From Dulcicalothrix desertica PCC 7102 (GTDB taxonomy: Bacteria > Cyanobacteriota > Cyanobacteriia > Cyanobacteriales > Nostocaceae): a stretch of DNA of 64,000 bases. Shown in pieces: positions 1 to 64,000 of this stretch. Made by a program: the position numbers and the translations under genes. The notes beneath the pieces are model-generated. The model saw only the letters and a program-made list of their open reading frames with translations. It was not told where the DNA came from and did not search any database. Where the stretch lies: assembly GCF_003991905.1 (NCBI RefSeq), contig NZ_RSCL01000018.1, forward strand, positions 124,001 to 188,000, in the 5' to 3' direction. Numbering within the stretch: position 1 is the stretch's first letter; each line of letters begins with the position of its first letter.

Positions 1-963
1 ATATTTGGCATCTCGCATATCAGTTCCTTGGAGGTCTGCACCCGAAAGGTCTGCACCACTTAAATTGGCGCCACTGAGGTTTGCAAACTGAAGTTTTGTT
101 CCAACAAGATTGGCGCCTTGGAGGTCAGCATTCTGTAAATTGGCACTTTGAAAATTTGCACGTTGGAGATTTGCATTTTGTAAATTGGCTCCCTTCAAAT
201 TCGCAAATTGTAATTTGGTTTGATAAAGGTCAGCACTCTGTAAATCTGCTCCTCTTAAATCAGCACTTACTAATGTCGCTTGCTGTAAGTTCGCCATTTG
301 TAGGTTAGCTTCTACAAGTTTGCTACTTTGCAGGTCTGCTTGTAAAAGATTCACCTGCTGTAAGTTAGCTTTCTCGAAATTAGCTTGCTGTAAATTAGCT
401 TGCTGTAAATTAGCTTGCTGCAAGTTGGCTTTGTAGAACAATGCTTCTTGAAGACTCGCTTGTTGTAAATTAGCTTGCTGAAGATTTGCTTCAATAAGCT
501 TGGCTTTTTGAAGATTGGCTTGACTTAAGTCCGCACGCTGTAATTTTGCCTCTTGAAGATTTACTTGCTGTAAGTCCGCACGTTGAAGTGATGCTTCTTG
601 AAGTGTTGCGTAACTCATGTTAGAAAACGAAAGCTTTGCTCTGTAGAGGTCTGCTTTTTGTAGGTCTGCTTTTTGCAGGTCTGCACTTTGAAGCAAAGCT
701 TCCCGAAGTACTGCCTCTTGGAGATTCGCTTGCTGAAAATTAGCAAACTGGAGTTTTGCTTGTTCTAAGTTTGCCATTTGCAGGTCAGCAAACTGAAGGT
801 CTGCTTGTTCTAGTGTCGCTCCTTGAAAATTAGCATCTTTTAATACAGCGCTGCGAAAGTCAGCCATCCGAATCACAGCGTTGCTAAAGTCAGCGTTCCG
901 AAGGTTTTGACCGCGAAATAGTTGACCGAGAACATTTTGACCGGAGAAGTCCTGTGCAGCCAT
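1..963 (-). CDS. Pentapeptide-repeat protein, 3' end cut by window edge
   Basis: The minus strand is open from an ATG at 963 to the window start, giving 321 codons with no stop. After a short lead (MAAQDFSGQNVLGQLFRGQN) the translation is an almost unbroken run of A(D/N)LQx pentapeptides, about 60 copies, with Q very common at the fourth position. Such repeats fold into a right-handed quadrilateral beta-helix; the family is greatly expanded in cyanobacteria and mostly has no assigned function. No signal peptide, kinase or other domain is visible in this part, but a C-terminal domain could lie outside the window. Many units are near-identical at DNA level (gcttgctgtaaattag type on the plus strand), suggesting recent repeat expansion. 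The gene appears as spurious short ORFs on the plus strand. Confidence 0.93.
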   Translation of the reverse strand, partial: MAAQDFSGQNVLGQLFRGQNLRNADFSNAVIRMADFRSAVLKDANFQGATLEQADLQFADLQMANLEQAKLQFANFQQANLQEAVLREALLQSADLQKADLQKADLYRAKLSFSNMSYATLQEASLQRADLQQVNLQEAKLQRADLSQANLQKAKLIEANLQQANLQQASLQEALFYKANLQQANLQQANLQQANFEKANLQQVNLLQADLQSSKLVEANLQMANLQQATLVSADLRGADLQSADLYQTKLQFANLKGANLQNANLQRANFQSANLQNADLQGANLVGTKLQFANLSGANLSGADLSGADLQGTDMRDAKY

Positions 964-1614
964 AACAACATAAAAAAATTACATACCTTGAGATTGTCTG
1001 GTATATTCCAGATAAAGTCTTGCAAGCACTATACATTTCATATTCATTTTGGAGATACTAGTGATTGGAAAGATACAGAAAATCAAGAAAAAAGCGAACT
1101 TCCGCAAAAGAAGCTCGCCTATACGCTGAGGGAAAACTGTAATTTCATGCTCTATAGCAGAAGTTAAACTTTAACAAAATAGCCTATGTATATTTTTTTA
1201 TTAAAGTTTTAAAATATACGTTATTTGCCTTGACTGAGACGAAAATTACGCTCGGACTTTTAACCTTTTTCTTTTTTCCACTTAATTAAAATATCAAACG
1301 CCCTAATACTTACATCTCGGTTTAGACTATGCAAGCTTTTATACTTAAGCTTCATTAAAAAAATACAATTTTACAATCTTTATACTTTCGTCAAAAAAAA
1401 ATTTGTGTTACAAATAATACAAGTACGTAGATTTTGAGAAAGTGCTAATGAAGCTCAAATCGTAAATATTTACGTGCAAACCATTATTTCTCATTAATGG
1501 TTCATGATTTCTTTATAAAACTTCTAGGCATATTTATGTATAACTTCGTTTAAGGAATTGTAAAGCTTGCTTTAATCAGTATTGTAAAATGTAACTATAT
1601 AGGTTTTTATTGAA
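964..1614. other. AT-rich intergenic region
   Basis: About 650 bases between divergent genes. It is strongly AT-rich, especially 1190-1600. I see no credible coding frame, RNA gene or strong inverted repeat. It presumably holds the promoters of the pentapeptide gene and of the gene starting at 1615, but no motif stands out. Confidence 0.5.
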
Positions 1615-1911
1615 ATGATTACAATTGTAGTAACCATAAATATTCTGATTTCCGTAATATTGCTGTATGTAGCTTGGAGAGTTTGGTTGTTAAAGCGGTC
1701 GTTTATGAATTTGAAGAATGCTTTCAATACAGCTTCACGTAATTCTCACGCAGTTCTTTCGACTCTTCCTAACTTTCTCTACGCTCGACAGAAAGTCATT
1801 AAAAATTTACGTCAACGGAACCAAGGTTTAGAATCACAGTTTCAAAAATCTACTCAGGCATTGAGTATACTGCTTATAGTCTCAAGACTTTGGCGCCGTC
1901 GTGGTCAATAA
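1615..1911 (+). CDS. Small single-pass membrane protein
   Basis: 98 residues. Residues 3-25 form one hydrophobic segment (IVVTINILISVILLYVAWRVW), followed by a basic, helical soluble tail ending in RLWRRRGQ. This predicts an N-terminal membrane anchor with a cytoplasmic tail. I do not recognise a named domain. It lies about 100 bases upstream of a YtxH-type gene and a DUF948-type gene on the same strand, and the three look like a small cell-envelope or stress cluster. The GGCGCC palindrome occurs near the 3' end, as in the neighbours, so composition looks native. Start chosen as the ATG at 1615; no strong ribosome site precedes it. Confidence 0.7.
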   Translation: MITIVVTINILISVILLYVAWRVWLLKRSFMNLKNAFNTASRNSHAVLSTLPNFLYARQKVIKNLRQRNQGLESQFQKSTQALSILLIVSRLWRRRGQ

Positions 1912-2009
1912 TTTAACTTTTAGTTAAATTTTTTGATGATTATTTGTTTTTAATGCCAGATGAGGTTCTTTGGCGCATAGAATGGTTAAAAGGGGAGAGG
2001 AAGCATAAA

Positions 2010-2357
2010 ATGTCTAATAAAGGTTCTGGAAAGTTTTTTGGTGGTTTAATGCTAGGAGCTACAATTGGTGCCTTAACTGGTTTACTCGTGGCGCCACGTA
2101 CTGGTAAACAAACTCGTCAACTATTGAAAAAATCTGCTGATGCTTTACCAGAATTAGCAGAAGACTTATCCACCAGCGTTCAAATTCAAGCTGATCGCAT
2201 ATCGAGTAGCGCTTTGCGAAACTGGGATGATACATTAGTACGGCTGAAAGAAGCTTTAGCAGCAGGTATTGATGCCAGTTTTAGAGAAGCCAATGCCATT
2301 AGACAGAGAGATCAAGATTTTGACTCAGATACAATGAACCAGCAGTTAGATAACTAG
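2010..2357 (+). CDS. YtxH domain-containing protein
   Basis: 115 residues. The start is set at 2010 because a strong purine-rich ribosome site (aggggagagg, 1991-2000) sits just before it; the open frame extends 22 codons upstream to 1944 without such a signal. The N-terminus has the YtxH signature: a Gly-rich hydrophobic stretch (FFGGLMLGATIGALTGLL) followed by the typical APRTGKQTR motif, then a long amphipathic helical region. YtxH proteins are small membrane-associated proteins often linked to general stress; biochemical role unknown. The downstream DUF948-like gene starts 14 bases after this stop, so the two are probably co-transcribed. They often occur together in bacteria. Confidence 0.85.
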   Translation: MSNKGSGKFFGGLMLGATIGALTGLLVAPRTGKQTRQLLKKSADALPELAEDLSTSVQIQADRISSSALRNWDDTLVRLKEALAAGIDASFREANAIRQRDQDFDSDTMNQQLDN

Positions 2358-2371
2358 ATAATTATATTATT

Positions 2372-2935
2372 GTGACAGAACCTTTGTTTTGGCTAGGTTT
2401 ATCTCTTCTTTTAGTCGCTGCTAGTTTAGCTGCCGTATTAGTTGCTGCTATTCCAGCATTGCAGGAATTAGCACGTGCAGCTCGTAGTGCGGAAAAATTA
2501 TTTGATACACTGTCGCGAGAACTACCCCCTACTCTCGATGCTATTCGCACCACAGGTTTAGAAATTACCGACTTAACCGACGACGTTAGCGAAGGAGTTA
2601 AAAGTGCCGGTCAAGTCGTCAAGCAAGTTGACCAAAGTCTTGAAGGCGCCCGAAAACAAGCGCAAAATGTACAAGTAGGCACTCGTAGTCTTTTGACTGG
2701 CATCAAAACAGCTTGGAAAACCTTCACACGTCCAAAAGCTTCGCGTAGAACTCCAGAGCGACAACCATTGCGCGACTGGGAGTATCAACAAGAAAATCGG
2801 CGCCAGAAAGAGGAAATTTACCCAGGTGACGATATATACGAAGAATCAGTAGGTTGGGTAAATGGCTACGACAAGAAAAAAATAAATAATGACATATATC
2901 CAAAAACCGTAAAACCCGCTGACACAGAAGATTGA
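2372..2935 (+). CDS. DUF948-like membrane-anchored protein
   Basis: 187 residues, GTG start at 2372. Residues 6-28 form one transmembrane helix (LFWLGLSLLLVAASLAAVLV). A helical region follows with regularly spaced hydrophobics (LARAARSAEKLFDTLSRELP, ITDLTDDVSEGVKSAGQVV), as in DUF948 proteins, which resemble methyl-accepting-type coiled coils. The C-terminal 70 residues are polar and probably disordered. It follows the YtxH gene by 14 bases. A hairpin-forming ATCCGTT-type repeat lies directly after the stop and may end the transcript. Function is unknown; an envelope or stress role is inferred from the pairing with YtxH. Confidence 0.75.
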   Translation: MTEPLFWLGLSLLLVAASLAAVLVAAIPALQELARAARSAEKLFDTLSRELPPTLDAIRTTGLEITDLTDDVSEGVKSAGQVVKQVDQSLEGARKQAQNVQVGTRSLLTGIKTAWKTFTRPKASRRTPERQPLRDWEYQQENRRQKEEIYPGDDIYEESVGWVNGYDKKKINNDIYPKTVKPADTED

Positions 2936-2937
2936 TC

Positions 2938-3007
2938 TGGCAACGGATGTAACAAATGTAACGGATATAATTGCGAATCATCCGTTACAGGAGCGTTACC
3001 GTTGCCA
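2938..3007. repeat. ATCCGTTAC-family inverted repeat
   Basis: Starts with tggcaacggatgtaac and ends with ccgttgcca, so the whole unit can fold. Inner copies of the (A)TCCGTTAC nonamer run in both orientations. It is one of six loci of this family in the window (also 18750-18917, 26695-26723, 28988-29041, 45235-45253, 59699-59746), all just downstream of genes. Confidence 0.85.
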
Positions 3008-3080
3008 AAATTTCTACTTTTAGTGAGAAAATAATCAGTTAAATCAACCAGAGTATAAATTATTCAATGTAGGATTTTTC

Positions 3081-3281
3081 ATGATTACTCAAGATTGTGT
3101 AGATGTAAACTCAGTGGAGACAGACGAAAGCTTGCGGCGCCAAATTCAAATCAAAACAACACAACTTGAAATAGCGCGTCACTCTAACATGCATCTTGTT
3201 GCTGAGACTCTACAGCAGCAATTAGACGAATTAGATAAAAACCGTAACTTCAACGCATTAATGACCTTATTCGATGATTAA
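3081..3281 (+). CDS. Small hypothetical protein, helical
   Basis: 66 residues, ATG at 3081. The sequence is predicted almost wholly helical: an acidic N-terminal stretch, then LRRQIQIKTTQLEIARHSNM and a heptad-like LQQQLDELDKN. No membrane segment, signal peptide or known motif. It appears to be one of the short conserved cyanobacterial hypotheticals, but I cannot name a family. It stands alone, followed by a short hairpin. Confidence 0.6.
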   Translation: MITQDCVDVNSVETDESLRRQIQIKTTQLEIARHSNMHLVAETLQQQLDELDKNRNFNALMTLFDD

Positions 3282-3290
3282 CTCATGTAG

Positions 3291-3309
3291 CACAGGCATC
3301 CTGCCTGTG
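3291..3309. terminator. ACAGGC/GCCTGT hairpin, possible terminator
   Basis: cacaggc atcct gcctgtg, a 7-base perfect stem with 5-base loop, ten bases after the preceding stop. No clear U-run follows. Related hairpins occur at 9932-9953, 22761-22782 and loosely at 55683-55712, so this is a dispersed repeat family that may also act as a terminator. Confidence 0.55.
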
Positions 3310-3379
3310 TATTAAATTATTCAAGGCACCATAAAGCTATATTACAAAATAAAAGTTGTCATTAGTTCATACTCGTCTA

Positions 3380-3426
3380 TGGTTGAAAACCATAAACTAA
3401 TAGTTTAAGTCCATTTTAAATGGACT
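3380..3426. repeat. Two small palindromes
   Basis: atggttgaaaaccat (3380-3394) and agtccattttaaatggact (3408-3426) can each form a short hairpin. They lie in the gene-poor patch before a MITE and probably belong to interspersed repeat families. Confidence 0.5.
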
Positions 3427-3449
3427 ATTAATAAAAGTATCTGTAATTA

Positions 3450-3660
3450 GAGCTTGCTGAATAGAGCTATAACCTTTACCATGTAACGGTTTCAAGCATT
3501 TTGATTCCAATTATATCCAAGAAAAAGGCGCCTACAGGCTCAAAATCCGTGCATTTGCGTAGAAAAATTAGGGCTTGATTTGTAAGCCAACTTCCGAAAC
3601 AACCATTTTTTATACCGTGAGCGCGTCTAGATTCATTTTGTGGAGTTTTTCAGCAAACCC
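3450..3660. mobile_element. MITE, 211 bp, TAATTA target duplication
   Basis: Left end gagcttgctgaa; right end ttcagcaaaccc, which reads gggtttgctgaa on the other strand, giving 12-base terminal inverted repeats with two mismatches. Immediately outside both ends stands TAATTA (3444-3449 and 3661-3666), a perfect direct repeat that looks like the target-site duplication. The inside has no coding frame. The gggtttgctgaa terminus resembles ends of IS families common in cyanobacteria (from memory; not checked), so this is most simply a non-autonomous derivative of such an element. Confidence 0.75.
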
Positions 3661-3678
3661 TAATTATAATGTTATGAG

Positions 3679-3855
3679 GTGGCACGGTTATGTGACCTTG
3701 TAACACTGCCAATAGTAAAGCGTGCCGTAATTATTGATAAGTGGTATAGAATTGTCAGAGTTAAAATTACCGATAAAATAATAGATGGTATTAATGGTGC
3801 CAATTTGGTAACAGCTATTTTAGGTACAGCAGGTTTAAGAACCAATGTACTTTGA
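3679..3855 (+). pseudogene. Possible small gene or gene remnant, unrecognised
   Basis: A 58-codon frame from a GTG at 3679 ends with TGA at 3853-3855. It reads MARLCDLVTLPIVKRAVIID... and includes IIDGINGANLVTAILGTAGL. The composition is protein-like rather than random, but no ribosome site or family is recognisable. It lies between the MITE and two clear gene remnants, so it may be another fragment. Confidence 0.3.
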
Positions 3856-3875
3856 TCTTTTTTGTTAAAATGGAC

Positions 3876-4078
3876 AAATTTCCTGACGCCAACCAGATCG
3901 AATGGTGAGATAATCTTTAAGATACTCGCAACCGCGCGATAGTAAATCGTCTAAACTTAAGTTCCACAGAATTATAGTTCCGTCATTACTAGCAGAAGCT
4001 ATAGTTTGTTCATCCAGGCTAAAACTTACACTTGATACATAATCTATATGTCCTTTAAACGTAGTAATTAAAGTACAG
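3876..4078 (-). pseudogene. WD40-repeat protein, C-terminal remnant
   Basis: Reading the minus strand gives a near-complete last WD40 blade: FKGHIDYVSSVSFSLDEQTI followed by ASASNDGTIILWNLSLDDLL, with the GH and LW landmarks of the repeat. Then comes a tail (SRGCEYLKDYL) typical of the C-termini of large cyanobacterial WD40/NACHT-type proteins. There is no start codon and the rest of the gene is missing. The fragment abuts a plus-strand remnant of another gene at about 4075, so this is a rearrangement junction. Confidence 0.75.
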
Positions 4079-4515
4079 AAACATGGTTATATATTTCTCG
4101 CAAAATCGAAAATTATAAGCCTGAACAAGGCAAAGTTCTTGCTTGGGCTAATTTCATCTTGGATAAACGTTTTAAAGATGCTATCAGGCGCCATAACAAA
4201 AACAAACTAAAATCTTTAGATGAGCCAATATACTTAGAAGGTGGCTCAGAAACCACACTGCTAACACTTCTAGATACTATTCCACATACTCAAAATCAAG
4301 TTGATGATTGGGAGGAGTTACAAGATTATTTAGAAGAAGACCCAAAAGGTGTATTCGCACGAGAACATATTAAAAATCATCTAGAGGTAAATTTTCGAGC
4401 CATTGCATTACGTAGGTTGGCAAGACAATCTTGGAAAGATATGTCTATTGAATGGGGTATTACTATATCAACATTAAGTAGTTTTTATCGACGTTACGTA
4501 GATAAGCAGAAATAG
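4075..4515 (+). pseudogene. Sigma-70-like protein, 5'-truncated
   Basis: An in-frame reading from about 4075 gives TWLYISRKIENYKPEQGKVL then AWANFILDKRFKDAI and ends with a helix-turn-helix-like segment around SWKDMSIEWGITISTLSSFY. This layout is that of the sigma-70-family-like proteins of Nostocales, where YK..GKV..W.NF is a conserved region-2-type motif and the C-terminal part is a region-4-like HTH (recognised from memory). About 145 codons remain. The true start is missing and the only in-frame start is an internal TTG at 4159. The upstream part ends where the WD40 remnant begins. It may still be translated, but is most likely a dead fragment. Confidence 0.65.
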
Positions 4516-4541
4516 ATTATAAAGTTATTCGTAGCTAGTTA

Positions 4542-4566
4542 GTTGGGTTCCGTTCCTCCACCCAAC
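4542..4566. terminator. Hairpin between convergent genes
   Basis: gttgggt, 11-base loop tccgttcctcc, acccaac: a perfect 7-base stem located between the sigma-like remnant and the end of the converging potB. No U-run. The sequence resembles a widespread cyanobacterial 'ttgggtttcgttcc' repeat, so it may be repeat and terminator at once. Confidence 0.5.
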
Positions 4567-4617
4567 CTACGCTTTGTATTGTTATTATTTGTTCGTTCGG
4601 CAAGGGTAATTATAATG

Positions 4618-5583
4618 TTAACGTTTCGGCGCCGCCTCCCCGAATTTTATCAGCAATGCGATAGCGATACTTACTATCATTATTAGTGCCATACTTAAGG
4701 CTGACCCAAAGCCCCAGTTTTGTGTTGCTCCTAAGAATTGATTGTATATCAAACGGGCGCCTGTCATGCTAGAAGTGCCACCTAGTAGTTCTGGGTTGAC
4801 GAAATCTCCTAGTGTGGTGATAAATACTAAAAATGAACTTGCTGCTACTCCGGTTATCACTTGTGGTAATGTTGCTTTATAGAACACTTGTACATGATTG
4901 GCGCCGAGGTCTGCTGCTGCTTCGAGTTGACGTTTATCTAATTTTTCAAGTGAGGCATATAAAATTAACACCATATAAGGTAAAGCACTATAAGTCATGC
5001 CAATATAGACGGCAGCGTTTTGGTTAAGGATATTTAGTGTAGGTAAGCCGAAGCTGTTTAGTATAGTGTTAAGTAAACCTGTAGGACGCAAAATTGTTAT
5101 CCAGGCATAACTACGAAGTAACGAAGAAGTCCATAATGGTAGTACAAATCCGATTAAAATAAAATTTCGCCATCGTTGCGGTACTAGTTGAGCTATCCAG
5201 TAAGCGACAGGGAAGGCTAAAATTAAGCAAATTGCTGTTGTGCCAAGAGCAAATGAGAATGAACGTCTAATTACCTGTAGATAAATAGGGTCAAGTATAC
5301 GATTATAGTTTGTAACTAATGCTTTCCAGATTTTGTGCCAGTTTTGAAAGTCTATAAACTGGTTGTAGTCTGTGATGCCACCTGGGTTGACTATATCTCC
5401 TGGTCGTATACCTGGTACTAAACTTAACTGAAATATGATTAATGTTGGTAGTACTAATAGTAGTATGAGCCAAACACCTGCTGGCGCCAGTAGTAAAAAT
5501 GGTTCTAACCATTTTATTTTTGGTTTCGTGCGCTGTATTTTTTCGACTTCGACAGTTTGAGGTAATGGATATTGCGTTGACAT
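4618..5583 (-). CDS. potB: Spermidine/putrescine ABC transporter permease
   Basis: 321 residues with about six membrane helices. The first (FLLLAPAGVWLILLLVLPTL) follows a polar cytoplasmic N-terminus. The EAA-type loop that docks the ATPase is visible near residue 240 (EAAADLGANHVQVFYKATLP). This is the PotB/PotH class inner-membrane permease. It is the third gene of potA-potD-potB, 47 bases after potD. In most bacteria a second permease, potC, follows, but here the next sequence is a gene remnant and no potC exists in the window. The GGAGTTA-repeat just upstream supplies several Shine-Dalgarno-like units. C-terminus ends in FGEAAPKR. Confidence 0.9.
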   Translation of the reverse strand: MSTQYPLPQTVEVEKIQRTKPKIKWLEPFLLLAPAGVWLILLLVLPTLIIFQLSLVPGIRPGDIVNPGGITDYNQFIDFQNWHKIWKALVTNYNRILDPIYLQVIRRSFSFALGTTAICLILAFPVAYWIAQLVPQRWRNFILIGFVLPLWTSSLLRSYAWITILRPTGLLNTILNSFGLPTLNILNQNAAVYIGMTYSALPYMVLILYASLEKLDKRQLEAAADLGANHVQVFYKATLPQVITGVAASSFLVFITTLGDFVNPELLGGTSSMTGARLIYNQFLGATQNWGFGSALSMALIMIVSIAIALLIKFGEAAPKR

Positions 5584-5594
5584 AATTTTATTCT

Positions 5595-5629
5595 TAACTC
5601 CTAACTCCTAACTCCTAATTCCTAACTTT
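5595..5629. repeat. Heptamer STRR (GGAGTTA on minus strand)
   Basis: Five tandem heptamers on the plus strand (taactcc three times, then taattcc and taacttt) fill almost all of the potD-potB gap. On the transcribed strand these read GGAGTTA, so each unit carries a GGAG ribosome-binding core; the last is 11 bases before the potB ATG. Short tandemly repeated heptamers are a known Nostocales feature. Confidence 0.85.
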
Positions 5630-5630
5630 C

Positions 5631-6716
5631 TTACGCGCTTGTTAGTTGAGTCCAATAGCGTTCGTACATTTCTTCTGCTTCACCTATGGGAGAAAGACGT
5701 TCGCATTTTGCAAGTACTTCTTCTTTGGGGAATAGGGTGGGTTTGGTTTGTATTTGTTTTGGTAGTTGTTCAAATGCTGCACGGTTGGGAGTTGCAAGAC
5801 TTTGACGTAGGGAAAGTTGTGCTGATACTTCTGGTTGTAATAAGTAGTTTATCCATGCATAGGCGCCTGTTGGGTTTGGTGCGCTTTTTAATATGGCAAG
5901 TGTGTCTGTCCACAAGGAGGTTCCGCTTTTGGGTATTGCGTATTGCAATTTGGGATTTTCTTTGGTGAGTTTTATGGCGTCGCTAGAGTAACACATTGCC
6001 ACAAGTAAGTCTCCAGCTAAGATTTTGTTTCGCCAAGCATCTGTATCAAAGCCAGCAAGTGATGGTTTTAGTTCTTTAAGTTTTTCGTATGCTTGTTTCA
6101 ATTCGCTTTCGTTCTTTGAGTTATAGGAATAACCCAACATTTTTAACGTTCCTCCAAAGACTTCGCGGGTATCGTTGAGTAAAGTCATTTTTTGATTGAG
6201 TTTTTCACGATTTTTCCACAAATAATCCCAGTCATCTGGAGGTGTTGTGATGACTTCTGAGTTATAAATAAAACCTGTTGTTCCCCATGTGAAGGGTATG
6301 CTGTAACGGTTGTTGGGGTCGTAAGGAGGATTTTGAAATTGTGGAAATAAATTATCGACACCTATTAGTAAATTATGTTTGATTTCGTTTATTAATCCTT
6401 TTTCTACCATCTTCTGCACTACGTAGTCAGATGGATAGATTACACTATAGGCGCCTCCTCCTCCTGCTTGGATTTTTGCCTGCATGATATCGTTAGATTC
6501 GTACAGGTCTGCAAATAATTTAATCCCTGTTTGAGCAGTAAAAGTTTTGAGTAATTCTTTATCGTCGGCGTATTGTGTCCATGTATATAAATATAGTTGG
6601 TCGCGCTGTTCGGATGTAGTCGCATTGGCTCGAACATTGCCAAGTTTCCAACCACAACCAGCTAACGATAAACCCGATAAGCTTAATAAGGCTTTTATTA
6701 AATTTCTTCTATTCAT
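5631..6716 (-). CDS. potD: Spermidine/putrescine-binding lipoprotein
   Basis: 361 residues from the ATG at 6716, preceded by GGGGA at a suitable distance; a TTG 15 bases further up would overlap potA. The N-terminus is a lipoprotein signal: basic MNRRNLIK, hydrophobic core, lipobox LAGC with Cys at residue 21. The mature part has the PotD/PotF layout starting at LYLYTWTQYADDKELLKTF and ending near YERYWTQL. The protein should be tethered outside the inner membrane and deliver polyamines to the permease. It begins 4 bases after the potA stop, so translation is probably coupled. Confidence 0.92.
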   Translation of the reverse strand: MNRRNLIKALLSLSGLSLAGCGWKLGNVRANATTSEQRDQLYLYTWTQYADDKELLKTFTAQTGIKLFADLYESNDIMQAKIQAGGGGAYSVIYPSDYVVQKMVEKGLINEIKHNLLIGVDNLFPQFQNPPYDPNNRYSIPFTWGTTGFIYNSEVITTPPDDWDYLWKNREKLNQKMTLLNDTREVFGGTLKMLGYSYNSKNESELKQAYEKLKELKPSLAGFDTDAWRNKILAGDLLVAMCYSSDAIKLTKENPKLQYAIPKSGTSLWTDTLAILKSAPNPTGAYAWINYLLQPEVSAQLSLRQSLATPNRAAFEQLPKQIQTKPTLFPKEEVLAKCERLSPIGEAEEMYERYWTQLTSA

Positions 6717-6720
6717 TTTT

Positions 6721-7812
6721 TTATTCCCCAATAGCTATACAATCGGTTTCTGACCACCATGCGTATATGGGGGTGTTTGGGTCGGGTATTATGCCTGCTG
6801 TATTTGGTTGCATGACGGTAATGTGAATTGTTGGTGCAATTTCAACTACGTAGTTAACTCTAGTTCCCAAATACATAACATTGATGAGTCGTCCTTCAAA
6901 GCAATTCTTTTGTACGCTGGGTTTATATAGCGATAGCTGAATTTTCTCTGGACGCACGCTTACTGTTACTGACTGCATCTCTTGGGGTGAGTGTTCTGTA
7001 CGACTAACAATTATCTTTAGCTGTTGTTTTGTTAAAACTTGTAAATTATTAGCGTCGATGTCAACAATTTGACCAGCGAATAGGTTAGTATCACCGATAA
7101 AATTAGCGACAAATGCTGTTCGGGGTTGTTCGTAAATTTCTGCTGGGGTGCCTATCTGCTCGACTTTGCCTTTATTCATTACGGCAATACGATTACTGAG
7201 CGAGAGTGCTTCTTCTTGGTCATGTGTCACCATAATGAAGGTTAACCCTAGCTCTCGGTGCAGGTTAGATAATTCTAGTTGCATTTCTTTACGTAACTTT
7301 AAATCGAGGGCGCCGAGTGGTTCATCGAGTAATATAACAGCTGGACGATTCACTAATGCACGTGCTAAAGCAACTCGTTGTTGCTGTCCACCCGATAGTT
7401 GGGCAGGATGACGAGCTTGAAACCCCTCCATTTTGACTTGCGCTAATGCGTCTTTGACACGAGTTTGGATTTCTGCTTTTGATAGTTTTTTCAAACGTAA
7501 ACCAAACGCGATGTTATCCCAAACGTTTAAATGATTAAACAAAGCATAACTTTGAAAAACAGTATTAACAGGTCTTTTGTAAGGTGGAACGTTTGTCATA
7601 GACTCTCCACGAATAAACAACTTACCTGCGTCAACAGTTTCAAATCCTGCTATCATTCGCAATGTCGTTGTTTTTCCACAACCAGAGGGACCTAAAATAC
7701 TAAAAAACTCACCCTGTTTTACGTCTAAATCTATGCCGTGTACTGCTGGTTCTTGGTTAAAAAATTTGAAAGCTCCTTGCAGTGAGACATCTATCGACCT
7801 AGTTTTTGTCAT
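6721..7812 (-). CDS. potA: Spermidine/putrescine ABC transporter ATPase
   Basis: About 363 residues from the ATG at 7812; the frame stays open upstream to 7878 and an ATG at 7845 is also possible. Walker A is GPSGCGKTT, the Q-loop region is intact, the ABC signature is LSGGQQQR, and Walker B is VILLDEPLGALD with the H-loop in MVTHDQEEAL. The C-terminal third is a TOBE-type regulatory domain. Together with potD and potB it would energise polyamine import. It is first in the minus-strand operon. Divergent mrdA starts about 230 bases upstream. Confidence 0.93.
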   Translation of the reverse strand: MTKTRSIDVSLQGAFKFFNQEPAVHGIDLDVKQGEFFSILGPSGCGKTTTLRMIAGFETVDAGKLFIRGESMTNVPPYKRPVNTVFQSYALFNHLNVWDNIAFGLRLKKLSKAEIQTRVKDALAQVKMEGFQARHPAQLSGGQQQRVALARALVNRPAVILLDEPLGALDLKLRKEMQLELSNLHRELGLTFIMVTHDQEEALSLSNRIAVMNKGKVEQIGTPAEIYEQPRTAFVANFIGDTNLFAGQIVDIDANNLQVLTKQQLKIIVSRTEHSPQEMQSVTVSVRPEKIQLSLYKPSVQKNCFEGRLINVMYLGTRVNYVVEIAPTIHITVMQPNTAGIIPDPNTPIYAWWSETDCIAIGE

Positions 7813-8039
7813 ATTACCCTGATTATCCCTGACAGCTTGCCACATAATCCCTAATTCAGTATTAATACGTAATTGCAAGCTACCTTATGTAGCCTATTAG
7901 GCAGACAAAAAATAGCTCTTTGATTTATTGTACCCATCAATAATAAAAACACCCATTCCGATATTACTAATTAAATCCCCGATAAAAATGACCGCAGTCG
8001 GATATAAATAACAATATTATTAAAATTACAGTTACTTTT

Positions 8040-9869
8040 ATGGCTTTACTCGAAAACAACCAGCTAGGTAAGAAAAAAGAAGGACGGACGGTCGGACGCG
8101 GCACCCAGTCCATAGCCCTAATTATATTTACATTGGTTGCTTCAGTAGCAATTGAGGCACGTTTGGCATATTTACAGGTTATACAAGGACATTCCTTTAG
8201 CGACCGAGCTAAAGCCAACCGAGTTCGCGTTATATCCAAACAGCCGGAACGCGGTAACGTTTTTGACAGGAATGGAAAATTATTAGCGACAACACGTTAT
8301 CCACGTTCGGTGTATTTGTGGCCAATGGCACATGAAAAGGCTGGATGGGATGAAAAAATTGGCCCCCGTTTGTCAAAGATTCTTGGTATCCCACAGGAAG
8401 AAATTGAACAGAAGCTTGAAGAAGCTGGTTCAAACTCAACTTCTTTGGTACGTGTAGCGCGCGACCTCAACGAAGCACAGGTAACAGCACTTAAGGAATA
8501 CGAAACTGAACTTAAAGGTGTAGAAATTCATACTGAGGCTGTACGTTATTATCCACATGGTTCATTAATGGCTCATGTGATAGGTTATACTCGTGAGTTA
8601 ACTCCCGAACAGTTGAAAAAGCGCAAAGACGAAGGTTATCGTTTGGGCGATGTTATTGGTCAAATGGGAGTAGAAAAGTCTTATGAGAAGATGTTGCGCG
8701 GTGAGTGGGGTGGTCAAGAAGTTGAAGTAGACGGCGCCGGAAGACCACAGAAAGTGTTAGGTGAGAAACAAGCTAAAGCTGGTAACGATTTACACCTAAC
8801 TATTGATTTAGATGTACAAATGGCAGCAGCAAAGGTGTTAGCTGCAACAGGAAAAAGAGGCGCCATCGTAGCACTTGACCCAAATAACGGGGCAGTATTA
8901 GCAATGGTATCCAATCCCAGTTTTGACCCAAATATATTCTCTAAGCAAAAAGTAAGTCAAAAAGACTGGGAAGTATTACAAGGTAAAGAGCATCCACTTG
9001 TAAACCGTGCGTTAAGTGCGTTTCCACCAGCGAGTACATTTAAAATTATCACAACCACAGCCGGGTTAGAGTCGGGTAAATTTAGCCCAAATACAGTACT
9101 ACAAACCTTTGGTTCATTGACTGTGGGTGGAGTAACATTTGGAGAATGGAACCATGCTGGGTTTGGTCCATTAGGATTTCCTGGTGCGATGGCAATGAGT
9201 AGCGACACATTCTTTTATCAGGTAGGACGTGGGGTTGGTGGACCAAAGCTAATTGAATGGACGCGGAAATATGGGTTTGGGGAGAGAACAGGGTTTGAAT
9301 TTACCTCAGAAGAGTCTAAAGGTTTAGTGCCTGATGAAACTTGGAAGCAAAAAGTATTTAGAATACCCTGGACTGTTGGAGACACCATTAACATGTCGAT
9401 TGGTCAAGGCGCCTTACAAGTAACACCCTTACAAGCGGCTATTATGTTCGCGATACCAGCCAACGGTGGTTATCGTATAAAACCGCATTTACTCAAAGAC
9501 CACGAAGAAGCCAAAAATTGGCGAACTTCAATAGGCATGAAAGATTCTACCGTCAAAGTGCTACGCGATGGTTTACGCAAAGTTATTACCGAAGGAACAG
9601 GTAAGCGCTTAAACCTACCAACTATTGCACCCGCAGCAGGAAAAAGTGGTACCGCTGAAGCAGGTGTTGGGCGCCCTAACCACACATGGTTTGGTGCATA
9701 TGCACCATTCGATAAACCAGAAATAGTCGTAGTTGCCTTCGGTGAAAACTCAGGTCAACACGGGGGAGACTTCTGTGGACCAATGGCGTTAAGAGTACTT
9801 GAAGAATACTTCCAGAAAAAATACCCAGGTAAATACACAAAACCTGAAGTAGAAGGCGCCGACAAATAG
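8040..9869 (+). CDS. mrdA: Penicillin-binding protein 2 (transpeptidase)
   Basis: 609 residues. A cytoplasmic stub is followed by one membrane anchor (residues 23-45) and a PBP dimerisation domain. The transpeptidase domain has all class-B motifs: SxxK as AST-FK at Ser332/Lys335, the SxN-type motif in MSSDTFFYQ, and KSGT at 535-538. PBP2 cross-links peptidoglycan during side-wall elongation together with RodA/MreB. The gene stands alone with no mre or rodA nearby in the window. ATG at 8040. The end is followed by a strong hairpin at 9932. Confidence 0.95.
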   Translation: MALLENNQLGKKKEGRTVGRGTQSIALIIFTLVASVAIEARLAYLQVIQGHSFSDRAKANRVRVISKQPERGNVFDRNGKLLATTRYPRSVYLWPMAHEKAGWDEKIGPRLSKILGIPQEEIEQKLEEAGSNSTSLVRVARDLNEAQVTALKEYETELKGVEIHTEAVRYYPHGSLMAHVIGYTRELTPEQLKKRKDEGYRLGDVIGQMGVEKSYEKMLRGEWGGQEVEVDGAGRPQKVLGEKQAKAGNDLHLTIDLDVQMAAAKVLAATGKRGAIVALDPNNGAVLAMVSNPSFDPNIFSKQKVSQKDWEVLQGKEHPLVNRALSAFPPASTFKIITTTAGLESGKFSPNTVLQTFGSLTVGGVTFGEWNHAGFGPLGFPGAMAMSSDTFFYQVGRGVGGPKLIEWTRKYGFGERTGFEFTSEESKGLVPDETWKQKVFRIPWTVGDTINMSIGQGALQVTPLQAAIMFAIPANGGYRIKPHLLKDHEEAKNWRTSIGMKDSTVKVLRDGLRKVITEGTGKRLNLPTIAPAAGKSGTAEAGVGRPNHTWFGAYAPFDKPEIVVVAFGENSGQHGGDFCGPMALRVLEEYFQKKYPGKYTKPEVEGADK

Positions 9870-9931
9870 CAACAGGAGAACTCCAGCAAATAACCCACAA
9901 AAATTAAATATTGAATTTTGCTAATCTTGTG

Positions 9932-9953
9932 GAACAGGCATTATTGCCTGTTC
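9932..9953. terminator. Terminator hairpin after mrdA
   Basis: gaacaggca ttat tgcctgttc: a perfect 9-base stem with a 4-base loop followed by tattcttc. It sits between convergent mrdA and the cytochrome b561-like gene. It belongs to the same ACAGGC repeat family as 3291-3309. Confidence 0.7.
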
Positions 9954-10052
9954 TATTCTTCAAACAGTTCTTGAAAAATCTGTAATTCTTTCATCGAAAA
10001 AGAACACAAAGGACACAAAGAAAAAAAGAAAAGAAGTTATATATCTACTGCG

Positions 10053-10637
10053 CTAAAGCGCGAATTTTTTATTTACAAAATTCGTAAACCGCTTCCAATT
10101 CGCGCGCAACACTTTCCAGTATACGAGCATGTGTACGACAACAAAAGCCAAAAAAGTATAAGATAGCCAGAAATGCATACTACGTCCCACATCAACCATC
10201 GCTCTATTTTGAGGAAAAATGTCGGGTAAAACAATTCCAAAGAACTTAACGTTATTGCTTTTAAATGAATTTGATAATAAAAATCCTGTAACAGGTACAG
10301 CCCACATAAACAAATATAAACTTGTGTGCAGTACAAAAATTCTCCACCATTCCAGCGTCAACTTCGGCGCCTTTTTAGTATATTTGCGAAACCAGACGCG
10401 CAGCAAAGTTAAAATGCGCCAAGTCAATAAAGCCATTGTTAGCACACCAATGGACTTGTGAAAATCATAAAGTGGTGAGCGTATTGGTACCTCACGCGCT
10501 AACCTTGCCATAAAAGAACCAGTGGCAAACAGCACTAAATAGCAAGTTGCCATCCACCAATGCACAGACATTAAATCTTTAAAGGCAGAATTTAACCTTG
10601 GTTTTATGTTTTTTTTAACCGACTGTACCGCACTCAT
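10053..10637 (-). CDS. Cytochrome b561-like membrane protein
   Basis: 194 residues with four predicted membrane helices and conserved histidines placed to ligate haem: His in LMSVHWWMATCYLVLF, in LYDFHKSIGVLTM, in FVLHTSLYLFMW and in SMHFWLSYTFLAFVVVHMLV. This is the layout of the cytochrome b561/Ni-Fe hydrogenase b-type family, which passes electrons through a membrane. The partner is unknown; no dehydrogenase or YceI gene is adjacent. The basic C-terminus (NWKRFTNFVNKKFAL) is cytoplasmic. It converges on mrdA. Confidence 0.85.
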   Translation of the reverse strand: MSAVQSVKKNIKPRLNSAFKDLMSVHWWMATCYLVLFATGSFMARLAREVPIRSPLYDFHKSIGVLTMALLTWRILTLLRVWFRKYTKKAPKLTLEWWRIFVLHTSLYLFMWAVPVTGFLLSNSFKSNNVKFFGIVLPDIFPQNRAMVDVGRSMHFWLSYTFLAFVVVHMLVYWKVLRANWKRFTNFVNKKFAL

Positions 10638-10848
10638 ACGTTATTCACACTATTTACGCAACATCCTCTACACTTCCCAGTATAGGTATGTTACATAAAA
10701 TCTCGGTGAAAATAACATGAAAGATTTTTAATATAACTTAATTTAAGTTAATTTAGTTTAATATAGAAATAAATAAGTGGATATTAACGCTTCTGTACGC
10801 AATATCCACTTCGCTAAAATGTGAGTTGAATTCAGATTACGGAAAAAA

Positions 10849-11046
10849 CTAACGAGACTCGGTACCTTGGTTAGGGCTACCAACAACAGTATCGTTCTCT
10901 GGCGCCTCTGGCATTGCACTAGGTTTAGCATCGCTCTTGGAAGCTACACCTGTTCTGCGGGTTTCTTCATCAATAGTTGACTGATATCCACCACCTGCTT
11001 CGGTGTTACTTTCGCTTGCTTTCTTGTTTTTATCTTCTTCGCTCAT
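10849..11046 (-). CDS. Small acidic, disordered hypothetical protein
   Basis: 65 residues with no hydrophobic core, rich in S, E, K, T, G and P; it reads MSEEDKNKKASESNTEAGGG at the start and ends ENDTVVGSPNQGTESR. It is predicted intrinsically disordered. A ribosome-site-like AGGAAGAG precedes the ATG. Similar short low-complexity proteins are frequent in cyanobacteria and none that I know has a function. It is monocistronic. Confidence 0.55.
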   Translation of the reverse strand: MSEEDKNKKASESNTEAGGGYQSTIDEETRRTGVASKSDAKPSAMPEAPENDTVVGSPNQGTESR

Positions 11047-11173
11047 AGCTCTCTTCCTGGGTGTACTTTGTTTAGTTCTTGAGCTTATACTACGAACTCA
11101 CAACGCCTATCCACATCTATCAAAAATCTAGTCATGAATGATTTTTTATCTATCTAAAGGTTAGTTCTATCCA

Positions 11174-12316
11174 TCAAAAAGCATAACGAATATTGCAATA
11201 AGGCAGTTTCTCTTGCAATAAGTCACAAAACGGTTTGACTAACTTACCCTTAAACCCCCGTGCGTAGCGAACATTATTGCCACCTGTTTGCGAAAGTTTA
11301 TCTTCTTGTAACTTCGGTTGCCACAAAATTTCTTCAGCTTGGGGGTTCCAAACTAAATTGACTTCGTGTAATTCTTCGTTATGAGTCAGAAAAATTACCT
11401 CACATTGTAATTGCGCTTTGGCTTTTTCTGAGAGTGTATCATCAATTTGCTCAAACAACTCAGTATAATTCGCTAGCCAATCTTCACTATAAATAACAGG
11501 AGCAAAATTGAGGTGAACTTCATACCCCGCTTCGACGAAATCATTGACGGCGCCAATACGTTCTGCAATACTCGAAGTTCTAACATCAACAACCTGCGCC
11601 ATTTTATGTGGCATCAAGCTATAACGAATCCGCGTTTTACCTTGCGGGTCATACGCTAACAAATCTCGATTAACACGCTTAGTTGCAAATGTAGCCTTTG
11701 CATTAGGTAAAGTGCGAAATGTAGTAATCAAGTCTTTAACATTATCGCAAATTGCCGCATCAACAGAGCAATCGCTATTTTCACCAATCTCATAAACCCA
11801 GTCCTTTGGGTCAACTTGGTTTGGTTCAAGCTTCATTCCCTGTTTAGCTGCGTGTCGCGTTAAATAAGCAATAACTCGCTCAATATTAACAAAAGTGGTA
11901 ATGGGATTGGCATAACCTTTTCGGCGAGCAGTGTAACAATACACACACGCCATTGCACACCCATTTGCGTGAGAAGGAGAAACAAAATCAGAACTGCGAC
12001 AATTAGGACGACACTGTAAAGATTTTTTGACACCTAACACTAAAACTGTGCGCTTAATACGGTTCCAGTCTTCGGCAGATTCTGAGTTACCATGCAGTTC
12101 GGGGATATTCCAATGCGATGGAACCTCAATTAATCGCGCGTCTGAATGCTGCGCTAAAATTTGTTGACCTCGGTCGTAGTCTAAAATCGCTTTCTCGTAA
12201 TAAATCTCTTTAATGTTAAGCAATTTTGCAATCGCTTCGGGTTTAGTATTAGGCAACTGTAGAATAGTCAAAGCACTAATCCTTACTGAACACACTTTAG
12301 TATACCCACCCCACAT
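11174..12316 (-). CDS. Spore photoproduct lyase-like radical SAM protein
   Basis: 380 residues. The cluster-binding motif is C120-x3-C124-x2-C127 within GCAMACVYCY, followed by TARRKGY and NPITTFVNIE, as in the spore photoproduct lyase (SPL) family of radical SAM proteins. The N-terminal part includes the extra CRPNCRSSDF cysteines seen in the family. SPL repairs the thymine dimer of spores; cyanobacteria make no such spores, so the substrate here is open and DNA photoproduct repair is only inference from family. The first codons are uncertain; ATG at 12316 is the furthest in-frame start, because a stop lies just before it. Confidence 0.82.
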   Translation of the reverse strand: MWGGYTKVCSVRISALTILQLPNTKPEAIAKLLNIKEIYYEKAILDYDRGQQILAQHSDARLIEVPSHWNIPELHGNSESAEDWNRIKRTVLVLGVKKSLQCRPNCRSSDFVSPSHANGCAMACVYCYTARRKGYANPITTFVNIERVIAYLTRHAAKQGMKLEPNQVDPKDWVYEIGENSDCSVDAAICDNVKDLITTFRTLPNAKATFATKRVNRDLLAYDPQGKTRIRYSLMPHKMAQVVDVRTSSIAERIGAVNDFVEAGYEVHLNFAPVIYSEDWLANYTELFEQIDDTLSEKAKAQLQCEVIFLTHNEELHEVNLVWNPQAEEILWQPKLQEDKLSQTGGNNVRYARGFKGKLVKPFCDLLQEKLPYCNIRYAF

Positions 12317-12482
12317 TTACAAGGTTGTTAGGATAACCGATAACAATAGAGGGGATATCTAAACCGTAACCAATCAAGACTTTGCAGTATAATTTGGGAG
12401 CTTTGTTACCTCGAATACGCGCTTTAATTAATAGAATAAATTGGTGATGGGTATCGTTTTTAAGTCGAGTTAATGAGACGAC
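12297..12482 (-). pseudogene. Unrecognised coding remnant
   Basis: On the minus strand, a frame ending at TAA 12297-12299 reads VSLTRLKNDTHHQFILLIKA, then RIRGNKAPKLYCKVLIGYGL and DIPSIVIGYPNNLVNVGWVY. It has protein-like composition but no good start codon; upstream it runs into an ACAGGC-type hairpin near 12485-12510. It overlaps the start of the SPL-like gene by 20 bases in another frame. Probably the C-terminus of a lost gene. Confidence 0.3.
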
Positions 12483-12539
12483 TGCACAGTTCGTGATGCC
12501 TGTGCTACAATTAGTTAAATGTCTACAAGGTTTGAAGTT

Positions 12540-13373
12540 TTAGAAATTTTCTTGTAGTTCTTCAATGGTGCTTGTCATTGCGATGGTACAAATTATTTCT
12601 TGCAAACGCTCTAAATCACTAATTTCACTAACTCGTGACATTAGTTCTAAACCCTCAGTTCCGAATTTTGCTTCTAAAACCCTTTCAATAGCCAATAGCA
12701 TTTGTTCCTTGCGTCCACGTTGATCGATTTCTGTATACCAAGGTGATTCTCTTAAAACAGCCATATCCCACCTCATAATGTCTTGAACTAGTGCAGTATC
12801 TAACACAAATGTAGCAAAGAACGCAAGAATTGTTTCAAGTTTGCCTAACTCTTCATCGGCTCTTAGGATTTGTAAGGCTTCCCTGATTATAGGCTCATTC
12901 TCTCCTCCTTTAAGCATTGGCACAAATGGAAGCAGTGATGGTATCCGTATTTGAAGTGCAATGTTCACGTCAACTTCCCATAAGTTAATCACCCGATACT
13001 CCTGAATTGACTTTAAACCAGCGACGCTTGATTTATACCTGCTGGGTATTTTGCTATCGCTGATTTTTAAAATATTTATCAGCACAGGATAAACTGGTAA
13101 GTCATACTTTTCTGCTGCTAGTCCAACGTATGAATTCATTCGACGTGGCTGTTTTGATGAATAGCGCAGTTGCAATTCATTTAAAAGCAGAAATCTCCCA
13201 TGCGTTTTACTTTCCGCACGAATTAAAACGTCGCTTTGTCTACCCACCCATTGAAATTCTGGATTGAGAATTTCTCCTGTGACAACATCATCTATTCCGG
13301 TTGCCCATCTTGCCCAATTATTAGGCGCCAAACTAATTATTTTTTTGGCGCCAATATCTGCTGGTTTTGCCAT
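12540..13373 (-). CDS. Rpn/PD-(D/E)XK family nuclease-like protein
   Basis: 277 residues from MAKPADIG at 13373; five extra codons upstream are possible. The N-terminal half has the PD-(D/E)XK layout of the Rpn/YhgA-like family: Asp in GRQSDVLIRA and Glu-x-Gln in LLLNELQLRY. The middle is a helical domain and the C-terminus resembles the DUF4351-like tail (MLLAIERVLEAKFGTEGLEL). Family members in E. coli promote RecA-independent recombination; in cyanobacteria they occur in dozens of copies and their role is unknown. It is one of three such genes in the window (also 23002 and 56552). Confidence 0.75.
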   Translation of the reverse strand: MAKPADIGAKKIISLAPNNWARWATGIDDVVTGEILNPEFQWVGRQSDVLIRAESKTHGRFLLLNELQLRYSSKQPRRMNSYVGLAAEKYDLPVYPVLINILKISDSKIPSRYKSSVAGLKSIQEYRVINLWEVDVNIALQIRIPSLLPFVPMLKGGENEPIIREALQILRADEELGKLETILAFFATFVLDTALVQDIMRWDMAVLRESPWYTEIDQRGRKEQMLLAIERVLEAKFGTEGLELMSRVSEISDLERLQEIICTIAMTSTIEELQENF

Positions 13374-13719
13374 TGTTAGTAAATGCAATAATTACGGCAT
13401 TTATAGTAACTTAATACTTGCAGCTAAATATACTTGTTATTAATAAGTTTTTTGTCAATTTGAGAGTAATAAATATTGTCATCTAAAATTCATATTTCTA
13501 CTTATTTCCCCTTAAATAGCAAATTCTTACAATCAAAATAAATGTCAGTATAGTGACATTTTTTGTTACCATCCCACAAACTGTCACAAACGAACCCGAA
13601 AACTAATCTTAAGCCAGCGAAGATTTTAAGTAATAGATGCGAAAATTTGCTTAGAGGGTTTTGACCTGTCTGTGTAAGTTTTATGTATCTTATTATATCT
13701 TTATTGTGGCAGCATTTAT
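13374..13719. promoter_or_regulatory. Divergent intergenic region
   Basis: 346 bases between the Rpn gene and the giant membrane gene. It is AT-rich with no coding frame. One small inverted repeat, tgtca-gtatag-tgaca at 13541-13556, could be a regulator site, but this is weak. Confidence 0.35.
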
Positions 13720-16700
13720 ATGGCTTTGTCCGACCGTTCGTTCTTACTTCACGTTAGACTTGCATCTGACCACCCGGAGTTGTTGAAAGGGTTAGATGTT
13801 TGGTTACAATTAGGTTTAATTTCTGACTCTCAAGTGAGGTTAATATGCCGAGAGTATTGTGCTTGTACTTTGCCATTACAGACAGCACACGAACCTGTAG
13901 AGGTAACTAATAATATACAGCAAAGGTTAGTTAAAGTAACTCCGGCGCCTTCAACGTCTCCGCAACCAGAACCGTTGCCTGAAAAAGAACCGGGTTTTGT
14001 CACTAGTATGGTTCAGTCTTTAATGGCTGAACTTAGTGTGCGCTGGTTATTGTTTTTGGGGATGTTTTTGGTTGTTGTTTCATCTGGGTTACTTGCTGGT
14101 AGTCAGTGGGATAGGTTTCCTGCTGCTGGACAATATGGAGTTTTGTTTGCTTATACACTTAGCTTTTTCGGCGCCAGTTTTTGGGCAGGCAAGCAGTCTA
14201 GTTTAAGCTTAACTGCAACTGCGTTGTTAGTTGTCACACAATTATTAATACCCGTTAATTTTTGGGCAATAGATGGGTTTAAACTGTGGCAATCTGGAAC
14301 TGATGTTATTTTTGCTGTGATTGCGTCAGTTATTTTGACGATGATTACTATATTAATTGGTAACAGCCGTTTATTTGTTGCCAATTTGCCAAATGTTAAT
14401 TTAAGGCGCCTTCAAATATTAGGATTGTCATATTTACATTCAGGGTGGAGTATACCAGGGTTTCCTTTGGTAGCAGTTTATATCGGAATGATTGGGACTA
14501 GTCTTTTAACTGTATATCAAATGCGATATAAACCACACGAGAATAGTAAACAAACTACTGCACAAATTAATTTACCTGTATCTGTAATTATTTACTCATT
14601 ATTATTACTGTTATTTAGAGCTATATTTGTCGTCGGTATTGATATTACCTTATTAGGGTTGGCAATTGGAATTTGCGGATGGTTAGCTGGTTGGTTATCG
14701 ATGCGAGACTCAGATAATATTCAAAGTACTGGCTGGCAATTCGCTGGCGCCACGTTATTATTTATAGGTTGGGGAGTTTCGGTAATAACACATCCTGTAC
14801 AAGCACTCGCTGTAAGTGGTTTAAGTTTATGGTATTTTTGGCGCCGTTTAGAGTTATATAGTTATAATCTTGATTACGCTGCTGTTTTTACAATTGGATT
14901 ACAAGCTAATTGGTTGTTGTGGAGAATTATTCCAGCAAGCGTGAGAAGCAACATACTCGTAATAGTAACTTCAGTTACTAACAACCATGAATGGGTACTA
15001 TTAAGCTTAGGATTATTTCCTTATTTAATAGGAATGATAGCAGTAACTGAGTATTTACGTACCAGTAATAAGTTAGGAGTTGCGAAGTTTGGAGAAGCTA
15101 TTAATTTGTGCTTTGGAGTCATCCTCGCTTCTATTAGCTTTCATTATCCAGTAATACGTTCTTTAAACCTGTTGTTAAACACCCTTACTCTTGCAATTCT
15201 CACAAAACGACGTTCTGTTGCTGCTCTCTTAGTATATTTGACCCATATTAGCGCCATATTAACACTATGCTCGTTCATCAACTGGCGCCTGCCAACGTTA
15301 CAGACAGAATACTGGGCAGTAATATTATTAGTTTTGATGGTGGCAGAATGGCTGTATAGTGTAGGTGAGGGAATATGGCGCCGTAGTGCATTACATATTG
15401 GATATGCATTAGCTATCGTTAGCTTTGCTCTACTATGGTCAGATACATCATATATATATAGTAGTTATCCACAACAAGATAAATGGGGACTAACATGGCT
15501 GAGTGTACCTATAACTTTAACAGCAATTAGCAGTCGCACAGAAGCAACACGGCGCCCAATAATAACCGTATCTAGTGTATTAGCTGTTGGACTTTCCCAG
15601 TTTCTAACTTTAGTTGTACCTCAAGTTCGCGTCATTAGTTTGGCTGTTGCAACAGTTTTAATGATTATTAATACAAATTTCTTATTAAAACAAGTAGAGT
15701 TTGCGATAGTCACCGTCGGTTTTGCGCTGATGTTTGAAAGTGCTTTATTATGGGATGTTGCAAGATTTAATTTACACGGGTTAGATGCTTGGCTTTTAGT
15801 TGGAGCAATTAATGTTTTTAGTTTATGGTTAATACGTGCGTTATTATTGCGTAGAGACGCGATTAATCGCGTCTCTACATTATACGCTGCTGCGTTTCAA
15901 AAATGGGCATTATTACTGTGCGGCGCCGAATTATTAATGCTAACGGTTCACTCGGTGTTAGTATACTCTGGTGTTGCTCAAGCTGGAATTTTGTATTTAG
16001 TTGCGACTGCTATTACAACTGGTGCGATATTATTTCGGACTTGGCGCCAACATACTAATCGAGGGTTCTACGGTATTGGTTTAGGGTTAGAATTAATAGT
16101 GGCGGAGGCTTTAGCTTTTAGCGGTAAAACCACAATAAAGATAGCTGTGGCAAATATTGCCCTTGGTTTAACTGCTCAATTATTCGGTGAATGGTGGAAA
16201 CGGCGCCATCGTTTAGAACAACTTCCTCATAGTTTCCACGTTTTACCTATTATATACGCTGCGTTCAGCGTTATATTACGGTTCAACACATTTAGTAGTT
16301 GGACAGGTTTATTTACGTTTGGAGTGGCAGTAATTGTAATTGGTGTTGGTAGAAGGTACAACAGCTTAAAACCATTATTGTACGTAGGTTTGATTGGAGT
16401 TGCAATTTCTCTCTACGAAATGTTATTTTACCAAATGCTGCAACAAAAGGGAGGATATTATGGAGATGGGTTGATAGCGATGTCAGCATTGGGTGCGATA
16501 ATACTATATATATATCGTATTCTCTCGCCTTGGTTGACTGAATTTTTACACTTAACGCAGTTAGAAGTGACGGCAATAGCACATTTTCATTGGGTGTGGA
16601 GTAGCAGCTTATTATTAATGGCAATTGCAACTCCAATAAATATAAACCGCTTTATTGGGTTAGCAACGGGTACATTTTTAGCTAGGTATGCTATTTTCCA

Positions 16701-17556
16701 AGGTCGGGGTGCTACTTCCACACGCGAGGAAGAAGTAGCAAAAGAAATTTGGGTTTACCTGGGTTTAATACAAGCAATCACATTAGTAATATTACTACGA
16801 GACTTACCAATCGCGCGCTTATTCACTCAAGAGTTATTAGCTTGGGACGCTGCTATCTGTTGTATTGGCGCCTATTTTATCTATATATTACCGTGGAAGA
16901 GTTTGGGTTGGTCACGAAAACCTTGGAGAAATGCTGCTTATGTCTTGCCCTTATTAGTACTATCACTCACTTGGTCACAAGTTTACCCAGTAACTATATT
17001 AATTACAGCATGTTTTTATATATTCCTAGCCAAGTTAGGAAATACTTTCCGGTTAACTTATCTTAGTCTCATTCTGGTAAACTGGGCATTAATGCGCTGG
17101 TTTTATGATTGGCACCTAACTGATGGACTATGGTATGTAACAGTATTTGGTTTATCGTTATTATATATAGCCCAATTCGACCCAGAGATAAAATTACCTC
17201 AATCAAAAACTGGGCGCCATACCTTAAGAATGATAGGTAGCGGTATAATATCTGGGTATGCCTTAATATTCCATCAAGACACTACAATTATTCCAGCTAC
17301 ATTAAGCTTAGTAGCAATTTTTGCTGGGTTAGCGTTACGAATACGGGCATTTCTTTACGTTGGTACAGCTACATTCTTGATAACAGGAATTTATCAGCTT
17401 GTAATTCTTAGCTTACGATACGCATTTGTGAAATGGATAATAGGGTTATGCGTAGGTATTATTTTAATATCTATTGCCGCCAACTTTGAAACGCGACGCG
17501 AACAGTTAAATGCAGTAGTGCGTTCCACAAGCGATGCATTTGAAAATTGGGATTAA
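13720..17556 (+). CDS. Giant polytopic membrane protein, 1278 residues
   Basis: The first ~60 residues are soluble (LHVRLASDHPELLKGLDVWL, LGLISDSQVRLICREY), then a Pro-rich linker, then about 30 hydrophobic helices to near the C-terminus. This resembles the large uncharacterised cyanobacterial DUF2157-like membrane proteins; no transporter, kinase or glycosyltransferase motif was found. No neighbour gives context. A 28-bp perfect palindrome at 15851-15878 lies inside the gene and is translated in frame as residues 711-720 (RRDAINRVST), in a loop after a membrane helix, so the inserted repeat is tolerated. GGCGCC palindromes are especially dense here. ATG at 13720; end in a soluble ENWD. Confidence 0.85.
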   Translation: MALSDRSFLLHVRLASDHPELLKGLDVWLQLGLISDSQVRLICREYCACTLPLQTAHEPVEVTNNIQQRLVKVTPAPSTSPQPEPLPEKEPGFVTSMVQSLMAELSVRWLLFLGMFLVVVSSGLLAGSQWDRFPAAGQYGVLFAYTLSFFGASFWAGKQSSLSLTATALLVVTQLLIPVNFWAIDGFKLWQSGTDVIFAVIASVILTMITILIGNSRLFVANLPNVNLRRLQILGLSYLHSGWSIPGFPLVAVYIGMIGTSLLTVYQMRYKPHENSKQTTAQINLPVSVIIYSLLLLLFRAIFVVGIDITLLGLAIGICGWLAGWLSMRDSDNIQSTGWQFAGATLLFIGWGVSVITHPVQALAVSGLSLWYFWRRLELYSYNLDYAAVFTIGLQANWLLWRIIPASVRSNILVIVTSVTNNHEWVLLSLGLFPYLIGMIAVTEYLRTSNKLGVAKFGEAINLCFGVILASISFHYPVIRSLNLLLNTLTLAILTKRRSVAALLVYLTHISAILTLCSFINWRLPTLQTEYWAVILLVLMVAEWLYSVGEGIWRRSALHIGYALAIVSFALLWSDTSYIYSSYPQQDKWGLTWLSVPITLTAISSRTEATRRPIITVSSVLAVGLSQFLTLVVPQVRVISLAVATVLMIINTNFLLKQVEFAIVTVGFALMFESALLWDVARFNLHGLDAWLLVGAINVFSLWLIRALLLRRDAINRVSTLYAAAFQKWALLLCGAELLMLTVHSVLVYSGVAQAGILYLVATAITTGAILFRTWRQHTNRGFYGIGLGLELIVAEALAFSGKTTIKIAVANIALGLTAQLFGEWWKRRHRLEQLPHSFHVLPIIYAAFSVILRFNTFSSWTGLFTFGVAVIVIGVGRRYNSLKPLLYVGLIGVAISLYEMLFYQMLQQKGGYYGDGLIAMSALGAIILYIYRILSPWLTEFLHLTQLEVTAIAHFHWVWSSSLLLMAIATPININRFIGLATGTFLARYAIFQGRGATSTREEEVAKEIWVYLGLIQAITLVILLRDLPIARLFTQELLAWDAAICCIGAYFIYILPWKSLGWSRKPWRNAAYVLPLLVLSLTWSQVYPVTILITACFYIFLAKLGNTFRLTYLSLILVNWALMRWFYDWHLTDGLWYVTVFGLSLLYIAQFDPEIKLPQSKTGRHTLRMIGSGIISGYALIFHQDTTIIPATLSLVAIFAGLALRIRAFLYVGTATFLITGIYQLVILSLRYAFVKWIIGLCVGIILISIAANFETRREQLNAVVRSTSDAFENWD
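15851..15878. repeat. 28-bp palindrome inside a coding gene
   Basis: gtagagacgcgattaatcgc followed by gtctctac is a perfect palindrome. The same family occurs in intergenic DNA at 18941-18989, 31399-31426, 45690-45719 and 46838-46887. Here it is read through as the peptide RRDAINRVST. Confidence 0.95.
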
Positions 17557-17566
17557 TAAATCTGAA

Positions 17567-18328
17567 TTATTCTTCATAAATCATCTTTTTTGTCATTCCA
17601 CCATCGATTATAAAATTCTGTCCTGTAATAAACGATGCTGCATTACTAATTAAATATTCAATCATCAAAGCAATGTCCTCTGGTTTTCCGACTCTACCAG
17701 CAGGATGTTGCAAATTATCAATTTCTCGAATGTTAGATTCTTGTTTTCGACTAGCTTTACTCCACTGACTAACATCTATCCAACCTGGACTAATGCAATT
17801 AACTCTAACATCTGAACCAAGACTTATAGCCAAAGCATGAGTAAGTGCGACTATTGCTCCTTTGGAAGCAGCGTAAGCTTCTGTATTTGGCTCAGACTGT
17901 AACGCACGAGTTGATGCTATATTAACGATGGCGCCTTTTGATTGACGTAAATGAGGAATAGCATACTTTGACATTAAAAAGTAGCCAGTCAAATTAGTTT
18001 CGATAACTTTGTGCCAATCTTCTAATGCTAAATCTTCGACTGGTGCATTATTTGGATTAGAAATACCAGCATTATTAACGAGTGCATGAATGTGTTTAAA
18101 TTTATTTATTGTATTCTCAACACATTCTTTTACAGATTCTTCTTGAGAAGTATCAGTTTTAATAACTAGCAAATGTTCTTGAAACTGATTAAACTCATGT
18201 GAACATTCTTTAATCGCTTCAACATCAACGTCGGCAATTACAACATTATAACCCTGATTCAATAAATATTGACTAGCGCATTTGCCAATACCTTGGGCGC
18301 CACCCGTAACAATAATTGTTTGGCTCAT
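17567..18328 (-). CDS. Short-chain dehydrogenase/reductase
   Basis: 253 residues with all classical SDR marks: cofactor motif TGGAQGIGK at residues 8-16, NNAGIS in the middle, Ser in IVNIASTRAL, and YAASKGA carrying the catalytic Tyr and Lys. The C-terminus has the usual PEDIA and FITGQNFIIDGGMTKK. The motif around the first strand predicts NAD(H) preference (Asp in VVIADVD). The substrate cannot be read from sequence; a sugar or polyol dehydrogenase would fit. It converges on the giant membrane gene with only 10 bases between stops. Confidence 0.9.
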   Translation of the reverse strand: MSQTIIVTGGAQGIGKCASQYLLNQGYNVVIADVDVEAIKECSHEFNQFQEHLLVIKTDTSQEESVKECVENTINKFKHIHALVNNAGISNPNNAPVEDLALEDWHKVIETNLTGYFLMSKYAIPHLRQSKGAIVNIASTRALQSEPNTEAYAASKGAIVALTHALAISLGSDVRVNCISPGWIDVSQWSKASRKQESNIREIDNLQHPAGRVGKPEDIALMIEYLISNAASFITGQNFIIDGGMTKKMIYEE

Positions 18329-18354
18329 ATTAATTAATTAAAATTCGTTTTGTT

Positions 18355-18507
18355 TTATACATCGCGCGCTTTAAAAAAGTTATAAACAGCAATAGTAATA
18401 GCTAAAACTAACGCTATGTGAATTAGATTTCCTACAATATTAAGCGCTAAACCTATAGCCCAAAAAGCCAATAAAACTACAACAACGCCCCAAAGAATAC
18501 CTATCAT
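18355..18507 (-). CDS. Lmo0937-type small membrane protein
   Basis: 50 residues, too short for many gene callers. It reads MIGILWGVVVVLLAFWAIGL with a second hydrophobic stretch IHIALVLAITIAVYNFF and ends KARDV. Two short membrane helices and the LAFWAIGL core match the lmo0937/DUF5670 family of small bacterial membrane proteins of unknown role, often stress-induced. A purine-rich AAGGAGCAATAAGT precedes the ATG. It lies 26 bases upstream of the SDR start on the same strand, so they may be co-transcribed. Confidence 0.8.
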   Translation of the reverse strand: MIGILWGVVVVLLAFWAIGLALNIVGNLIHIALVLAITIAVYNFFKARDV

Positions 18508-18749
18508 ACTTATTGCTCCTTGTAATATAATTTTGTTACTTAAACATTTTAAAGTTTGTCCCTACTTATTGATATAAGTCAAAATACGTATATTTCAACT
18601 TAAATCATCTACCTTTAGTTAGAGTAGGTAAGTTATAGTAGAAACGTTACATGTAATCAGAACTTACGCATGAAAGAAGTTGTATTAAAAATATTTTTAA
18701 TTAAAACAAGGCTTATGACAGGATTAACCCAAATAGCTTAGTGGTCTGT

Positions 18750-18917
18750 GTCATTAATTTTGGGGTGTTGGTTTGCAGCGGATGAGAGCGGATGTAACGG
18801 ATAATTTATTTGTTACAAACAAGATTTTCAAACTTTCGGCGCCTTCAAATAATGAATCAACTATCCGTTACATCCGTTTAACATCCGTTGCACTCCCTAC
18901 CAACCAAAATTAATGAC
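18750..18917. mobile_element. Hairpin MITE carrying ATCCGTTAC repeats
   Basis: The left end gtcattaattttgg and right end ccaaaattaatgac are perfect inverted repeats, and the pairing continues inward through agcggatgtaacggata versus tatccgttacatccgttt. The 168-bp unit can thus fold nearly end to end, with GGCGCC near the loop at 18840. It has no coding frame. This longer unit contains the ATCCGTTAC motif found at five other loci. Confidence 0.75.
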
Positions 18918-18940
18918 ATTTGTGGTTTTTCTTCCTCTGT

Positions 18941-18989
18941 GTAGAGACGCGATTATTCCCTACGGGACACTGCGTGAACGCGTCTCTAC
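18941..18989. repeat. gtagagacg palindrome with longer spacer
   Basis: gtagagacgcg at one end and cgcgtctctac at the other, with a 27-base spacer (attattccctacgggacactgcgtgaa). Same family as the palindrome inside the 13720 gene. Confidence 0.85.
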
Positions 18990-19086
18990 CGTGTCCTTGT
19001 AAAAAAAATAGCCAAGTTATAGTGATTTTCGCTTAGTTATCGGGAATACTAAATAGACACAATAAAATCTCGGTAGAGCGTGAAGT

Positions 19087-20328
19087 ATGAACATTCGATA
19101 TTTACCATTTACAAGATGGTGGCATTGGATATTAGGTATCCTCCTAGCAACAGGAGGTCTAGGAGCAGGCGCCGTTGTTTTTCTCGCAAAGTCCCCACAA
19201 GAAAACAACTGTGTCTCCGAAACCCCCTTAGACACCGCATCCGCAGTTATATATTGTGCAACAACAACAGTTGACGAGCAAGACTCCGCTAAATTATCTT
19301 CATCAATTCGATTACTAAACACAATACCCCAAGACAACCCCTTACGTTCCAACGCAGATAACTTGATAGAACGCTGGTCACAGTCAATAATGCATCTGAG
19401 TCAAAAAGCATTTAACGAAGGAGATATAAACAGAGCCGTAGAACTAGCGCTCATAATACCCGATAATCATTCTGCTTCTCAAACAGCTAGTGAACAAATA
19501 AAAACTTGGCGGTCGATATGGTCGCAAGCGGAAAGTATACATGCTGCTGCCTTAGCAGAAATTGACGATGACTCAAAAAACTGGTATGCAGCTCTTAACA
19601 AAGCGAAACAGTTGCAGACATTAGAGAATGAATACTGGGCGAGTACAAAATATTATGAATTAGTACGTCACATTCAAGGCGCCCGTGAAAACCGTGAGAA
19701 AGGGGACATCGAGAAAAAATCAGCATCAGAGAAATTGCAGACAGACAATAGTGATAATATTGTGTATGATGATAAAAGTGACGAATCAACTCAACTAAAT
19801 ATAGCGCGCAAGCTTGCCAACTCAGGAAAACTAGACGATATGCGTTCTGCGTTAGTAGAAGCAAGTATGGTAATTTCTGAGCCATATGTCAAAGACGCAC
19901 GTAAATTAATGACGGAGACAGAAAATAAAATTGCTGTTTTAGAAGATAGTACATATTTGGAGGAAGCGAAAAAGTTAGCTTCTAAGAATGATGAGATATC
20001 TCTAAAAATGGCAGTCAATGAAGCAAAATTAATAGGTAAAGAGCGTCCTTTATACAAAGAAGCAAATCAGCAAATTGCTACTTGGGAGAAAAAAATTTTA
20101 CAGTTAGATAATCAAGCAATTCAGACAAATAACGTCAGTTTTAAAAAGGCGCCAATTATATCAAACGCCAAGAAAACAAGTACTAGTAAAGCACCAACGA
20201 GTGCTAACGCTAAATTTGAGGTTCAAAATGAGTTAAAACCGATATTAGATAATTATAACATAAAAGAGAGCCTTTATCCATCGATTGAGAAATTAGAAGA
20301 GATGCAAATGAATTATTCTGGGGAATAA
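19087..20328 (+). CDS. Membrane-anchored helical-repeat protein
   Basis: 413 residues. A basic N-terminus is followed by one membrane helix (residues 13-34, WHWILGILLATGGLGAGAVV); the rest is soluble and almost all helical. It has repeated degenerate units with alternating A/L spacing, such as QKAFNEGDINRAVELALIIP and ARKLANSGKLDDMRSALVEA, resembling TPR-like repeats used for protein binding. The C-terminus is a low-complexity K/S/A linker and short tail. This resembles uncharacterised cyanobacterial proteins annotated as 'chromosome segregation ATPase-like', but no ATPase motif is present. The neighbouring M16 peptidase starts 150 bases downstream. Confidence 0.7.
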   Translation: MNIRYLPFTRWWHWILGILLATGGLGAGAVVFLAKSPQENNCVSETPLDTASAVIYCATTTVDEQDSAKLSSSIRLLNTIPQDNPLRSNADNLIERWSQSIMHLSQKAFNEGDINRAVELALIIPDNHSASQTASEQIKTWRSIWSQAESIHAAALAEIDDDSKNWYAALNKAKQLQTLENEYWASTKYYELVRHIQGARENREKGDIEKKSASEKLQTDNSDNIVYDDKSDESTQLNIARKLANSGKLDDMRSALVEASMVISEPYVKDARKLMTETENKIAVLEDSTYLEEAKKLASKNDEISLKMAVNEAKLIGKERPLYKEANQQIATWEKKILQLDNQAIQTNNVSFKKAPIISNAKKTSTSKAPTSANAKFEVQNELKPILDNYNIKESLYPSIEKLEEMQMNYSGE

Positions 20329-20478
20329 ATTTAAGCTTAGTCCCAGAAAGTGGGTGTATTTACCATTCTTCCATTCACGTTTATTATCTAGTAATTAAAT
20401 TATATCTTTTCGTGAAATGTTTAAATATAAAGTCTGTAAGTAGAATAGACTTATAGAGAACAAAAGCGAAAACACCCA

Positions 20479-21756
20479 ATGACCTCCTCAACCTTAGCGA
20501 GATTACCCCGCCTCAATGCCCCCGAAGTACATCACCTACCTAACGGTCTGACTGTTATCGCGGAGCAAATGCCTATTGACGCTATAAACTTAAACTTATG
20601 GTTGAATGTCGGTAGTTATTTAGAACCTGATGCAATCAACGGGATGGCTCATTTCCTTGAGCATATGATATTTAAAGGAACCAAGCGATTGCAGAGTGGT
20701 GAATTTGAACGAAGAATAGAGCAACGAGGCGCCGTTACCAATGCTGCCACAAGTCAAGACTATACGCATTATTACCTAACTTGCGCTCCTAAAGATTTTG
20801 CCGAACTGGCGCCACTACAAATGGATGTGGTATTAAATCCATTAATACCCGATGATGCATTCGAACGTGAACGGTTAGTAGTTTTAGAAGAAATACGTCG
20901 CAGTGAAGATAATCCTCGGCGCCGGATGTTTGGACGAATGATGGAAATGTCATTTGAAAAATCACCATATCGTCGTCAGGTATTGGGGCCACAAACGGTA
21001 ATATCTCAACTACAACCGCAGCAAATGCGAGATTTTCACACACACTGGTATCAACCAAAGTCAATGACGGCAGTAGTTGTAGGAAATTTACCCGTTGAAG
21101 AGTTAATTGATACTGTAGTATTAGGATTTGGTAATAGTAAACAGCTAGTTGATAATCAACAACATACAGTAAGTTATTCCGAAGCACCATTTAAAAAAAT
21201 AGTTCGCAGTACATATATAGATGAAACTTTACAGCAAGCGCGTATAGCATTAATGTGGCGAGTGCCTGGATTAAAAGATTTGAACGACACATACGCATTA
21301 GATGTACTAGCAGCGATTTTAGGACATGGACGTACATCTAGGTTGGTGCGCGACCTACGAGAAGATAAAGGGTTAGTATCGCACATCGGCACGAGCAATA
21401 TGAACTTTCAGCATCAGGGGATATTTTATATATCGGCGCAATGTCCAGTAGAAAATATAGAAGCAGTAGAAAATGCCATAGTTGAACATATTCAAGCAGT
21501 TTCTACCAGCAAAGTAAGTGTTTCAGAACTTGAGCGTATTAGTTCTCAGGTTGCCAAGCGATTTGTTTTTGCTAACGAATCTCCTAGCGACAGAGCAGGT
21601 TTATACGGCTATTATCAATCACTTGTAGGCGCCTTAGAACCAGCTTTCGAGTATCCATCTCGTATCCAAGCACAAACTTCTACGCATTTAATGCAGGCAG
21701 CTGAACAATATTTACCCAGCGATGCTTATGGTGTGGTCATTGCTAAACCATGTTAA
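20479..21756 (+). CDS. M16 family zinc metallopeptidase
   Basis: 425 residues, a normal length for a single-chain M16B peptidase. The inverted zinc motif HxxEH is present as HFLEH (His58, Glu61, His62), followed 70 residues later by the acidic EEIRRSED stretch that supplies the third ligand. The C-terminal half includes the family R/Y region near SDRAGLYGYYQSLVG. In cyanobacteria M16 genes often occur as a pair, one active and one not; only the active-type copy is here. Probably cytoplasmic or periplasmic peptide degradation; no signal peptide is visible. Confidence 0.92.
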   Translation: MTSSTLARLPRLNAPEVHHLPNGLTVIAEQMPIDAINLNLWLNVGSYLEPDAINGMAHFLEHMIFKGTKRLQSGEFERRIEQRGAVTNAATSQDYTHYYLTCAPKDFAELAPLQMDVVLNPLIPDDAFERERLVVLEEIRRSEDNPRRRMFGRMMEMSFEKSPYRRQVLGPQTVISQLQPQQMRDFHTHWYQPKSMTAVVVGNLPVEELIDTVVLGFGNSKQLVDNQQHTVSYSEAPFKKIVRSTYIDETLQQARIALMWRVPGLKDLNDTYALDVLAAILGHGRTSRLVRDLREDKGLVSHIGTSNMNFQHQGIFYISAQCPVENIEAVENAIVEHIQAVSTSKVSVSELERISSQVAKRFVFANESPSDRAGLYGYYQSLVGALEPAFEYPSRIQAQTSTHLMQAAEQYLPSDAYGVVIAKPC

Positions 21757-21762
21757 TAGTAG

Positions 21763-21780
21763 GGTGGGTTGAAGCCCACC
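21763..21780. terminator. Bidirectional terminator hairpin
   Basis: ggtggg ttgaag cccacc between the M16 stop and the converging universal stress gene. The stem extends partly by flanking bases. No long U-run. Confidence 0.65.
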
Positions 21781-21787
21781 TTACTAT

Positions 21788-22393
21788 TTAATCAATCGAA
21801 CTGGGAATACCCAAAATAGTACACTGTAAATCAGCACCAAAAGATTTAATAATGGGGTGCTTTACAGAATTACAACCTAAAAATAAAACATCGGCGCCTT
21901 CTAATTCAACAATTTGCTTAAGTTCTGAAGCTGCACAGCCAAACCGTAAAAGGCAATCAAAATCGACTTGCCACTCTTCTGCTAAACTTCGTGCTTGACA
22001 AAGAATAGCATCAGTTTGTTCCATTATCATTAGACATTCGCTTTTAAGCCTTGCTTCTGTTAATACAGATGTTGAAACAATATCCGCATATACAGGTTGA
22101 TGTATACTTAAATATGTTTCTTGTATATAACAGCTTTGATTATCTTCAACCACATAAACTGCTTGAACAATTATTTGCATGTTAGACGCTAACCGAGCTT
22201 GATGTGCCATGCATAAAGCTATATCCAACGCCGTATGACTCTGGCGAGAACTGTTATACCCAACAATAAACTTACCTGAATTAGATTTATTCTCAATAGA
22301 TATGGGTGGTTCAGGCGCCAGTACCATTTGCTCAATCAAATCATCTCGACCGATAGTATTTTGCAGTCGAGTCAACATCGGCTTGATTTTCAC
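21788..22393 (-). CDS. Universal stress protein, riboswitch-controlled
   Basis: About 201 residues from a GTG at 22393, chosen because GGAGAG lies 11 bases upstream; the open frame reaches 22429. A Usp fold is visible: strand GKFIVGYNSSRQS near the start, a central NQSC.. insertion, then VDFDCLLRFGCAASELKQIV and ADVLFLGCNSVKHP. The usual ATP-binding glycine motif is altered (GCNSVKHPII), so nucleotide binding is uncertain. The 130-base leader contains a c-di-AMP riboswitch (22529-22660), implying that expression responds to this second messenger, which controls potassium and osmotic balance. Confidence 0.83.
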   Translation of the reverse strand: MKIKPMLTRLQNTIGRDDLIEQMVLAPEPPISIENKSNSGKFIVGYNSSRQSHTALDIALCMAHQARLASNMQIIVQAVYVVEDNQSCYIQETYLSIHQPVYADIVSTSVLTEARLKSECLMIMEQTDAILCQARSLAEEWQVDFDCLLRFGCAASELKQIVELEGADVLFLGCNSVKHPIIKSFGADLQCTILGIPSSID

Positions 22394-22528
22394 AGCTTTC
22401 ACTTCTCTCCAATATAAAGAAACAAACAAAGAAAAGTGGAAATATCGACTTGAGATTAGATATAATATAGCTCAATCTAAAATCATCGATAAGAACGCCC
22501 TTATCAAACTGTTGCCACAGCCAAACAT

Positions 22529-22660
22529 GAGGGAGTTCCTTCCACGGCTTACGGAGTTAGCTGACGGGCGAAGGCTGGAAGGTGCCTCTATAAATATTAG
22601 CCCCAAACGATGGTTCCTCCGTTCCTGACATCTCCTCGACAAATCAGGATTAAGCTACCC
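22529..22660 (-). promoter_or_regulatory. c-di-AMP riboswitch (ydaO-yuaA type)
   Basis: Reading the minus strand, the conserved blocks occur in order: GTAGCTTAATCC, then AACGGAGGAACC, then TTTGGGGCTAAT, then CACCTTCC, then CGCCCGTCAGCTAACTCCG followed by TAAGC, and finally GGAAGGAACTCC. These match the hallmark blocks of the ydaO/yuaA class, which binds cyclic di-AMP (family knowledge: GGAGGAACC, GGGGUUAAU, CAGCUAACUCCG). It lies 136 bases upstream of the universal stress gene start in the right orientation. Downstream, gataag-ggcgtt-cttatc could be part of the expression platform. ydaO riboswitches usually turn genes off when ligand is bound. A small ORF at 22302-22628 across it is spurious. 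Confidence 0.9.
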
Positions 22661-22760
22661 ACTTAAACTAGATAGGCGATGCACTTGCAATAACAATCAA
22701 ATTATAATCGCTTATTGAAACAAATCATCTATGTAAAGATATATTTCATCAAATTTTGTG

Positions 22761-22782
22761 GCACAGGTGTCCTCGCCTGTGC
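22761..22782. repeat. ACAGG hairpin repeat
   Basis: gcacagg tgtcctcg cctgtgc, a 7-base perfect stem. Same dispersed family as 3291-3309 and 9932-9953. The rest of 22790-23000 is AT-rich without a gene and probably contains the promoter of the next gene. Confidence 0.6.
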
Positions 22783-23001
22783 AGTACTCCCAAATTAAAA
22801 TCACATATTCGCGCCATAACCAATTTAAATCACCTCAACCACAAAAAATAATTTAATATTTCAAACCAAGTCAAATATTTTACAAAAATATTGATTTTAA
22901 AGTATTATAAAATACAACAAAAAAATTAACATTTTATATTAGTAGTATATGAATTTTTAATAGTATGTTTAATATATTCCGTGCGTCTAGTACAATAGCT
23001 C

Positions 23002-23814
23002 ATGTTTGATAACGTCTGTAAATTTTTAGCAGAACACTACTCAACTAACTTCGCCAACTGGCTAATAGGGAAAGATATAAATTTCACGAGGCTTGAGCCA
23101 TCCGAACTTTCGCTTGAACCAATTAGAGCAGATGCAATTATATTGCTACAAAGCGAGAAAGAAATAATGCACATAGAATTTCAAACTGAACCTAAAAAAA
23201 AGATTCCATTTCGGATGACAGATTATCGTTTACGGGGTCATCGTAGCTTTCCAGAAAAGGAAATGTATCAGTTTGTAATTTATTTGCAAGAAACCTCATC
23301 TGAGTTAGTCAAGCAGAACAGTTTTAGCTTGGCTCGAACCTATCACGAGTTCGATGTAATTCGGCTATGGGAGCAAAAAACAAGCTCATTTCTGCAGTAT
23401 CCTGGTTTATTGCCCTTTGCAGCATTAAGTAAAACTAACGACCGCACTCAAGTTCTACGACAGGTTGCCCAACAAATAAACCAGATAACAGATGCAACTG
23501 CACAAAGCAACGTTACAGCATCAGCAGCTATTTTAAGTGGGCTAGTATTAGATAAAGAGTTAATTAGTCGTATCTTGCGGAGTGACATTATGAAAGAGTC
23601 TGTAATTTACCAAGAAATCGAAGCCCAAGGAATGGAAAAAGGTATAGCCCAAGGTATAACCCAAGGTATAACCCAAGGTATAACCCAAGGTATAACCCAA
23701 GGTATTGAACAGGTTGCTTCAAATATGCTTAGACAAGGAATGAGTATTGATTTAATTGTAAGTGCTACAGGCTTAACTATTGAAAAAGTACAGCAATTGC
23801 AGCGAAATCAATAG
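23002..23814 (+). CDS. Rpn-family nuclease-like protein with GITQ repeats
   Basis: 270 residues. The N-terminal domain has the PD-(D/E)XK marks Asp in IRADAIILL and Glu-x-Gln in MHIEFQTEPKK, with the family's RMTDYRLRGHR segment. This is the Rpn/YhgA-like group that is highly multiplied in cyanobacteria. From residue 214 there is a tandem run GIAQ then four GITQ units encoded by five 12-base DNA repeats, followed by a predicted helix-turn-helix-like tail (LIVSATGLTIEKVQQLQ). The tail plausibly aids DNA binding. The repeat run is a likely site of copy-number change between strains. ATG at 23002. Confidence 0.8.
   Translation: MFDNVCKFLAEHYSTNFANWLIGKDINFTRLEPSELSLEPIRADAIILLQSEKEIMHIEFQTEPKKKIPFRMTDYRLRGHRSFPEKEMYQFVIYLQETSSELVKQNSFSLARTYHEFDVIRLWEQKTSSFLQYPGLLPFAALSKTNDRTQVLRQVAQQINQITDATAQSNVTASAAILSGLVLDKELISRILRSDIMKESVIYQEIEAQGMEKGIAQGITQGITQGITQGITQGIEQVASNMLRQGMSIDLIVSATGLTIEKVQQLQRNQ
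23641..23700. repeat. 12-bp in-frame tandem repeat
   Basis: Five consecutive 12-mers: ggtatagcccaa once, then ggtataacccaa four times. It is in frame and translates to GIAQ(GITQ)4. Confidence 0.97.
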
Positions 23815-23836
23815 TCTAACTTCTAAAACAGTAATA

Positions 23837-23861
23837 AGCGCCCTCCCAAATCGAGAGCGCT
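23837..23861. terminator. Terminator hairpin
   Basis: agcgccctc, loop ccaaatc, gagagcgct: a 9-base stem with one mismatch, followed by ttatattat. It lies between convergent genes ending at 23814 and 23867. Confidence 0.75.
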
Positions 23862-23866
23862 TTATA

Positions 23867-25030
23867 TTATCTCCCATGTGGGTCACTATAGGCAGGGTTT
23901 TTGGTAAATGATTCGTCGGTTAGGGTTTTTAGAAACTCTACTAAGTCTTGTTTTTCTTGTGGAGTAATTTGGAAACCAGAGACGAAGTTACTTTTTAGGG
24001 GGTTTTTACTTCCTACTCCTGCATACTCACCTGTTTTTATCGTTCGACCTCCTGCTGCATAATGGTCTATGACTTCTTCAAGTGTGGCTATACTACCGTC
24101 GTGCATGTACGGTGCTGTTAACTCAATATTTCTTAATGTCGGCGCCTTGAAGCGTCCCATATCTGATGGTTTACGTGTAATTTCATGGACTCCTGTATTA
24201 TTGGGTGGATATGCTCCTTTGCCGTCAATATTATAAAGTCCTGTATTATGAAAAGCTATTTCTTCAAATGCAAGACGCTCGTGTTTAACAGAGTCACTAA
24301 AATTAAAGCCTGAATGACAATGAAAACATTCCATACGTTCACTATTGAATAATGCTTCGCCACGTTTTGCTGCGGTTGATATGGCGCCTTTCTCTCTACC
24401 ATAGCGATAACGGTCGTAGGGTGAATTTGCTGATATTAAACTGCGTTCAAACGATGCTATAGCTTTAGTAATATTTTTAAGATTTACGTTATCTTTTTCA
24501 TTGAATGCAGCAGCAAATAACTTTTGGTAATTAGGGTCTTCGCGCAATTTATTTAATACTTGTTTGTCTTTACCCGATAAACCTAATTCTACAGGACGTT
24601 CACCAAACATAGGTACTAATGCTTGTACTTCGAGCTTTTTCATGCCGGGATGTGCCCAAGTCAGTACAGAACTATAAGCGATATTGGCTAAACTCATGGA
24701 ACTACGGGGATGTTTTTCTCCGGTTGCTCCTACTGAAACAGGTTTGGGGTCTGAAAATGCCACTCCTTGAATATGGCACGAAGCACAGGAAAATTCGCCA
24801 GTTACAGAAAGGCGCCCTTCATAGAAAAGGTGTCTACCCAGTTCTACTTTTTCTTTTGTCATAGGGTTATCAGCAGGCACAATTGGTTTTGGCATCCAAG
24901 CAGGAATATCCCAGACGTAATCATTATTCGGGATAGGCGCCGATAATGCTTGACTCAAACCAATTGATAAACAGCAGGTCAGTGCGAAAACCACTGTTAA
25001 ACCGAAGCAGCGTTTCCACTTATAAAGCAT
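23867..25030 (-). CDS. MbnH-like di-haem cytochrome c peroxidase
   Basis: 387 residues. A hydrophobic signal peptide ends near ALSA at residue 31. Two haem c sites are present: CASCH at 82-86 and CFHCH at 235-239, as in the bacterial cytochrome c peroxidase/MauG superfamily. A Met/His region for the second haem (APYMHDGSIATLEEVIDHYA) also fits. The gene begins 5 bases after the MbnP-like gene on the same strand, so they are an operon. In methanotrophs MbnH is a periplasmic di-haem enzyme that oxidises a Trp of its partner MbnP to kynurenine. Peroxidase activity is the alternative, but the partner gene favours the MbnH reading. Confidence 0.88.
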   Translation of the reverse strand: MLYKWKRCFGLTVVFALTCCLSIGLSQALSAPIPNNDYVWDIPAWMPKPIVPADNPMTKEKVELGRHLFYEGRLSVTGEFSCASCHIQGVAFSDPKPVSVGATGEKHPRSSMSLANIAYSSVLTWAHPGMKKLEVQALVPMFGERPVELGLSGKDKQVLNKLREDPNYQKLFAAAFNEKDNVNLKNITKAIASFERSLISANSPYDRYRYGREKGAISTAAKRGEALFNSERMECFHCHSGFNFSDSVKHERLAFEEIAFHNTGLYNIDGKGAYPPNNTGVHEITRKPSDMGRFKAPTLRNIELTAPYMHDGSIATLEEVIDHYAAGGRTIKTGEYAGVGSKNPLKSNFVSGFQITPQEKQDLVEFLKTLTDESFTKNPAYSDPHGR

Positions 25031-25035
25031 GTGTA

Positions 25036-25932
25036 TTACTTTAGGCTAAAAAATGTTTGTTTAGGAGTTTTATCACCAAAAGGTATCCCAAAATTTTTCA
25101 TTACGCCAGTACAGTCTTTGTCATTGGGTTCTGACATACACCCAGGCGCCGTTCCAGGTTGGTTATAACTCAAATCTACATTCGCCAAGAGTTTTGCAAT
25201 ATCAGCAACAATTACATTTTTATTTGGGTCAAAGTTATTCAATGTGATAGTTGCTTTATTAGGATTGCTACATGCCGTTGTGGGTTTTTGACTAGTTGTT
25301 TCAGCTTGACAACCTGTACTGCCTAAATGAATGAGAAAACCCTGAGATTTTGCCATTTCATCATGAACGTGTTGCTTTTGACCCGTGGAAGGTAGTCTAT
25401 AAGTAAAATCAATGCGAGCAAACTTGTAACCAAACTGCCAATTCCACCATAATGATGTCAGGTTTAAAGGAGAAGGCGCCAGCGTCGAGTCTTCATGGTT
25501 AAGATTTTGTGGAACACCAAGAGAGAATCTTACAGCTTTGTATTTTCCTTTGGGAACCGTGCCAATAACATCAGTGCGCGTCTCAACTGTACCATTCACA
25601 CAGGCGCCTGTCTTATTCTCAAAGTCGATTAATGCCACATTTTGATATTGCCATTTACCATCTTGGGCAAGAGTTAGGGGAACAACTTTACCCTGTGCAT
25701 CAATTAAAGAAACATCAGAAACGTAAAAACGAAAGTCTAAAGGAGTCACAGTAGTCGCAGCTTTGCCCAGTTTGTAATTACGACCGCAAGCAAAAGGTTG
25801 ATTATTTACTCTACCAGCAAATTTAATTGTTATCTGTTGAGTAGTATTTGTTTGTTGAGAGTAAGCTGTACCTGAAAACACAATACTTCCTAAAGTCAAA
25901 GCAACCGCTAAATATTTTAATGGTAATTTCAT
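25036..25932 (-). CDS. MbnP-like four-Cys metal-binding protein
   Basis: 298 residues with signal peptide ending near TAYS (residue 25). Cysteines at 49, 111, 208, 221, 265 and 274 and the motif SLWWNWQFGYKFARIDF (Trp162, 163, 165) match the 'metallo-mystery pair' MbnP family. In the family a Trp of the WSWQ.GYKF-like motif is converted to kynurenine by the MbnH partner and the protein binds copper. It is transcribed directly before the MbnH-like gene. Periplasmic copper handling is the likely role, inferred from family; no methanobactin genes are seen. Confidence 0.87.
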   Translation of the reverse strand: MKLPLKYLAVALTLGSIVFSGTAYSQQTNTTQQITIKFAGRVNNQPFACGRNYKLGKAATTVTPLDFRFYVSDVSLIDAQGKVVPLTLAQDGKWQYQNVALIDFENKTGACVNGTVETRTDVIGTVPKGKYKAVRFSLGVPQNLNHEDSTLAPSPLNLTSLWWNWQFGYKFARIDFTYRLPSTGQKQHVHDEMAKSQGFLIHLGSTGCQAETTSQKPTTACSNPNKATITLNNFDPNKNVIVADIAKLLANVDLSYNQPGTAPGCMSEPNDKDCTGVMKNFGIPFGDKTPKQTFFSLK

Positions 25933-26078
25933 AATTCAAGTGTCATGAGTCACCGTAGTTAAGCATCTCTCGACTATTCTTAAGCTTCACATTATACCCT
26001 AATATAATCGTAAATACTCTATATTAAGCGTTGCAATAAAAGCTACTAGTAGTCTATGTGATTAATTTTGATATGTTG

Positions 26079-26163
26079 GGTAGGGTGTGTGACACCAAGG
26101 GGAAAATTCCACTTTTCACGAAAAATCTTGTAGCGTGACGCACCTTAAGTCACGCACCCTACC
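26079..26163. repeat. Imperfect palindromic repeat (GGTGCGTGAC family)
   Basis: Left arm ggtagggtgtgtgac (26079-26093), right arm gtcacgcaccctacc (26149-26163), one mismatch, 55-base spacer. Related arms occur at 52003-52064 and 58216-58274, and a single arm near 43225-43240. Likely MITE-type repeats. Confidence 0.8.
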
Positions 26164-26230
26164 TCTAAATCTTGAACTCGCAAATCCTAATGGTTGACAT
26201 ATCCAACTAATTGAGTATAGATTGAAATAG

Positions 26231-26248
26231 TACTCAATTAATTGAGTA
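26231..26248. promoter_or_regulatory. Perfect 18-bp operator-like palindrome
   Basis: tactcaattaattgagta is a perfect inverted repeat 29 bases before the DUF4188 start, with a second half-site aattgagta at 26210-26218. Such a paired site fits a dimeric TetR/MarR/HxlR-type regulator; none is encoded next to it. Confidence 0.7.
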
Positions 26249-26277
26249 CAATTAACCATTTCAAAAGAGAAATCATC

Positions 26278-26664
26278 ATGTCGAAATCTTCGCTCTATCA
26301 AATCCAACTACCTGAAAATCCAAGCGCAGTTGTTTTTGTAAATGGCATGATTGCTCGCGATAGGTCTGGCTTTCTGTGGTTGTGGCGCCATCTTAACAGC
26401 ATTCGTCAATCAACTGTTAAAGCACCAGGTTGTATCCAAGTCAAAGCGGGAATTTGTGGCGCCAAAGAAATTATTATGGTGAGCTACTGGGAATCAGACC
26501 AGCATTTAATGGACTTTTTCCGGGGTGCTGCCCATCGTCAGATGATGCAATTTAACACCCGTCATCCCGACAGTCTTTGTCTTTATAATGAGATGTACTA
26601 TCCTGCCAAAAGTGGGAAATATAGTCATGAACCACAGGGAATGGCAATGGTCTATGGACTTTAA
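26278..26664 (+). CDS. DUF4188 monooxygenase-like protein
   Basis: 128 residues from the ATG at 26278 (aagagaaatcatc upstream; an in-frame codon at 26242 falls in the operator and is unlikely). The ferredoxin-like monooxygenase fold is suggested by VVFVNGMIARD, VKAGICGAKEIIMVSYW and ESDQHLMDFFRGAAH. This is the DUF4188 family, related to phenylacetaldoxime dehydratase/antibiotic monooxygenase-like proteins; the reaction is unknown. Regulation is suggested by the palindromes directly upstream. The stop is followed by an ATCCGTT repeat. Confidence 0.78.
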   Translation: MSKSSLYQIQLPENPSAVVFVNGMIARDRSGFLWLWRHLNSIRQSTVKAPGCIQVKAGICGAKEIIMVSYWESDQHLMDFFRGAAHRQMMQFNTRHPDSLCLYNEMYYPAKSGKYSHEPQGMAMVYGL

Positions 26665-26694
26665 ACGATGACGAATAGTTCATAACAAATAACT

Positions 26695-26723
26695 CATCCG
26701 TTACATCCGTTGTATCCGTTGCC
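26695..26723. repeat. ATCCGTTAC repeat
   Basis: catccgttacatccgttgta followed by tccgttgcc: three ATCCGTTRY units in a row, downstream of the DUF4188 gene. Same family as 2938-3007. Confidence 0.85.
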
Positions 26724-26852
26724 ATTTGTCAACTCTCAATCGAATTAAAAATAAAAGTTTACGAGCGATTATAAGTCTCTCGCAGTACTAATGTTTTCGT
26801 AAATCAAAAGCTTTACTCTAAAATATGGAGTTTTCTATAAACAATTGATGCT

Positions 26853-28577
26853 GTGAACGAAGACGAATTTATCGAGCAGATTCAAGATGTCCAAAGGCGT
26901 GTGGCAGAACTGAGACGTGATGCTAAAGATTTGCCTTTACCGCAAAAGAGTAGGTTGACTGAATCTTTGGAACGGTTGACTAATGCTTTGCGAGATTTAC
27001 AAGTTGCCGAGGAAGCTATACGTTTATTGCTTTCTGCTGTTCAGCAATCTAGAGATTCTATAGTTATTACTACCGCATTATTAGACCATCCGGGGCCAGA
27101 AATTGTTTATGTGAATCCGGCATTTACTGAGATGACAGGTTACGGTACAGAAGAAGTACTTGGTAAAACTCCACGCTTACTCCAAGGCGCCAATACAGAT
27201 AAAAAATTACTCAACGATTTGCGTTGGCATTTACGTGAGGGTCAACCTTTTCACGGTGAAGCAATTAATTATCACAAAGACGGTACAGAATTTTTTGTAG
27301 AGTGGAACATTACGCCAATTCGGAATGTGAATCAAACAATAACACATTATGTAGCCATACAGCGTAATATTACCGAGCGTAAGGTTTCAGAGCAAGAACG
27401 AGAAAAATCACTTAGTCAAGAGCAAAAAAATCGTAATGCAGCAGAAACAGCAAATAGGGCTAAAGATGAATTTTTAGCGACGCTTTCCCATGAACTTAGA
27501 ACTCCTTTGACTCCTATTCTTGGTTGGTCGAAGGTGCTGCAAATGAAACAACTTCCTGAAGCTAAAGTAAAAGAAGCTTTAGCACAAATTGAAGAAAATG
27601 CTAGACGACAAGCACAATTAGTTGATGATTTACTTGATGTATCGCGTATTACTCAGGGTAAATTAACATTGAGTTTAAGTTCGGTTCCACTTGTGGCGCC
27701 AATTAATGCAGCATTAGAAACGGTACGTCTCGCAGCGCAAGCAAAATCAATTCACATCGAAACAATTTTAGACACAAGCATTCCAGTAGTAATAGGAGAT
27801 ATCGGTAGACTTCAACAAATTATGTGGAATATCCTCTCTAATGCAATTAAATTTACCCCTGAAAACGGTAATATTATGGTTAAGTTAGAACGAGTTGACC
27901 ATCATGCACAAATTACTGTTAGCGATACAGGTAGAGGTATTAATCCAAAATTTATAAGATATATATTTGATAGATTTCGTCAAGAGGATAATTCCATAAC
28001 GCGAGAATTTGGCGGTTTAGGGTTAGGATTATCGTTATCGCGGCAATTAGTCGAAGCGCATGGTGGTAGAATTACAGCTAGTAGTCCCGGTGTTGGTCAG
28101 GGTGCAGTTTTTACAATCACACTGCCTTTGATGATTGAAGCAGTTCATAATAATTCATTAGATACAACGACGACAAATCAGGCACAAGAACAATTTAATT
28201 TAAAAAATACGCGCGTGTTAGTCGTCGAAGATGAACCAGCAGCTTTAGAGTTTATTTCTTTTATTATCGAAGAAGAAGGCGCCGTTGTCACTCCTGCCGC
28301 TTCAGCAAAAGCAGCACTCGCAGCATTGAAAAAATCTCAGTTTGATATATTAGTCTGTGATATTGGACTACAAGAAACAGATGGATATACATTAATACGT
28401 CGTATCCGGGCACTATCAGAAAAACAAAATCGTAATATTAAAGCGATTGCCCTGACTGCTTACGCAAGTGAAGCGAACAAAGAACAAGCAATAAATGCAG
28501 GTTTTCAGCTACATATAGCCAAACCTTTTGAACCAAGCGACTTAATTGCTGCAATTGCCCAATTATTCAAAATGTAA
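26853..28577 (+). CDS. PAS hybrid histidine kinase-response regulator
   Basis: 574 residues from a GTG at 26853 (ATGs nearby are out of frame or blocked). A coiled coil (1-60) is followed by a PAS domain (about 65-177, ending in ITHYVAIQRNITERK). HisKA has the phospho-acceptor His213 in ATLSHELRTPLTP, with the ATPase domain's N, G1 and G2 boxes (WNILSNAIKFTPENG, DTGRGI, GGLGLGLSLS). The C-terminal receiver has phospho-acceptor Asp503 in LVCDIGLQETDGY. Being kinase and receiver in one chain, it needs an external phosphotransfer partner, and none is adjacent. The PAS motif includes PRLLQGANTD, reminiscent of LOV/PAS proteins, but the LOV Cys is absent. Confidence 0.94.
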   Translation: MNEDEFIEQIQDVQRRVAELRRDAKDLPLPQKSRLTESLERLTNALRDLQVAEEAIRLLLSAVQQSRDSIVITTALLDHPGPEIVYVNPAFTEMTGYGTEEVLGKTPRLLQGANTDKKLLNDLRWHLREGQPFHGEAINYHKDGTEFFVEWNITPIRNVNQTITHYVAIQRNITERKVSEQEREKSLSQEQKNRNAAETANRAKDEFLATLSHELRTPLTPILGWSKVLQMKQLPEAKVKEALAQIEENARRQAQLVDDLLDVSRITQGKLTLSLSSVPLVAPINAALETVRLAAQAKSIHIETILDTSIPVVIGDIGRLQQIMWNILSNAIKFTPENGNIMVKLERVDHHAQITVSDTGRGINPKFIRYIFDRFRQEDNSITREFGGLGLGLSLSRQLVEAHGGRITASSPGVGQGAVFTITLPLMIEAVHNNSLDTTTTNQAQEQFNLKNTRVLVVEDEPAALEFISFIIEEEGAVVTPAASAKAALAALKKSQFDILVCDIGLQETDGYTLIRRIRALSEKQNRNIKAIALTAYASEANKEQAINAGFQLHIAKPFEPSDLIAAIAQLFKM

Positions 28578-28619
28578 GTTCGTCATTGACGACCATACCA
28601 TACATATATATATAAACAA

Positions 28620-28650
28620 TTAAGCCCAATCAAAGGTGACTGGGCTTAAT
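28620..28650. terminator. Strong terminator hairpin
   Basis: ttaagccca, loop atcaaaggtgac, tgggcttaa: a 9-base perfect stem. On the minus strand it is followed by ttgtttatatata, so it can end transcription from either side (kinase, or a minus-strand transcript from nupC). Confidence 0.78.
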
Positions 28651-28987
28651 GTCGATAAAATGATTCAAACTAGTTTACTTTGAGATTACTTGAACAGTTA
28701 ACAAATAAGGGTTTACATCGCGAACAAACTCAGCACTTTACTGTTTTTCCGCTTTGGGATTTGGCTTGCTGTCTAACGCTGATAGCATTACCACATTTAA
28801 ATTATGCTGAACATTTGTTTTAGGCTATCGACCGGAGACACCTTGTCTTGAAGCCCTTTGATTTGGTTTGTCCTTGTTTGGTGTCTTGATAATTAATTTA
28901 GCACCAATAAAACAAGTGGCGCCAGTTTTTAACGTTTATTTACAACTGTTAAAGTTTCGCAACAGATGATGTTGGCAAAGGATGATG
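28651..28987. other. Gene-free stretch, possible minus-strand RNA
   Basis: About 340 bases without a convincing ORF, between the terminator and a repeat. On the minus strand it would be the tail of the nupC transcript and ends in the strong terminator at 28620-28650. A short stretch gcaagccaaatcccaaagcgg is G/C-rich relative to its surroundings. No known RNA family recognised. Confidence 0.3.
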
Positions 28988-29041
28988 AACGGATGTAGCG
29001 GATGATTTATTGTATCCGTTACATCCGTTGTATCCGTTGCC
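28988..29041. repeat. ATCCGTTAC inverted repeat
   Basis: aacggatgtagcggat on one side and atccgttacatccgttgtatccgtt on the other form a hairpin immediately after the nupC stop. Same family as 2938-3007. Confidence 0.85.
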
Positions 29042-30250
29042 CTATATCAACATTCCAGCAATTGCGGCAGTAATAAAACTAGCCAACAACCCGCCGATCA
29101 TAGATTTAACACCCATACGCGCTAAATCATGCTGACGGTGCGGCGCCATTCCGGTAATGCCACCAATTGTGATACCAATCGAACCGATATTCGCAAAGTT
29201 ACATAAAGCATAAGTGGCGATAATAATGCCACGTTCGGATATTTGCTTGTTTTCAATAACTGTTTTTAAGTCTAAAAAAGCGATAAACTCGTTTAAAATC
29301 GTCTTTTTGCCTAATAACGCTCCAACTTGCATACAATCAGATAACGGTACTCCCATTAAAAACGCGATAGGCGCCATTACAAACGATAAAATCCATTCGA
29401 GTGATAGCTGTGGTAAAAAAACGCGCGCTCCTATCCATCCGAGTAAGGCATTAACAACGGCGAGTAAACCTAAAAAGGCGATAATCATTACACCAACATT
29501 TACAGCTAGCTTGACTCCATCTATTGCACCAGTCGTTGCCGCATCTATTGCATTAACATAATTAGTTTTTACATCCATCTTTACATTACCTGCGGTTTCG
29601 GCAATTTCCGTTTCTGGATACAGCAGCTTTGCTACTACTAGAGCAGTTGGTGCTGTCATAAAAAATGCTGCGATGAGATGTTCTGCTGGTACACCAAACG
29701 ATAAATAGGCGCCTAAAACACCCCCAGCAACCGTTGCAAACCCTCCTGTCATTACCGCAAATAATTCCGATTGTGTCATTTTTGCGACAAATGGCTTAAC
29801 TATAAGCGGTGATTCAGTTGGTCCTAGAAAGATATTGCCAGCAGTAGACAAAGACTCGGCGCCGGAGGTCTGCATCGTTTTCATCATCACCCACGCTAAA
29901 CCACTAACTACCCGTTGTAAAATACCGTAGTGATATAAAATACTAATGAATGCTGAAAAGAAGATGATAGTGGGAAGTATCTGAAACGCAAATAAATGGT
30001 CTTTATAACTGTCACCGAATACAAATTTGGCGCCGACATCAGAATATGACAGAAAATTTGAGACAATATCACCAAGAGACTTAAAAACCCGTAAACCCCA
30101 AGGAGTCTTGAGTATTAACAGTGCAAACCCAAACTCCAACCCCAAACCCCAAGCAATAGTACGCCATCGTATCGCCTTACGATTGACCGACAAAGCATAA
30201 GATATACCAATAAATACGATGATACCAAATAACGAAATCGCGCGCTCCAT
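29042..30250 (-). CDS. nupC: Concentrative nucleoside transporter (CNT family)
   Basis: 402 residues with about ten hydrophobic segments, the CNT family's size and layout. Landmarks are GPTESPLIVKPFVAKMTQSE and the C-terminal ...YALCNFANIGSIGITIGGIT with the Asn/Ser motif used for nucleoside binding. CNTs import nucleosides with H+ or Na+. Symbol by family; substrate not tested. It is monocistronic on the minus strand, with the C-terminal end at 29042 adjoining a hairpin repeat. Confidence 0.92.
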   Translation of the reverse strand: MERAISLFGIIVFIGISYALSVNRKAIRWRTIAWGLGLEFGFALLILKTPWGLRVFKSLGDIVSNFLSYSDVGAKFVFGDSYKDHLFAFQILPTIIFFSAFISILYHYGILQRVVSGLAWVMMKTMQTSGAESLSTAGNIFLGPTESPLIVKPFVAKMTQSELFAVMTGGFATVAGGVLGAYLSFGVPAEHLIAAFFMTAPTALVVAKLLYPETEIAETAGNVKMDVKTNYVNAIDAATTGAIDGVKLAVNVGVMIIAFLGLLAVVNALLGWIGARVFLPQLSLEWILSFVMAPIAFLMGVPLSDCMQVGALLGKKTILNEFIAFLDLKTVIENKQISERGIIIATYALCNFANIGSIGITIGGITGMAPHRQHDLARMGVKSMIGGLLASFITAAIAGMLI

Positions 30251-30422
30251 AATGACCCTGTATATGTAACCCCTAAGACTCTAAGCTATAAAGGATACAT
30301 CAATTGCGCTCAATGTTACGAAATTAGCGGGAAACCCGTCTGCAGGGCTGGACGCACTACACTGCGTTTCGTTCAGCATGACAAAAGTCTATATTTTCAC
30401 CTAAAAATAATGAACTATCACT

Positions 30423-31019
30423 TCTCTTAAATGCCTCCGCGAGGTACATAATCAAAGTCGTATACGTGCAGATGGCAGTAGTACCTACGAGTAAATTTGG
30501 CATAATTTATTAGCAATCCGCAACAGTTGCTTGCCAGTTTCTATTGTGTTACGCATACACTTTAGTCCAGAGACTCTGCAACTACTCGACCCACTGATTA
30601 AGGATATTAAAAAAGAATTTACTCACGACCCTAGATTTTCTATCTTCTTCAAGGCAATTGAACGGTTAGGTAGTCCTAACGATGCATCGATAAAAATATT
30701 TTCTGAAACAGAGAAAGAGGAAGCTCTTAAATTACTCCAAAGCAAGTTATTTGGCGAGAATGGCTCATCACAAAATTATTCTTTTCCAGATAATCCTATC
30801 TGTTATGCATCCCGCCCCAACTCTTTAATAATTCGTGCCAACGGCAATGTGGGAAAGTGTACGGTCGCGCTCTACGACGAACGTAATCACATCGCCTCTT
30901 TACAACCTGATGGGACTCTCAAGTTAGTACCAGGTCGTCTTGCTCCCTGGTTGCGTGGGATTGAAAACCTGGATTTAGCTTCATTAGCTTGTCCCCTTGT
31001 TAATTTACCATCAAGTTGA
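30423..31019 (+). pseudogene. Radical SAM/SPASM protein remnant with stop
   Basis: The in-frame stretch from about 30438 reads REVHNQSRIRADGSSTYE, then TAA at 30492, then IWHNLLAIRNSCLPVSIVLR and onward to 31019. A continuous protein would have a Gln (CAA) or similar at the stop, so it looks like a nonsense change. The C-terminal half has the SPASM signature: ICYASRPNSLIIRANGNVGK with CTVAL, then CPLVNLP at the end. The N-terminal radical SAM core with CxxxCxxC is gone, so the cluster cannot form. The open frame from the TTG at 30531 is what remains. Probably the maturase of a lost peptide-modification locus. Confidence 0.7.
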
Positions 31020-31189
31020 CAAGAGCGTCTTTATCGCTACAGATTCCGCAAATCATTGTGATGAGGAAACCAGTCTCAATAAATTGCAAGAATAGCTGTT
31101 TTTATCATAGCTATTAATAAAGCAGAAGATTACTTAAAAAATCATCTTTTGCTTTAATATATTAATGTTAACTTGTTTAATTCGGCGCC

Positions 31190-31261
31190 GCAATATCAAA
31201 TTTTTTTTGTATTAAGTAAATTATTCATTACACACTACTATACTGCATGTAGAAGTGATAC
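31190..31261. repeat. Duplicated segment A, copy 1
   Basis: gcaatatcaaatttt ... tatactgcatgt ... gtgatac. About 72 bases, matching 42026-42097 with roughly 11 differences, same orientation. Contains tatact, so could be an old promoter region. Confidence 0.75.
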
Positions 31262-31360
31262 TGCAAAAGATAGAAAATTTCTCGAAATTGACCCCCCGTG
31301 AATTCGGGAGGAAAATAGTGCTTTTAGCTCACCAAATCATCGGGGGGTTGGGGGATTATA

Positions 31361-31464
31361 CTGTTCGGTTAAGAAAATTAGACAAAGAAGAAAACCCTGT
31401 AGAGACCGTATGAATTCGGTCTCTACATGCCCGGAATTATCGCAAAAAATTCTTAACCGAGCAG
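31361..31464. mobile_element. Mariner/IS630-type MITE, 104 bp
   Basis: Ends ctgttcggttaagaa and ttcttaaccgagcag are inverted repeats with one mismatch. Each end abuts TA (31359-31360, 31465-31466), the target duplication expected of IS630/Tc1-mariner elements. Inside lies a gtagagaccgta...ggtctctac palindrome (31399-31426). No coding capacity. Confidence 0.78.
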
Positions 31465-31530
31465 TATTGAATTACGAGTACCCCAACAAAGTTTTTTCAA
31501 TGGCTATAGAGCCTGTGTACTACTTTAATT

Positions 31531-32475
31531 TTATATTGAATCAGCAAATTCAACTTCAAATAGCTTCTTTTTTTGGAAGGATTGGGTAATTGTTGCTCCT
31601 GATCCTAACGCTCCAATCTTTTGTAGTAAACCTTCTGCTAGTTTAAATTGACCTGAGATTGAGTAAGAATCGTCTGTCGTCAATTCAATCGTTGTTGATA
31701 AAGCACCAGCTAGTCTTGTATGAACTAAACGCTCCCAGCTAGGTTCATAAGAAAGCCAGCTATATTTTTCTTTATCAATAGTCATGTTTGGAGTCCAAGG
31801 CTTTCCACGAAGCTTAATAAGCTGTGAATTATTTTGTGATTGATTTTTTTGATGTTCACCATTTCCTTCTATACCGCCTGCTCCAGTTATCTTAACTTCG
31901 GCATTTGCACCGTACTTATTACTCTGATTACTTACGTCTTGAAAAGTTATTTTTGTAGCACCTAAGTCTGCTAAGAGATTAATCAATTCTGCTTCTCGTT
32001 CATCATAAAGCAAATCGTCAAATGCTTCTATAGGAATATATTTGTTTATCTTCGTCTTCAAAGGATGTACTCGATAAAGATGTTCTGGCAAGGGATGTCC
32101 TGGTGGAAATTCAAGGTCATCAGGAATAGATGATAAAGAAATCGATTCCACTAAAGATTTCCATTTTTCAAGATTAAATTGTTTAAGAGTTTTAATAGCT
32201 TTGTCTAAAGATTGACCATCATTATTCAAGGTTTTTGGAGTTACCGACTCGGACTCAGACAACTGGCTTTGTTTCCATGTACTAATGACGCTCGTGGAAG
32301 CAATTTGAGCGAGTGTTCCAGTACCGTCAACCATTGCTGCAAAGCCGACAAAGAGTTTCTGCCAATTCTCCACTGGTTTTAAGTTATCAATTTCTTTGAT
32401 TATTGAAGAAAGTTTTTCAAAAAAAACGGGATGATTATCTGTTGCTATATAGATTATTTGCTTATAAGAATTCAT
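31531..32475 (-). CDS. Unrecognised 314-residue protein
   Basis: No family recognised. Start ATG at 32475 (MNSYKQIIYIATDNHP). There is no signal peptide; a weakly hydrophobic stretch lies near residue 43 (LFVGFAAMVDGTGTLAQIAS). The centre has HPLPEHLYRVHPLKTKINKY, then EREAELINLLADLGATKI. The C-terminal third has short beta-like T/S-rich segments (ALSTTIELTTDDSYSISGQF, GATITQSFQKKKLFEVEF) that might form a beta-sheet domain. Its upstream leader is a copy of the leader of the LysM gene at 41407, so shared regulation with that island is likely. Function unknown. Confidence 0.6.
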   Translation of the reverse strand: MNSYKQIIYIATDNHPVFFEKLSSIIKEIDNLKPVENWQKLFVGFAAMVDGTGTLAQIASTSVISTWKQSQLSESESVTPKTLNNDGQSLDKAIKTLKQFNLEKWKSLVESISLSSIPDDLEFPPGHPLPEHLYRVHPLKTKINKYIPIEAFDDLLYDEREAELINLLADLGATKITFQDVSNQSNKYGANAEVKITGAGGIEGNGEHQKNQSQNNSQLIKLRGKPWTPNMTIDKEKYSWLSYEPSWERLVHTRLAGALSTTIELTTDDSYSISGQFKLAEGLLQKIGALGSGATITQSFQKKKLFEVEFADSI

Positions 32476-32585
32476 GAACTACTCCAAAATATTCACTGTT
32501 AGGCGCCGCATTAATTGTTCTGACGGGGACGGGAAAGCGCAAACCATCAGCTTTTATCGACTTCCCCACCACCCCATATTTGCGC

Positions 32586-32685
32586 CATGATTAATCTTCT
32601 TTTTGATTGGGCTAAATCGGACAAAGTATCTGATATGTAGCGCTGTTCTCATCAGATTTGGTTGCAGTTAAGCTAAGAGCTTAAC
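32586..32685 (-). repeat. Duplicated leader B, copy 1
   Basis: About 100 bases closely matching 41571-41673 (shared blocks: gattgggctaa, ggacaaagtatct, gttctcatcagatttggttg, cagttaagct, gcttaac). On the minus strand it ends in a conserved purine-rich site and ATG. Here that ATG opens only a 13-codon frame (MAQIWGGGEVDKS) before the 314-residue gene; at 41574 the same site starts a LysM gene. It begins at the GH13 stop. Confidence 0.85.
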
Positions 32686-35137
32686 ACGCGCTAGCTAAAT
32701 CTAAGTTTTTTTGCAAGACTATAAACCCATTGGCAGGAATTACCACACGGATAATATTGTTAACAACAGGAATGACTGTTTCTAAGTTACTGACATTATT
32801 GCCACCATAACTCGTATCATCACTGTTAAATATTTCTTGCCAAAATCCTCCATTTAATTTTGAGTTCTCTATTTCGTACCCAAACGCAAAAGGTTGGTTG
32901 TTTAGACTTGCGATAACTAGCAATTTATCCTGATCGTCCCAACGTTGAAAGGCAATTACTCGGTTAGTATTGTGGATATGGATGATGTCTATGTTACGGG
33001 ATTTGAGCGCAAGATTCCCTAACCGTAAGCGAATGATGTCTTGGTAAAACTTGAATAAATACTGACCTGTATTTTGACGCTGATTCTCTAAGTCTTCTCT
33101 GTTATCGAGAAAATCTTCGTATCTATAAGGCTTTTGGGCACCAACTTCTTCACCCATAAAAAACATTGGTGTACCAGCACTCAAGATTGTCATACCGCAA
33201 GCAAAACGAGTGCGTGCTTCAGCATAACGTCGAGTTTCTCCAATTAGCAGTGCTGAATTAACGGCTGCAACGATAGTTCGTTTAGATTTTTTATCAGCAG
33301 AATTTCCTGCTTCGTCGTGGGATTCATTATATACCACTTTTTTATCAGCAGAAGCTGATAAAACTCTTGCAAAATAATCCATTGCTAAAGGTATATTTGT
33401 ATCAAGTCCAGCAGTTAAAATTAATTTAGCGTAGTTTGTCCCATCTTTCGCATCCCCTATTAGATTGTGGTAGAAATCAGCATACCAAGCTGCATCAAAT
33501 CCCAATCCTCCTTGCTCATGAGATTGAGTGACTTTATCCCAGTCAGAATGGTCTTCGGCAATGAGGATAACATCATTGTTGATGAGTTTAAGAGTTTTAG
33601 TTAGTTCTCTTAAAAACTTGGCACCAAAAATATTCACGTTAGCTAACTGCTTATCATCAGCTTCAAGCTTATTATATTTATGCATCGAGGTTGTTTGGTC
33701 TACTCGAAACCCATCAACATGAAACTCCTCTACAAGCGCAGCAGCACTGCTAATGAACAATTTTCGTACCATTTCTTCATGGAAACGTGGTGCAGCACCT
33801 GTAGACTCATTTTTAACATAACCTTTTGTGGGGTCAACATAGTCGGATGCTTTGCCCTCGTACCAATAATAAATATTATCTTCGTGACTATTAGAATCAT
33901 AGAACCACTGCGAGCGTTCGGCATCAGGGGTATAATGGTTGTAAACAACATCTAAAATTACGGCTATACCGCGACGGTGACATTCTCTAACGAAGTGCTT
34001 AAATTGGTCGCGACCTCCTGCACTAGACTCTAATGCAAAATAATGAGATGTTTCGTAACCCCAATTTACAGAATCGTCAAATTCTGACATTGGTAACAAT
34101 TCAATTGCATTGACTCCTAAATCAACTAGATAGTCAAGCAGGTTGATGGCATCTTCAAAATTACCCGGTCTATTTTTCCCAAACCCAAGCGCACCGACAT
34201 GAAGTTCGTAGATAATCAAATCTTCGACTCGACGCGCGATAAGTTTACCATCTCGAAATTCATCTTGCCAAAACTCTTGTTGGGGTAAAAATTCAATTTC
34301 TGGAAATACTTTTTTTTGAAAGTTTTTAGCTATTTTTTCTGGGTCAATAACTACAGAACAGCTTTTAGCTCCATCTACATCAAGGTAACTGCTGGGTATT
34401 TTTCCTTTTTCCTTGGCGTCCTTATCACCACCTTTACCTATCTGACAGCGAGAGTATAAATCTGTACGGTAGTAGGCACATTTTTCATCTTGCTTAACAA
34501 TTTTAAACATGTATGGTTTTTGGTCAAATTTAGAAAAATCTGCAAGTTCGGGAGATATACTTGTATCTGTTTTCCAAATACCATTTTCTTGACAACACAA
34601 CGGGATAGGCGCCTGTGTCGTATCAATTCCTGAACCATCATCCGCAATATAACCAGTAGTGCGCGTTCCAAATACAACTTCAACTCTTTTGGCATTAGGC
34701 GCCCAAACAGAAAATTGAATACCAGGTTCAGCTATACCTTGAAGATAATATTTTTGCGCTCCTAGGCGCCGACAATGAGTAAGGTAATATTCTTCTTGTT
34801 GGGGTTTGGTGCTTTTTGGTTGTAATTTAAACGAACGATGACATTCTTGCGTGTGTATATCATTAACTTCGGTAGGGATACCCCAAATATCTTGACATGA
34901 AGGACTATCTAATTTCACACCCCAGTGAAATTGCCAGCCAATTTGATTTTCATCTAATTCTACTGTTGCGGTGTAACAAGGACAACCATCTGCACCTGTT
35001 TCTAGTTGCATTTGTTTTAATGTCCATTGGTCAGAGTATTGACCACTTTCATTCCAACTACCTGTAAGACGAACGTTGGTAAAAACTTCTCTTTTAACAC
35101 CAGTAAAGTAAATAAAATTAACTAGGATTTTCGACAT
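32681..35137 (-). CDS. GH13 alpha-glucan enzyme with two N-domains
   Basis: 818 residues. Residues 1-100 look like a starch-binding beta domain (VRLTGSWNESGQYSDQWTLK), 135-275 like a CBM48 module (GIQFSVWAPNAKRVEVVFG), then a GH13 barrel from about 305. The catalytic set is complete: DVVYNH at 396-401, nucleophile Asp480 in DGFRVDQT, acid/base Glu528 in LIAEDHS, and Asp608 in NESHDEAGN. The closest classes are glycogen branching enzyme and maltooligosyltrehalose trehalohydrolase; I cannot decide between them. A C-terminal beta domain follows. It is the last gene of the AGE - PfpI-ankyrin - GH13 operon, 57 bases after the previous gene. Confidence 0.85.
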   Translation of the reverse strand: MSKILVNFIYFTGVKREVFTNVRLTGSWNESGQYSDQWTLKQMQLETGADGCPCYTATVELDENQIGWQFHWGVKLDSPSCQDIWGIPTEVNDIHTQECHRSFKLQPKSTKPQQEEYYLTHCRRLGAQKYYLQGIAEPGIQFSVWAPNAKRVEVVFGTRTTGYIADDGSGIDTTQAPIPLCCQENGIWKTDTSISPELADFSKFDQKPYMFKIVKQDEKCAYYRTDLYSRCQIGKGGDKDAKEKGKIPSSYLDVDGAKSCSVVIDPEKIAKNFQKKVFPEIEFLPQQEFWQDEFRDGKLIARRVEDLIIYELHVGALGFGKNRPGNFEDAINLLDYLVDLGVNAIELLPMSEFDDSVNWGYETSHYFALESSAGGRDQFKHFVRECHRRGIAVILDVVYNHYTPDAERSQWFYDSNSHEDNIYYWYEGKASDYVDPTKGYVKNESTGAAPRFHEEMVRKLFISSAAALVEEFHVDGFRVDQTTSMHKYNKLEADDKQLANVNIFGAKFLRELTKTLKLINNDVILIAEDHSDWDKVTQSHEQGGLGFDAAWYADFYHNLIGDAKDGTNYAKLILTAGLDTNIPLAMDYFARVLSASADKKVVYNESHDEAGNSADKKSKRTIVAAVNSALLIGETRRYAEARTRFACGMTILSAGTPMFFMGEEVGAQKPYRYEDFLDNREDLENQRQNTGQYLFKFYQDIIRLRLGNLALKSRNIDIIHIHNTNRVIAFQRWDDQDKLLVIASLNNQPFAFGYEIENSKLNGGFWQEIFNSDDTSYGGNNVSNLETVIPVVNNIIRVVIPANGFIVLQKNLDLASAC

Positions 35138-35194
35138 AACTTTGGGTGATAAAAAATAAGGGATTCAGAAGAGCTTTTAGTCTATTTGCTTGCA

Positions 35195-36916
35195 CTACTC
35201 GCTCATTTTTTCGCGAATTAGTTCGGCAATTTCGCTATATCCATAGGTAATAGCCATTTCTAGAGGTGTTTTGCCATTGTGTCCTCGTAAATCTAAGGCT
35301 ACATTGGCATCTAATAATACTTGTACAGTTTCTTTACTTCTGTGCCAAACGGCATCATGAAGCACTGTGTAACCGTTATATGCTCCTTGAGCATCAAGTT
35401 CTGCTTGACCGTGTTCAACCAACAATTTTATAACTTCTGCATGTCTGGAAAAAGCAGCTTTGTGAGCAGGGTTTGCTTTCATGAGGTAGTCACCGATGCG
35501 TGGGTTTGCTCCAGCATTTAAAAGTTCACGCACAATCAGAGTGTAACCTTTGAAGGAAGCAACCAGTAAAGGTGTTTGACCGTCGTCTCCAGAACCTACT
35601 ACTGGCGATTTTTCGTCAACATCCACACCTTCAGCAATTAAGGTTTTTACTGTTGCTAAGTCGTTATTGAGTACTGCTAGCATCAGTCGTTGTTCTTTAA
35701 CTGCTGCCTTGTCTCGCTTTTCTCGTTCTTCCAAATAGGTGCGAATTAATTTACCCCAATTTTCTTTTTCTGGTATTGTTCCACCCGCAGTCCAGTTTGG
35801 TTTATCGCCTATAAAATCCCAAACTGTGGCTTTTACACGATTTTGGATATCAATAATGGCGCCTTGGTCGAGTAAAAATTTAACCATTGCTGGTTTTTTT
35901 GCCCAAACTGCATCAATTAGAGGTGTATTACCAATCATTGCTGATTGCAAATTGATAAGAGCGCCGTGTTGTAACAGCAAGCGTGCGATATCGACGACTC
36001 CACCTTGAGCAGCTTTATGTAGCGCTGATGCCCCTAAGCTGCTATCAACTACATGTACATCGGCTCCTGCTTTCAGCAGATTTTCGGTCATTTGTACATA
36101 ACCATATCCTGCTGCAATCATTAATGGCGTTAGATGTAGGGGACCTCGCTTGTTAACATTTACACCTGATTTAATTAAATCACTGACTGTTACCAGGTCA
36201 TTTGCTTCTACTGCTGCTAGTAAGGCTAATTCTGGTTGTTGGCATTCTTTTTTCATTGTAAGTTGCTTGATTGGGTTTACAACCACCGAGGGTTGTCTTT
36301 TTGTCTCTATTATTTGTTGGGTAATAGTATCTACAAATAGTGCTACATCTTTCCCAGAACGACCTGTAACTAAATCATCATCGACAACTACACCTGTTGA
36401 TGAAGGTGTATAAACGGCGCCAGCGTTTATAATATCTGCAAGTACTACTTCATGACATATAACTTTGCGTCCTTTTAGCGTCTCTGGTCGGGGGGTTAAT
36501 ATCCACAATCCATGACAAAGTGCCCCTTTGATGATGCTGCGGTCTGCCATCGCTTTGGCAAAAAACTCAACTGCTGGTGCATGACGCGCTTGTTCAGGGT
36601 TGATTGGTTTTCCTTTTGGTGTTTCAAAATGCCGTAAGCGGACGCTTGTATAATTTGCTGCCATAATCACGGCTGCATAATCTTTAAGATTGACGTTTTT
36701 AAAGTCAATACTTACCTCTAATTGATGGATACGTTTTCCTATCTCGTCTACATCACTAATAAATTGTAGAGTTTTTTTATCCCAAAGTCGGGACATTAGA
36801 TGTACGGTAGCACCGAGTTCTGTAAAACGTTGTTGATAATGTTGAATTTCTTCAGGAATAAACTCGTTTTCTACCAAAATACCTATCTTTTTACCTTTGA
36901 GAGGCATGTCTCCCAT
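35195..36916 (-). CDS. DJ-1/PfpI domain fused to ankyrin repeats
   Basis: 573 residues. Residues 6-205 are a DJ-1/PfpI domain with nucleophile Cys134 followed by His135 in GALCHGLWIL and an acidic partner near the N-terminus (LVENEF). From about 226 to the end there are ankyrin repeats (TPLMIAAGYGYVQMTENLLK, ALHKAAQGGVVDIARLLLQH, GKTPLEMAITYGYSEIAELI), nine or so. A PfpI-ankyrin fusion is unusual. The enzyme class includes proteases, glyoxalases and deglycases; the ankyrin arm suggests protein binding. GGAGAA precedes the ATG. It lies 26 bases after the AGE-like gene, so the two are co-transcribed. Confidence 0.87.
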   Translation of the reverse strand: MGDMPLKGKKIGILVENEFIPEEIQHYQQRFTELGATVHLMSRLWDKKTLQFISDVDEIGKRIHQLEVSIDFKNVNLKDYAAVIMAANYTSVRLRHFETPKGKPINPEQARHAPAVEFFAKAMADRSIIKGALCHGLWILTPRPETLKGRKVICHEVVLADIINAGAVYTPSSTGVVVDDDLVTGRSGKDVALFVDTITQQIIETKRQPSVVVNPIKQLTMKKECQQPELALLAAVEANDLVTVSDLIKSGVNVNKRGPLHLTPLMIAAGYGYVQMTENLLKAGADVHVVDSSLGASALHKAAQGGVVDIARLLLQHGALINLQSAMIGNTPLIDAVWAKKPAMVKFLLDQGAIIDIQNRVKATVWDFIGDKPNWTAGGTIPEKENWGKLIRTYLEEREKRDKAAVKEQRLMLAVLNNDLATVKTLIAEGVDVDEKSPVVGSGDDGQTPLLVASFKGYTLIVRELLNAGANPRIGDYLMKANPAHKAAFSRHAEVIKLLVEHGQAELDAQGAYNGYTVLHDAVWHRSKETVQVLLDANVALDLRGHNGKTPLEMAITYGYSEIAELIREKMSE

Positions 36917-36942
36917 GATTTTTTCTCCTATATTAAGTTAAG

Positions 36943-38871
36943 TTATGTTATTGGGACAAATTCAACTACAATTTCTGCACCGATTTCTTCTTTACTAAGC
37001 TCGATTTGGAAGTTGTCGGGGTCGATGTTCGTGCGCTCAATTCCATCTATTGTGATTCTCTTAATTTCAAGAGTTCCCGGTTTAAAGAAATCAGGTAACA
37101 CGTTTATTGAAAGTCTTCGAGATTTAGCATCGGGTTTGAAGTAAAGGCAAAAAGGCTCTTTTTTCACATAAGTGCTAATGTAGATGTGAGCTAAGAAGTT
37201 CAGTTCAAAAGCGTGATAGCCAGAGATTGCATGACCTGCTTTTTTACCATGATCGCCCAATATATACGGCAAACCATCATCAGTAACACGGAAGTAAATA
37301 CCACCATAGTCATGGTTGAGGAAAAATAAATTCCAAAACGCCATCATCTCTCTTGCTAGACAGAGGTATTCTTCGTTGTTGGTGTAACCGTAAAGAATTA
37401 GGTAAGCCAAAATAGCTTGTTCTTGTTGCCAAAAATCTTTAGTGTTGCCCCAAACGAAATCAACTGGCATTCCGTTTTTAGGTTGTCGTTCTACACAATC
37501 AAAAATACCACCTCGGAACTGGTCTACTCCGTAAACCGCCATGTCACGTCCTAATTTTTCCGCAAACTTCATGATTTTTTCTGCTTGTTTCAAATCTGAG
37601 GTTGCATTGGCAACGCGCGTTAAATTCCAAGCAATTTTATGGTTGTGTCCAATTATTGCACGGTTTTGCTGCCATCCCCAAGTCTGGTCTGGCGTCCAAT
37701 CGTGAAAGAATCTTTCATTAATATACGGAATTTCGGGATTAGCATCAGGAAACTTTTCAACTATGAGTTTCGTCTGCTCGTCGAGCATTTTTTTGCAAAT
37801 ATCAACGAATTCAATCAAAAATTGCGTATCTGCTGATTTGGGAATTGGATTTAAAGCCAAAATCAAGTTAATTAGATAAGCTGGTATATGATCGCCGATG
37901 GAATTCCAATTCTTTTTAGATTTATTGCGATATCCATCATCATCGCGATTGAGAGCATCGCTATCGGTTGTGAGAGTTGCGTAATCTAGGTGCGAAAAGT
38001 GACCACCATATTCAGATGTATCAAGATAGAACTTGTTAAAGGTGTGAACTGTACGCTTGATATCTTCGAGTACTTCCCATTCCTGGGTAATACGGTAGTA
38101 TTGAGCCAATCCTGCCAAAGCATAAATTTGCTCGTAAAGTGGAATTGTGTTCTTGTCTTCCTGGTTTGTAGAAGGAACAATCAACTTAGAACCGCGTTTG
38201 CCATGTGCCCAAAAACAGTACTTGCCATCATGGCTCAAACTGCGGAATGTCTCTCTTTGATACTCAACACCAGCACGTGCAGCATGTAAATATCTTTCGC
38301 ATCCTGTAAGTAAATATGCAGAGGAAAACCCGTAAGTTAATCTTGAAAGGGTAGCGCACTCCTGGATAGTGTCGTCTGTTGGTTCGCCAGCAATACCTAA
38401 GTTAGTTCGATAAAGAGTATAGTCATTGATATTAAGTTGATAATTTGGCTTATCACCAAACATATCTTGCAACCAAGTATCAGCCAAACGACTAATTTGG
38501 TTTAACCACCAATGCGTTGCTTCAAATAAGTACTCACCATCTTCAGAGTTGAGGATATGAACAGTACGTGCATCAAATTGAGCTTTTTCTTTGTCTTCAA
38601 GATAAACCCCATACAATGCTACCAAGCGACCGAGGCGAATATACTTTTTCACCGTCTGTGCTGGGTCTTTGGAATTAAAATCGGAAGGGGTTGGAACGCG
38701 GTCCCGCTCCAGTCCATCTAAGTTCTTTAAGACTCTAAAATTTGTTTCTGTACCTATCGAAACAGTAAATTCGTCACCGCTACGGCATTTAATATCAAAC
38801 GTACCTTTTTCCGATTGAATAGCGGTAATAGTTCCCATTAATGCAACACTTGCAGAAAATCTTGTTTTCAT
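36943..38871 (-). CDS. AGE-like epimerase with N-terminal beta domain
   Basis: 642 residues. Residues 1-115 form a beta-rich domain (ALMGTITAIQSEKGTFDIKC), then an (alpha/alpha)6-barrel resembling N-acylglucosamine 2-epimerase and cellobiose 2-epimerase: GHNHKIAWNLTR, DFVWGNTKDFWQQEQAILAY, NHDYGGIYFRVTDDG, and GHAISGYHAFELNFLAHIYI, in that order. Conserved His residues (NHK, GYHAFE) are in the expected places. A short beta tail ends the protein. Such enzymes epimerise or isomerise sugars; the substrate cannot be told. It starts the AGE - PfpI-ankyrin - GH13 operon. Upstream lies a 202-base gap to a LysM gene. Confidence 0.82.
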   Translation of the reverse strand: MKTRFSASVALMGTITAIQSEKGTFDIKCRSGDEFTVSIGTETNFRVLKNLDGLERDRVPTPSDFNSKDPAQTVKKYIRLGRLVALYGVYLEDKEKAQFDARTVHILNSEDGEYLFEATHWWLNQISRLADTWLQDMFGDKPNYQLNINDYTLYRTNLGIAGEPTDDTIQECATLSRLTYGFSSAYLLTGCERYLHAARAGVEYQRETFRSLSHDGKYCFWAHGKRGSKLIVPSTNQEDKNTIPLYEQIYALAGLAQYYRITQEWEVLEDIKRTVHTFNKFYLDTSEYGGHFSHLDYATLTTDSDALNRDDDGYRNKSKKNWNSIGDHIPAYLINLILALNPIPKSADTQFLIEFVDICKKMLDEQTKLIVEKFPDANPEIPYINERFFHDWTPDQTWGWQQNRAIIGHNHKIAWNLTRVANATSDLKQAEKIMKFAEKLGRDMAVYGVDQFRGGIFDCVERQPKNGMPVDFVWGNTKDFWQQEQAILAYLILYGYTNNEEYLCLAREMMAFWNLFFLNHDYGGIYFRVTDDGLPYILGDHGKKAGHAISGYHAFELNFLAHIYISTYVKKEPFCLYFKPDAKSRRLSINVLPDFFKPGTLEIKRITIDGIERTNIDPDNFQIELSKEEIGAEIVVEFVPIT

Positions 38872-39072
38872 GACTTAAACCTTCTTAAAGTAAATGTAGG
38901 CATGTTGATATCCTTTTCTCATTATTGATTTAACTTAGACATTCAAAAAAAATGATTATATAAATCAAACTTATTTACTTTCATTTTTTATATAAATTTC
39001 CGTGAAATCATTCTCTATAAAGAAAACTAATTTATGCTGTTATTTTTATTTAAAAATATACGCCAGCATCTA

Positions 39073-39864
39073 TCAAAAAGTAGGGGTTAAAAAATCTTCT
39101 GGCTTAACATCGTAACCACCAAAATCATCTACATACCGCAGAATAGAAGTGCCAAATTCATCACTAGTTACTTCGTTTTTAAGCAAAAGATTTGCTAGTC
39201 CATAGGCGCCTCTAAGATGTGCCCCTGCTAAAATGCCAGAGATGGTGATTGTGATGGTTTTTGACCGTCCATTATCAATAAATGTTTTTTGTTGACCCAG
39301 ATAATTATCGATTGACTTTCCCTGCTGTCTGAGGGTATCGTTAATACGCTGCCAATTCAGAGCAAAAGCCTCACGAATACAGGCTTCTTGAACATTAGGC
39401 GAATTCATAAATTTTGATTTGCTATCAACACCCCTCTTTAGAGTCCATGTACCGCGCCAATAATTTTTATCAACTCCATTTCCTCCACCAGTATAAGGAT
39501 TAGAAGTGTTATAGTAACCGAGGTCAATCAGTAGTGCTTCTCCAAATTGGTATTTACCAATAAAACCAAGTGTATTTTCTACTTGATATTGCCCTGGATT
39601 TCCTGCTGGTAGTCCTGATTCAAATGCGCCTAATGCTTCTAGCATATCCCTGAAATTACCTTTGCTCGCACCAGGATTGGGTTGAGGTTGATTAACTCCA
39701 GGTATAATAAGTGTCATCCCAACTGTGATTTGGTTGGGGTCATTGCCAATGCGAGCGCGATTTGCTTCGTAAATTTTACGCCATGATGCTTCACTTCCAT
39801 CACCATAAAATTTATCAGCAATTTTGGATAGGGTATCACCAGTTTGTACGGTATATTCGCTCAT
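39073..39864 (-). CDS. LysM plus lysozyme-like domain protein
   Basis: 263 residues. Residues 2-54 form a LysM module ([20 protein letters not shown] ... GMTLIIP). A Pro-rich linker leads to a C-terminal domain starting [20 protein letters not shown], with a Glu in the place expected of a transglycosylase/lysozyme-like fold (FESG) and a [16 protein letters not shown] segment. No signal peptide, so it is cytoplasmic or leaves by a non-Sec route. The LysM should bind peptidoglycan or similar glycans. It is the third of three LysM genes in a row. Peptidoglycan hydrolase activity is inferred. Confidence 0.7.
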
Positions 39865-40037
39865 GATTGTATCCTTTAGTAAATTAAGTGTAATTAGAAT
39901 CTAACGAAATAAAAGAAATGGTTTGGAATTGATAACTTATTTGTCAATATAAATTTATTGACAAGTTTTGATTACAGAATGTCAGCTTAATTGGCGAACA
40001 TAGCGATATTATTAATAATTGCTAAACAAGCTCATTG

Positions 40038-40287
40038 CTATTTATATAGGGAGCATCCAGTGAAGGGCAGAGCGACTTTTTTAGACCTACCGTATATCTT
40101 GCACCATTCTCAACAAGCTCAAAGAAACCGGGCTTCTTTACGAGATACTAAGGGTTTCTAGCAAAATTTTTCTCAAGAAGCCCGGTTTCTCGGACTGGTG
40201 CAAGATGTGAGCTACCGTATAGTCACGTTTCTGGCGCAAAGTACTTATGTTTCTTCCACTCATTGGATGCTCCCTGTATATAAATAG
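40038..40287. mobile_element. Nested hairpin MITE, 250 bp
   Basis: Outer ends are ctatttatatagggagcatc and, inverted, tggatgctccctgtatataa followed by atag. Inside are further nested inverted repeats: cttgcacca / tggtgcaag (from about 40098 to 40205) and agaaaccgggcttctt / aagaagcccggtttct (from about 40114 to 40186). It looks like one palindromic element inserted into another. No coding frame. The remaining flanks (39865-40037 and 40288-40385) hold nothing recognisable. Confidence 0.8.
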
Positions 40288-40385
40288 GTAAAAGCCTTAC
40301 TCCAGGCGGGAAGAGTGAATTTAAACGTGTAAATTATCAACCCGACTATTACTCATGCTCAAATGAGTAAATTCTTTTCATTTTG

Positions 40386-41057
40386 TTAGAAGGGTCGTTG
40401 TCCCGTAACATTTCCCGGAGCAACATAACGGCAGACAAGTGTTGTTTGTCCATCAGGCCCTTCAGCAACAGCGCATCCTACTTCAGTTGTATTTCGCCAA
40501 ACCATCTGAGTATAATGACCGACATCACCAAAATTGCCAGTTGTACTAAAGTTTGGACTTGGACCCATCACAAAATGCTGTTTTTCATTTCCCCAGCTCT
40601 CAACCATTTGAGTATAGCTAAAATGACCTGATGTACCCTTCCAAAGATTTTCTCCTTCCCCATCTCGTTGACTATGTTCAAATGAGCGATTAGCAGCAAG
40701 ATGATTTGCCCAGTCTTGAGCATGACTTGCCAAAGTATCAGACCAAGCCAGAGGTGGAACACCGACTTCTGCACGATAACGATTGTGAGCATTGAGGATT
40801 TCTCCTGCCATACCTCCAACCGATGGGCTAGGCAATGGACTAGGCGATGGACCAGGTGCAGGTGATGAACCAGACCCATCAGGAATACAGAGTTCCTGCC
40901 CTGCCTGTAACGTTGCCGCATCTGCGTCTGTAACAAGCGCACCATCTGCTTTTCGGATTTCACCCCAACGCTTACCATCCCCTAAATGTTGTTGAGCAAT
41001 CGCATACAGCGTATCTCCTGCTTTAACAGTGTATGACTTACCGGATGTACAAAGCAT
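40386..41057 (-). CDS. LysM plus CAP (SCP/PR-1) domain protein
   Basis: 223 residues from the ATG at 41057 (GGGAGTTGA upstream; an earlier ATG at 41108 is less likely). Residues 8-56 are a LysM (SYTVKAGDTLYAIAQQHLGD). A low-complexity Pro/Ser linker (PAPGPSPSPLPSPS) follows, then a CAP domain with ILNAHNRYRAEVGVPPLAWS, HLAANRSFEHSQ, GENLW and GHYTQMVWRNTTEVGCAVAE, the full CAP signature including both His and both Glu. No Sec signal. CAP domains bind lipids or act as proteases/toxins in various systems. It is in the LysM cluster. Confidence 0.9.
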   Translation of the reverse strand: MLCTSGKSYTVKAGDTLYAIAQQHLGDGKRWGEIRKADGALVTDADAATLQAGQELCIPDGSGSSPAPGPSPSPLPSPSVGGMAGEILNAHNRYRAEVGVPPLAWSDTLASHAQDWANHLAANRSFEHSQRDGEGENLWKGTSGHFSYTQMVESWGNEKQHFVMGPSPNFSTTGNFGDVGHYTQMVWRNTTEVGCAVAEGPDGQTTLVCRYVAPGNVTGQRPF

Positions 41058-41219
41058 AAATTCAACTCCCAAAAATAAATTACAAAATTGCTGTGACTGA
41101 CTTTGCACCTAGCTCAATCGCCAGGGCGAACGGTATCAACAAAGATGTCAATCTTGTTGCCGATAATTGCAGTTAACTATAACGAATTGCATGAATCTTG
41201 TACTCTAGTGGTTAGAAAC

Positions 41220-41307
41220 CGCAGCTATACAGATATGCCTTGGCTCACAAGTAAAGCTAAATTTCTAATTTAGTCCACGCGCGTGAACTCAACGTCGTAT
41301 AGCTGCG
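41220..41307. ncRNA. Structured intergenic element, long inverted repeat
   Basis: cgcagctatac (41220-41230) and gtatagctgcg (41297-41307) are perfect 11-base inverted repeats, with a ~66-base interior containing cacgcgcgtg. It lies in the 350-base gap between two LysM genes. A tRNA-like look (ctctagtggttaga, gcgaattcgattcgc) was checked and no cloverleaf fits. It may be an RNA hairpin or an insertion; strand unknown. Confidence 0.4.
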
Positions 41308-41406
41308 AATTCGATTCGCTAGATATTTGTGCAGTAGAGCTACTGCCTATGTCACCTTGGATAGTGCAATCCAAAGTTATCTAGCAACGTGTTCCGCCAA
41401 GCTGTA

Positions 41407-41574
41407 CTAGGGAATTTGCAAAACTTGTCCAGGACGCAGAAAATTCTTATCGCTTCCAATTACCGCTTTGTTTGCTTCATATATCTTTTGACCATTGGCA
41501 TCGGAACCATCACCATAGACAGCTAGTGCAATTTTCGATAGGTCATCACCGGGCTTGACTGTGTAAGTTGACAT
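41407..41574 (-). CDS. Single-LysM 55-residue protein
   Basis: 55 residues from the ATG at 41574 (AGGAGATTAATC upstream; the open frame extends to 41610). It is almost entirely one LysM: STYTVKPGDDLSKIALAVYG, DGSDANGQKIYEANKAVIGS, ending GQVLQIP. No signal peptide. Single-LysM small proteins of this size occur as tail- or spike-associated parts in contractile injection systems and phages, and also as stand-alone glycan binders; neither can be decided here. The whole leader is duplicated upstream of the 314-residue gene. Confidence 0.85.
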   Translation of the reverse strand: MSTYTVKPGDDLSKIALAVYGDGSDANGQKIYEANKAVIGSDKNFLRPGQVLQIP

Positions 41575-41673
41575 GATTAATCTCCTTTTTGATTGGGCTA
41601 ATGTGGACAAAGTATCTAATGATGTAGCCTTGTTCTCATCAGATTTGGTTGCAGTTAAGCTCTTGGCTTAACT
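41571..41673 (-). repeat. Duplicated leader B, copy 2
   Basis: Promoter/5' leader and ribosome site of the LysM gene; near-identical to 32586-32685. Ends in agctcttggctta near 41670, corresponding to agctaagagctta in copy 1. Confidence 0.85.
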
Positions 41674-41790
41674 ATGTTTTAACTCTTTCCTCTCTGATAG
41701 TATCTTTTTGACTCGAATATATAATTCATTATTTTTCGCTCTTTTGAGAAGATGAGAGTTAATTATTTTTCGGTCTGATAATATCTCGTC

Positions 41791-42051
41791 GTGATATGGA
41801 TGATGTTTAATGCTGCTGAGATTGTAGAATTATACCAGCAGCATACGGAAGATACAGGACAGTACACAGAACAAAAAACTTCTACAAGCTTAACAACTGA
41901 AGACCCACAATTAAAGCTAGAAATTACCGAAGACCTTTTACGTGACCATTTGTCAAAATGGCGCCTTTTTCACCAAGATGTAGAATTTGATACTTCTAAA
42001 TACAAAAACTTGGTTGTAATTGCCAGCAATATCAAATTTTGTTTGTGTTAA
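41791..42051 (+). CDS. Hypothetical 86-residue protein, doubtful
   Basis: ATG at 41791 (better start possibly MMFNAAEIVE, 41800). Polar, helical, with KLEITEDLLRDHLSKWRLFH; no family recognised. The last codons run into duplicated segment A (42026-42097), so the natural C-terminus may be lost. Could be a gene truncated by that duplication. Confidence 0.35.
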   Translation: MIWMMFNAAEIVELYQQHTEDTGQYTEQKTSTSLTTEDPQLKLEITEDLLRDHLSKWRLFHQDVEFDTSKYKNLVVIASNIKFCLC

Positions 42052-42097
42052 GTAAATTATCCGTTACAAACTTCTATACTGCATGTATAAGTGATAC
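42026..42097. repeat. Duplicated segment A, copy 2
   Basis: Matches 31190-31261 over 72 bases in the same orientation with about 11 differences. The rest of 42100-42367 is AT-rich and holds nothing recognisable. Confidence 0.75.
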
Positions 42098-42367
42098 ACA
42101 AGTTCTGATTTGGGTAGAATTAGTTGTAAAAAAATTTATTCAAACCTGCATAAGTTGAAGTGAAAAAAACCCATATATATTAATTACCAAAAAAATTATA
42201 TTTCTAACCTTTTACGAATCTATCTAAAGATATATATTTAATTTAATATGTATTAATTTTCACATAGTTATGCTAGTAAGTATAAATACAATTAAACTTG
42301 AAATTTTGCGTAATCTTGCCCAAGCGCAGTGTTAATTTAATGTAAATACTCAATTTTGATACTAGCA

Positions 42368-42487
42368 ATGAAAAAATTAGTTGTTCTAAACCCAGATGGT
42401 AATCTACCACCATCTGCTACTTTGCAAACAATAATTGAGCAGTGGCAGTCAAATTATCGTAGTTTGGCAAATTCTAATCGCGCTTAA
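42368..42487 (+). pseudogene. N-terminal fragment resembling CHAT-type proteins
   Basis: 39 codons: MKKLVVLNPDGNLPPSATLQ followed by TIIEQWQSNYRSLANSNRA. The start MKKLVVL..DG and the motif W...YRSL resemble the conserved N-terminus of cyanobacterial CHAT-domain proteins (from memory), with the middle deleted and everything after missing. Probably a remnant of such a gene. No ribosome site stands out. Confidence 0.45.
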
Positions 42488-42657
42488 TAAAATTAAAATG
42501 TTTTTGTCTAAACGATGTCTAATAACTTTTTGAACTTTTGACAACAAGTTGACTTATCACTTAATCACACTTATTTAACCATAATCCTTTAATTTAAAGG
42601 GTTTTGAGGTAATAATATCTTATCAAGCGATAACTCTATTAAAGATTAGGAGAGAAA

Positions 42658-43182
42658 ATGACCAATATTTTAGTAAGTGATACTAACCCTGAAACCACAG
42701 AGCTATTAGTAAAATGTTTGGAAACAGCAGGGTTTGAGGTAATTAGTACAGAGAACGGTGCTGTTCGTGTTCATCGAACACATAATAAATTCTTTACTAC
42801 CACAGAGTATCAACAATCAAATATTATATCGACATCTATATTTCCACCCATTCCTAGGCTGCGTGACGTGTTTGAGTTCATTGAATTGAATTATCGTCAA
42901 AATATTAAGCTAAAAGAAGTAGCTCAAGCAGTCGGTTATTCTTCAGCTTACTTAACCGACTTAGTGCGGCGCCTGACTGGAAAAACAGTAAATAATTGGA
43001 TTATCGAGCGTCGTATAGAGGAAGCAAAGCGCTTGCTGTTAGAAACTAACTATTCTGTTGAAAAGATTGCTTTGGATGTAGGCTATCAAAATATGAATCA
43101 TTTTTACTGTCAGTTTCGCAATTATTATAAAAATACTCCCCGTGCTTGGAGAGCGCAGCAACAATCTTACAGTACTAATTAA
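42658..43182 (+). CDS. AraC-family regulator with truncated receiver
   Basis: 174 residues. The last ~100 are a complete AraC/XylS double HTH (VFEFIELNYRQNIKLKEVAQ, then SSAYLTDLVRRLTGKTVNNW, then DVGYQNMNHFYCQFRNYYK). The first ~37 residues (MTNILVSDTNPETTELLVKC ... EVISTENG) are the beginning of a response-regulator receiver, but the phospho-acceptor Asp and the rest are absent. Most relatives with this HTH carry the full receiver. So it is either deleted or works without phosphorylation. It borders the LysM island divergently and could control it. ATG at 42658 after aggagag. Confidence 0.83.
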   Translation: MTNILVSDTNPETTELLVKCLETAGFEVISTENGAVRVHRTHNKFFTTTEYQQSNIISTSIFPPIPRLRDVFEFIELNYRQNIKLKEVAQAVGYSSAYLTDLVRRLTGKTVNNWIIERRIEEAKRLLLETNYSVEKIALDVGYQNMNHFYCQFRNYYKNTPRAWRAQQQSYSTN

Positions 43183-43321
43183 CTATTTTAATCGATGACT
43201 AAATACGAATAAATGAATTTTAATTGATGCGTGACGCTACAAAATTTTCCAATTCAGTGATAGACAGTCGTGGCCTGATCGCACCCTACAATAGGAGAGG
43301 CGCTCGATAGGGACAGGGTAA

Positions 43322-45220
43322 ATGGTACGGTTAGAACTTTGGCAATGGCTGGTTTTGGGACTTCCCATAGCATCTATTATTGGTTTTCTGTTAGTTGCTG
43401 CGGGAATGCAAATCCATGAATGGCGCCTAAACTGGATATGGGCAGTTTTTACTGTTACGCTGGTTGTATGGCGCCAGTTGCTAGTAAAGTGGACGAAACC
43501 AGTTTTAACGCAAGTTGAGGAAGTAGTCGCAGAAATAAGTCGCGATTTAGAGTCACAAGATGATACGGTAGCGGTAGGAACTAAAGCGAGTCAGGTTGAA
43601 AGTGCTTTAAAAGAAGTTTTGGAAGCATCGCAAAATGACGTGGCGATATGGGAAGATATACAAACTTTTTGGCAACGGTGTCTTGATTTAGTCGCAGCGA
43701 TTGCGCGAATATATTATCCTGACGTTAAATATCCTCAGCTAAATATATATGTTCCGCAAGCTTACGGGTTAATTCGGGGAACCGTCAATGATATGGATAG
43801 CTGGATGCAAAAGCTATCACCCGCATTAAACCAGGTAAGTATTGCCCAAGCATTTGAAGCATACGAAGTATATCAAAAGCTCGAACCTTCTGCACGTAAG
43901 TTATTAAGAGTTTGGAATGCGGCACAATGGATATTTAACCCCGCTGCTGCAGTAGCTAAACGCGCTTCGCAAAGCTACAATAACAAAGCAAATCAGCAAT
44001 TACTGGGAAATTTAAACCAGTTGATGCGCGAAGCTGCTTTAAGAAACTTGTGTAAGCAAGCTGTGACTCTCTACAGTGGTAAAGCTGATACATCTACTTT
44101 TATACCAACACCGACATTACCACAGCAGCCCAAAACCGAAACTTTACGTGATATCCTTATTCAAGCTCAACCTGTAGAACAAGTCGAAATTAAACCCGTT
44201 AATATTCTTATTGTCGGTCGTACAGGCGCCGGAAAAAGCAGTTTAATAAATACACTATTTCAATCTGAGTTAGCCGAAGTAGACGTATTACCAAGCACCG
44301 ATAAAATACAAAGCTATCATTGGCAAACTGATAATAAAGAAACATTAACACTTTTAGATACACCAGGTTACGAACAAGTGAATCGAGGCGCCTTACGTGA
44401 TACAGTTTTAGAATATACACACAAAGCAGATTTACTATTATTAGTAACTCCAGTCCTCGACCCTTCATTACAGATAGATGCAGACTTTTTGCGTGATATA
44501 AAAGCCGAAGTTAATGACTTACCTACAATATCAATTGTTACCCAAGTTGATAAATTACGCCCCATTCGAGAATGGGAACCACCTTATGACTGGCAATATG
44601 GAGAGAAACCAAAAGAAGTTGCAATTCGTGAAGCTGTGCAATATCGTGCAGAATTACTTAGCAACTATTGCGATATCATATTACCTGTTGTAACAAGTGA
44701 TATTAAAACAAATCGTCAAGGATGGGGAATAGATACATTATCATTGGCGTTAATCGAATCAATTAACCCAGCTAAACAACAGCGACTAGCTAGATTTTTG
44801 CGTGATGTTGATGCGAAAAGTCTAGCAGCAGCAAAGATTATTGATAGCTATACGTTCCAAATGACAACTGCACAAGGAGTGACTGCGTTATTGAAAAGTC
44901 CTGTGCTGCAATTTATTTCTACTGTGTCTACAGGTTCACCTGCACTTGCTAACTTATTAGCACAGAAAATACCCGCAGAGCAGTTACCTATTGTTATAGG
45001 TAAGTTACAAATAGCATATGAATTATTTTCATTGTTAAATCCAGATAGCGCAAACCCTCTTAGTTTTGACTTGCGGTCATTATGGACGCTGCTTCTAGAT
45101 AATACATCGGCGCCTGACCGTAATGCATGGGCATTTGGAAGGGCTTTAGTTGAGTATTGGACACAAAACTTAACAGTTGAACAACTAAGACAAAGGTTTG
45201 AGTTTTATTTGCAATCCTAG
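43322..45220 (+). CDS. Membrane-anchored GTPase (dynamin/Era-like)
   Basis: 632 residues. Two membrane helices come first (LVLGLPIASIIGFLLVAAG, then LNWIWAVFTVTLVVW), then a helical domain, then a GTPase domain: P-loop GRTGAGKSS from Gly299, switch II DTPGYEQ from Asp346, and TQVDK as the NKxD-type base-recognition motif. The C-terminus is helical. This matches the cyanobacterial YcjX/DUF697-like membrane GTPases of unknown function. GGGACAGGG is the ribosome site before ATG 43322. It stands alone. Confidence 0.86.
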   Translation: MVRLELWQWLVLGLPIASIIGFLLVAAGMQIHEWRLNWIWAVFTVTLVVWRQLLVKWTKPVLTQVEEVVAEISRDLESQDDTVAVGTKASQVESALKEVLEASQNDVAIWEDIQTFWQRCLDLVAAIARIYYPDVKYPQLNIYVPQAYGLIRGTVNDMDSWMQKLSPALNQVSIAQAFEAYEVYQKLEPSARKLLRVWNAAQWIFNPAAAVAKRASQSYNNKANQQLLGNLNQLMREAALRNLCKQAVTLYSGKADTSTFIPTPTLPQQPKTETLRDILIQAQPVEQVEIKPVNILIVGRTGAGKSSLINTLFQSELAEVDVLPSTDKIQSYHWQTDNKETLTLLDTPGYEQVNRGALRDTVLEYTHKADLLLLVTPVLDPSLQIDADFLRDIKAEVNDLPTISIVTQVDKLRPIREWEPPYDWQYGEKPKEVAIREAVQYRAELLSNYCDIILPVVTSDIKTNRQGWGIDTLSLALIESINPAKQQRLARFLRDVDAKSLAAAKIIDSYTFQMTTAQGVTALLKSPVLQFISTVSTGSPALANLLAQKIPAEQLPIVIGKLQIAYELFSLLNPDSANPLSFDLRSLWTLLLDNTSAPDRNAWAFGRALVEYWTQNLTVEQLRQRFEFYLQS

Positions 45221-45234
45221 TGTGAGGGTAGCTG

Positions 45235-45253
45235 ACAACGGATGTAACGGATG
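45235..45253. repeat. ATCCGTTAC repeat (short copy)
   Basis: caacggatgtaacggatgg, two units of the family, 15 bases after the GTPase stop. It is single-sided, with no inverted partner nearby. Confidence 0.75.
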
Positions 45254-45523
45254 GGTTATGGAGTGGGGAAAGTTGCATCTTTGTAATAAAAATGTTAAGT
45301 TTAGTTTATAGAAAATCGCAAAACCAAAAAGAAAACTTATAAAATTGGTTTAGTGATTGAGAAATTCAGTTGGCTGAACGACTATGCCATCGAAGCTTTG
45401 TAAGGAAATGATAGATAAATCTCAGTTTAGCTTTACTGAGTGTCCATAAAAGAGTGGCGCCTTTTTGATAAGTGGTTCTAGCGAGTCTGAGCTTAAAGTA
45501 ACCTCAATTGGAGCATTATTATT

Positions 45524-45670
45524 ATGTCGAAAGAGAAAAAGGGCAATAGAGAAGCCAAAAAGCCCAAAAAAGAATCTGATGGTAGCAAGAAGGAAAAAAA
45601 AGACCCTAATAGACACGATGGCCCAGTAGTGCGTGTAGCAAAAAAATCAAATGAACCACGAAACCCTTAA
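45524..45670 (+). CDS. Small basic protein, 48 residues
   Basis: It reads MSKEKKGNREAKKPKKESDG, then SKKEKKDPNRHDGPVVRVAK and ends NEPRNP. The KGNREAKKPKK core matches a widespread family of short, very basic bacterial proteins of unknown role. Short purine-rich ttggagc is just upstream. A minus-strand ORF over the same bases (45422-45616) is a shadow. Confidence 0.7.
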   Translation: MSKEKKGNREAKKPKKESDGSKKEKKDPNRHDGPVVRVAKKSNEPRNP

Positions 45671-45689
45671 GGTTTTCTAATTAACGTAT

Positions 45690-45719
45690 GTAGAGACGTG
45701 ATGTTCCTCGCGTCTCTAC
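45690..45719. repeat. gtagagacg palindrome
   Basis: gtagagacgtg...cgcgtctctac with one mismatch, 20 bases after the small basic gene. Its last base overlaps the stop codon of an esterase remnant on the other strand. Confidence 0.85.
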
Positions 45720-45873
45720 TAAAGCGATTGCAAAAGGTAGTAATCTAAAAAACTATATGCTTTCAAACGCATTTCTTCTGAAAATCCATGTTTACCAGGA
45801 TAGATGTGTCGCTCAAGCTTGCCAAAAGAAAATGCATCCGAAGCGTACTCATAAATAGCTTCGATGTTTTGAC
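45719..45873 (-). pseudogene. Alpha/beta-hydrolase C-terminal remnant
   Basis: Minus-strand frame ends at a stop at 45719-45721 and reads ...NIEAIYEYASDAFSFGKLER, HIYPGKHGFSEEMRLKAYSF and LDYYLLQSL. The HGFSEEMR..AY.FL motif is the catalytic-His end of esterase/dienelactone-hydrolase-like alpha/beta-hydrolases. Nothing upstream continues the gene. The palindrome at its 3' end may have been inserted at the stop. A second hydrolase (48460) is intact. Confidence 0.6.
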
Positions 45874-45948
45874 TAAACTTACAACAATCCTTTCAAGACT
45901 CGATATAAAATATTACTTGTATTACTTTGGATTCAGTTTTGTACGTAT

Positions 45949-46641
45949 TTATGTTAGTTTTGTTCCAGTTGCGTAGATAAAATAATTATCTGTTACTTTG
46001 ATATCAGGTTGAAATCCAGCTTGTGTTAGCTTATCGTGAAGTTGTTCTGGCTGATAAAAGAGTTTAACAATTTGGTATTCTTGACCATTATTTAATTTTC
46101 TACTTACATATATATCCTTATCATCTTTCAAAGTATGATTTTTAGCTGTAGATGTAGGCTCGTAACGAGAGTCAATAGTAAATATCTTTCCACTGGGTCG
46201 CACTGAATTATATACTTTTTCTAAAAAGGCATCGATTAATTCTGGTGGTACATGCGATAACCAAAATGAAAAAAACACTAAATCATATTCTCTATCGGGT
46301 TCCCATGCGAATAAATTCAATTGGTGATAATCAACTTTAGGTGAGTTTAGTTTGTAACGATTAATTTCAATTACTTCCTGAAAGGCATCTATTGCAGTAA
46401 TATTATTGCCAATATTCAAAATTTCTTGTGTCCAGATACCTGTTCCTGACGCTAGTTCTAAAATATCATTGAATTTACCAAGTTGACGTAATGCACTTTT
46501 TAATATATTAACCTCATTAAACCAACGCTTGTTGAGCTTCTCTCCACGGTCATAACGTCCCTGTCTATAAAACCATTCATCATATTCACTTGCGCGCGCA
46601 CGGTAATATTCAATTTGTTGTTGAATGATATTACTTATCAT
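45949..46641 (-). CDS. Class I SAM-dependent methyltransferase
   Basis: 230 residues. SAM motif I is ILELASGTGIWTQEIL, motif II region ITAIDAFQEVIEINRYKLNS, then YDLVFFSFWLSHVPPELIDA. The rest is standard for the family. The N-terminus (YYRARASEYDEWFYRQGRYD) is typical of bacterial small-molecule methyltransferases. The substrate is unknown and no biosynthetic cluster is visible. ATG at 46641. Confidence 0.87.
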   Translation of the reverse strand: MISNIIQQQIEYYRARASEYDEWFYRQGRYDRGEKLNKRWFNEVNILKSALRQLGKFNDILELASGTGIWTQEILNIGNNITAIDAFQEVIEINRYKLNSPKVDYHQLNLFAWEPDREYDLVFFSFWLSHVPPELIDAFLEKVYNSVRPSGKIFTIDSRYEPTSTAKNHTLKDDKDIYVSRKLNNGQEYQIVKLFYQPEQLHDKLTQAGFQPDIKVTDNYFIYATGTKLT

Positions 46642-46837
46642 AGTTCGTTTTTTATTTAAAGCTTATGTACTACTTTACATAAACACCTGTAATATTTTAC
46701 TTTAATTATAATAAATCTAGCAAAGCTTGTTTTAAATACTTAGGCGCCGATAGAATTCGTTAAACAATTACACTATCTTACCTCTGTGCCCTAGAAGTCT
46801 CCGTGGTAAGATAAACAATTTTTACTACATAGGCACA

Positions 46838-46887
46838 GTAGAGACGCGATAGAGACGCGATAGAGACGCGATTAATCGCGTCTCTAC
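46838..46887. repeat. gtagagacg palindrome with tripled arm
   Basis: The left arm core agagacgcgat is present three times in tandem (46840-46872) before the closing ...taatcgcgtctctac. Same family as 15851-15878; here repeat expansion is under way. The remaining flank (46642-46837) contains nothing else recognisable. Confidence 0.9.
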
Positions 46888-46932
46888 AGAGAAATATTCT
46901 TAATTCACAAGCTTTGAGAAGGGGTAATTAAT

Positions 46933-47604
46933 GTGTTAGAACTTTATAGCTATTATCGTTCTACAGCATCTTATCGGGTCAGGATTGTATTAGAACTAAA
47001 AAAAATACCTTATATTTATAGGAGCGTCTATAAATTACGAAAAAATGACCCAGAGTTTACGGCATTTTATAGCAACATTAATCCTCAAGAGATGGTTCCA
47101 ACTCTTATTGATAATGAAGCTGCTATTAGTCAGTCTTTAGCTATTATTGAATATCTTGAAGAGCGCTATCCTGAACCAGCACTTTTGCCAAATGACCCTT
47201 TAGCACGAGCTTATGTACGCCAAATTTCTCAGTTAATAGCTTGCGATATACATCTTTTAAGTATTATGAGGGTTCGTAAGTTTTTTACTTCGACAATGGA
47301 TTTTAGCTTTTCGCAAAAAAGGAATTGGTATCATCACTGGGTAAATGAAGGTTTAAAAGCTTTAGAAGAACTTCTGAAGTTAAATAAATTTCGTGGTAGC
47401 TTTTGCTATGGAAATGAACCAACTATAGCAGATGCATTCCTAGCGCCTCAAGTTTATAATGCTGAACGGTTTGAATGTTCTTTATCTCCATATCCAATTA
47501 TTCGACAAATTAATGAAGTATGCATGAACCATCCTGCATTTATTGCTGCACAACCGCATTTACAACCTGATGCCTCAGAATATAATCCTAACGATGAATA
47601 TTAA
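46933..47604 (+). CDS. maiA: Maleylacetoacetate isomerase/zeta-class GST
   Basis: 223 residues, GTG at 46933 (the ATG two bases before is out of frame). The N-terminal thioredoxin-like domain begins YSYYRSTASYRVRIVLELK, carrying the SS(A)xxRVR motif of zeta GSTs (here STASYRVR). The glutathione site includes NPQEMVPTLI and ISQSLAIIEYLEE. The C-terminus is the alpha domain with SFCYGNEPTIADAFLAPQVY. Zeta GSTs isomerise maleylacetoacetate in tyrosine breakdown; no hpd/hmgA neighbours are seen, so substrate is inferred. The following methyltransferase overlaps its end. Confidence 0.85.
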   Translation: MLELYSYYRSTASYRVRIVLELKKIPYIYRSVYKLRKNDPEFTAFYSNINPQEMVPTLIDNEAAISQSLAIIEYLEERYPEPALLPNDPLARAYVRQISQLIACDIHLLSIMRVRKFFTSTMDFSFSQKRNWYHHWVNEGLKALEELLKLNKFRGSFCYGNEPTIADAFLAPQVYNAERFECSLSPYPIIRQINEVCMNHPAFIAAQPHLQPDASEYNPNDEY

Positions 47605-48388
47605 AAAAATGGCTATTTATGATTCAATTGGTAAACAATATAAAAAAACACGCATACCTGATTTCCGTATTGTAAACAAAATAATAGAATTACTCGATTT
47701 ACAACAGGGTAGTATAATTGCTGATATTGGCGCCGGAACTGGGGGTTATGCTCAAGCTATTGCAAATCTAGGATTTTCTGTTTACGCTGTAGAACCATCA
47801 TCAGTGATGCGTACACAAGCATGTTCAACATCTCAAGTAAAATGGTTTACTGGATATGCAGAAGCTTTGCCTTTACCAGATAAATCTGTTGATGCAGTAA
47901 TAAGTATTTTGACAATTCATCATTTTTCTAATTTGGAAAAATCTTTTCAAGAAATGTACCGCATTACTAAATCAGGAAAGATTGTCTTGTTAACTTTTGA
48001 TATAAGACTTGCACAGAAAATATGGCTTTATGATTATTTTCCTTGGCTTAGAGAAAATGCGCTAAAATTTATACCACTGAATGAAATTATTAACCTAATT
48101 GAAAAGAACACTCAAACACATGTAGAATCTTCTCCTTTGACGCTACCACATGATTTATCTGATTTATTCGCTGCTGCCGCATGGAGGCGCCCAGAATTAT
48201 ATCTTCAACCTGAAGTGCGTGCTGGAATATCATCCTTTGCTTTGGCTGATTCAAATTTAGTTGAGGCTGGAGTAAAGTCCCTAACAACAGACTTAAGTAA
48301 CGGTCAATGGGAAGCAAAATATGGTGAAATACGTACTTATACAGAGATAGATGTAGGTTATCGTTTTTTGCAAGCGACAAATAGATAA
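47594..48388 (+). CDS. Class I SAM methyltransferase, type 11-like
   Basis: About 264 residues from the ATG at 47594; the ATG at 47609 (MAIYDSIGKQYKKTRIPD) is also possible. The start overlaps the end of maiA. Motif I is IIADIGAGTGGYAQAIANLG, then VKWFTGYAEALPLPDKSVDA with DAVISILTIHHF. It resembles type-11 (UbiE/COQ5-like) methyltransferases. Probably translationally coupled to the maiA-like gene, hinting at a shared small-molecule role. Substrate unknown. Confidence 0.84.
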   Translation: MNIKKMAIYDSIGKQYKKTRIPDFRIVNKIIELLDLQQGSIIADIGAGTGGYAQAIANLGFSVYAVEPSSVMRTQACSTSQVKWFTGYAEALPLPDKSVDAVISILTIHHFSNLEKSFQEMYRITKSGKIVLLTFDIRLAQKIWLYDYFPWLRENALKFIPLNEIINLIEKNTQTHVESSPLTLPHDLSDLFAAAAWRRPELYLQPEVRAGISSFALADSNLVEAGVKSLTTDLSNGQWEAKYGEIRTYTEIDVGYRFLQATNR

Positions 48389-48459
48389 GTTATGAACAAT
48401 TTGGCGCCTTTACGATAATTTATAAAGACTATCGGTTTTAGTGTTTAAGTAGTAGGTTT

Positions 48460-49260
48460 TTAACTAAAAAAGTGTTTTGCTAAAAATTGAAGCATTACTG
48501 TTACCACTGCATCTGCCGACTCAATTAAAAAACCATGACCAGAATTTTCTATAACGAAAAGTTCGGAATTAAAAATACCATCAGCAAGTTGCTTAGAAAA
48601 TGCTACGGGAGTTAGAATATCTTCTTTTCCTACTACAACTAATGTTGGACAAGCAATATTGCTGATACGGTCACTTGTATCATTGTGAAGAATAGCTCGA
48701 CTTTGATGATAAATTGCGTGCGGTGGTGGTAAAAATGGGTAGTAATCAATAATAGTAGCAATATCGTTAATACGTCCATCTATGTAAAAATTTTTAGTAT
48801 ACATCCAAGGTAATAAGCTTTTTTGAAAAATTCTTGCTTCTAATTGATTAGATAAGTCACCAAACATTTCAATAATCGAATTAAACTTAGCATCTCCTTT
48901 TGCCCAAGATGAAAGTAATATTAAACTTTTGACTTTTTCAGGATTGAAGACAGTTAATTCTTGAGCAATTTGTCCACCCATTGAATGACCTGCTACGTGT
49001 GCTTGGGTAATTCCCAAATAATTTAATAGTGCTGCTGTATCATCAGCCATTTGTTTAATAGTATATGGACTGTCTGGCGCCGAGCTTTTCCCTACTCCTC
49101 GGTTATCTAATCGAATTACTTGATATTTCTTTATAAGTGCTGGTACAACTGCCGACCAGTAGGAGCTATCACAATCAAATCCAGCAATTAATATAAGAGG
49201 TTCACCCGTTCCTTGAACGTTGTAAAATAAATCAATTCCGTTGACATTAATTTTTTGCAT
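48460..49260 (-). CDS. Alpha/beta hydrolase
   Basis: 266 residues with a complete catalytic triad: nucleophile Ser in GHSMGGQ, Asp in VVVGKEDILTPVAFSKQ, His in ENSGHGFLIESAD. The oxyanion and cap region (GKSSAPDSPYTIKQMADDTA) matches the RsbQ/PcaD-like class. Substrate unknown. Minus-strand single gene; a short coding-like remnant lies directly upstream. Confidence 0.9.
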   Translation of the reverse strand: MQKINVNGIDLFYNVQGTGEPLILIAGFDCDSSYWSAVVPALIKKYQVIRLDNRGVGKSSAPDSPYTIKQMADDTAALLNYLGITQAHVAGHSMGGQIAQELTVFNPEKVKSLILLSSWAKGDAKFNSIIEMFGDLSNQLEARIFQKSLLPWMYTKNFYIDGRINDIATIIDYYPFLPPPHAIYHQSRAILHNDTSDRISNIACPTLVVVGKEDILTPVAFSKQLADGIFNSELFVIENSGHGFLIESADAVVTVMLQFLAKHFFS

Positions 49261-49271
49261 AATGATTACTC

Positions 49272-49403
49272 TTACAGCATCGTGCGTTGTAACTCAGGGA
49301 AAACTTTCGATACTTTACTCAATATATAATCTCCGTATGTACTTTGAAGTTTATGTACACTGGCGTCATCCCAGCGTTCGCTTCTATCATCTACAATTAC
49401 TTT
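49272..49403 (-). pseudogene. Short coding-like remnant
   Basis: Frame ending in TAA at 49272-49274 reads IGKVIVDDRSERWDDASVHK then LQSTYGDYILSKVSKVFPEL ...ML. Protein-like, no start codon and no family recognised. It ends 11 bases before the hydrolase ATG, so it could be the tail of a lost first gene of that operon. Confidence 0.3.
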
Positions 49404-49407
49404 ACCT

Positions 49408-50358
49408 ATGTTAAAAATAATCTTACCAACAGAACTTGCCTTTTTGGTCGAGCCACATCTCCCACAAGATACTAAATTTATCTGCGTAAACCCTGATGGT
49501 GACTTTGATGGTGATATTAGCGATGCTGAAGTCTACTTTAACGGGTTTAAATTAAAAAATACGACGCTTCATAAAGTATTAGCAGCAGCACCAAGCATAC
49601 GCTGGCAGCATACACCAAGTTCAGGTGTGAATCATATTCTTACACCTATATTTTTAGAACGCTATATAACTCTTACCAACGGTTCGGGAGTTCATGCTAT
49701 ACCCATTGCTGAATTTGTGCTGAACTTTATGCTCTACCATGCCAAAAATGTCCAGAAGTTGCAAAGTTTGCAAGCAGACAGGTCTTGGAATAAATGGTTT
49801 GAGTTACAGGAATTATATAACAAAACTGTATTAATTATTGGTACGGGAACTATTGGTAAAGAAATTGCTGTTCGCGCAAAAGCTTTTGGTATGAATGTTT
49901 GGGGTAGTCGTCGCAATCCTGAACCGTTACCTAATTTTGATAAAATAGTCGGCGCCAATTCATGGCAATCTCTACTTCCACAGGTAGACTATTTGGTAGT
50001 TGCCACACCGCTAACTCCAGAAACCAAAGGTTTAATAAACGCTTCGGTACTACGGTCAATGCGTCCGACTGCTTACTTTATTAATATAGCTCGCGGCGCC
50101 ATTGTGGATGAAGAAGCATTACTTACCGCACTACGTGAAAATTGGATTGCTGGTGCCTCCTTAGACACCTTTATTACTGAACCTTTACCACCAGAAAGTC
50201 CTTTTTGGTCATTACCTAATGTATTTGTTACACCACATAATTCAGCGCTAACTCCACAGCTTTACGACCGAATTGTGTCATTGTTTCTTGATAATTTAAA
50301 TAGATATCGAACTGGTCAGCCGTTACGTAATGTTATAGATAAACACATAGGTTATTAA
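49408..50358 (+). CDS. D-2-hydroxyacid dehydrogenase
   Basis: 316 residues. The NAD-binding motif GTGTIGKEIAVRAKAFGMNV is followed by the catalytic trio layout: Arg in INIARGAIVDEEALL, Glu in TEPLPPESPFWS, and His in FVTPHNSALTP. It belongs to the D-isomer specific hydroxyacid dehydrogenase family. Substrate (glyoxylate, hydroxypyruvate or other) cannot be set. ATG at 49408. The gamma-glutamyltransferase gene follows 26 bases downstream, so they may be an operon. Confidence 0.92.
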   Translation: MLKIILPTELAFLVEPHLPQDTKFICVNPDGDFDGDISDAEVYFNGFKLKNTTLHKVLAAAPSIRWQHTPSSGVNHILTPIFLERYITLTNGSGVHAIPIAEFVLNFMLYHAKNVQKLQSLQADRSWNKWFELQELYNKTVLIIGTGTIGKEIAVRAKAFGMNVWGSRRNPEPLPNFDKIVGANSWQSLLPQVDYLVVATPLTPETKGLINASVLRSMRPTAYFINIARGAIVDEEALLTALRENWIAGASLDTFITEPLPPESPFWSLPNVFVTPHNSALTPQLYDRIVSLFLDNLNRYRTGQPLRNVIDKHIGY

Positions 50359-50384
50359 GTAATTTTCACGAAGTAATATATCAA

Positions 50385-51986
50385 ATGGCGCCATTCAATA
50401 ACTTAACGAGTAATCCGTACTTAGGAACACGACGTGTAATGATGGGTTCTCGCGGTGCAGTTGCCACGAGTCAACCAAATGCAGTTGCGGCAGGTATGTC
50501 CATGTTTAACTTGGGGGGAAATGCAGTTGATGCAGCGATTGCAACAGCTATTGCCCTTACTGTTGTAGAACCGACTTCCAACGGTATTGGTTCAGATGCG
50601 TTTGCTATTGTTTGGGATGGAAAAATTCACGGTTTAAATGGTTCTGGTAAAAGTCCTCAACATCTTACACTTTCAGATTTTGCAGAATTTACTGAGGTAC
50701 CAGAACGAGGTTGGCATTCTGTAACTGTACCTGGCGCCGTTTCGGCATGGCGTGCTTTATGGGAACGCTGGGGAAAGTTACCATTTGAGACTTTATTTAT
50801 ACCAGCAATTCGTTATGCTGAGTCAGGTTTCCCTGTGGCGCCAGTTACATCCATATTATGGAAAGCAGCAGAAAGAATTTTTCTTCCCCTTACAGGTGTG
50901 GAGTTTGAACCGTTTAAAAAAGTCTTTTTTCCTAAAAATAGGGCGCCTGTTGCTGGAGAAATTTGGGCTTCTCAACTTCATGCCGAAACATTAAGGGAAA
51001 TTGCTGCGACAGGTGGTGAAAGTTTTTACCGAGGCGCGCTTGCTCAAAGCATGGTTGAGTTTGCTAATGCTACTAGTGGATACTTAAGTTTGAATGATTT
51101 CGCAACACATCGAGCTGAATGGGTGGCGCCTATTTCTACCAACTACCGAGGTTTGACAGTTTGGGAAATACCTCCTAACACTCAAGGTATTGCCGCATTA
51201 ATTGGTTTAAATATTCTTTCTGGTTTTGATTTATCTGATTATCCACGAGATTCAGTAGAAAGTTACCATTTGCAAATCGAAGCAATAAAACTAGCTTTTG
51301 CTGATTTACACAAGTACGTTGCTGATGAACGTTTTTTTGCTGTACCTACTGAGCATTTTCTTGACCCTAATTATGCAGCAAGGCGCCGTGCTTTAATTAC
51401 AGACACAGCTATTCCACTCGCTTCCCCAGGACTACCAACAGGAGGAACAGTATATTTAGCAACCGCTGATAATGACTTGATGGTATCTTTTATACAATCA
51501 AACTATCACGGCTTTGGCAGTGGAATACTCCCACAAAATACAGGTATTGCATTACAAAACCGAGGTTACGGATTCACTTTAGAATCAGGACACGCAAATC
51601 AATACGCACCAGGTAAACGTTCATTACATACAATAATTCCTGGTTTTCTTACTCAAGACAATCAACCTATAGGCCCATTTGGAGTGATGGGAGCAGCAAT
51701 GCAACCCCAAGGACATTTGCAAGTAGTAACCAATATGGCTGATTATGATATGAATCCGCAAACAGCTTTAGATGCTCCCAGATGGCGTTTTAATATAGGT
51801 TCTCAAGTATTTCTAGAACCGAGCGTACCGCAAGTCATAGCTCAACAACTTTCAGCGCGCGGTCACGATGTACAATACAGTTCAAATATTGGGCTTTTTG
51901 GTCGCGGTCAAATTATTTGTAAGCACAATGGAGTTTTTATCGCTGCAAGTGACTACCGCGCAGACGGGTTAGCAAGCGTCTGGTAA
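50385..51986 (+). CDS. ggt: Gamma-glutamyltransferase
   Basis: 533 residues, normal length. Typical landmarks are GGNAVDAAIATAIALTVVEP, then PGAVSAWRALWERWGKL; the autoprocessing Thr lies at GGTVYLATADND, which is the small-subunit start. The gene lacks an obvious Sec signal. The enzyme transfers gamma-glutamyl groups from glutathione or similar thiols. It follows the 2-hydroxyacid dehydrogenase by 26 bases. The downstream repeat is of the GGTGCGT family. Confidence 0.9.
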   Translation: MAPFNNLTSNPYLGTRRVMMGSRGAVATSQPNAVAAGMSMFNLGGNAVDAAIATAIALTVVEPTSNGIGSDAFAIVWDGKIHGLNGSGKSPQHLTLSDFAEFTEVPERGWHSVTVPGAVSAWRALWERWGKLPFETLFIPAIRYAESGFPVAPVTSILWKAAERIFLPLTGVEFEPFKKVFFPKNRAPVAGEIWASQLHAETLREIAATGGESFYRGALAQSMVEFANATSGYLSLNDFATHRAEWVAPISTNYRGLTVWEIPPNTQGIAALIGLNILSGFDLSDYPRDSVESYHLQIEAIKLAFADLHKYVADERFFAVPTEHFLDPNYAARRRALITDTAIPLASPGLPTGGTVYLATADNDLMVSFIQSNYHGFGSGILPQNTGIALQNRGYGFTLESGHANQYAPGKRSLHTIIPGFLTQDNQPIGPFGVMGAAMQPQGHLQVVTNMADYDMNPQTALDAPRWRFNIGSQVFLEPSVPQVIAQQLSARGHDVQYSSNIGLFGRGQIICKHNGVFIAASDYRADGLASVW

Positions 51987-52002
51987 TAATATGTATACGT
52001 AG

Positions 52003-52064
52003 GGTGCGTTACAGTCTGAAAAAATTGACACTAAGAATAAAAATTAAACTAGCTGTAACGCACC
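52003..52064. repeat. GGTGCGT-family inverted repeat
   Basis: ggtgcgttacag and ctgtaacgcacc are perfect 12-base inverted repeats with a 38-base spacer. It is directly after the ggt stop. Confidence 0.85.
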
Positions 52065-52122
52065 AACCATATTTGTCAATTATATAATTAATATATGCTT
52101 GACACATAGTGAATTAAAGCTT

Positions 52123-52431
52123 ATGAATTTAGAAGAATTTAAGCAAGCTCTAACAAATGCACAAATATCTTTAACCTCGCTCCCGACTCCATTGAAAGCA
52201 CTCTATCACGATAAAATAGGTAATTGGGATGCAGCACACGAAATCTTAGAACATGCCATTGATAAAAATAGCGCATGGGTTCACGCTTATTTACACAGGA
52301 AAGAAGGTGATATTAATAACGCTCGTTACTGGTATCGACGTAGTGGAAAACCAGAATTTCAAGGTGAACTAGACGAAGAATGTGAACATATAACTACGCA
52401 GTTACTCTTAAACATAAAGCGCGTGATCTAA
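52123..52431 (+). CDS. Small hypothetical protein (TPR/SEL1-like helices)
   Basis: 102 residues from the ATG at 52123; the frame opens earlier only at a TTG. It reads MNLEEFKQALTNAQISLTSL and includes KIGNWDAAHEILEHAIDKNS then HRKEGDINNARYWYRRSGKP. This has a tetratricopeptide/SEL1-like helical spacing (W..AH.IL..A, A.YWYR.SG). Similar small proteins are widely conserved in bacteria without a function. Lone gene. Confidence 0.7.
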   Translation: MNLEEFKQALTNAQISLTSLPTPLKALYHDKIGNWDAAHEILEHAIDKNSAWVHAYLHRKEGDINNARYWYRRSGKPEFQGELDEECEHITTQLLLNIKRVI

Positions 52432-52530
52432 ATTGGCGCCACTCCAAAAAATATCTTCAAAACAAGAATTTCACTTTTGTATATTACCGGATTTAAAATT
52501 ATATATGTTTGATTAAGTTTAAGGAAAAAG

Positions 52531-53205
52531 ATGAATCAAGAACAATGGACTGTAGTTGATAAATATATTACTGACCTTTTTATACCCCCTGACCCAGTAC
52601 TTGATGCGACAATTCAATCTACCATTGATGCTAATATGCCATTAATCAACGTGGCGCCTAATCAAGGAAAGTTACTGCACGTACTTGCACTTATGAAAGG
52701 CGCCCGTAAAATATTAGAGATTGGTACACTCGCTGGTTACAGCACAATTTGGTTGGCACGCGCGCTACCTGTTGATGGTAAGTTAATTACATTAGAAGCA
52801 GACGCAAAACATGCTGCGGTTGCTCGCGATAATATTGCACGCGCAGGATTAACTGATAAAGTTGAGGTACGTTTAGGAGCAGCACTAGATACTTTACCGC
52901 AGCTTGAAGCCGAAGGGCAGGCGCTGTTCGATTTAGTATTTATTGATGCCGACAAAGTTAACACGACAGAGTATTTCGAGTGGGCACTTAAATTCACGCG
53001 ACGTGGTAGTTTAATTATTACTGATAATGTTGTGCGAAAAGGCGCCGTAATTGATGCCAATAGTACAGATGTAAATGTTCAAGGGGTGCGGCGCTTTAAT
53101 GCTGCGCTGGCAGCAGAACCCCGTGTGACAGCAACAGTAATTCAAACAGTCGGTAGCAAAGGTTACGATGGTCTAGCAATTGCACTTGTAAATAGCAATT
53201 TTTAA
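52531..53205 (+). CDS. O-methyltransferase (caffeoyl-CoA OMT-like)
   Basis: 224 residues. SAM site IGTLAGYSTIWLARAL with the metal-dependent family motif at LVFIDADKVNTTEYFEWALK and the TDNVVRKGAV segment. This is the class of Mg-dependent O-methyltransferases acting on catechol-like substrates. The substrate is unknown. aaggaaaaag is the ribosome site. Convergent with the RluA-type gene. Confidence 0.9.
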   Translation: MNQEQWTVVDKYITDLFIPPDPVLDATIQSTIDANMPLINVAPNQGKLLHVLALMKGARKILEIGTLAGYSTIWLARALPVDGKLITLEADAKHAAVARDNIARAGLTDKVEVRLGAALDTLPQLEAEGQALFDLVFIDADKVNTTEYFEWALKFTRRGSLIITDNVVRKGAVIDANSTDVNVQGVRRFNAALAAEPRVTATVIQTVGSKGYDGLAIALVNSNF

Positions 53206-53263
53206 TTAGATGTTAAAGCGAAAATAAATGTTTATTTAAAAGATTGTAATATTGCTTTTTTAG

Positions 53264-54850
53264 CTAAAACGGCACCTTGGTTTGTAAAGATAATTTTCCT
53301 AAAATTGGATGTGTAAAGTGAAGCTCGCGTGCGTGTAAATGTAATCTATCTGATGAGTTATTGCTTCCATATAACCTATCGCCTAAAATAGGTGTTCCAA
53401 GTCCTTGTTTATCGGCTGCATGAACTCGTAACTGATGCGGGCGCCCTGTTAGAGGTGTAAACTCAATACGAGTATAATTACTCTTGTCAATTACTTTGTA
53501 ATGAGTTGTGCATTTTTTGCCATGCTCCCAGTTTACTTCTTGGTATGGACGGTTTTGTGGATTTCCCCAAAGTGGAAGTTCGATGATACCTGTGTCTGAA
53601 TTTATGTTACCGGAAAGTACAGCTTCATAGACTTTCTGAACTTGCCTTTGTTGAAACTGCACAGCAAGTTGACGATATATATCTAAATTACGTGCAATTA
53701 GTAATATTCCTGATGTATCCTGGTCTAGACGATGTACAGGAATTAATTTCATCCCATCGGTTAATGTATTACGTAAACGGCTTAATACACTATCTTGAGT
53801 ATTACGATAGCGACCAGGAACGGACAGTAACCCCGAAGGTTTATTAATAGCTATTATATATTCATCTTCATACAGTAAATTTTGAAGGGGCGCCATTAGT
53901 TCTGGTGTATGTAACCCAGAAAGTAAAAACCCCATAATAGGTTGGCAACGTTCGGAACAGGCGCCATAAAACTCTCCTTGAATTTTATCACCGTTGGGTA
54001 ATGACTCTCCCCACCAAAATTCAGCCATTGCCAGAGGTTTTAAATTATGTATTGCAGCATAATGAAGTAATTTTGGGGCACAACAGTCACCCGTCCCAGT
54101 GGGTGCTTGCGGCATTAATTGCTGTAACGATTGTGACATTCCTAAAAAATTAGTCAGCGAATATACTGCGTGCATTTTTGCTTGGAGTTGACGCGATATT
54201 TCTTTACGCTGCTGTTTTAATTCGGTAATACGGATGTTGGCTGATTCAATAATTTGTTTTAATGGGTGTAATTTTTCATCACGTTGACGCTTGAGTAATT
54301 TTTTTTCAATACCATCTCGACGACTTTCTTCTAGAAGTTCTTCTTCGTTTATATTGGATAGCAGGCGCCTTTCTTGACGCTGCTGTTTACGTTGTTCATG
54401 GCGTATATTTAATTGTTGTATTTTGTCTGCGAAGTGAAGCGATAAGTTTTCATATTCTTGATGCTCAGGCATTTGTTGTAAAGTGATTAATTCTTGTTTG
54501 ATAGTATCTAACTGTGAAAGCACTTGCGTTTCATCAAATGCAACTTCCGAGCGTCCGGGTATAGGTGGCGCCCAACCTGGTACAAAACTTTCTCCATTTA
54601 ATAATCCTGAGAATGCTTTAATAACTCTAGTATCATTTGATGGTAATTCTACTATTAATATGCCATACATTTTACCTTCTTGGGAATAACGCGCGTCTTG
54701 TCCTAAATGTCGCATCAAACCACGCGCAACTTCTTCTGAAAGGGCAGTTCGAGGAAGTCGCTGTGAATGTCCTTCGTAATAGTAGTTAGGAAGTGCCGAA
54801 CTTTCTAATACTGGATGAATGAAGTCTGATATTTGATGTAATATAACCAT
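53264..54850 (-). CDS. RluA-family pseudouridine synthase with long N-extension
   Basis: 528 residues, far longer than RluA (about 220-330). The first ~270 residues are extra: a predicted helical region with a long coiled coil (KQQRQERRLLSNINEEELLE), then a Cys-containing stretch. The catalytic domain follows with the motif HRLDQDTSGILLIARN, Asp being the nucleophile. The C-terminal LTGRPHQLRVHAADKQGLGT motif is intact. It modifies uridines of rRNA or tRNA; target unknown. This long form is known in cyanobacteria. Confidence 0.9.
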   Translation of the reverse strand: MVILHQISDFIHPVLESSALPNYYYEGHSQRLPRTALSEEVARGLMRHLGQDARYSQEGKMYGILIVELPSNDTRVIKAFSGLLNGESFVPGWAPPIPGRSEVAFDETQVLSQLDTIKQELITLQQMPEHQEYENLSLHFADKIQQLNIRHEQRKQQRQERRLLSNINEEELLEESRRDGIEKKLLKRQRDEKLHPLKQIIESANIRITELKQQRKEISRQLQAKMHAVYSLTNFLGMSQSLQQLMPQAPTGTGDCCAPKLLHYAAIHNLKPLAMAEFWWGESLPNGDKIQGEFYGACSERCQPIMGFLLSGLHTPELMAPLQNLLYEDEYIIAINKPSGLLSVPGRYRNTQDSVLSRLRNTLTDGMKLIPVHRLDQDTSGILLIARNLDIYRQLAVQFQQRQVQKVYEAVLSGNINSDTGIIELPLWGNPQNRPYQEVNWEHGKKCTTHYKVIDKSNYTRIEFTPLTGRPHQLRVHAADKQGLGTPILGDRLYGSNNSSDRLHLHARELHFTHPILGKLSLQTKVPF

Positions 54851-54895
54851 AAAATCCCCCTAATCCCCCGCTTTCTTTGGGGAGATTAAATATTT

Positions 54896-55666
54896 TTATA
54901 TCAAACTTGCAGAATCAGCGTCTAAAAATAACGTTGCCTGCGTTTGATGGCGTAAAATAGAAGCTGGACAAGTTGTAGTAACTTCACGCCGGAGCATTTG
55001 AGCGATGATTTTAGCTTTACGTTGACCAGGCGCCAGACAGATTATTCTCTTAGCAGCGCAAATTGTAGGTATCGTAACAGTAAAAGCATATTGGGGCACT
55101 TGTTCAATATTAGAAAAATATCCTGTATTAACCTGTTGTTGACGATTAACCTCATCTAGTTTAACTAGCTTAACAGTATATGGGTCATTAAAATCTGCTA
55201 CTTTAGGGTCATTAAATGCCAAATGCCCATTTTCCCCAATACCTAATAAACACAAATCAATCTTGTGTGTTTGTAGCAATTCTGAATAACGCGCGCACTC
55301 TATCAATGGTTGTTGAGCATCTGCTTCGATATAATGAAATACCTGGGGATGAACTTTTTGCTCAACCTTTTCTCTGAGGTATTGTCGAAAACTTGCTGAA
55401 TGGTTAGCCGAAATTCCTAAATACTCATCTAAATGAAAACAAGTAACCCGTGACCAGTCAATACCACCTAGTGATATTAACTCGTCTAAGAACTTAAGCT
55501 GTGAATTACCTGTTGCTAATAATACACTTGCTGTTTCTTGTTCCTGCAACACATTATATAGATACTCATATACAATTTCAGCAGCAGCGCGCGCTATCTC
55601 AGCTTCAGAATTATAAACATTTACCTTAAGGGATGAGACGCTAAAGTTCTTTGACGGATTTATCAT
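54896..55666 (-). CDS. nagB: Glucosamine-6-phosphate deaminase
   Basis: 256 residues. The family landmarks FHLDEYLGISANHSASFRQY and LLGIGENGHLAFNDP (sugar-phosphate and catalytic region) are clear. It converts glucosamine-6-phosphate to fructose-6-phosphate and ammonia. It starts 46 bases before the pseudouridine synthase start, same strand, so they may share a transcript. No nagA or PTS gene adjoins. Confidence 0.93.
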   Translation of the reverse strand: MINPSKNFSVSSLKVNVYNSEAEIARAAAEIVYEYLYNVLQEQETASVLLATGNSQLKFLDELISLGGIDWSRVTCFHLDEYLGISANHSASFRQYLREKVEQKVHPQVFHYIEADAQQPLIECARYSELLQTHKIDLCLLGIGENGHLAFNDPKVADFNDPYTVKLVKLDEVNRQQQVNTGYFSNIEQVPQYAFTVTIPTICAAKRIICLAPGQRKAKIIAQMLRREVTTTCPASILRHQTQATLFLDADSASLI

Positions 55667-55824
55667 ATGTTGTAAAGCTCTGTAGGATAGGCGTCTTGCC
55701 TGTCATACAGGATTATTGATTTCTCGAATTACCCTCACATTATAATTTTACTACTATCAAGGGTCTATGGCGCCACTAACAAAACGGACGCTTATATAAT
55801 TACATTCTCTGTATAAAAACAATC

Positions 55825-55840
55825 TACGTATATAAACGTA
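55825..55840. promoter_or_regulatory. Palindrome upstream of cynS
   Basis: tacgt-atataa-acgta, perfect arms, about 95 bases before the cyanase start. It resembles but does not match the NtcA site GTA-N8-TAC. A regulator site is inferred from position and symmetry only. A repeat-like ggataggcgtcttgcctgtc lies further up at 55685-55706. Confidence 0.4.
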
Positions 55841-55935
55841 ATTATCAGGGTTAATATGCAGGCGCCTTCAGAGTGAGTTTACATAAATGGTAGTATTATC
55901 AAGTAACTCAATAGTAAATTCTAAATATCATTAAA

Positions 55936-56376
55936 ATGCATATTCCTGAAATCACTCAAACATTGTTGGAAGCAAAAGACGAGAAAGGGTTAAGTTTTGA
56001 AGATTTAGCCAAACTCGTGAAAAGGAATGAAGTTTGGGTTGCTTCTGTAATTTATCGGCAAGCTAGTGCTTCACTTGAAGAAGCAAAAATTTTAGTTGAT
56101 GCGCTAGAAGTTGCTCCATACTATGCTTCTGAGTTAATCAAATATCCCATTAAAGGTAGTGATTCTATTGTACCAACTGACCCTTTTATTTATCGTTTTT
56201 ACGAAATTGTGCAGGTGTATGGACTACCCCTCAAGGATATAGTTCAAGAAAAGTTTGGCGATGGAATTATGAGCGCGATTGATTTTACTTTAAATGTGGA
56301 AAAGGAAGAAGACCCAAAAGGTGATAGGGTTAAAATCGTTATGTCTGGTAAGTTTCTTCCTTATAAAAAATGGTAA
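55936..56376 (+). CDS. cynS: Cyanate hydratase (cyanase)
   Basis: 146 residues, exactly family size. N-terminal HTH-like helical domain ([20 protein letters not shown]) and C-terminal catalytic domain with [11 protein letters not shown] (Arg and Glu) and MSAIDF (Ser), the three catalytic residues. It breaks cyanate with bicarbonate to ammonia and CO2. Often under nitrogen control (NtcA) in cyanobacteria. Alone, without nitrate/cyanate transporter genes. Confidence 0.96.
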
Positions 56377-56507
56377 TTTTGCTCTCTAATGATACGAAAT
56401 AATGCATTTAGACGTTAACCGATTTGTCGCGCGGTAGCTTTAGAAACATTACAATCAGTAACGACACACAATTTGTGCAATTTCAAACTTGTTAAAATTG
56501 AAAGTAC

Positions 56508-56525
56508 GGTGGGCTTCGGCCCACC
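56508..56525. terminator. UUCG-loop terminator
   Basis: ggtgggc ttcg gcccacc: a 7-base perfect stem with a UUCG tetraloop between convergent cynS and the DUF2887 gene. Confidence 0.8.
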
Positions 56526-56551
56526 ATTCATAAACGCGCTTTAATAAAATT

Positions 56552-57334
56552 TTATTGTTTAACGTTTTCCTGGACAGTTTTCACATCCAGCTTTAAGCTT
56601 TCTGCTATTTGCTCGATAGTAAACCCTGCCTTTAGTAAGATAGGGATTGTCTCTATTTTTTGTTCGAGTCGTCCTTCTTCTCGTCCTTCTAAATAGACCT
56701 TGCTTTTTCTTAACGATTCTAACTCAAGCATAGCTTCTAATTCCTTTACTGATAAGTTTGGAAGTTTGTCCATTACCACCGTTTGAATAAATTGTAGAAC
56801 TTTTTCTTTCAAAGCGGGACTGGTAATTTCCGAATTTGTTCTAATTATTAGCTGTCGAGCTAATTTCCCTATTTTCTCTCTGCCTTGCTTCTTTGCAACT
56901 AAACACATAACACCTACGCTCAAGGATTGATTTGGGTCTTTACCAAGTTCATCTAGATAAAACCGACGTAGGACAGGTAAGAATATCTCTAAATATGGTG
57001 GAAGCGTTCTTTCATTGCAGCGTCTATCGTAGATTACTATCGCGTACCATTTTTTGTTAGGTGGTTTTTTTTGGGTCAAATACATCATTATTTTGCCAAA
57101 AAAGCTGTTGTAGAAGTCACTGTCCTTATATCCTTGTGCTTCGACAAAATATAGTGGCATAAAGCTATATCCTGAGCTTGTTTTGTATAAACCATCTAAG
57201 CGATAACTTTGTTGCTTGAGTTCTTCTGCACCGAACTCGTATCCGGTTTTATTATCCTGTCCTTCACCGATGAGTTCAAAAAATAGCTCTGGTAGGTTTT
57301 GGAAGATTTTGTAGAAGAGTGGATCTGCTGTCAT
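56552..57334 (-). CDS. DUF2887 Rpn-like nuclease
   Basis: 260 residues. It has the PD-(D/E)XK layout (Asp in YRLDGLYKT, Glu-x-Gln in LYFVEAQGYKD) and the DUF2887 opening MTADPLFYKIFQNLPELFFE. A C-terminal REEGRLEQKIETIPILLKAG then an HTH-like tail follow. The third Rpn-type gene of the window. Such genes are expanded in cyanobacteria and may act in recombination; role unproven. ATG at 57334. Confidence 0.83.
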   Translation of the reverse strand: MTADPLFYKIFQNLPELFFELIGEGQDNKTGYEFGAEELKQQSYRLDGLYKTSSGYSFMPLYFVEAQGYKDSDFYNSFFGKIMMYLTQKKPPNKKWYAIVIYDRRCNERTLPPYLEIFLPVLRRFYLDELGKDPNQSLSVGVMCLVAKKQGREKIGKLARQLIIRTNSEITSPALKEKVLQFIQTVVMDKLPNLSVKELEAMLELESLRKSKVYLEGREEGRLEQKIETIPILLKAGFTIEQIAESLKLDVKTVQENVKQ

Positions 57335-57519
57335 TCACTTTTCGCTCACACCTGGAGACGTGGTAGATTTTGATTAAGTATAATATTACCATATAGTTTA
57401 ATGGTTACATGTCTATATACAAATTAATGTTGGCGAACTTAGAATTTTGGACAGGCGCCCTTTCTCATGTAAAATATGTAAAGAAAGTTTATGTTTTCTT
57501 AACTTTATTTACATAGCTT

Positions 57520-58206
57520 ATGCTGGCAGCACTTCTGTTCGATTTAGATGGAACCCTTGTTAACACAGACCCCATCCATTTTTTAGCTTGGCAGAAAATG
57601 CTAAGTCGCTATGATATACATATAGATGAAAGTTTTTACCAGAAAAATATCAGTGGAAGATTGAATCCGGAGATACTCGCGGATATTTTGCCACAGTTGT
57701 CACCGCACCAAGCTGTGGGATTTGCCGATGAAAAAGAAGCGATGTTTCGAGAAATGGCGCCATCTTTACAGCGTTTACCAGGACTAACCGAGTTATTAGC
57801 TTGGACAGACACGCATAACATCAAGCGTACATTAGTTACAAACGCACCACGTGCAAACGCTTACTTTATGTTAGATGTATTAGGATTAGGCACCGCATTT
57901 GAATTAATAGTATTAGCAGAAGACGAAGAGAAAGCAAAGCCAGACCCCACACCCTACCGAGTTGCAGCACAACGTCTAGGAGTTAATATTGAAAATGCAA
58001 TTGCTCTTGAAGATTCACCATCGGGTATTAGGTCTGCTGTTGGTGCAGGTATAAAAACTATCGGTATTGCATCAACTCATGACCCAGAAAAATTATGCGA
58101 GATAGGCGCCTGTATGGCAATATCCGACTTTACAGACTTACGTTTGTGGACACTTTTAAACTTTCAACTAAATTCTCAACTCTTAGAAGCAGCACCAATC
58201 ACATAA
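57520..58206 (+). CDS. HAD-family phosphatase (beta-phosphoglucomutase-like)
   Basis: 228 residues. Motif I is LLFDLDGTLVNTDPIHFLAW, motif II Thr in RTLVTNAPR, motif III Lys in EDEEKAKPDPTPYRVAAQRL, motif IV ENAIALEDSPSGIRSAVGAG. Cap domain type C1 as in beta-PGM and phosphoglycolate phosphatase. Substrate unknown. ATG at 57520. Confidence 0.92.
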   Translation: MLAALLFDLDGTLVNTDPIHFLAWQKMLSRYDIHIDESFYQKNISGRLNPEILADILPQLSPHQAVGFADEKEAMFREMAPSLQRLPGLTELLAWTDTHNIKRTLVTNAPRANAYFMLDVLGLGTAFELIVLAEDEEKAKPDPTPYRVAAQRLGVNIENAIALEDSPSGIRSAVGAGIKTIGIASTHDPEKLCEIGACMAISDFTDLRLWTLLNFQLNSQLLEAAPIT

Positions 58207-58215
58207 TTAAAAGCT

Positions 58216-58274
58216 GGTGCGTGACGCTACAAGTCTTATAATGAAATTGAAATTTGTTCATAGCGTTACGCACC
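58216..58274. repeat. GGTGCGTGACGCTA inverted repeat
   Basis: ggtgcgtgacgcta / tagcgttacgcacc, one mismatch, 31-base spacer, just before the DUF6882 gene. Same family as 26079 and 52003. Confidence 0.85.
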
Positions 58275-58288
58275 CTACCAAGATAATT

Positions 58289-58777
58289 ATGAATAAAGAT
58301 GAGTTTGCCATTTTTTTTGAACAATCTATAGATAATCTCCAGCAAAAGCAAGAAGACTTAAAGGATAAATACGCTTTTGGAAGTTTTCCTAAGTATTGTT
58401 TTGACCAAGAAATCGGAACGCTTCAGTTTCAAGATGACCAAGATCAGGTACAAGTCGAAGCGCTTGTTACACCTATTGGTAGTTTCTCGTATAAAAGTGA
58501 AACATGGCAATGGTCATGGGCAAATTCGTCGATACTTGAGCGTTTACGGCTAAAATCTGAGAGAATAAAAGAACTCTACACGTTTACAGGCGCCCCAATT
58601 TTTGAGGCATCAATAGTCAAGGTGAATGAGGAGCAAGCTTGGGAGCTTTCAGCGATGGCAGTTGAATATTTAAAGTCCTTGGGATGTTATTCTATGCCTT
58701 ACGAGGGAAGACAATTGCGAAATTTTGTTTCTATAGATGAAATTATCAAATGCCCGAAGGACCTGAGATTAAATTAG
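58289..58777 (+). CDS. DUF6882 domain protein
   Basis: 162 residues from the ATG at 58289; an upstream in-frame start at 58217 lies inside the repeat and is not used. The pattern KYAFGSFPKYCFDQEIGTLQ, VEALVTPIGSFSYKSETWQW with WANSSI matches DUF6882, a small family of unknown role. It overlaps the start of the nei gene by 28 bases, so the two are translated together. Confidence 0.75.
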   Translation: MNKDEFAIFFEQSIDNLQQKQEDLKDKYAFGSFPKYCFDQEIGTLQFQDDQDQVQVEALVTPIGSFSYKSETWQWSWANSSILERLRLKSERIKELYTFTGAPIFEASIVKVNEEQAWELSAMAVEYLKSLGCYSMPYEGRQLRNFVSIDEIIKCPKDLRLN

Positions 58778-59568
58778 CAGCAGCCAAAATTGCCAAAGCT
58801 ATTTGTAACGTACCCATAACTGATATATTCTTTGCTTTTGACGCACTGAAAGAGTTTGAAAAAATTCTGGCAGGTCAGCAAGTAGTGTCCGTCAAACCCA
58901 GAGGCAAAGCATTATTAATTCGATTTAGTAATGACCTGAGTATATATAGTCACAACCAACTTTATGGACTTTGGTATATACGTGACGCAAATACTTATCC
59001 CAAAACAAACAGACAACTAAGATTAGCAATTCACACGCATAAAAAATCAGCTTTATTATACAGCGCATCAGATATATCTGTTCTTAATGATGCTGAAATC
59101 GCTGTACATCCATTTTTAAAGAGTCTTGGGCCCGATGTATTGGATGAAGCTACAACTATAGAACAAGTTGAAGAACGGTTGCTTGATAAACAATTTTATA
59201 GGAGAGGGTTGGCGCCGTTATTACTCAATCAGCAATTTATTTGTGGAATAGGTAATTATCTTCGTAGTGAGATTTTGTTTGTAGCACGTATAAATCCTTC
59301 ATTTCGTCCTATGGACTGTACTACCAGGCAAATTCAAAAACTAGCAGAAGCGGTGGTTGTAATTCCTCGTAAGTCTTATATTACTAAGGGAATTACAAAT
59401 GATATTGCCATTGCGACGAAGCTTAAAGCTGCTGGTAAACCACGCAAAGCTTATCGTCACTGGGTTTTTAATCGAGATAATCAACCTTGTCACGCTTGTG
59501 GTACGACTATTATTAAAAGTGTAATGGGCGCCAGACGCATTTATTATTGTCCTCAATGCCAGAGTTAA
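58750..59568 (+). CDS. nei: Endonuclease VIII (DNA glycosylase/AP lyase)
   Basis: 272 residues. The N-terminus MPEGPEI has the catalytic Pro2 and Glu3. The middle has the H2TH segment (GLAPLLLNQQFICGIGNYLR) and the C-terminus a four-Cys zinc finger, CHACG and CPQCQ. This is the Fpg/Nei family of base-excision repair enzymes that remove oxidised pyrimidines; the clean Nei-type spacing supports nei over mutM. Overlaps the DUF6882 gene. Confidence 0.93.
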   Translation: MPEGPEIKLAAAKIAKAICNVPITDIFFAFDALKEFEKILAGQQVVSVKPRGKALLIRFSNDLSIYSHNQLYGLWYIRDANTYPKTNRQLRLAIHTHKKSALLYSASDISVLNDAEIAVHPFLKSLGPDVLDEATTIEQVEERLLDKQFYRRGLAPLLLNQQFICGIGNYLRSEILFVARINPSFRPMDCTTRQIQKLAEAVVVIPRKSYITKGITNDIAIATKLKAAGKPRKAYRHWVFNRDNQPCHACGTTIIKSVMGARRIYYCPQCQS

Positions 59569-59608
59569 TTGTCATTAGTCGCATATTATTGTCATTAGTC
59601 GCCATTAT

Positions 59609-59693
59609 TGTCATTCTGAGCGTAGCGAAGAATCTGAAGAATCTAATTTTCTAACTAGATTTTGAGATGCTTCACTGCGTTCAGCATGACATG
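59609..59693. repeat. Palindromic repeat (tcattctgag/gttcagcatgac)
   Basis: tgtcattctgagcgtagcga ... ttcactgcgttcagcatgac is a commonly seen cyanobacterial palindromic repeat type. A similar stretch lies near 30350-30382. Preceded by short duplications of tattattgtcattagtcg. Confidence 0.65.
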
Positions 59694-59698
59694 TAAGG

Positions 59699-59746
59699 GC
59701 ATCCGTTACATCCGTTGCATCCGTTACATCCGTTACATCCGTTGCC
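59699..59746. repeat. ATCCGTTAC tandem repeat
   Basis: Five consecutive copies of (C)ATCCGTTRC directly after the nei gene and before argD (convergent). The largest tandem copy of this family in the window. Confidence 0.9.
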
Positions 59747-59748
59747 AA

Positions 59749-61014
59749 CTATCCTTTAACTGCTGTAAACGCACGCTCTAATGCTTCGAGTGCCAAATTA
59801 ATTTCAGCTTCGGTGACAATTAATGGTGGTACAAAACGAATTACTTTAGGTCCTGCGGGGACTAATAGCAACCCTTCTTTAATCGCAGCGTTAACTACAT
59901 CACTAGAAGTTAACTCAACATTGTCGTATAATTCCATACCATTAATTAATCCCCAGCCTCGGACATCACTGATAAGCTGTGGATATTTAGCGGCTAATTG
60001 CTTCAATCCTGCGCGTAATTGTTCTCCTCTGGCTTCAACGTTTGCAAGTATATTTTCTTTCTCTATCGTTTCGCATACGGCCAACGCTACTCCGCAAGCA
60101 AAAGGATTTCCCCCAAATGTCGAAGCGTGTTCACCAGGTTGGAATATATCACAGAATTTTTTGGCTAACATGGCGCCTATAGGAATACCACCACCCAAAC
60201 CTTTTGCACTAGTCAAAATATCTGGCTCAACACCAAGCTGTTCATAACCCCATAGTTTACCACTACGTCCCATGCCAACTTGCACTTCGTCAAATATTAA
60301 TAGTACTCCTGTCTCATTACAAATTTGGCGGAGTTTACGGAAGTAGGAAACATCACCTGGTCGAACTCCTCCTTCTCCTTGTAATGGTTCGATCAATATT
60401 GCCGCAACTCCGTAGTCTCCTTCGTCGAGTTCACCTATTGCCGCTTCGACTGCTGCAAAGTCGTTGTATGGCACGTAACTGAAACCTGGTACTAGGGGAT
60501 CAAAATTCTTTTGATATTTTGGCTGTGCTGTGGCTGTAATTGTCGCCAAAGTCCGACCGTGAAAACTTGAATGTGCTGTTAGAATGATTGGACGTTCTAT
60601 GTTTAATACTGTATGCGCGTATTTACGTGTTAGTTTAATTGCAGCTTCGTTTGCTTCGGCGCCGGAATTACAAAAGAATACTCGGTCTAGGCAAGAATGT
60701 TTAACTAGCCATGTGGCTAATTCTCCCTGTTCAGGAATATAGTACAAATTTGAAACATGGTGTAGTTTCTGAATTTGACGTGTAACAGCTTCAACCATTG
60801 CTGGGTGAGCATGTCCAAGTGTACAAGTAGCGATTCCTGCAACAAAATCTAAGTATTCGCGTCCTTGTGTATCCCAAACACGGCAACCAGCACCTCGTTC
60901 TAAAGCTATTGCGTATCGTCCATAAGTGGACATTACAGCTTTATCAAAGCCATTATTATCAAAATTATGTGATGTGGGTGATGTTGGTTCTAATGTTGCT
61001 AGCTCAGTACTCAT
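59749..61014 (-). CDS. argD: Acetylornithine/succinyldiaminopimelate aminotransferase
   Basis: 421 residues from the ATG at 61014, preceded by the strong site AGGGAGG; nine further codons upstream are less likely. PLP fold-type I with catalytic Lys in LTSAKGLGGGIPIGAML, plus FFCNSGAEANEAAIKLTRKY and the Asp of LLIFDEVQVGMGRSG. Class III aminotransferase, ArgD-like, for arginine or lysine synthesis. No arg neighbour; the symbol rests on family similarity. The gene converges on nei. Confidence 0.87.
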   Translation of the reverse strand: MSTELATLEPTSPTSHNFDNNGFDKAVMSTYGRYAIALERGAGCRVWDTQGREYLDFVAGIATCTLGHAHPAMVEAVTRQIQKLHHVSNLYYIPEQGELATWLVKHSCLDRVFFCNSGAEANEAAIKLTRKYAHTVLNIERPIILTAHSSFHGRTLATITATAQPKYQKNFDPLVPGFSYVPYNDFAAVEAAIGELDEGDYGVAAILIEPLQGEGGVRPGDVSYFRKLRQICNETGVLLIFDEVQVGMGRSGKLWGYEQLGVEPDILTSAKGLGGGIPIGAMLAKKFCDIFQPGEHASTFGGNPFACGVALAVCETIEKENILANVEARGEQLRAGLKQLAAKYPQLISDVRGWGLINGMELYDNVELTSSDVVNAAIKEGLLLVPAGPKVIRFVPPLIVTEAEINLALEALERAFTAVKG

Positions 61015-61112
61015 TAGTCTTGCCTCCCTAAAAATATCCAAATTCTATAGCCGTTTTTACCAATACTAAATCTTAGTTCAAATACTTAAATATCTCAAAT
61101 GCGAGTGGCGGT

Positions 61113-62192
61113 GTGAAAAAAAGAACTGTATACTCAACGCTTGAACAAAAATATCAGCGCATTCAAAAAGAATTGATGGCAGGGACACTAGCACTTGTAG
61201 GTGTTTTCCTCATTGGTACTGCTTGGTACTCGCTGGTAGAACGTTGGTCTTGGCAAGATGCAGCGTATATGACTGTTATTACTCTAGCTACTGTTGGCTA
61301 TGGTGAAACACATCCTTTAGGAAATAGAGGTAGATTATTTACAATTGCGTTAATCTTAATGGGTGTAATTACCATTGGTTATATAGTCAATCGATTTACA
61401 GAAGCTGTAATCGAAGGCTATTTCCAAGAAAATCTTCGTCTCAGACAACGGCGCCTATTCATGAATTCGTTATCAGGTCATTATATTATTTGTGGTTTCA
61501 GTCGAACAGGTCGTCAAATTGCCAAAGAATTCCAGGCAGAGGGCGTACTGTTTGTAATTATCGAGAAAGACCTTGATTCAATGCAGCAGGCTCAACAGGA
61601 AGGATATACTTTTTACCAAGGAGATGCCACCCTCGATGAAACTCTGCTGCGAGTTGGAATTGAAAGAGCAATTTGTATTGTTGCCGCTCTTCCATCTGAT
61701 GCCGAAAATCTTTATACTGTACTTTCTGCTAAAACTTTAAATCCTAGTATTCGTGCCATTGCACGCGCTAGTACCGAAGAAGCAGTACAAAAATTGGAGC
61801 GTGGCGGCGCCGATGTGGTAATTTCCCCTTATATTACAGGTGGAAAGCGGATGGCAGCAGCAGCACTGCGACCCCAAGTTATGGACTTTGTGGAAGGTGT
61901 CCTAACTGGTGCAGACCGTCAAGTTTATATGGAACAACTTGTGCTTGACCCCGCAGTTTGTCCCGTTGTTGGGTTAACATTGCAGAAAGCTTGCTTACGC
62001 GCTCAAACTGGTGCATTAGTATTAGCTATTCAACGTGCGGACGGTTCTGTAATTGGTGGTCCAACGGGAGATACGCTATTACTGCCAGGGGATTTACTCA
62101 TCTGCATGGGAACAGCAGAGCAACTGCGAAGTCTCAACCAAATTATCGAACCCATAAATACCAAGTCTCGGCGCCGTTCCCAAAGAAAGTGA
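61113..62192 (+). CDS. Potassium channel with RCK/TrkA-N domain
   Basis: 359 residues, GTG at 61113. Two membrane helices flank the pore loop with selectivity filter ATVGYGE (TVGYG), followed by an RCK domain: nucleotide fold HYIICGFSRTGRQIAKEF and TrkA-C region. This is the bacterial K+ channel gated by ligands such as NAD(H) or Ca2+. A K+ channel is interesting next to a c-di-AMP riboswitch window since c-di-AMP controls K+, but they lie 39 kb apart. Confidence 0.93.
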   Translation: MKKRTVYSTLEQKYQRIQKELMAGTLALVGVFLIGTAWYSLVERWSWQDAAYMTVITLATVGYGETHPLGNRGRLFTIALILMGVITIGYIVNRFTEAVIEGYFQENLRLRQRRLFMNSLSGHYIICGFSRTGRQIAKEFQAEGVLFVIIEKDLDSMQQAQQEGYTFYQGDATLDETLLRVGIERAICIVAALPSDAENLYTVLSAKTLNPSIRAIARASTEEAVQKLERGGADVVISPYITGGKRMAAAALRPQVMDFVEGVLTGADRQVYMEQLVLDPAVCPVVGLTLQKACLRAQTGALVLAIQRADGSVIGGPTGDTLLLPGDLLICMGTAEQLRSLNQIIEPINTKSRRRSQRK

Positions 62193-62222
62193 AGATAATA
62201 TAATATACGGATGATTGCGTAA

Positions 62223-63389
62223 ATGATATGTAAATTTTTTGCCAAGATTCCCCTCGCTTGGCAACTGTTAGTTAAAGAAAAGACACGTTTGGCTGTAGCT
62301 GTTGCGGGTATAACATTTGCAAATATACTGATGTTTGCTCAAATGGGATTTGAGGGAGCATTGTTTGAAAGCGCAATTGCTCCTCATAAAAGTTTCGACA
62401 CCGATTTAGTATTAGTGAGTCGTAATTTTGAAACTATTTACTCAATCAAAGATTTTCCTACTGAACGATTGTACCAAGCACGTGGATTTGCGGGAGTTCT
62501 TGAAGTGAATCCTGTGTATATAGGTTTAGGTAGGTGGAGTAACCCAGAAACTCAAGGACTGCAAACGATTTTGATTATGGGTACAGACCCAGCAAATAAA
62601 ATTTTTAGATCACCCCAACTCAATCGTGATTTGAACGAGTTGCAAATTCAGAACCAAGTATTATTTGATAAAACTGCTTTACCCACAAACAGCTATATTG
62701 CTTCGTTATTTCAAAATCAAACCACACCAGAGACAGAGGTAAATAAAATTAAAGTGCGTATTGGTGGTTATTTTTCTCTGGGTAAATCATTTGCTACTTA
62801 TGGAAATATCATTACTAGTGATTCTACTTTTTTAAGACTTTTTGCAAGTCATGAACCCAACCAAATTGGTACAGGGTTGATTAAGCTGAAAACAGGCGCC
62901 GACATTAAACAGGTTAAAAACAATTTAAAATTAGGTTTACCCGACGATGTTTTGATATTAACCCACGACGAATATATCGATATGGAAAGAAACTACTGGG
63001 GAAAAACAACTCCCATTGGTTTTATGTTTGGAGTTGGTGTCATGGTATCGTTTATAGTCGGTTGCGTTATCGTCTATCAAATTTTATACTCAGATATTTC
63101 AGCGCATTTAGCCGAGTATGCAATGCTCAAAGCAATAGGTTATACAAACAATTACTTACTCTCCGTTCTTGGACAAGAAGCTTTACTACTAGCAGTTTTA
63201 GGATATCTACCAGGTTTAATAACTGCATTAGCATTTTATAAACTTGCAGCAAATACAACAAAGCTACCCGTATTTATGACGATAGAACGAGGCGCCAGTG
63301 TTTTTGTGTTAACAGTAATAATGTGCTTTGTATCTGGTATTTTTGCCATGCAAAAGCTACGCACCGCAGATCCGGCAGACTTAATGTAA
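62223..63389 (+). CDS. ABC exporter permease, DevC family
   Basis: 388 residues, ATG at 62223, 30 bases after the K+ channel. The FtsX/MacB-like permease layout: N-terminal helix (residues 20-43), large periplasmic loop, then three helices near the C-terminus (FMFGVGVMVSFIVGCVIVYQ, etc.). The family is DevC, part of DevBCA, which exports heterocyst glycolipids with TolC. Unlike the usual operon, no devB (membrane-fusion protein) or devA (ATPase) adjoins, so it must use partners elsewhere. Confidence 0.9.
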   Translation: MICKFFAKIPLAWQLLVKEKTRLAVAVAGITFANILMFAQMGFEGALFESAIAPHKSFDTDLVLVSRNFETIYSIKDFPTERLYQARGFAGVLEVNPVYIGLGRWSNPETQGLQTILIMGTDPANKIFRSPQLNRDLNELQIQNQVLFDKTALPTNSYIASLFQNQTTPETEVNKIKVRIGGYFSLGKSFATYGNIITSDSTFLRLFASHEPNQIGTGLIKLKTGADIKQVKNNLKLGLPDDVLILTHDEYIDMERNYWGKTTPIGFMFGVGVMVSFIVGCVIVYQILYSDISAHLAEYAMLKAIGYTNNYLLSVLGQEALLLAVLGYLPGLITALAFYKLAANTTKLPVFMTIERGASVFVLTVIMCFVSGIFAMQKLRTADPADLM

Positions 63390-63434
63390 CTTAATATAAA
63401 ACTAACGAGTTATTGTGCAAACATTAAACAGAAG

Positions 63435-64000
63435 TTAACTATTCACGAATGGTTGTTGAACGTCAACTTCCTGCCAACCATGCATAGAAGCAACGCTTTT
63501 CAACATCCACTCAATTCCTACAGGAGGCGCCGAGCTTATTAGAATACCAGGATAAACAGCAGTACCCCAAGTAGGATGAAGCACAACACGACATTTATTT
63601 TTAATAATTGGATAACCCAGTAAAGCTTTGACGACAGCAGTATCATCATGGGGAAACTCACCGGGACGTGACAGAATTGGATAACCAGTGCGAGGGTCAA
63701 CTAAATCAGAAAAATACCCTCCATCACGTAAATTGAAAGCAACATCAAACCCATAGCGAATAAATTGTTCACGCAAAACTTGCTTTTCAGCTTCAACAAC
63801 ATCACTGTCCTCAAGCATTTCGTAACGTGCTTTTGCGAGAACAACTGCAACCCACATTGACTTATCCTTCCAGTCTGGAAATATCCGCTCGCGGTTGGTA
63901 CAGATATATTGACTAGGAGAATGAATTGAAATTTGAATAGCTTGTCCCAGTTTGCCAACCAAATGAATGGGATAGCTTTCATCCGAAGTCCGAACTCTAA
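63435..64000 (-). CDS. MMACHC/type D-like protein, 5' end beyond window
   Basis: The reading frame remains open from the stop at 63435 through the right edge of the window (RVRTSDESYPIHLVGKLGQA is in frame to 64000). About 188 residues are visible. The C-terminal half includes GYFSDLVDPRTGYPILSRPG and VVLHPTWGTAVYPGILISSA. This matches cyanobacterial proteins annotated as methylmalonic aciduria and homocystinuria type D protein, related to the vitamin B12 trafficking factor MMADHC. Cobalamin handling is inferred from family only. The true start lies outside. Confidence 0.8.
   Translation of the reverse strand, partial: RVRTSDESYPIHLVGKLGQAIQISIHSPSQYICTNRERIFPDWKDKSMWVAVVLAKARYEMLEDSDVVEAEKQVLREQFIRYGFDVAFNLRDGGYFSDLVDPRTGYPILSRPGEFPHDDTAVVKALLGYPIIKNKCRVVLHPTWGTAVYPGILISSAPPVGIEWMLKSVASMHGWQEVDVQQPFVNS

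Follow-up and report, generated by a model that had tools for sequence, protein, structure and literature searches.

Three neighbouring genes in the window, the whole 64,000-nucleotide stretch of Dulcicalothrix desertica PCC 7102 DNA that was analysed, encode an AGE-family sugar epimerase/isomerase-like enzyme of 642 aa (36943..38871), a fusion of a DJ-1/PfpI domain to an ankyrin domain (35195..36916) and a GlgB/TreZ-like GH13 enzyme of 818 aa (32681..35137), all on the minus strand. The same three genes are found together in many genomes, and chance adjacency can be ruled out by the linkage surveys described below. We would give an even chance to the proposal that they form one operon for an intracellular sugar-handling module, which would probably have spread horizontally and be homologous to the enzyme-coding half of icfG, a carbon-control operon of cyanobacteria. 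The best reading of this core is an intracellular module for handling alpha-glucan or glucose, with an ankyrin-tethered DJ-1-type enzyme.

The initial annotation had grouped seven genes between 31190 and 42097, adding three LysM genes and one for a 314-aa protein to the trio, as a candidate system. Its description of the layout stands. The named genes are all present, on the minus strand throughout; the tight spacing of AGE, PfpI and GH13 amounts to gaps of 26 nt (AGE-PfpI) and 57 nt (PfpI-GH13); at the N-termini of the LysM proteins, reading by eye reveals no clear signal segment; and the border segments are indeed duplicated. A sequence scan found promoter-like and terminator-like sites in no number above chance.

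The AGE protein matches Pfam GlcNAc_2-epim at 58.1 bits (cut-off 23.4), and its AlphaFold model (pLDDT 83.6, pTM 0.89) has the alpha/alpha toroid fold, the 39 best Foldseek matches all being AGE-family enzymes. The best PDB structure matches are glucose-2-epimerase 8h1l/8h1k; against 8h1k, from Runella slithyformis, the Foldseek E value is 1.8e-15 and the rmsd 5.9, with a TM score of 0.72 by target and 0.49 by query, and the two have GHN and FWQQ motifs in common. Searching PDB with a profile built from the AGE alignment gave only two weak matches. Within the superfamily, for which 8h1k, the cellobiose 2-epimerases and mannose isomerase (5x32) served as comparators, the window enzyme is set apart by an additional beta-rich N-terminal region and by a change in a motif. 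The active-site residues H294, H328, H409 and H553 are invariant in 82 of 82 sequences. The G-H-N-x-E motif of 8h1k is not found: the same 82 sequences all have a lysine, K412, in place of the glutamate, a correspondence that depends on a weak alignment (E 0.018). The motif glutamate presumably matters for catalysis in the AGE family. Given the invariant lysine, the window enzyme may not be an epimerase.

In the fusion protein, the DJ-1/PfpI domain (36287-36916) scores 43.5 bits against a Pfam cut-off of 26.6 and the ankyrin domain (35195-36271) scores 175.4 bits for Ank_2. E16, C134 and H135, which we take to be the Glu, Cys and His of DJ-1/PfpI enzymes, are kept in at least 97% of 65 sequences. 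Profile match and conserved Glu and Cys-His thus give the protein its likeness to the DJ-1/PfpI superfamily, but it falls below the cut-off of the DJ-1/PfpI/YhbO subfamily model (59.9 against 139.05 bits) and differs from the superfamily in being fused to ankyrin.

The family alignment places the ankyrin half in a specific family with a common non-repeat insert. Members recur near AGE as a separate gene, beside both AGE types, though not constantly, and the fusion to PfpI is a Rosetta-stone clue. Among 291 genomes of the cyanobacterial order, the window's own included, 10 of 11 ankyrin matches at E<1e-70 are on the AGE contig and strand; the nine linked cases in the other genomes adjoin the other AGE type (41-45%). 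In the 50 AGE-carrying genomes, ankyrin lies within 5 kb of GH13 at 10 of 16 places, and it is beside the set in 10 of these 50 genomes with the window's AGE type. Four Rhodoplanes genomes have unlinked ankyrin genes, as do G051 and, at two further places, G317.

The GH13 protein matches Pfam Alpha-amylase at 90.7 bits. Its acidic residues D480, E528 and D608, presumably the catalytic Asp/Glu/Asp triad of GH13, are kept in at least 97% of 34 sequences. The likeness to GlgB and TreZ lies in the catalytic domain, the acidic residues and the best PDB sequence matches, and these are also the best NCBIfam models, yet the scores reach only 198.8 of the 577 bits required for GlgB and 186.6 of the 538.8 required for TreZ. 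With scores so far under both cut-offs, glycogen as a substrate is a guess.

The association of the three genes is conserved over a great evolutionary breadth. The clade of the window's AGE holds 57 loci (56 counted, and L062 entered as a miss) from 15 phylum-level groups. In 45 of these a PfpI match starts 12-199 nt after the AGE match, and 37 have a same-strand GH13 of 40% identity or more no further than 12 kb away in either direction. Looked at from the GH13 gene, 13 of the 291 order genomes have a match at E<=1e-130 (the window's own genome among them), and in all 13 an AGE gene lies no more than 12 kb away, on the same contig and strand; at least five of the 13 also contribute to the 81 related loci that were collected, so that the two surveys overlap. 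GH13 was found in 43 of the 50 AGE-carrying genomes, at a single place in 41, and is absent from seven. Divergence is correlated within the set (r=0.73-0.87), with none of 2000 permutations as high, a test that is inflated by shared ancestry. The core trio is under purifying selection, with dN/dS of 0.29, 0.35 and 0.41. A further copy of all three genes is carried on a conjugative plasmid; the scatter of phyla in the AGE tree is, as the tree tool itself warns, no proof of transfer.

The other genes behave differently, and it is here that the seven-gene grouping breaks down. Matches to the LysM-CAP protein (40386..41057, the start being chosen from a ribosome-binding site) and the LysM-lysozyme-like protein (39073..39864) occur at none of the 81 related loci (tblastn E<=1e-8), some of which end early at contig ends, and the gene for the 314-aa protein (31531..32475) at only one. 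The proposed check by gene neighbourhood therefore comes out in favour of the trio and, inconstantly, of ankyrin near AGE, but not of the LysM and 314-aa genes; the outcome that was to count against the system, genes not found together elsewhere, does not apply to the trio, which is together in many genomes. Pfam recognized LysM at 39.9 and 35.9 bits in the two longer of the LysM proteins, and CAP at 95.7 bits. The stand-alone LysM protein of 55 aa (41407..41574) shares 60% identity with the LysM part of the lysozyme-like protein and matches LysM-bearing PHROGs. The lysozyme-like part itself has a single, modest PHROG match at 35.5 bits, to a baseplate hub/tail lysozyme, and no match in a PDB sequence search. 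These LysM genes are probably local bystanders. The 314-aa protein, for which no Pfam family above cut-off was found, appears to be a fast-evolving, lineage-specific companion outside the core: its gene is present in eight of the 291 order genomes, the window's own included, its dN/dS is 1.30, and a structure model from two sequences reached a pLDDT of 32.5. In Calothrix PCC 7716 a 110-bp match to the stand-alone LysM region lies directly before the 314-aa gene. The best explanation, judged from sequence, is that LysM and 314-aa genes are local neighbours of the set and not parts of it.

The duplicated borders fit the same picture. Segment 31190-31261 is 90% identical to 42026-42097, and the core of this repeat (D1) is also present on six other contigs and at 18793-18827 of the window. 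The second duplication (D2/D3) matches in two ungapped pieces, at 88% and 90%: on the minus strand, 41572..41672 is the leader of the LysM gene with its ribosome-binding site, and 32586..32685 is a second copy of that leader, now ahead of a 13-codon open frame only, before the 314-aa gene. The borders are a genome-dispersed repeat and a copied LysM leader, and mobile-element ends are thereby ruled out.

Outside the bounds of the initial annotation, a divergent gene on the plus strand (42658..43182) encodes an AraC-type protein (Pfam HTH_18, 80.7 bits) that is possibly a regulator of the set. Relatives with 51-55% identity across some 100 aa are encoded directly before AGE at L013 (the same place as L124), L017, L123 and L127, and in Calothrix PCC 7716 too the gene is kept close to the set. 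Three of the 30 AraC-type places in the window's own genome are about as close to the L124 regulator.

That all seven genes belong to a single system, whether directed at cell wall or extracellular glycan or serving as cargo of a contractile injection system, seems to us highly improbable. They share a strand over 10.9 kb, no signal segment stands out by eye in the LysM proteins, the genome has three sheath genes and the LysM-lysozyme protein has its modest tail-lysozyme match. However, the gaps around the LysM genes are wide (201 nt from the LysM-lysozyme gene to AGE, 349 and 521 nt between the LysM genes), the LysM-lysozyme protein belongs to a multicopy family with four other relatives in its own genome, and the recurrence counts given above (0/81, 0/81 and 1/81) led to the rejection of a single seven-gene system. 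The cargo idea of the initial annotation fares no better: the sheath genes are on contigs C3, C19 and C16, the locus is on C18, and structural injection-system genes were found only as these sheath genes elsewhere in the genome. This makes the cargo reading less likely, though cargo can be encoded apart. Least credible is an anti-phage defence island. PADLOC matched the ankyrin to PDC-M72A (107 bits) and the GH13 to a GlgB component (87.9 bits), but both hits seem to reflect general ankyrin and GH13 similarity, AGE, the 314-aa protein and the two longer LysM proteins gave none, and the genes linked to the set elsewhere are metabolic.

A role in specialised small-molecule synthesis or breakdown deserves more weight, although we think it unlikely. 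AGE, PfpI and GH13 would provide the sugar-donor part of a longer pathway whose other members are a TPP-dependent enzyme, a GMC oxidoreductase, SnoaL-type proteins, EthD, a glyoxalase and an aldo-keto reductase, and the window would have a reduced version. Clusters named from one representative each do lie beside AGE (TPP at 25, GMC at 19 and glyoxalase at 13 of the 81 loci), of the 109 accessory members counted 108 share the strand of AGE, and the Nostoc plasmid copy carries a long same-strand set. Yet the accessory genes differ between loci, the window set has none, and compact loci exist, such as L049 (AGE, PfpI, GH13 and a second PfpI) and L045 (AGE and GH13 only).

If the core is instead an alpha-glucan/glucose-handling module, the GH13 enzyme would cut or transfer alpha-glucan or maltodextrin chains and the AGE-like enzyme would then convert the freed sugar at C1/C2. 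The DJ-1/PfpI enzyme may remove or convert reactive carbonyl products, with the ankyrin domain keeping it beside GH13 and AGE. TPP, GMC, SnoaL, EthD and glyoxalase enzymes are added in many loci, and a simple glucan model leaves them unexplained. More tentatively, the set may be a sugar metabolon that is widespread and has moved horizontally, and that the literature searched does not describe. In it a dedicated ankyrin scaffold would couple the DJ-1-type enzyme to the GH13 enzyme and to an AGE-fold enzyme with altered, lysine-based catalytic chemistry for a new sugar reaction, and the icfG operon would be a specially regulated branch.

The suggestion that the system has no described match holds for the set itself, which our literature search did not find in papers, but not for its enzymes, which resemble the metabolic half of icfG. 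In the passages on this operon, it comprises slr1852-slr1862 of Synechocystis sp. PCC 6803, with an AGE-type epimerase (Slr1855) and a GH13 enzyme (Slr1857, GlgX2/isoamylase), and its regulators tie it to glucose and inorganic-carbon control; the same passages do not say what reaction the products of its epimerase and PfpI genes carry out. Seen against this, enzymes related to those of icfG make up what looks like a separable module, present across a clade of 15 phylum-level groups; here it is without the regulators, an ankyrin partner recurs with it, and its AGE motif has an invariant change. The compact, putative three-gene operon makes the joint role of these enzymes testable.

The order AGE-STAS-GH13-STAS-SpoIIE-HATPase at L063, L071 and L075 fits the gene list in those passages, a match of gene order and names rather than of Synechocystis sequences, and these loci also hold a PfpI gene. 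The window set shares AGE and GH13 with PfpI nearby, as homologous enzymes of low identity: AGE is 38-41% identical to that of loci with the icfG kind of AGE and GH13 mostly 25-33%, the exceptions being L070 and L074, with GH13 61-62% identical to the window's. By Pfam, the nine proteins tested from 30531-45220 include no STAS, SpoIIE or HATPase protein, and at E<=1e-10 the genome has only two partial matches to IcfG, of 41% over residues 149-301 and 29% over 339-489 of 493. Control would have shifted from the partner-switching proteins of icfG to, possibly, the AraC-type regulator, and in the window, as distinct from icfG, PfpI is fused to ankyrin.

The AGE (36943-38871), PfpI-ankyrin (35195-36916) and GH13 (32681-35137) genes of the minus strand constitute a genuine sugar-enzyme module that recurs across genomes and has an ankyrin partner. 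The initial annotation had placed them in an island of seven minus-strand genes, and all seven are indeed found on that strand, with starts at 41574 for LysM (41407-41574) and 41057 for LysM-CAP (40386-41057) read from ribosome-binding sites. Their Pfam families are LysM, CAP, GlcNAc_2-epim, DJ-1_PfpI with ankyrin, and Alpha-amylase; the 314-aa protein of 31531-32475 gave no family above cut-off in Pfam, NCBIfam, PHROG and PADLOC profile searches. The trio is closely packed, with gaps of 26 nt (AGE-PfpI) and 57 nt (PfpI-GH13), and 201 nt separate the LysM-lysozyme-like gene (39073-39864) from the AGE start. The closest relative fetched for this 11.4 Mb genome is Calothrix sp. PCC 7716 (AGE identity 91%).

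Linkage of the three enzymes is widespread. An AGE query against genome contigs gave 162 relatives, the best 80 of which, plus a Nostoc plasmid locus, make up 81 loci (L numbers). The AGE tree of 82 rows divides into 24 rows of one type versus a 58-row clade containing the window and 15 phylum-level groups, a scatter of labels that does not prove transfer, and stray contigs are possible in binned genomes. Within this clade, a PfpI match starts 12-199 nt past the AGE match in 45 of 57 loci, and 37 have a same-strand GH13 (identity 40% or higher) no more than 12 kb to either side of AGE (56 counted loci plus L062, in the clade by the tree and scored as a miss with neither partner); several of the misses lie at contig ends. 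A converse survey of 291 genomes of the same order (G numbers), which guards against AGE-centred sampling and scored up to three GH13 candidates per genome, found GH13 at E≤1e-130 in 13 genomes, our own included, and every one has an AGE within 12 kb on the same contig and strand. Ten of these AGEs are of the window's type (in pieces in G254) and three of a 43-44% type (G280, G024, G217); G169, whose AGE is of the window's type (56%), lacks a GH13 at that threshold. Survey and loci overlap by coordinates at G186=L013, G216=L011, G238=L017, G280=L074 and G217=L070. In 50 locus genomes drawn from the 57 (omitting L031, L034, L036, L041, L052, L062 and L090), GH13 at E≤1e-100 occurs in 43, at a single place in 41 and as two partial matches on separate contigs in the other two. 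Pairwise identities of the three proteins also correlate (27 sets; r 0.73-0.87, inflated by shared ancestry; 0 of 2000 permutations as high).

The ankyrin part recurs near AGE, though not constantly. The window's ankyrin half aligns end to end with AGE-neighbour ankyrin proteins (36-42% identity over 301-345 columns) at L027, L029, L030, L039, L047, L050, L057, L058 and, twice, L077, sharing a non-repeat insert with them; the match at L023 is shorter, and the L058 protein also bears a SnoaL_2 domain. In the order survey, with up to seven candidates scored per genome, ankyrin at E≤1e-25 occupies 17 places in 16 genomes, 11 of them near full length, own included (E<1e-70; open frames of 359-580 aa); the six partial places were left out of the linkage count. 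Ten of the 11 share contig and strand with an AGE (the exception being G051), nine within about 4 kb and that of G272 at about 14 kb. Since the AGE beside the nine linked places other than our own belongs to the other type (41-45% identity), ankyrin accompanies both AGE types. In the 50 locus genomes, ankyrin at E≤1e-40 occupies 16 places in 14 genomes, 10 of these places being no further than 5 kb from GH13 and sharing its contig and strand; the unlinked places are in four Rhodoplanes genomes, with two more in G317. The PfpI-ankyrin fusion, found in the window and in Calothrix PCC 7716, is a clue that the proteins may associate physically. Toroid-ankyrin proteins, combining a prenyltransferase-type toroid domain with ankyrin repeats, are a second ankyrin fusion type in AGE clusters (domains read in L012; L020, L021, L053 and L055 assigned by clustering).

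The proposed membership of the flanking genes fared less well. LysM-CAP and LysM-lysozyme, probable bystanders, went unmatched throughout the 81 loci (some of which are short), and the 314-aa gene was matched in one, L010 (tblastn, E≤1e-8). There, a LysM match directly precedes this gene, which directly precedes AGE; in the window it lies below GH13, preceded by another copy of the LysM leader, which heads a 13-codon frame. Because of these placements, the likeliest reading of the leader duplication (41572-41672 and 32586-32685) is a scar left by duplication and loss at this locus. The 314-aa protein evolves faster than the trio (dN/dS 1.30, dS 0.092, versus 0.29-0.41 against Calothrix PCC 7716). 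The border repeat (31190-31261 and 42026-42097) is dispersed, with partly inverted copies; its core is found at 18793-18827 and on six other contigs, and it resembles a small MITE-like element.

Several other features lie nearby. Contigs C65 and C3 carry an ATPase-like open frame whose interior is 94% and 91% identical to the 124 bp at 41862-41985, probably a remnant. A short frame at 30531-31019, with C-terminal likeness to a radical SAM/SPASM maturase (17.7 bits against a cut-off of 525), is possibly a gene remnant. Imperfect inverted repeats (29 nt, 83%, spacing 180 nt) occupy 40043-40280, between LysM-CAP and LysM-lysozyme, and a dynamin-like GTPase (43322-45220; LeoBC and LeoA matches of 55.4 and 40.5 bits) lies upstream of the set. 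Elsewhere, the genome has three contractile sheath genes (L128, L129 and L130, on C3, C19 and C16).

The trio enzymes look functional from their sequences. AGE H294, H328, H409 and H553 are identical in all 82 sequences, and GH13 D480, E528 and D608 (34 sequences) and PfpI E16, C134 and H135 (65 sequences) are conserved in 97% or more of those with at least 85% query coverage; we take catalytic roles among these residues from their families. Compared with Calothrix PCC 7716, dN/dS is 0.29 (AGE), 0.35 (PfpI-ankyrin) and 0.41 (GH13), and none of the frames has an internal stop. The AlphaFold model of AGE (16 sequences; pLDDT 83.6, pTM 0.89) best matches the glucose-2-epimerase of Runella slithyformis; cellobiose 2-epimerases and mannose isomerase come next, and the GlcNAc 2-epimerases 8bry, 2gz6 and 1fp3 rank 29th or lower. 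This ranking points to neutral glucosyl sugars, consistent with the GH13 partner. However, the G-H-N-x-E motif of the Runella enzyme (8h1k) is G-H-N-x-K in AGE (the motif aligns within a weak alignment, E 0.018), and the lysine is present in 82 of 82 relatives, so ordinary epimerase chemistry is not to be assumed. The nearest NCBIfam models to GH13 are GlgB and TreZ, both cut-offs being missed.

Glucan handling is our best inference for the module's function, at about an even chance. An unlikelier reading, to which we give roughly one chance in four, assigns the set to a small-molecule pathway, and in its favour are the accessory genes beside AGE in many loci: a TPP enzyme in 25 of 81, a GMC oxidoreductase in 19 and a glyoxalase in 13. 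Others include a second PfpI, SnoaL, EthD and aldo-keto reductase, and of the 109 members counted, 108 are on the AGE strand. Many such genes accompany the copy on pNsp_a, a conjugative plasmid of Nostoc sp. ATCC 53789 and a possible vehicle for the set's spread. Nif11-like leader peptide genes, possibly encoding peptide precursors, occur within the AGE clusters of L090 (the Nostoc plasmid; annotated), L068 and L072 (by clustering). A search of open-licence literature found no paper on the AGE-PfpI-GH13 set.

The nearest known arrangement is the icfG operon of Synechocystis sp. PCC 6803 (slr1852-slr1862), compared here by gene order and family names. Loci L063, L071 and L075, of the other AGE type, have the order PfpI, AGE, STAS, GH13, STAS, SpoIIE, HATPase (families named from one representative per cluster), which from AGE onward agrees with the published icfG gene list. 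The operon is described as repressed by salt; its genes include slr1856, slr1859, slr1860 (IcfG), slr1861 (kinase and anti-SigC) and slr1857 (isoamylase) (PMC12329169), and slr1853 and slr1854 show ratios of about 1.6-2.7 in an ethanol exposure study (PMC3564720). The icfG-type enzymes are present in the window, but Pfam found no icfG-type regulators (STAS, SpoIIE, HATPase) among nine proteins encoded between 30531 and 45220, and an IcfG-relative query gave two partial matches only (E≤1e-10) in the genome. An AraC-type gene (42658-43182) might stand in for these regulators: relatives (51-55% over about 100 aa) directly precede AGE at four distinct places (L013, the same as L124; L017; L123; L127), but three of the genome's 30 AraC-type places resemble the L124 regulator about as closely. 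The module is related to the icfG operon, with its enzymes and without its regulators, and is not a member of it.
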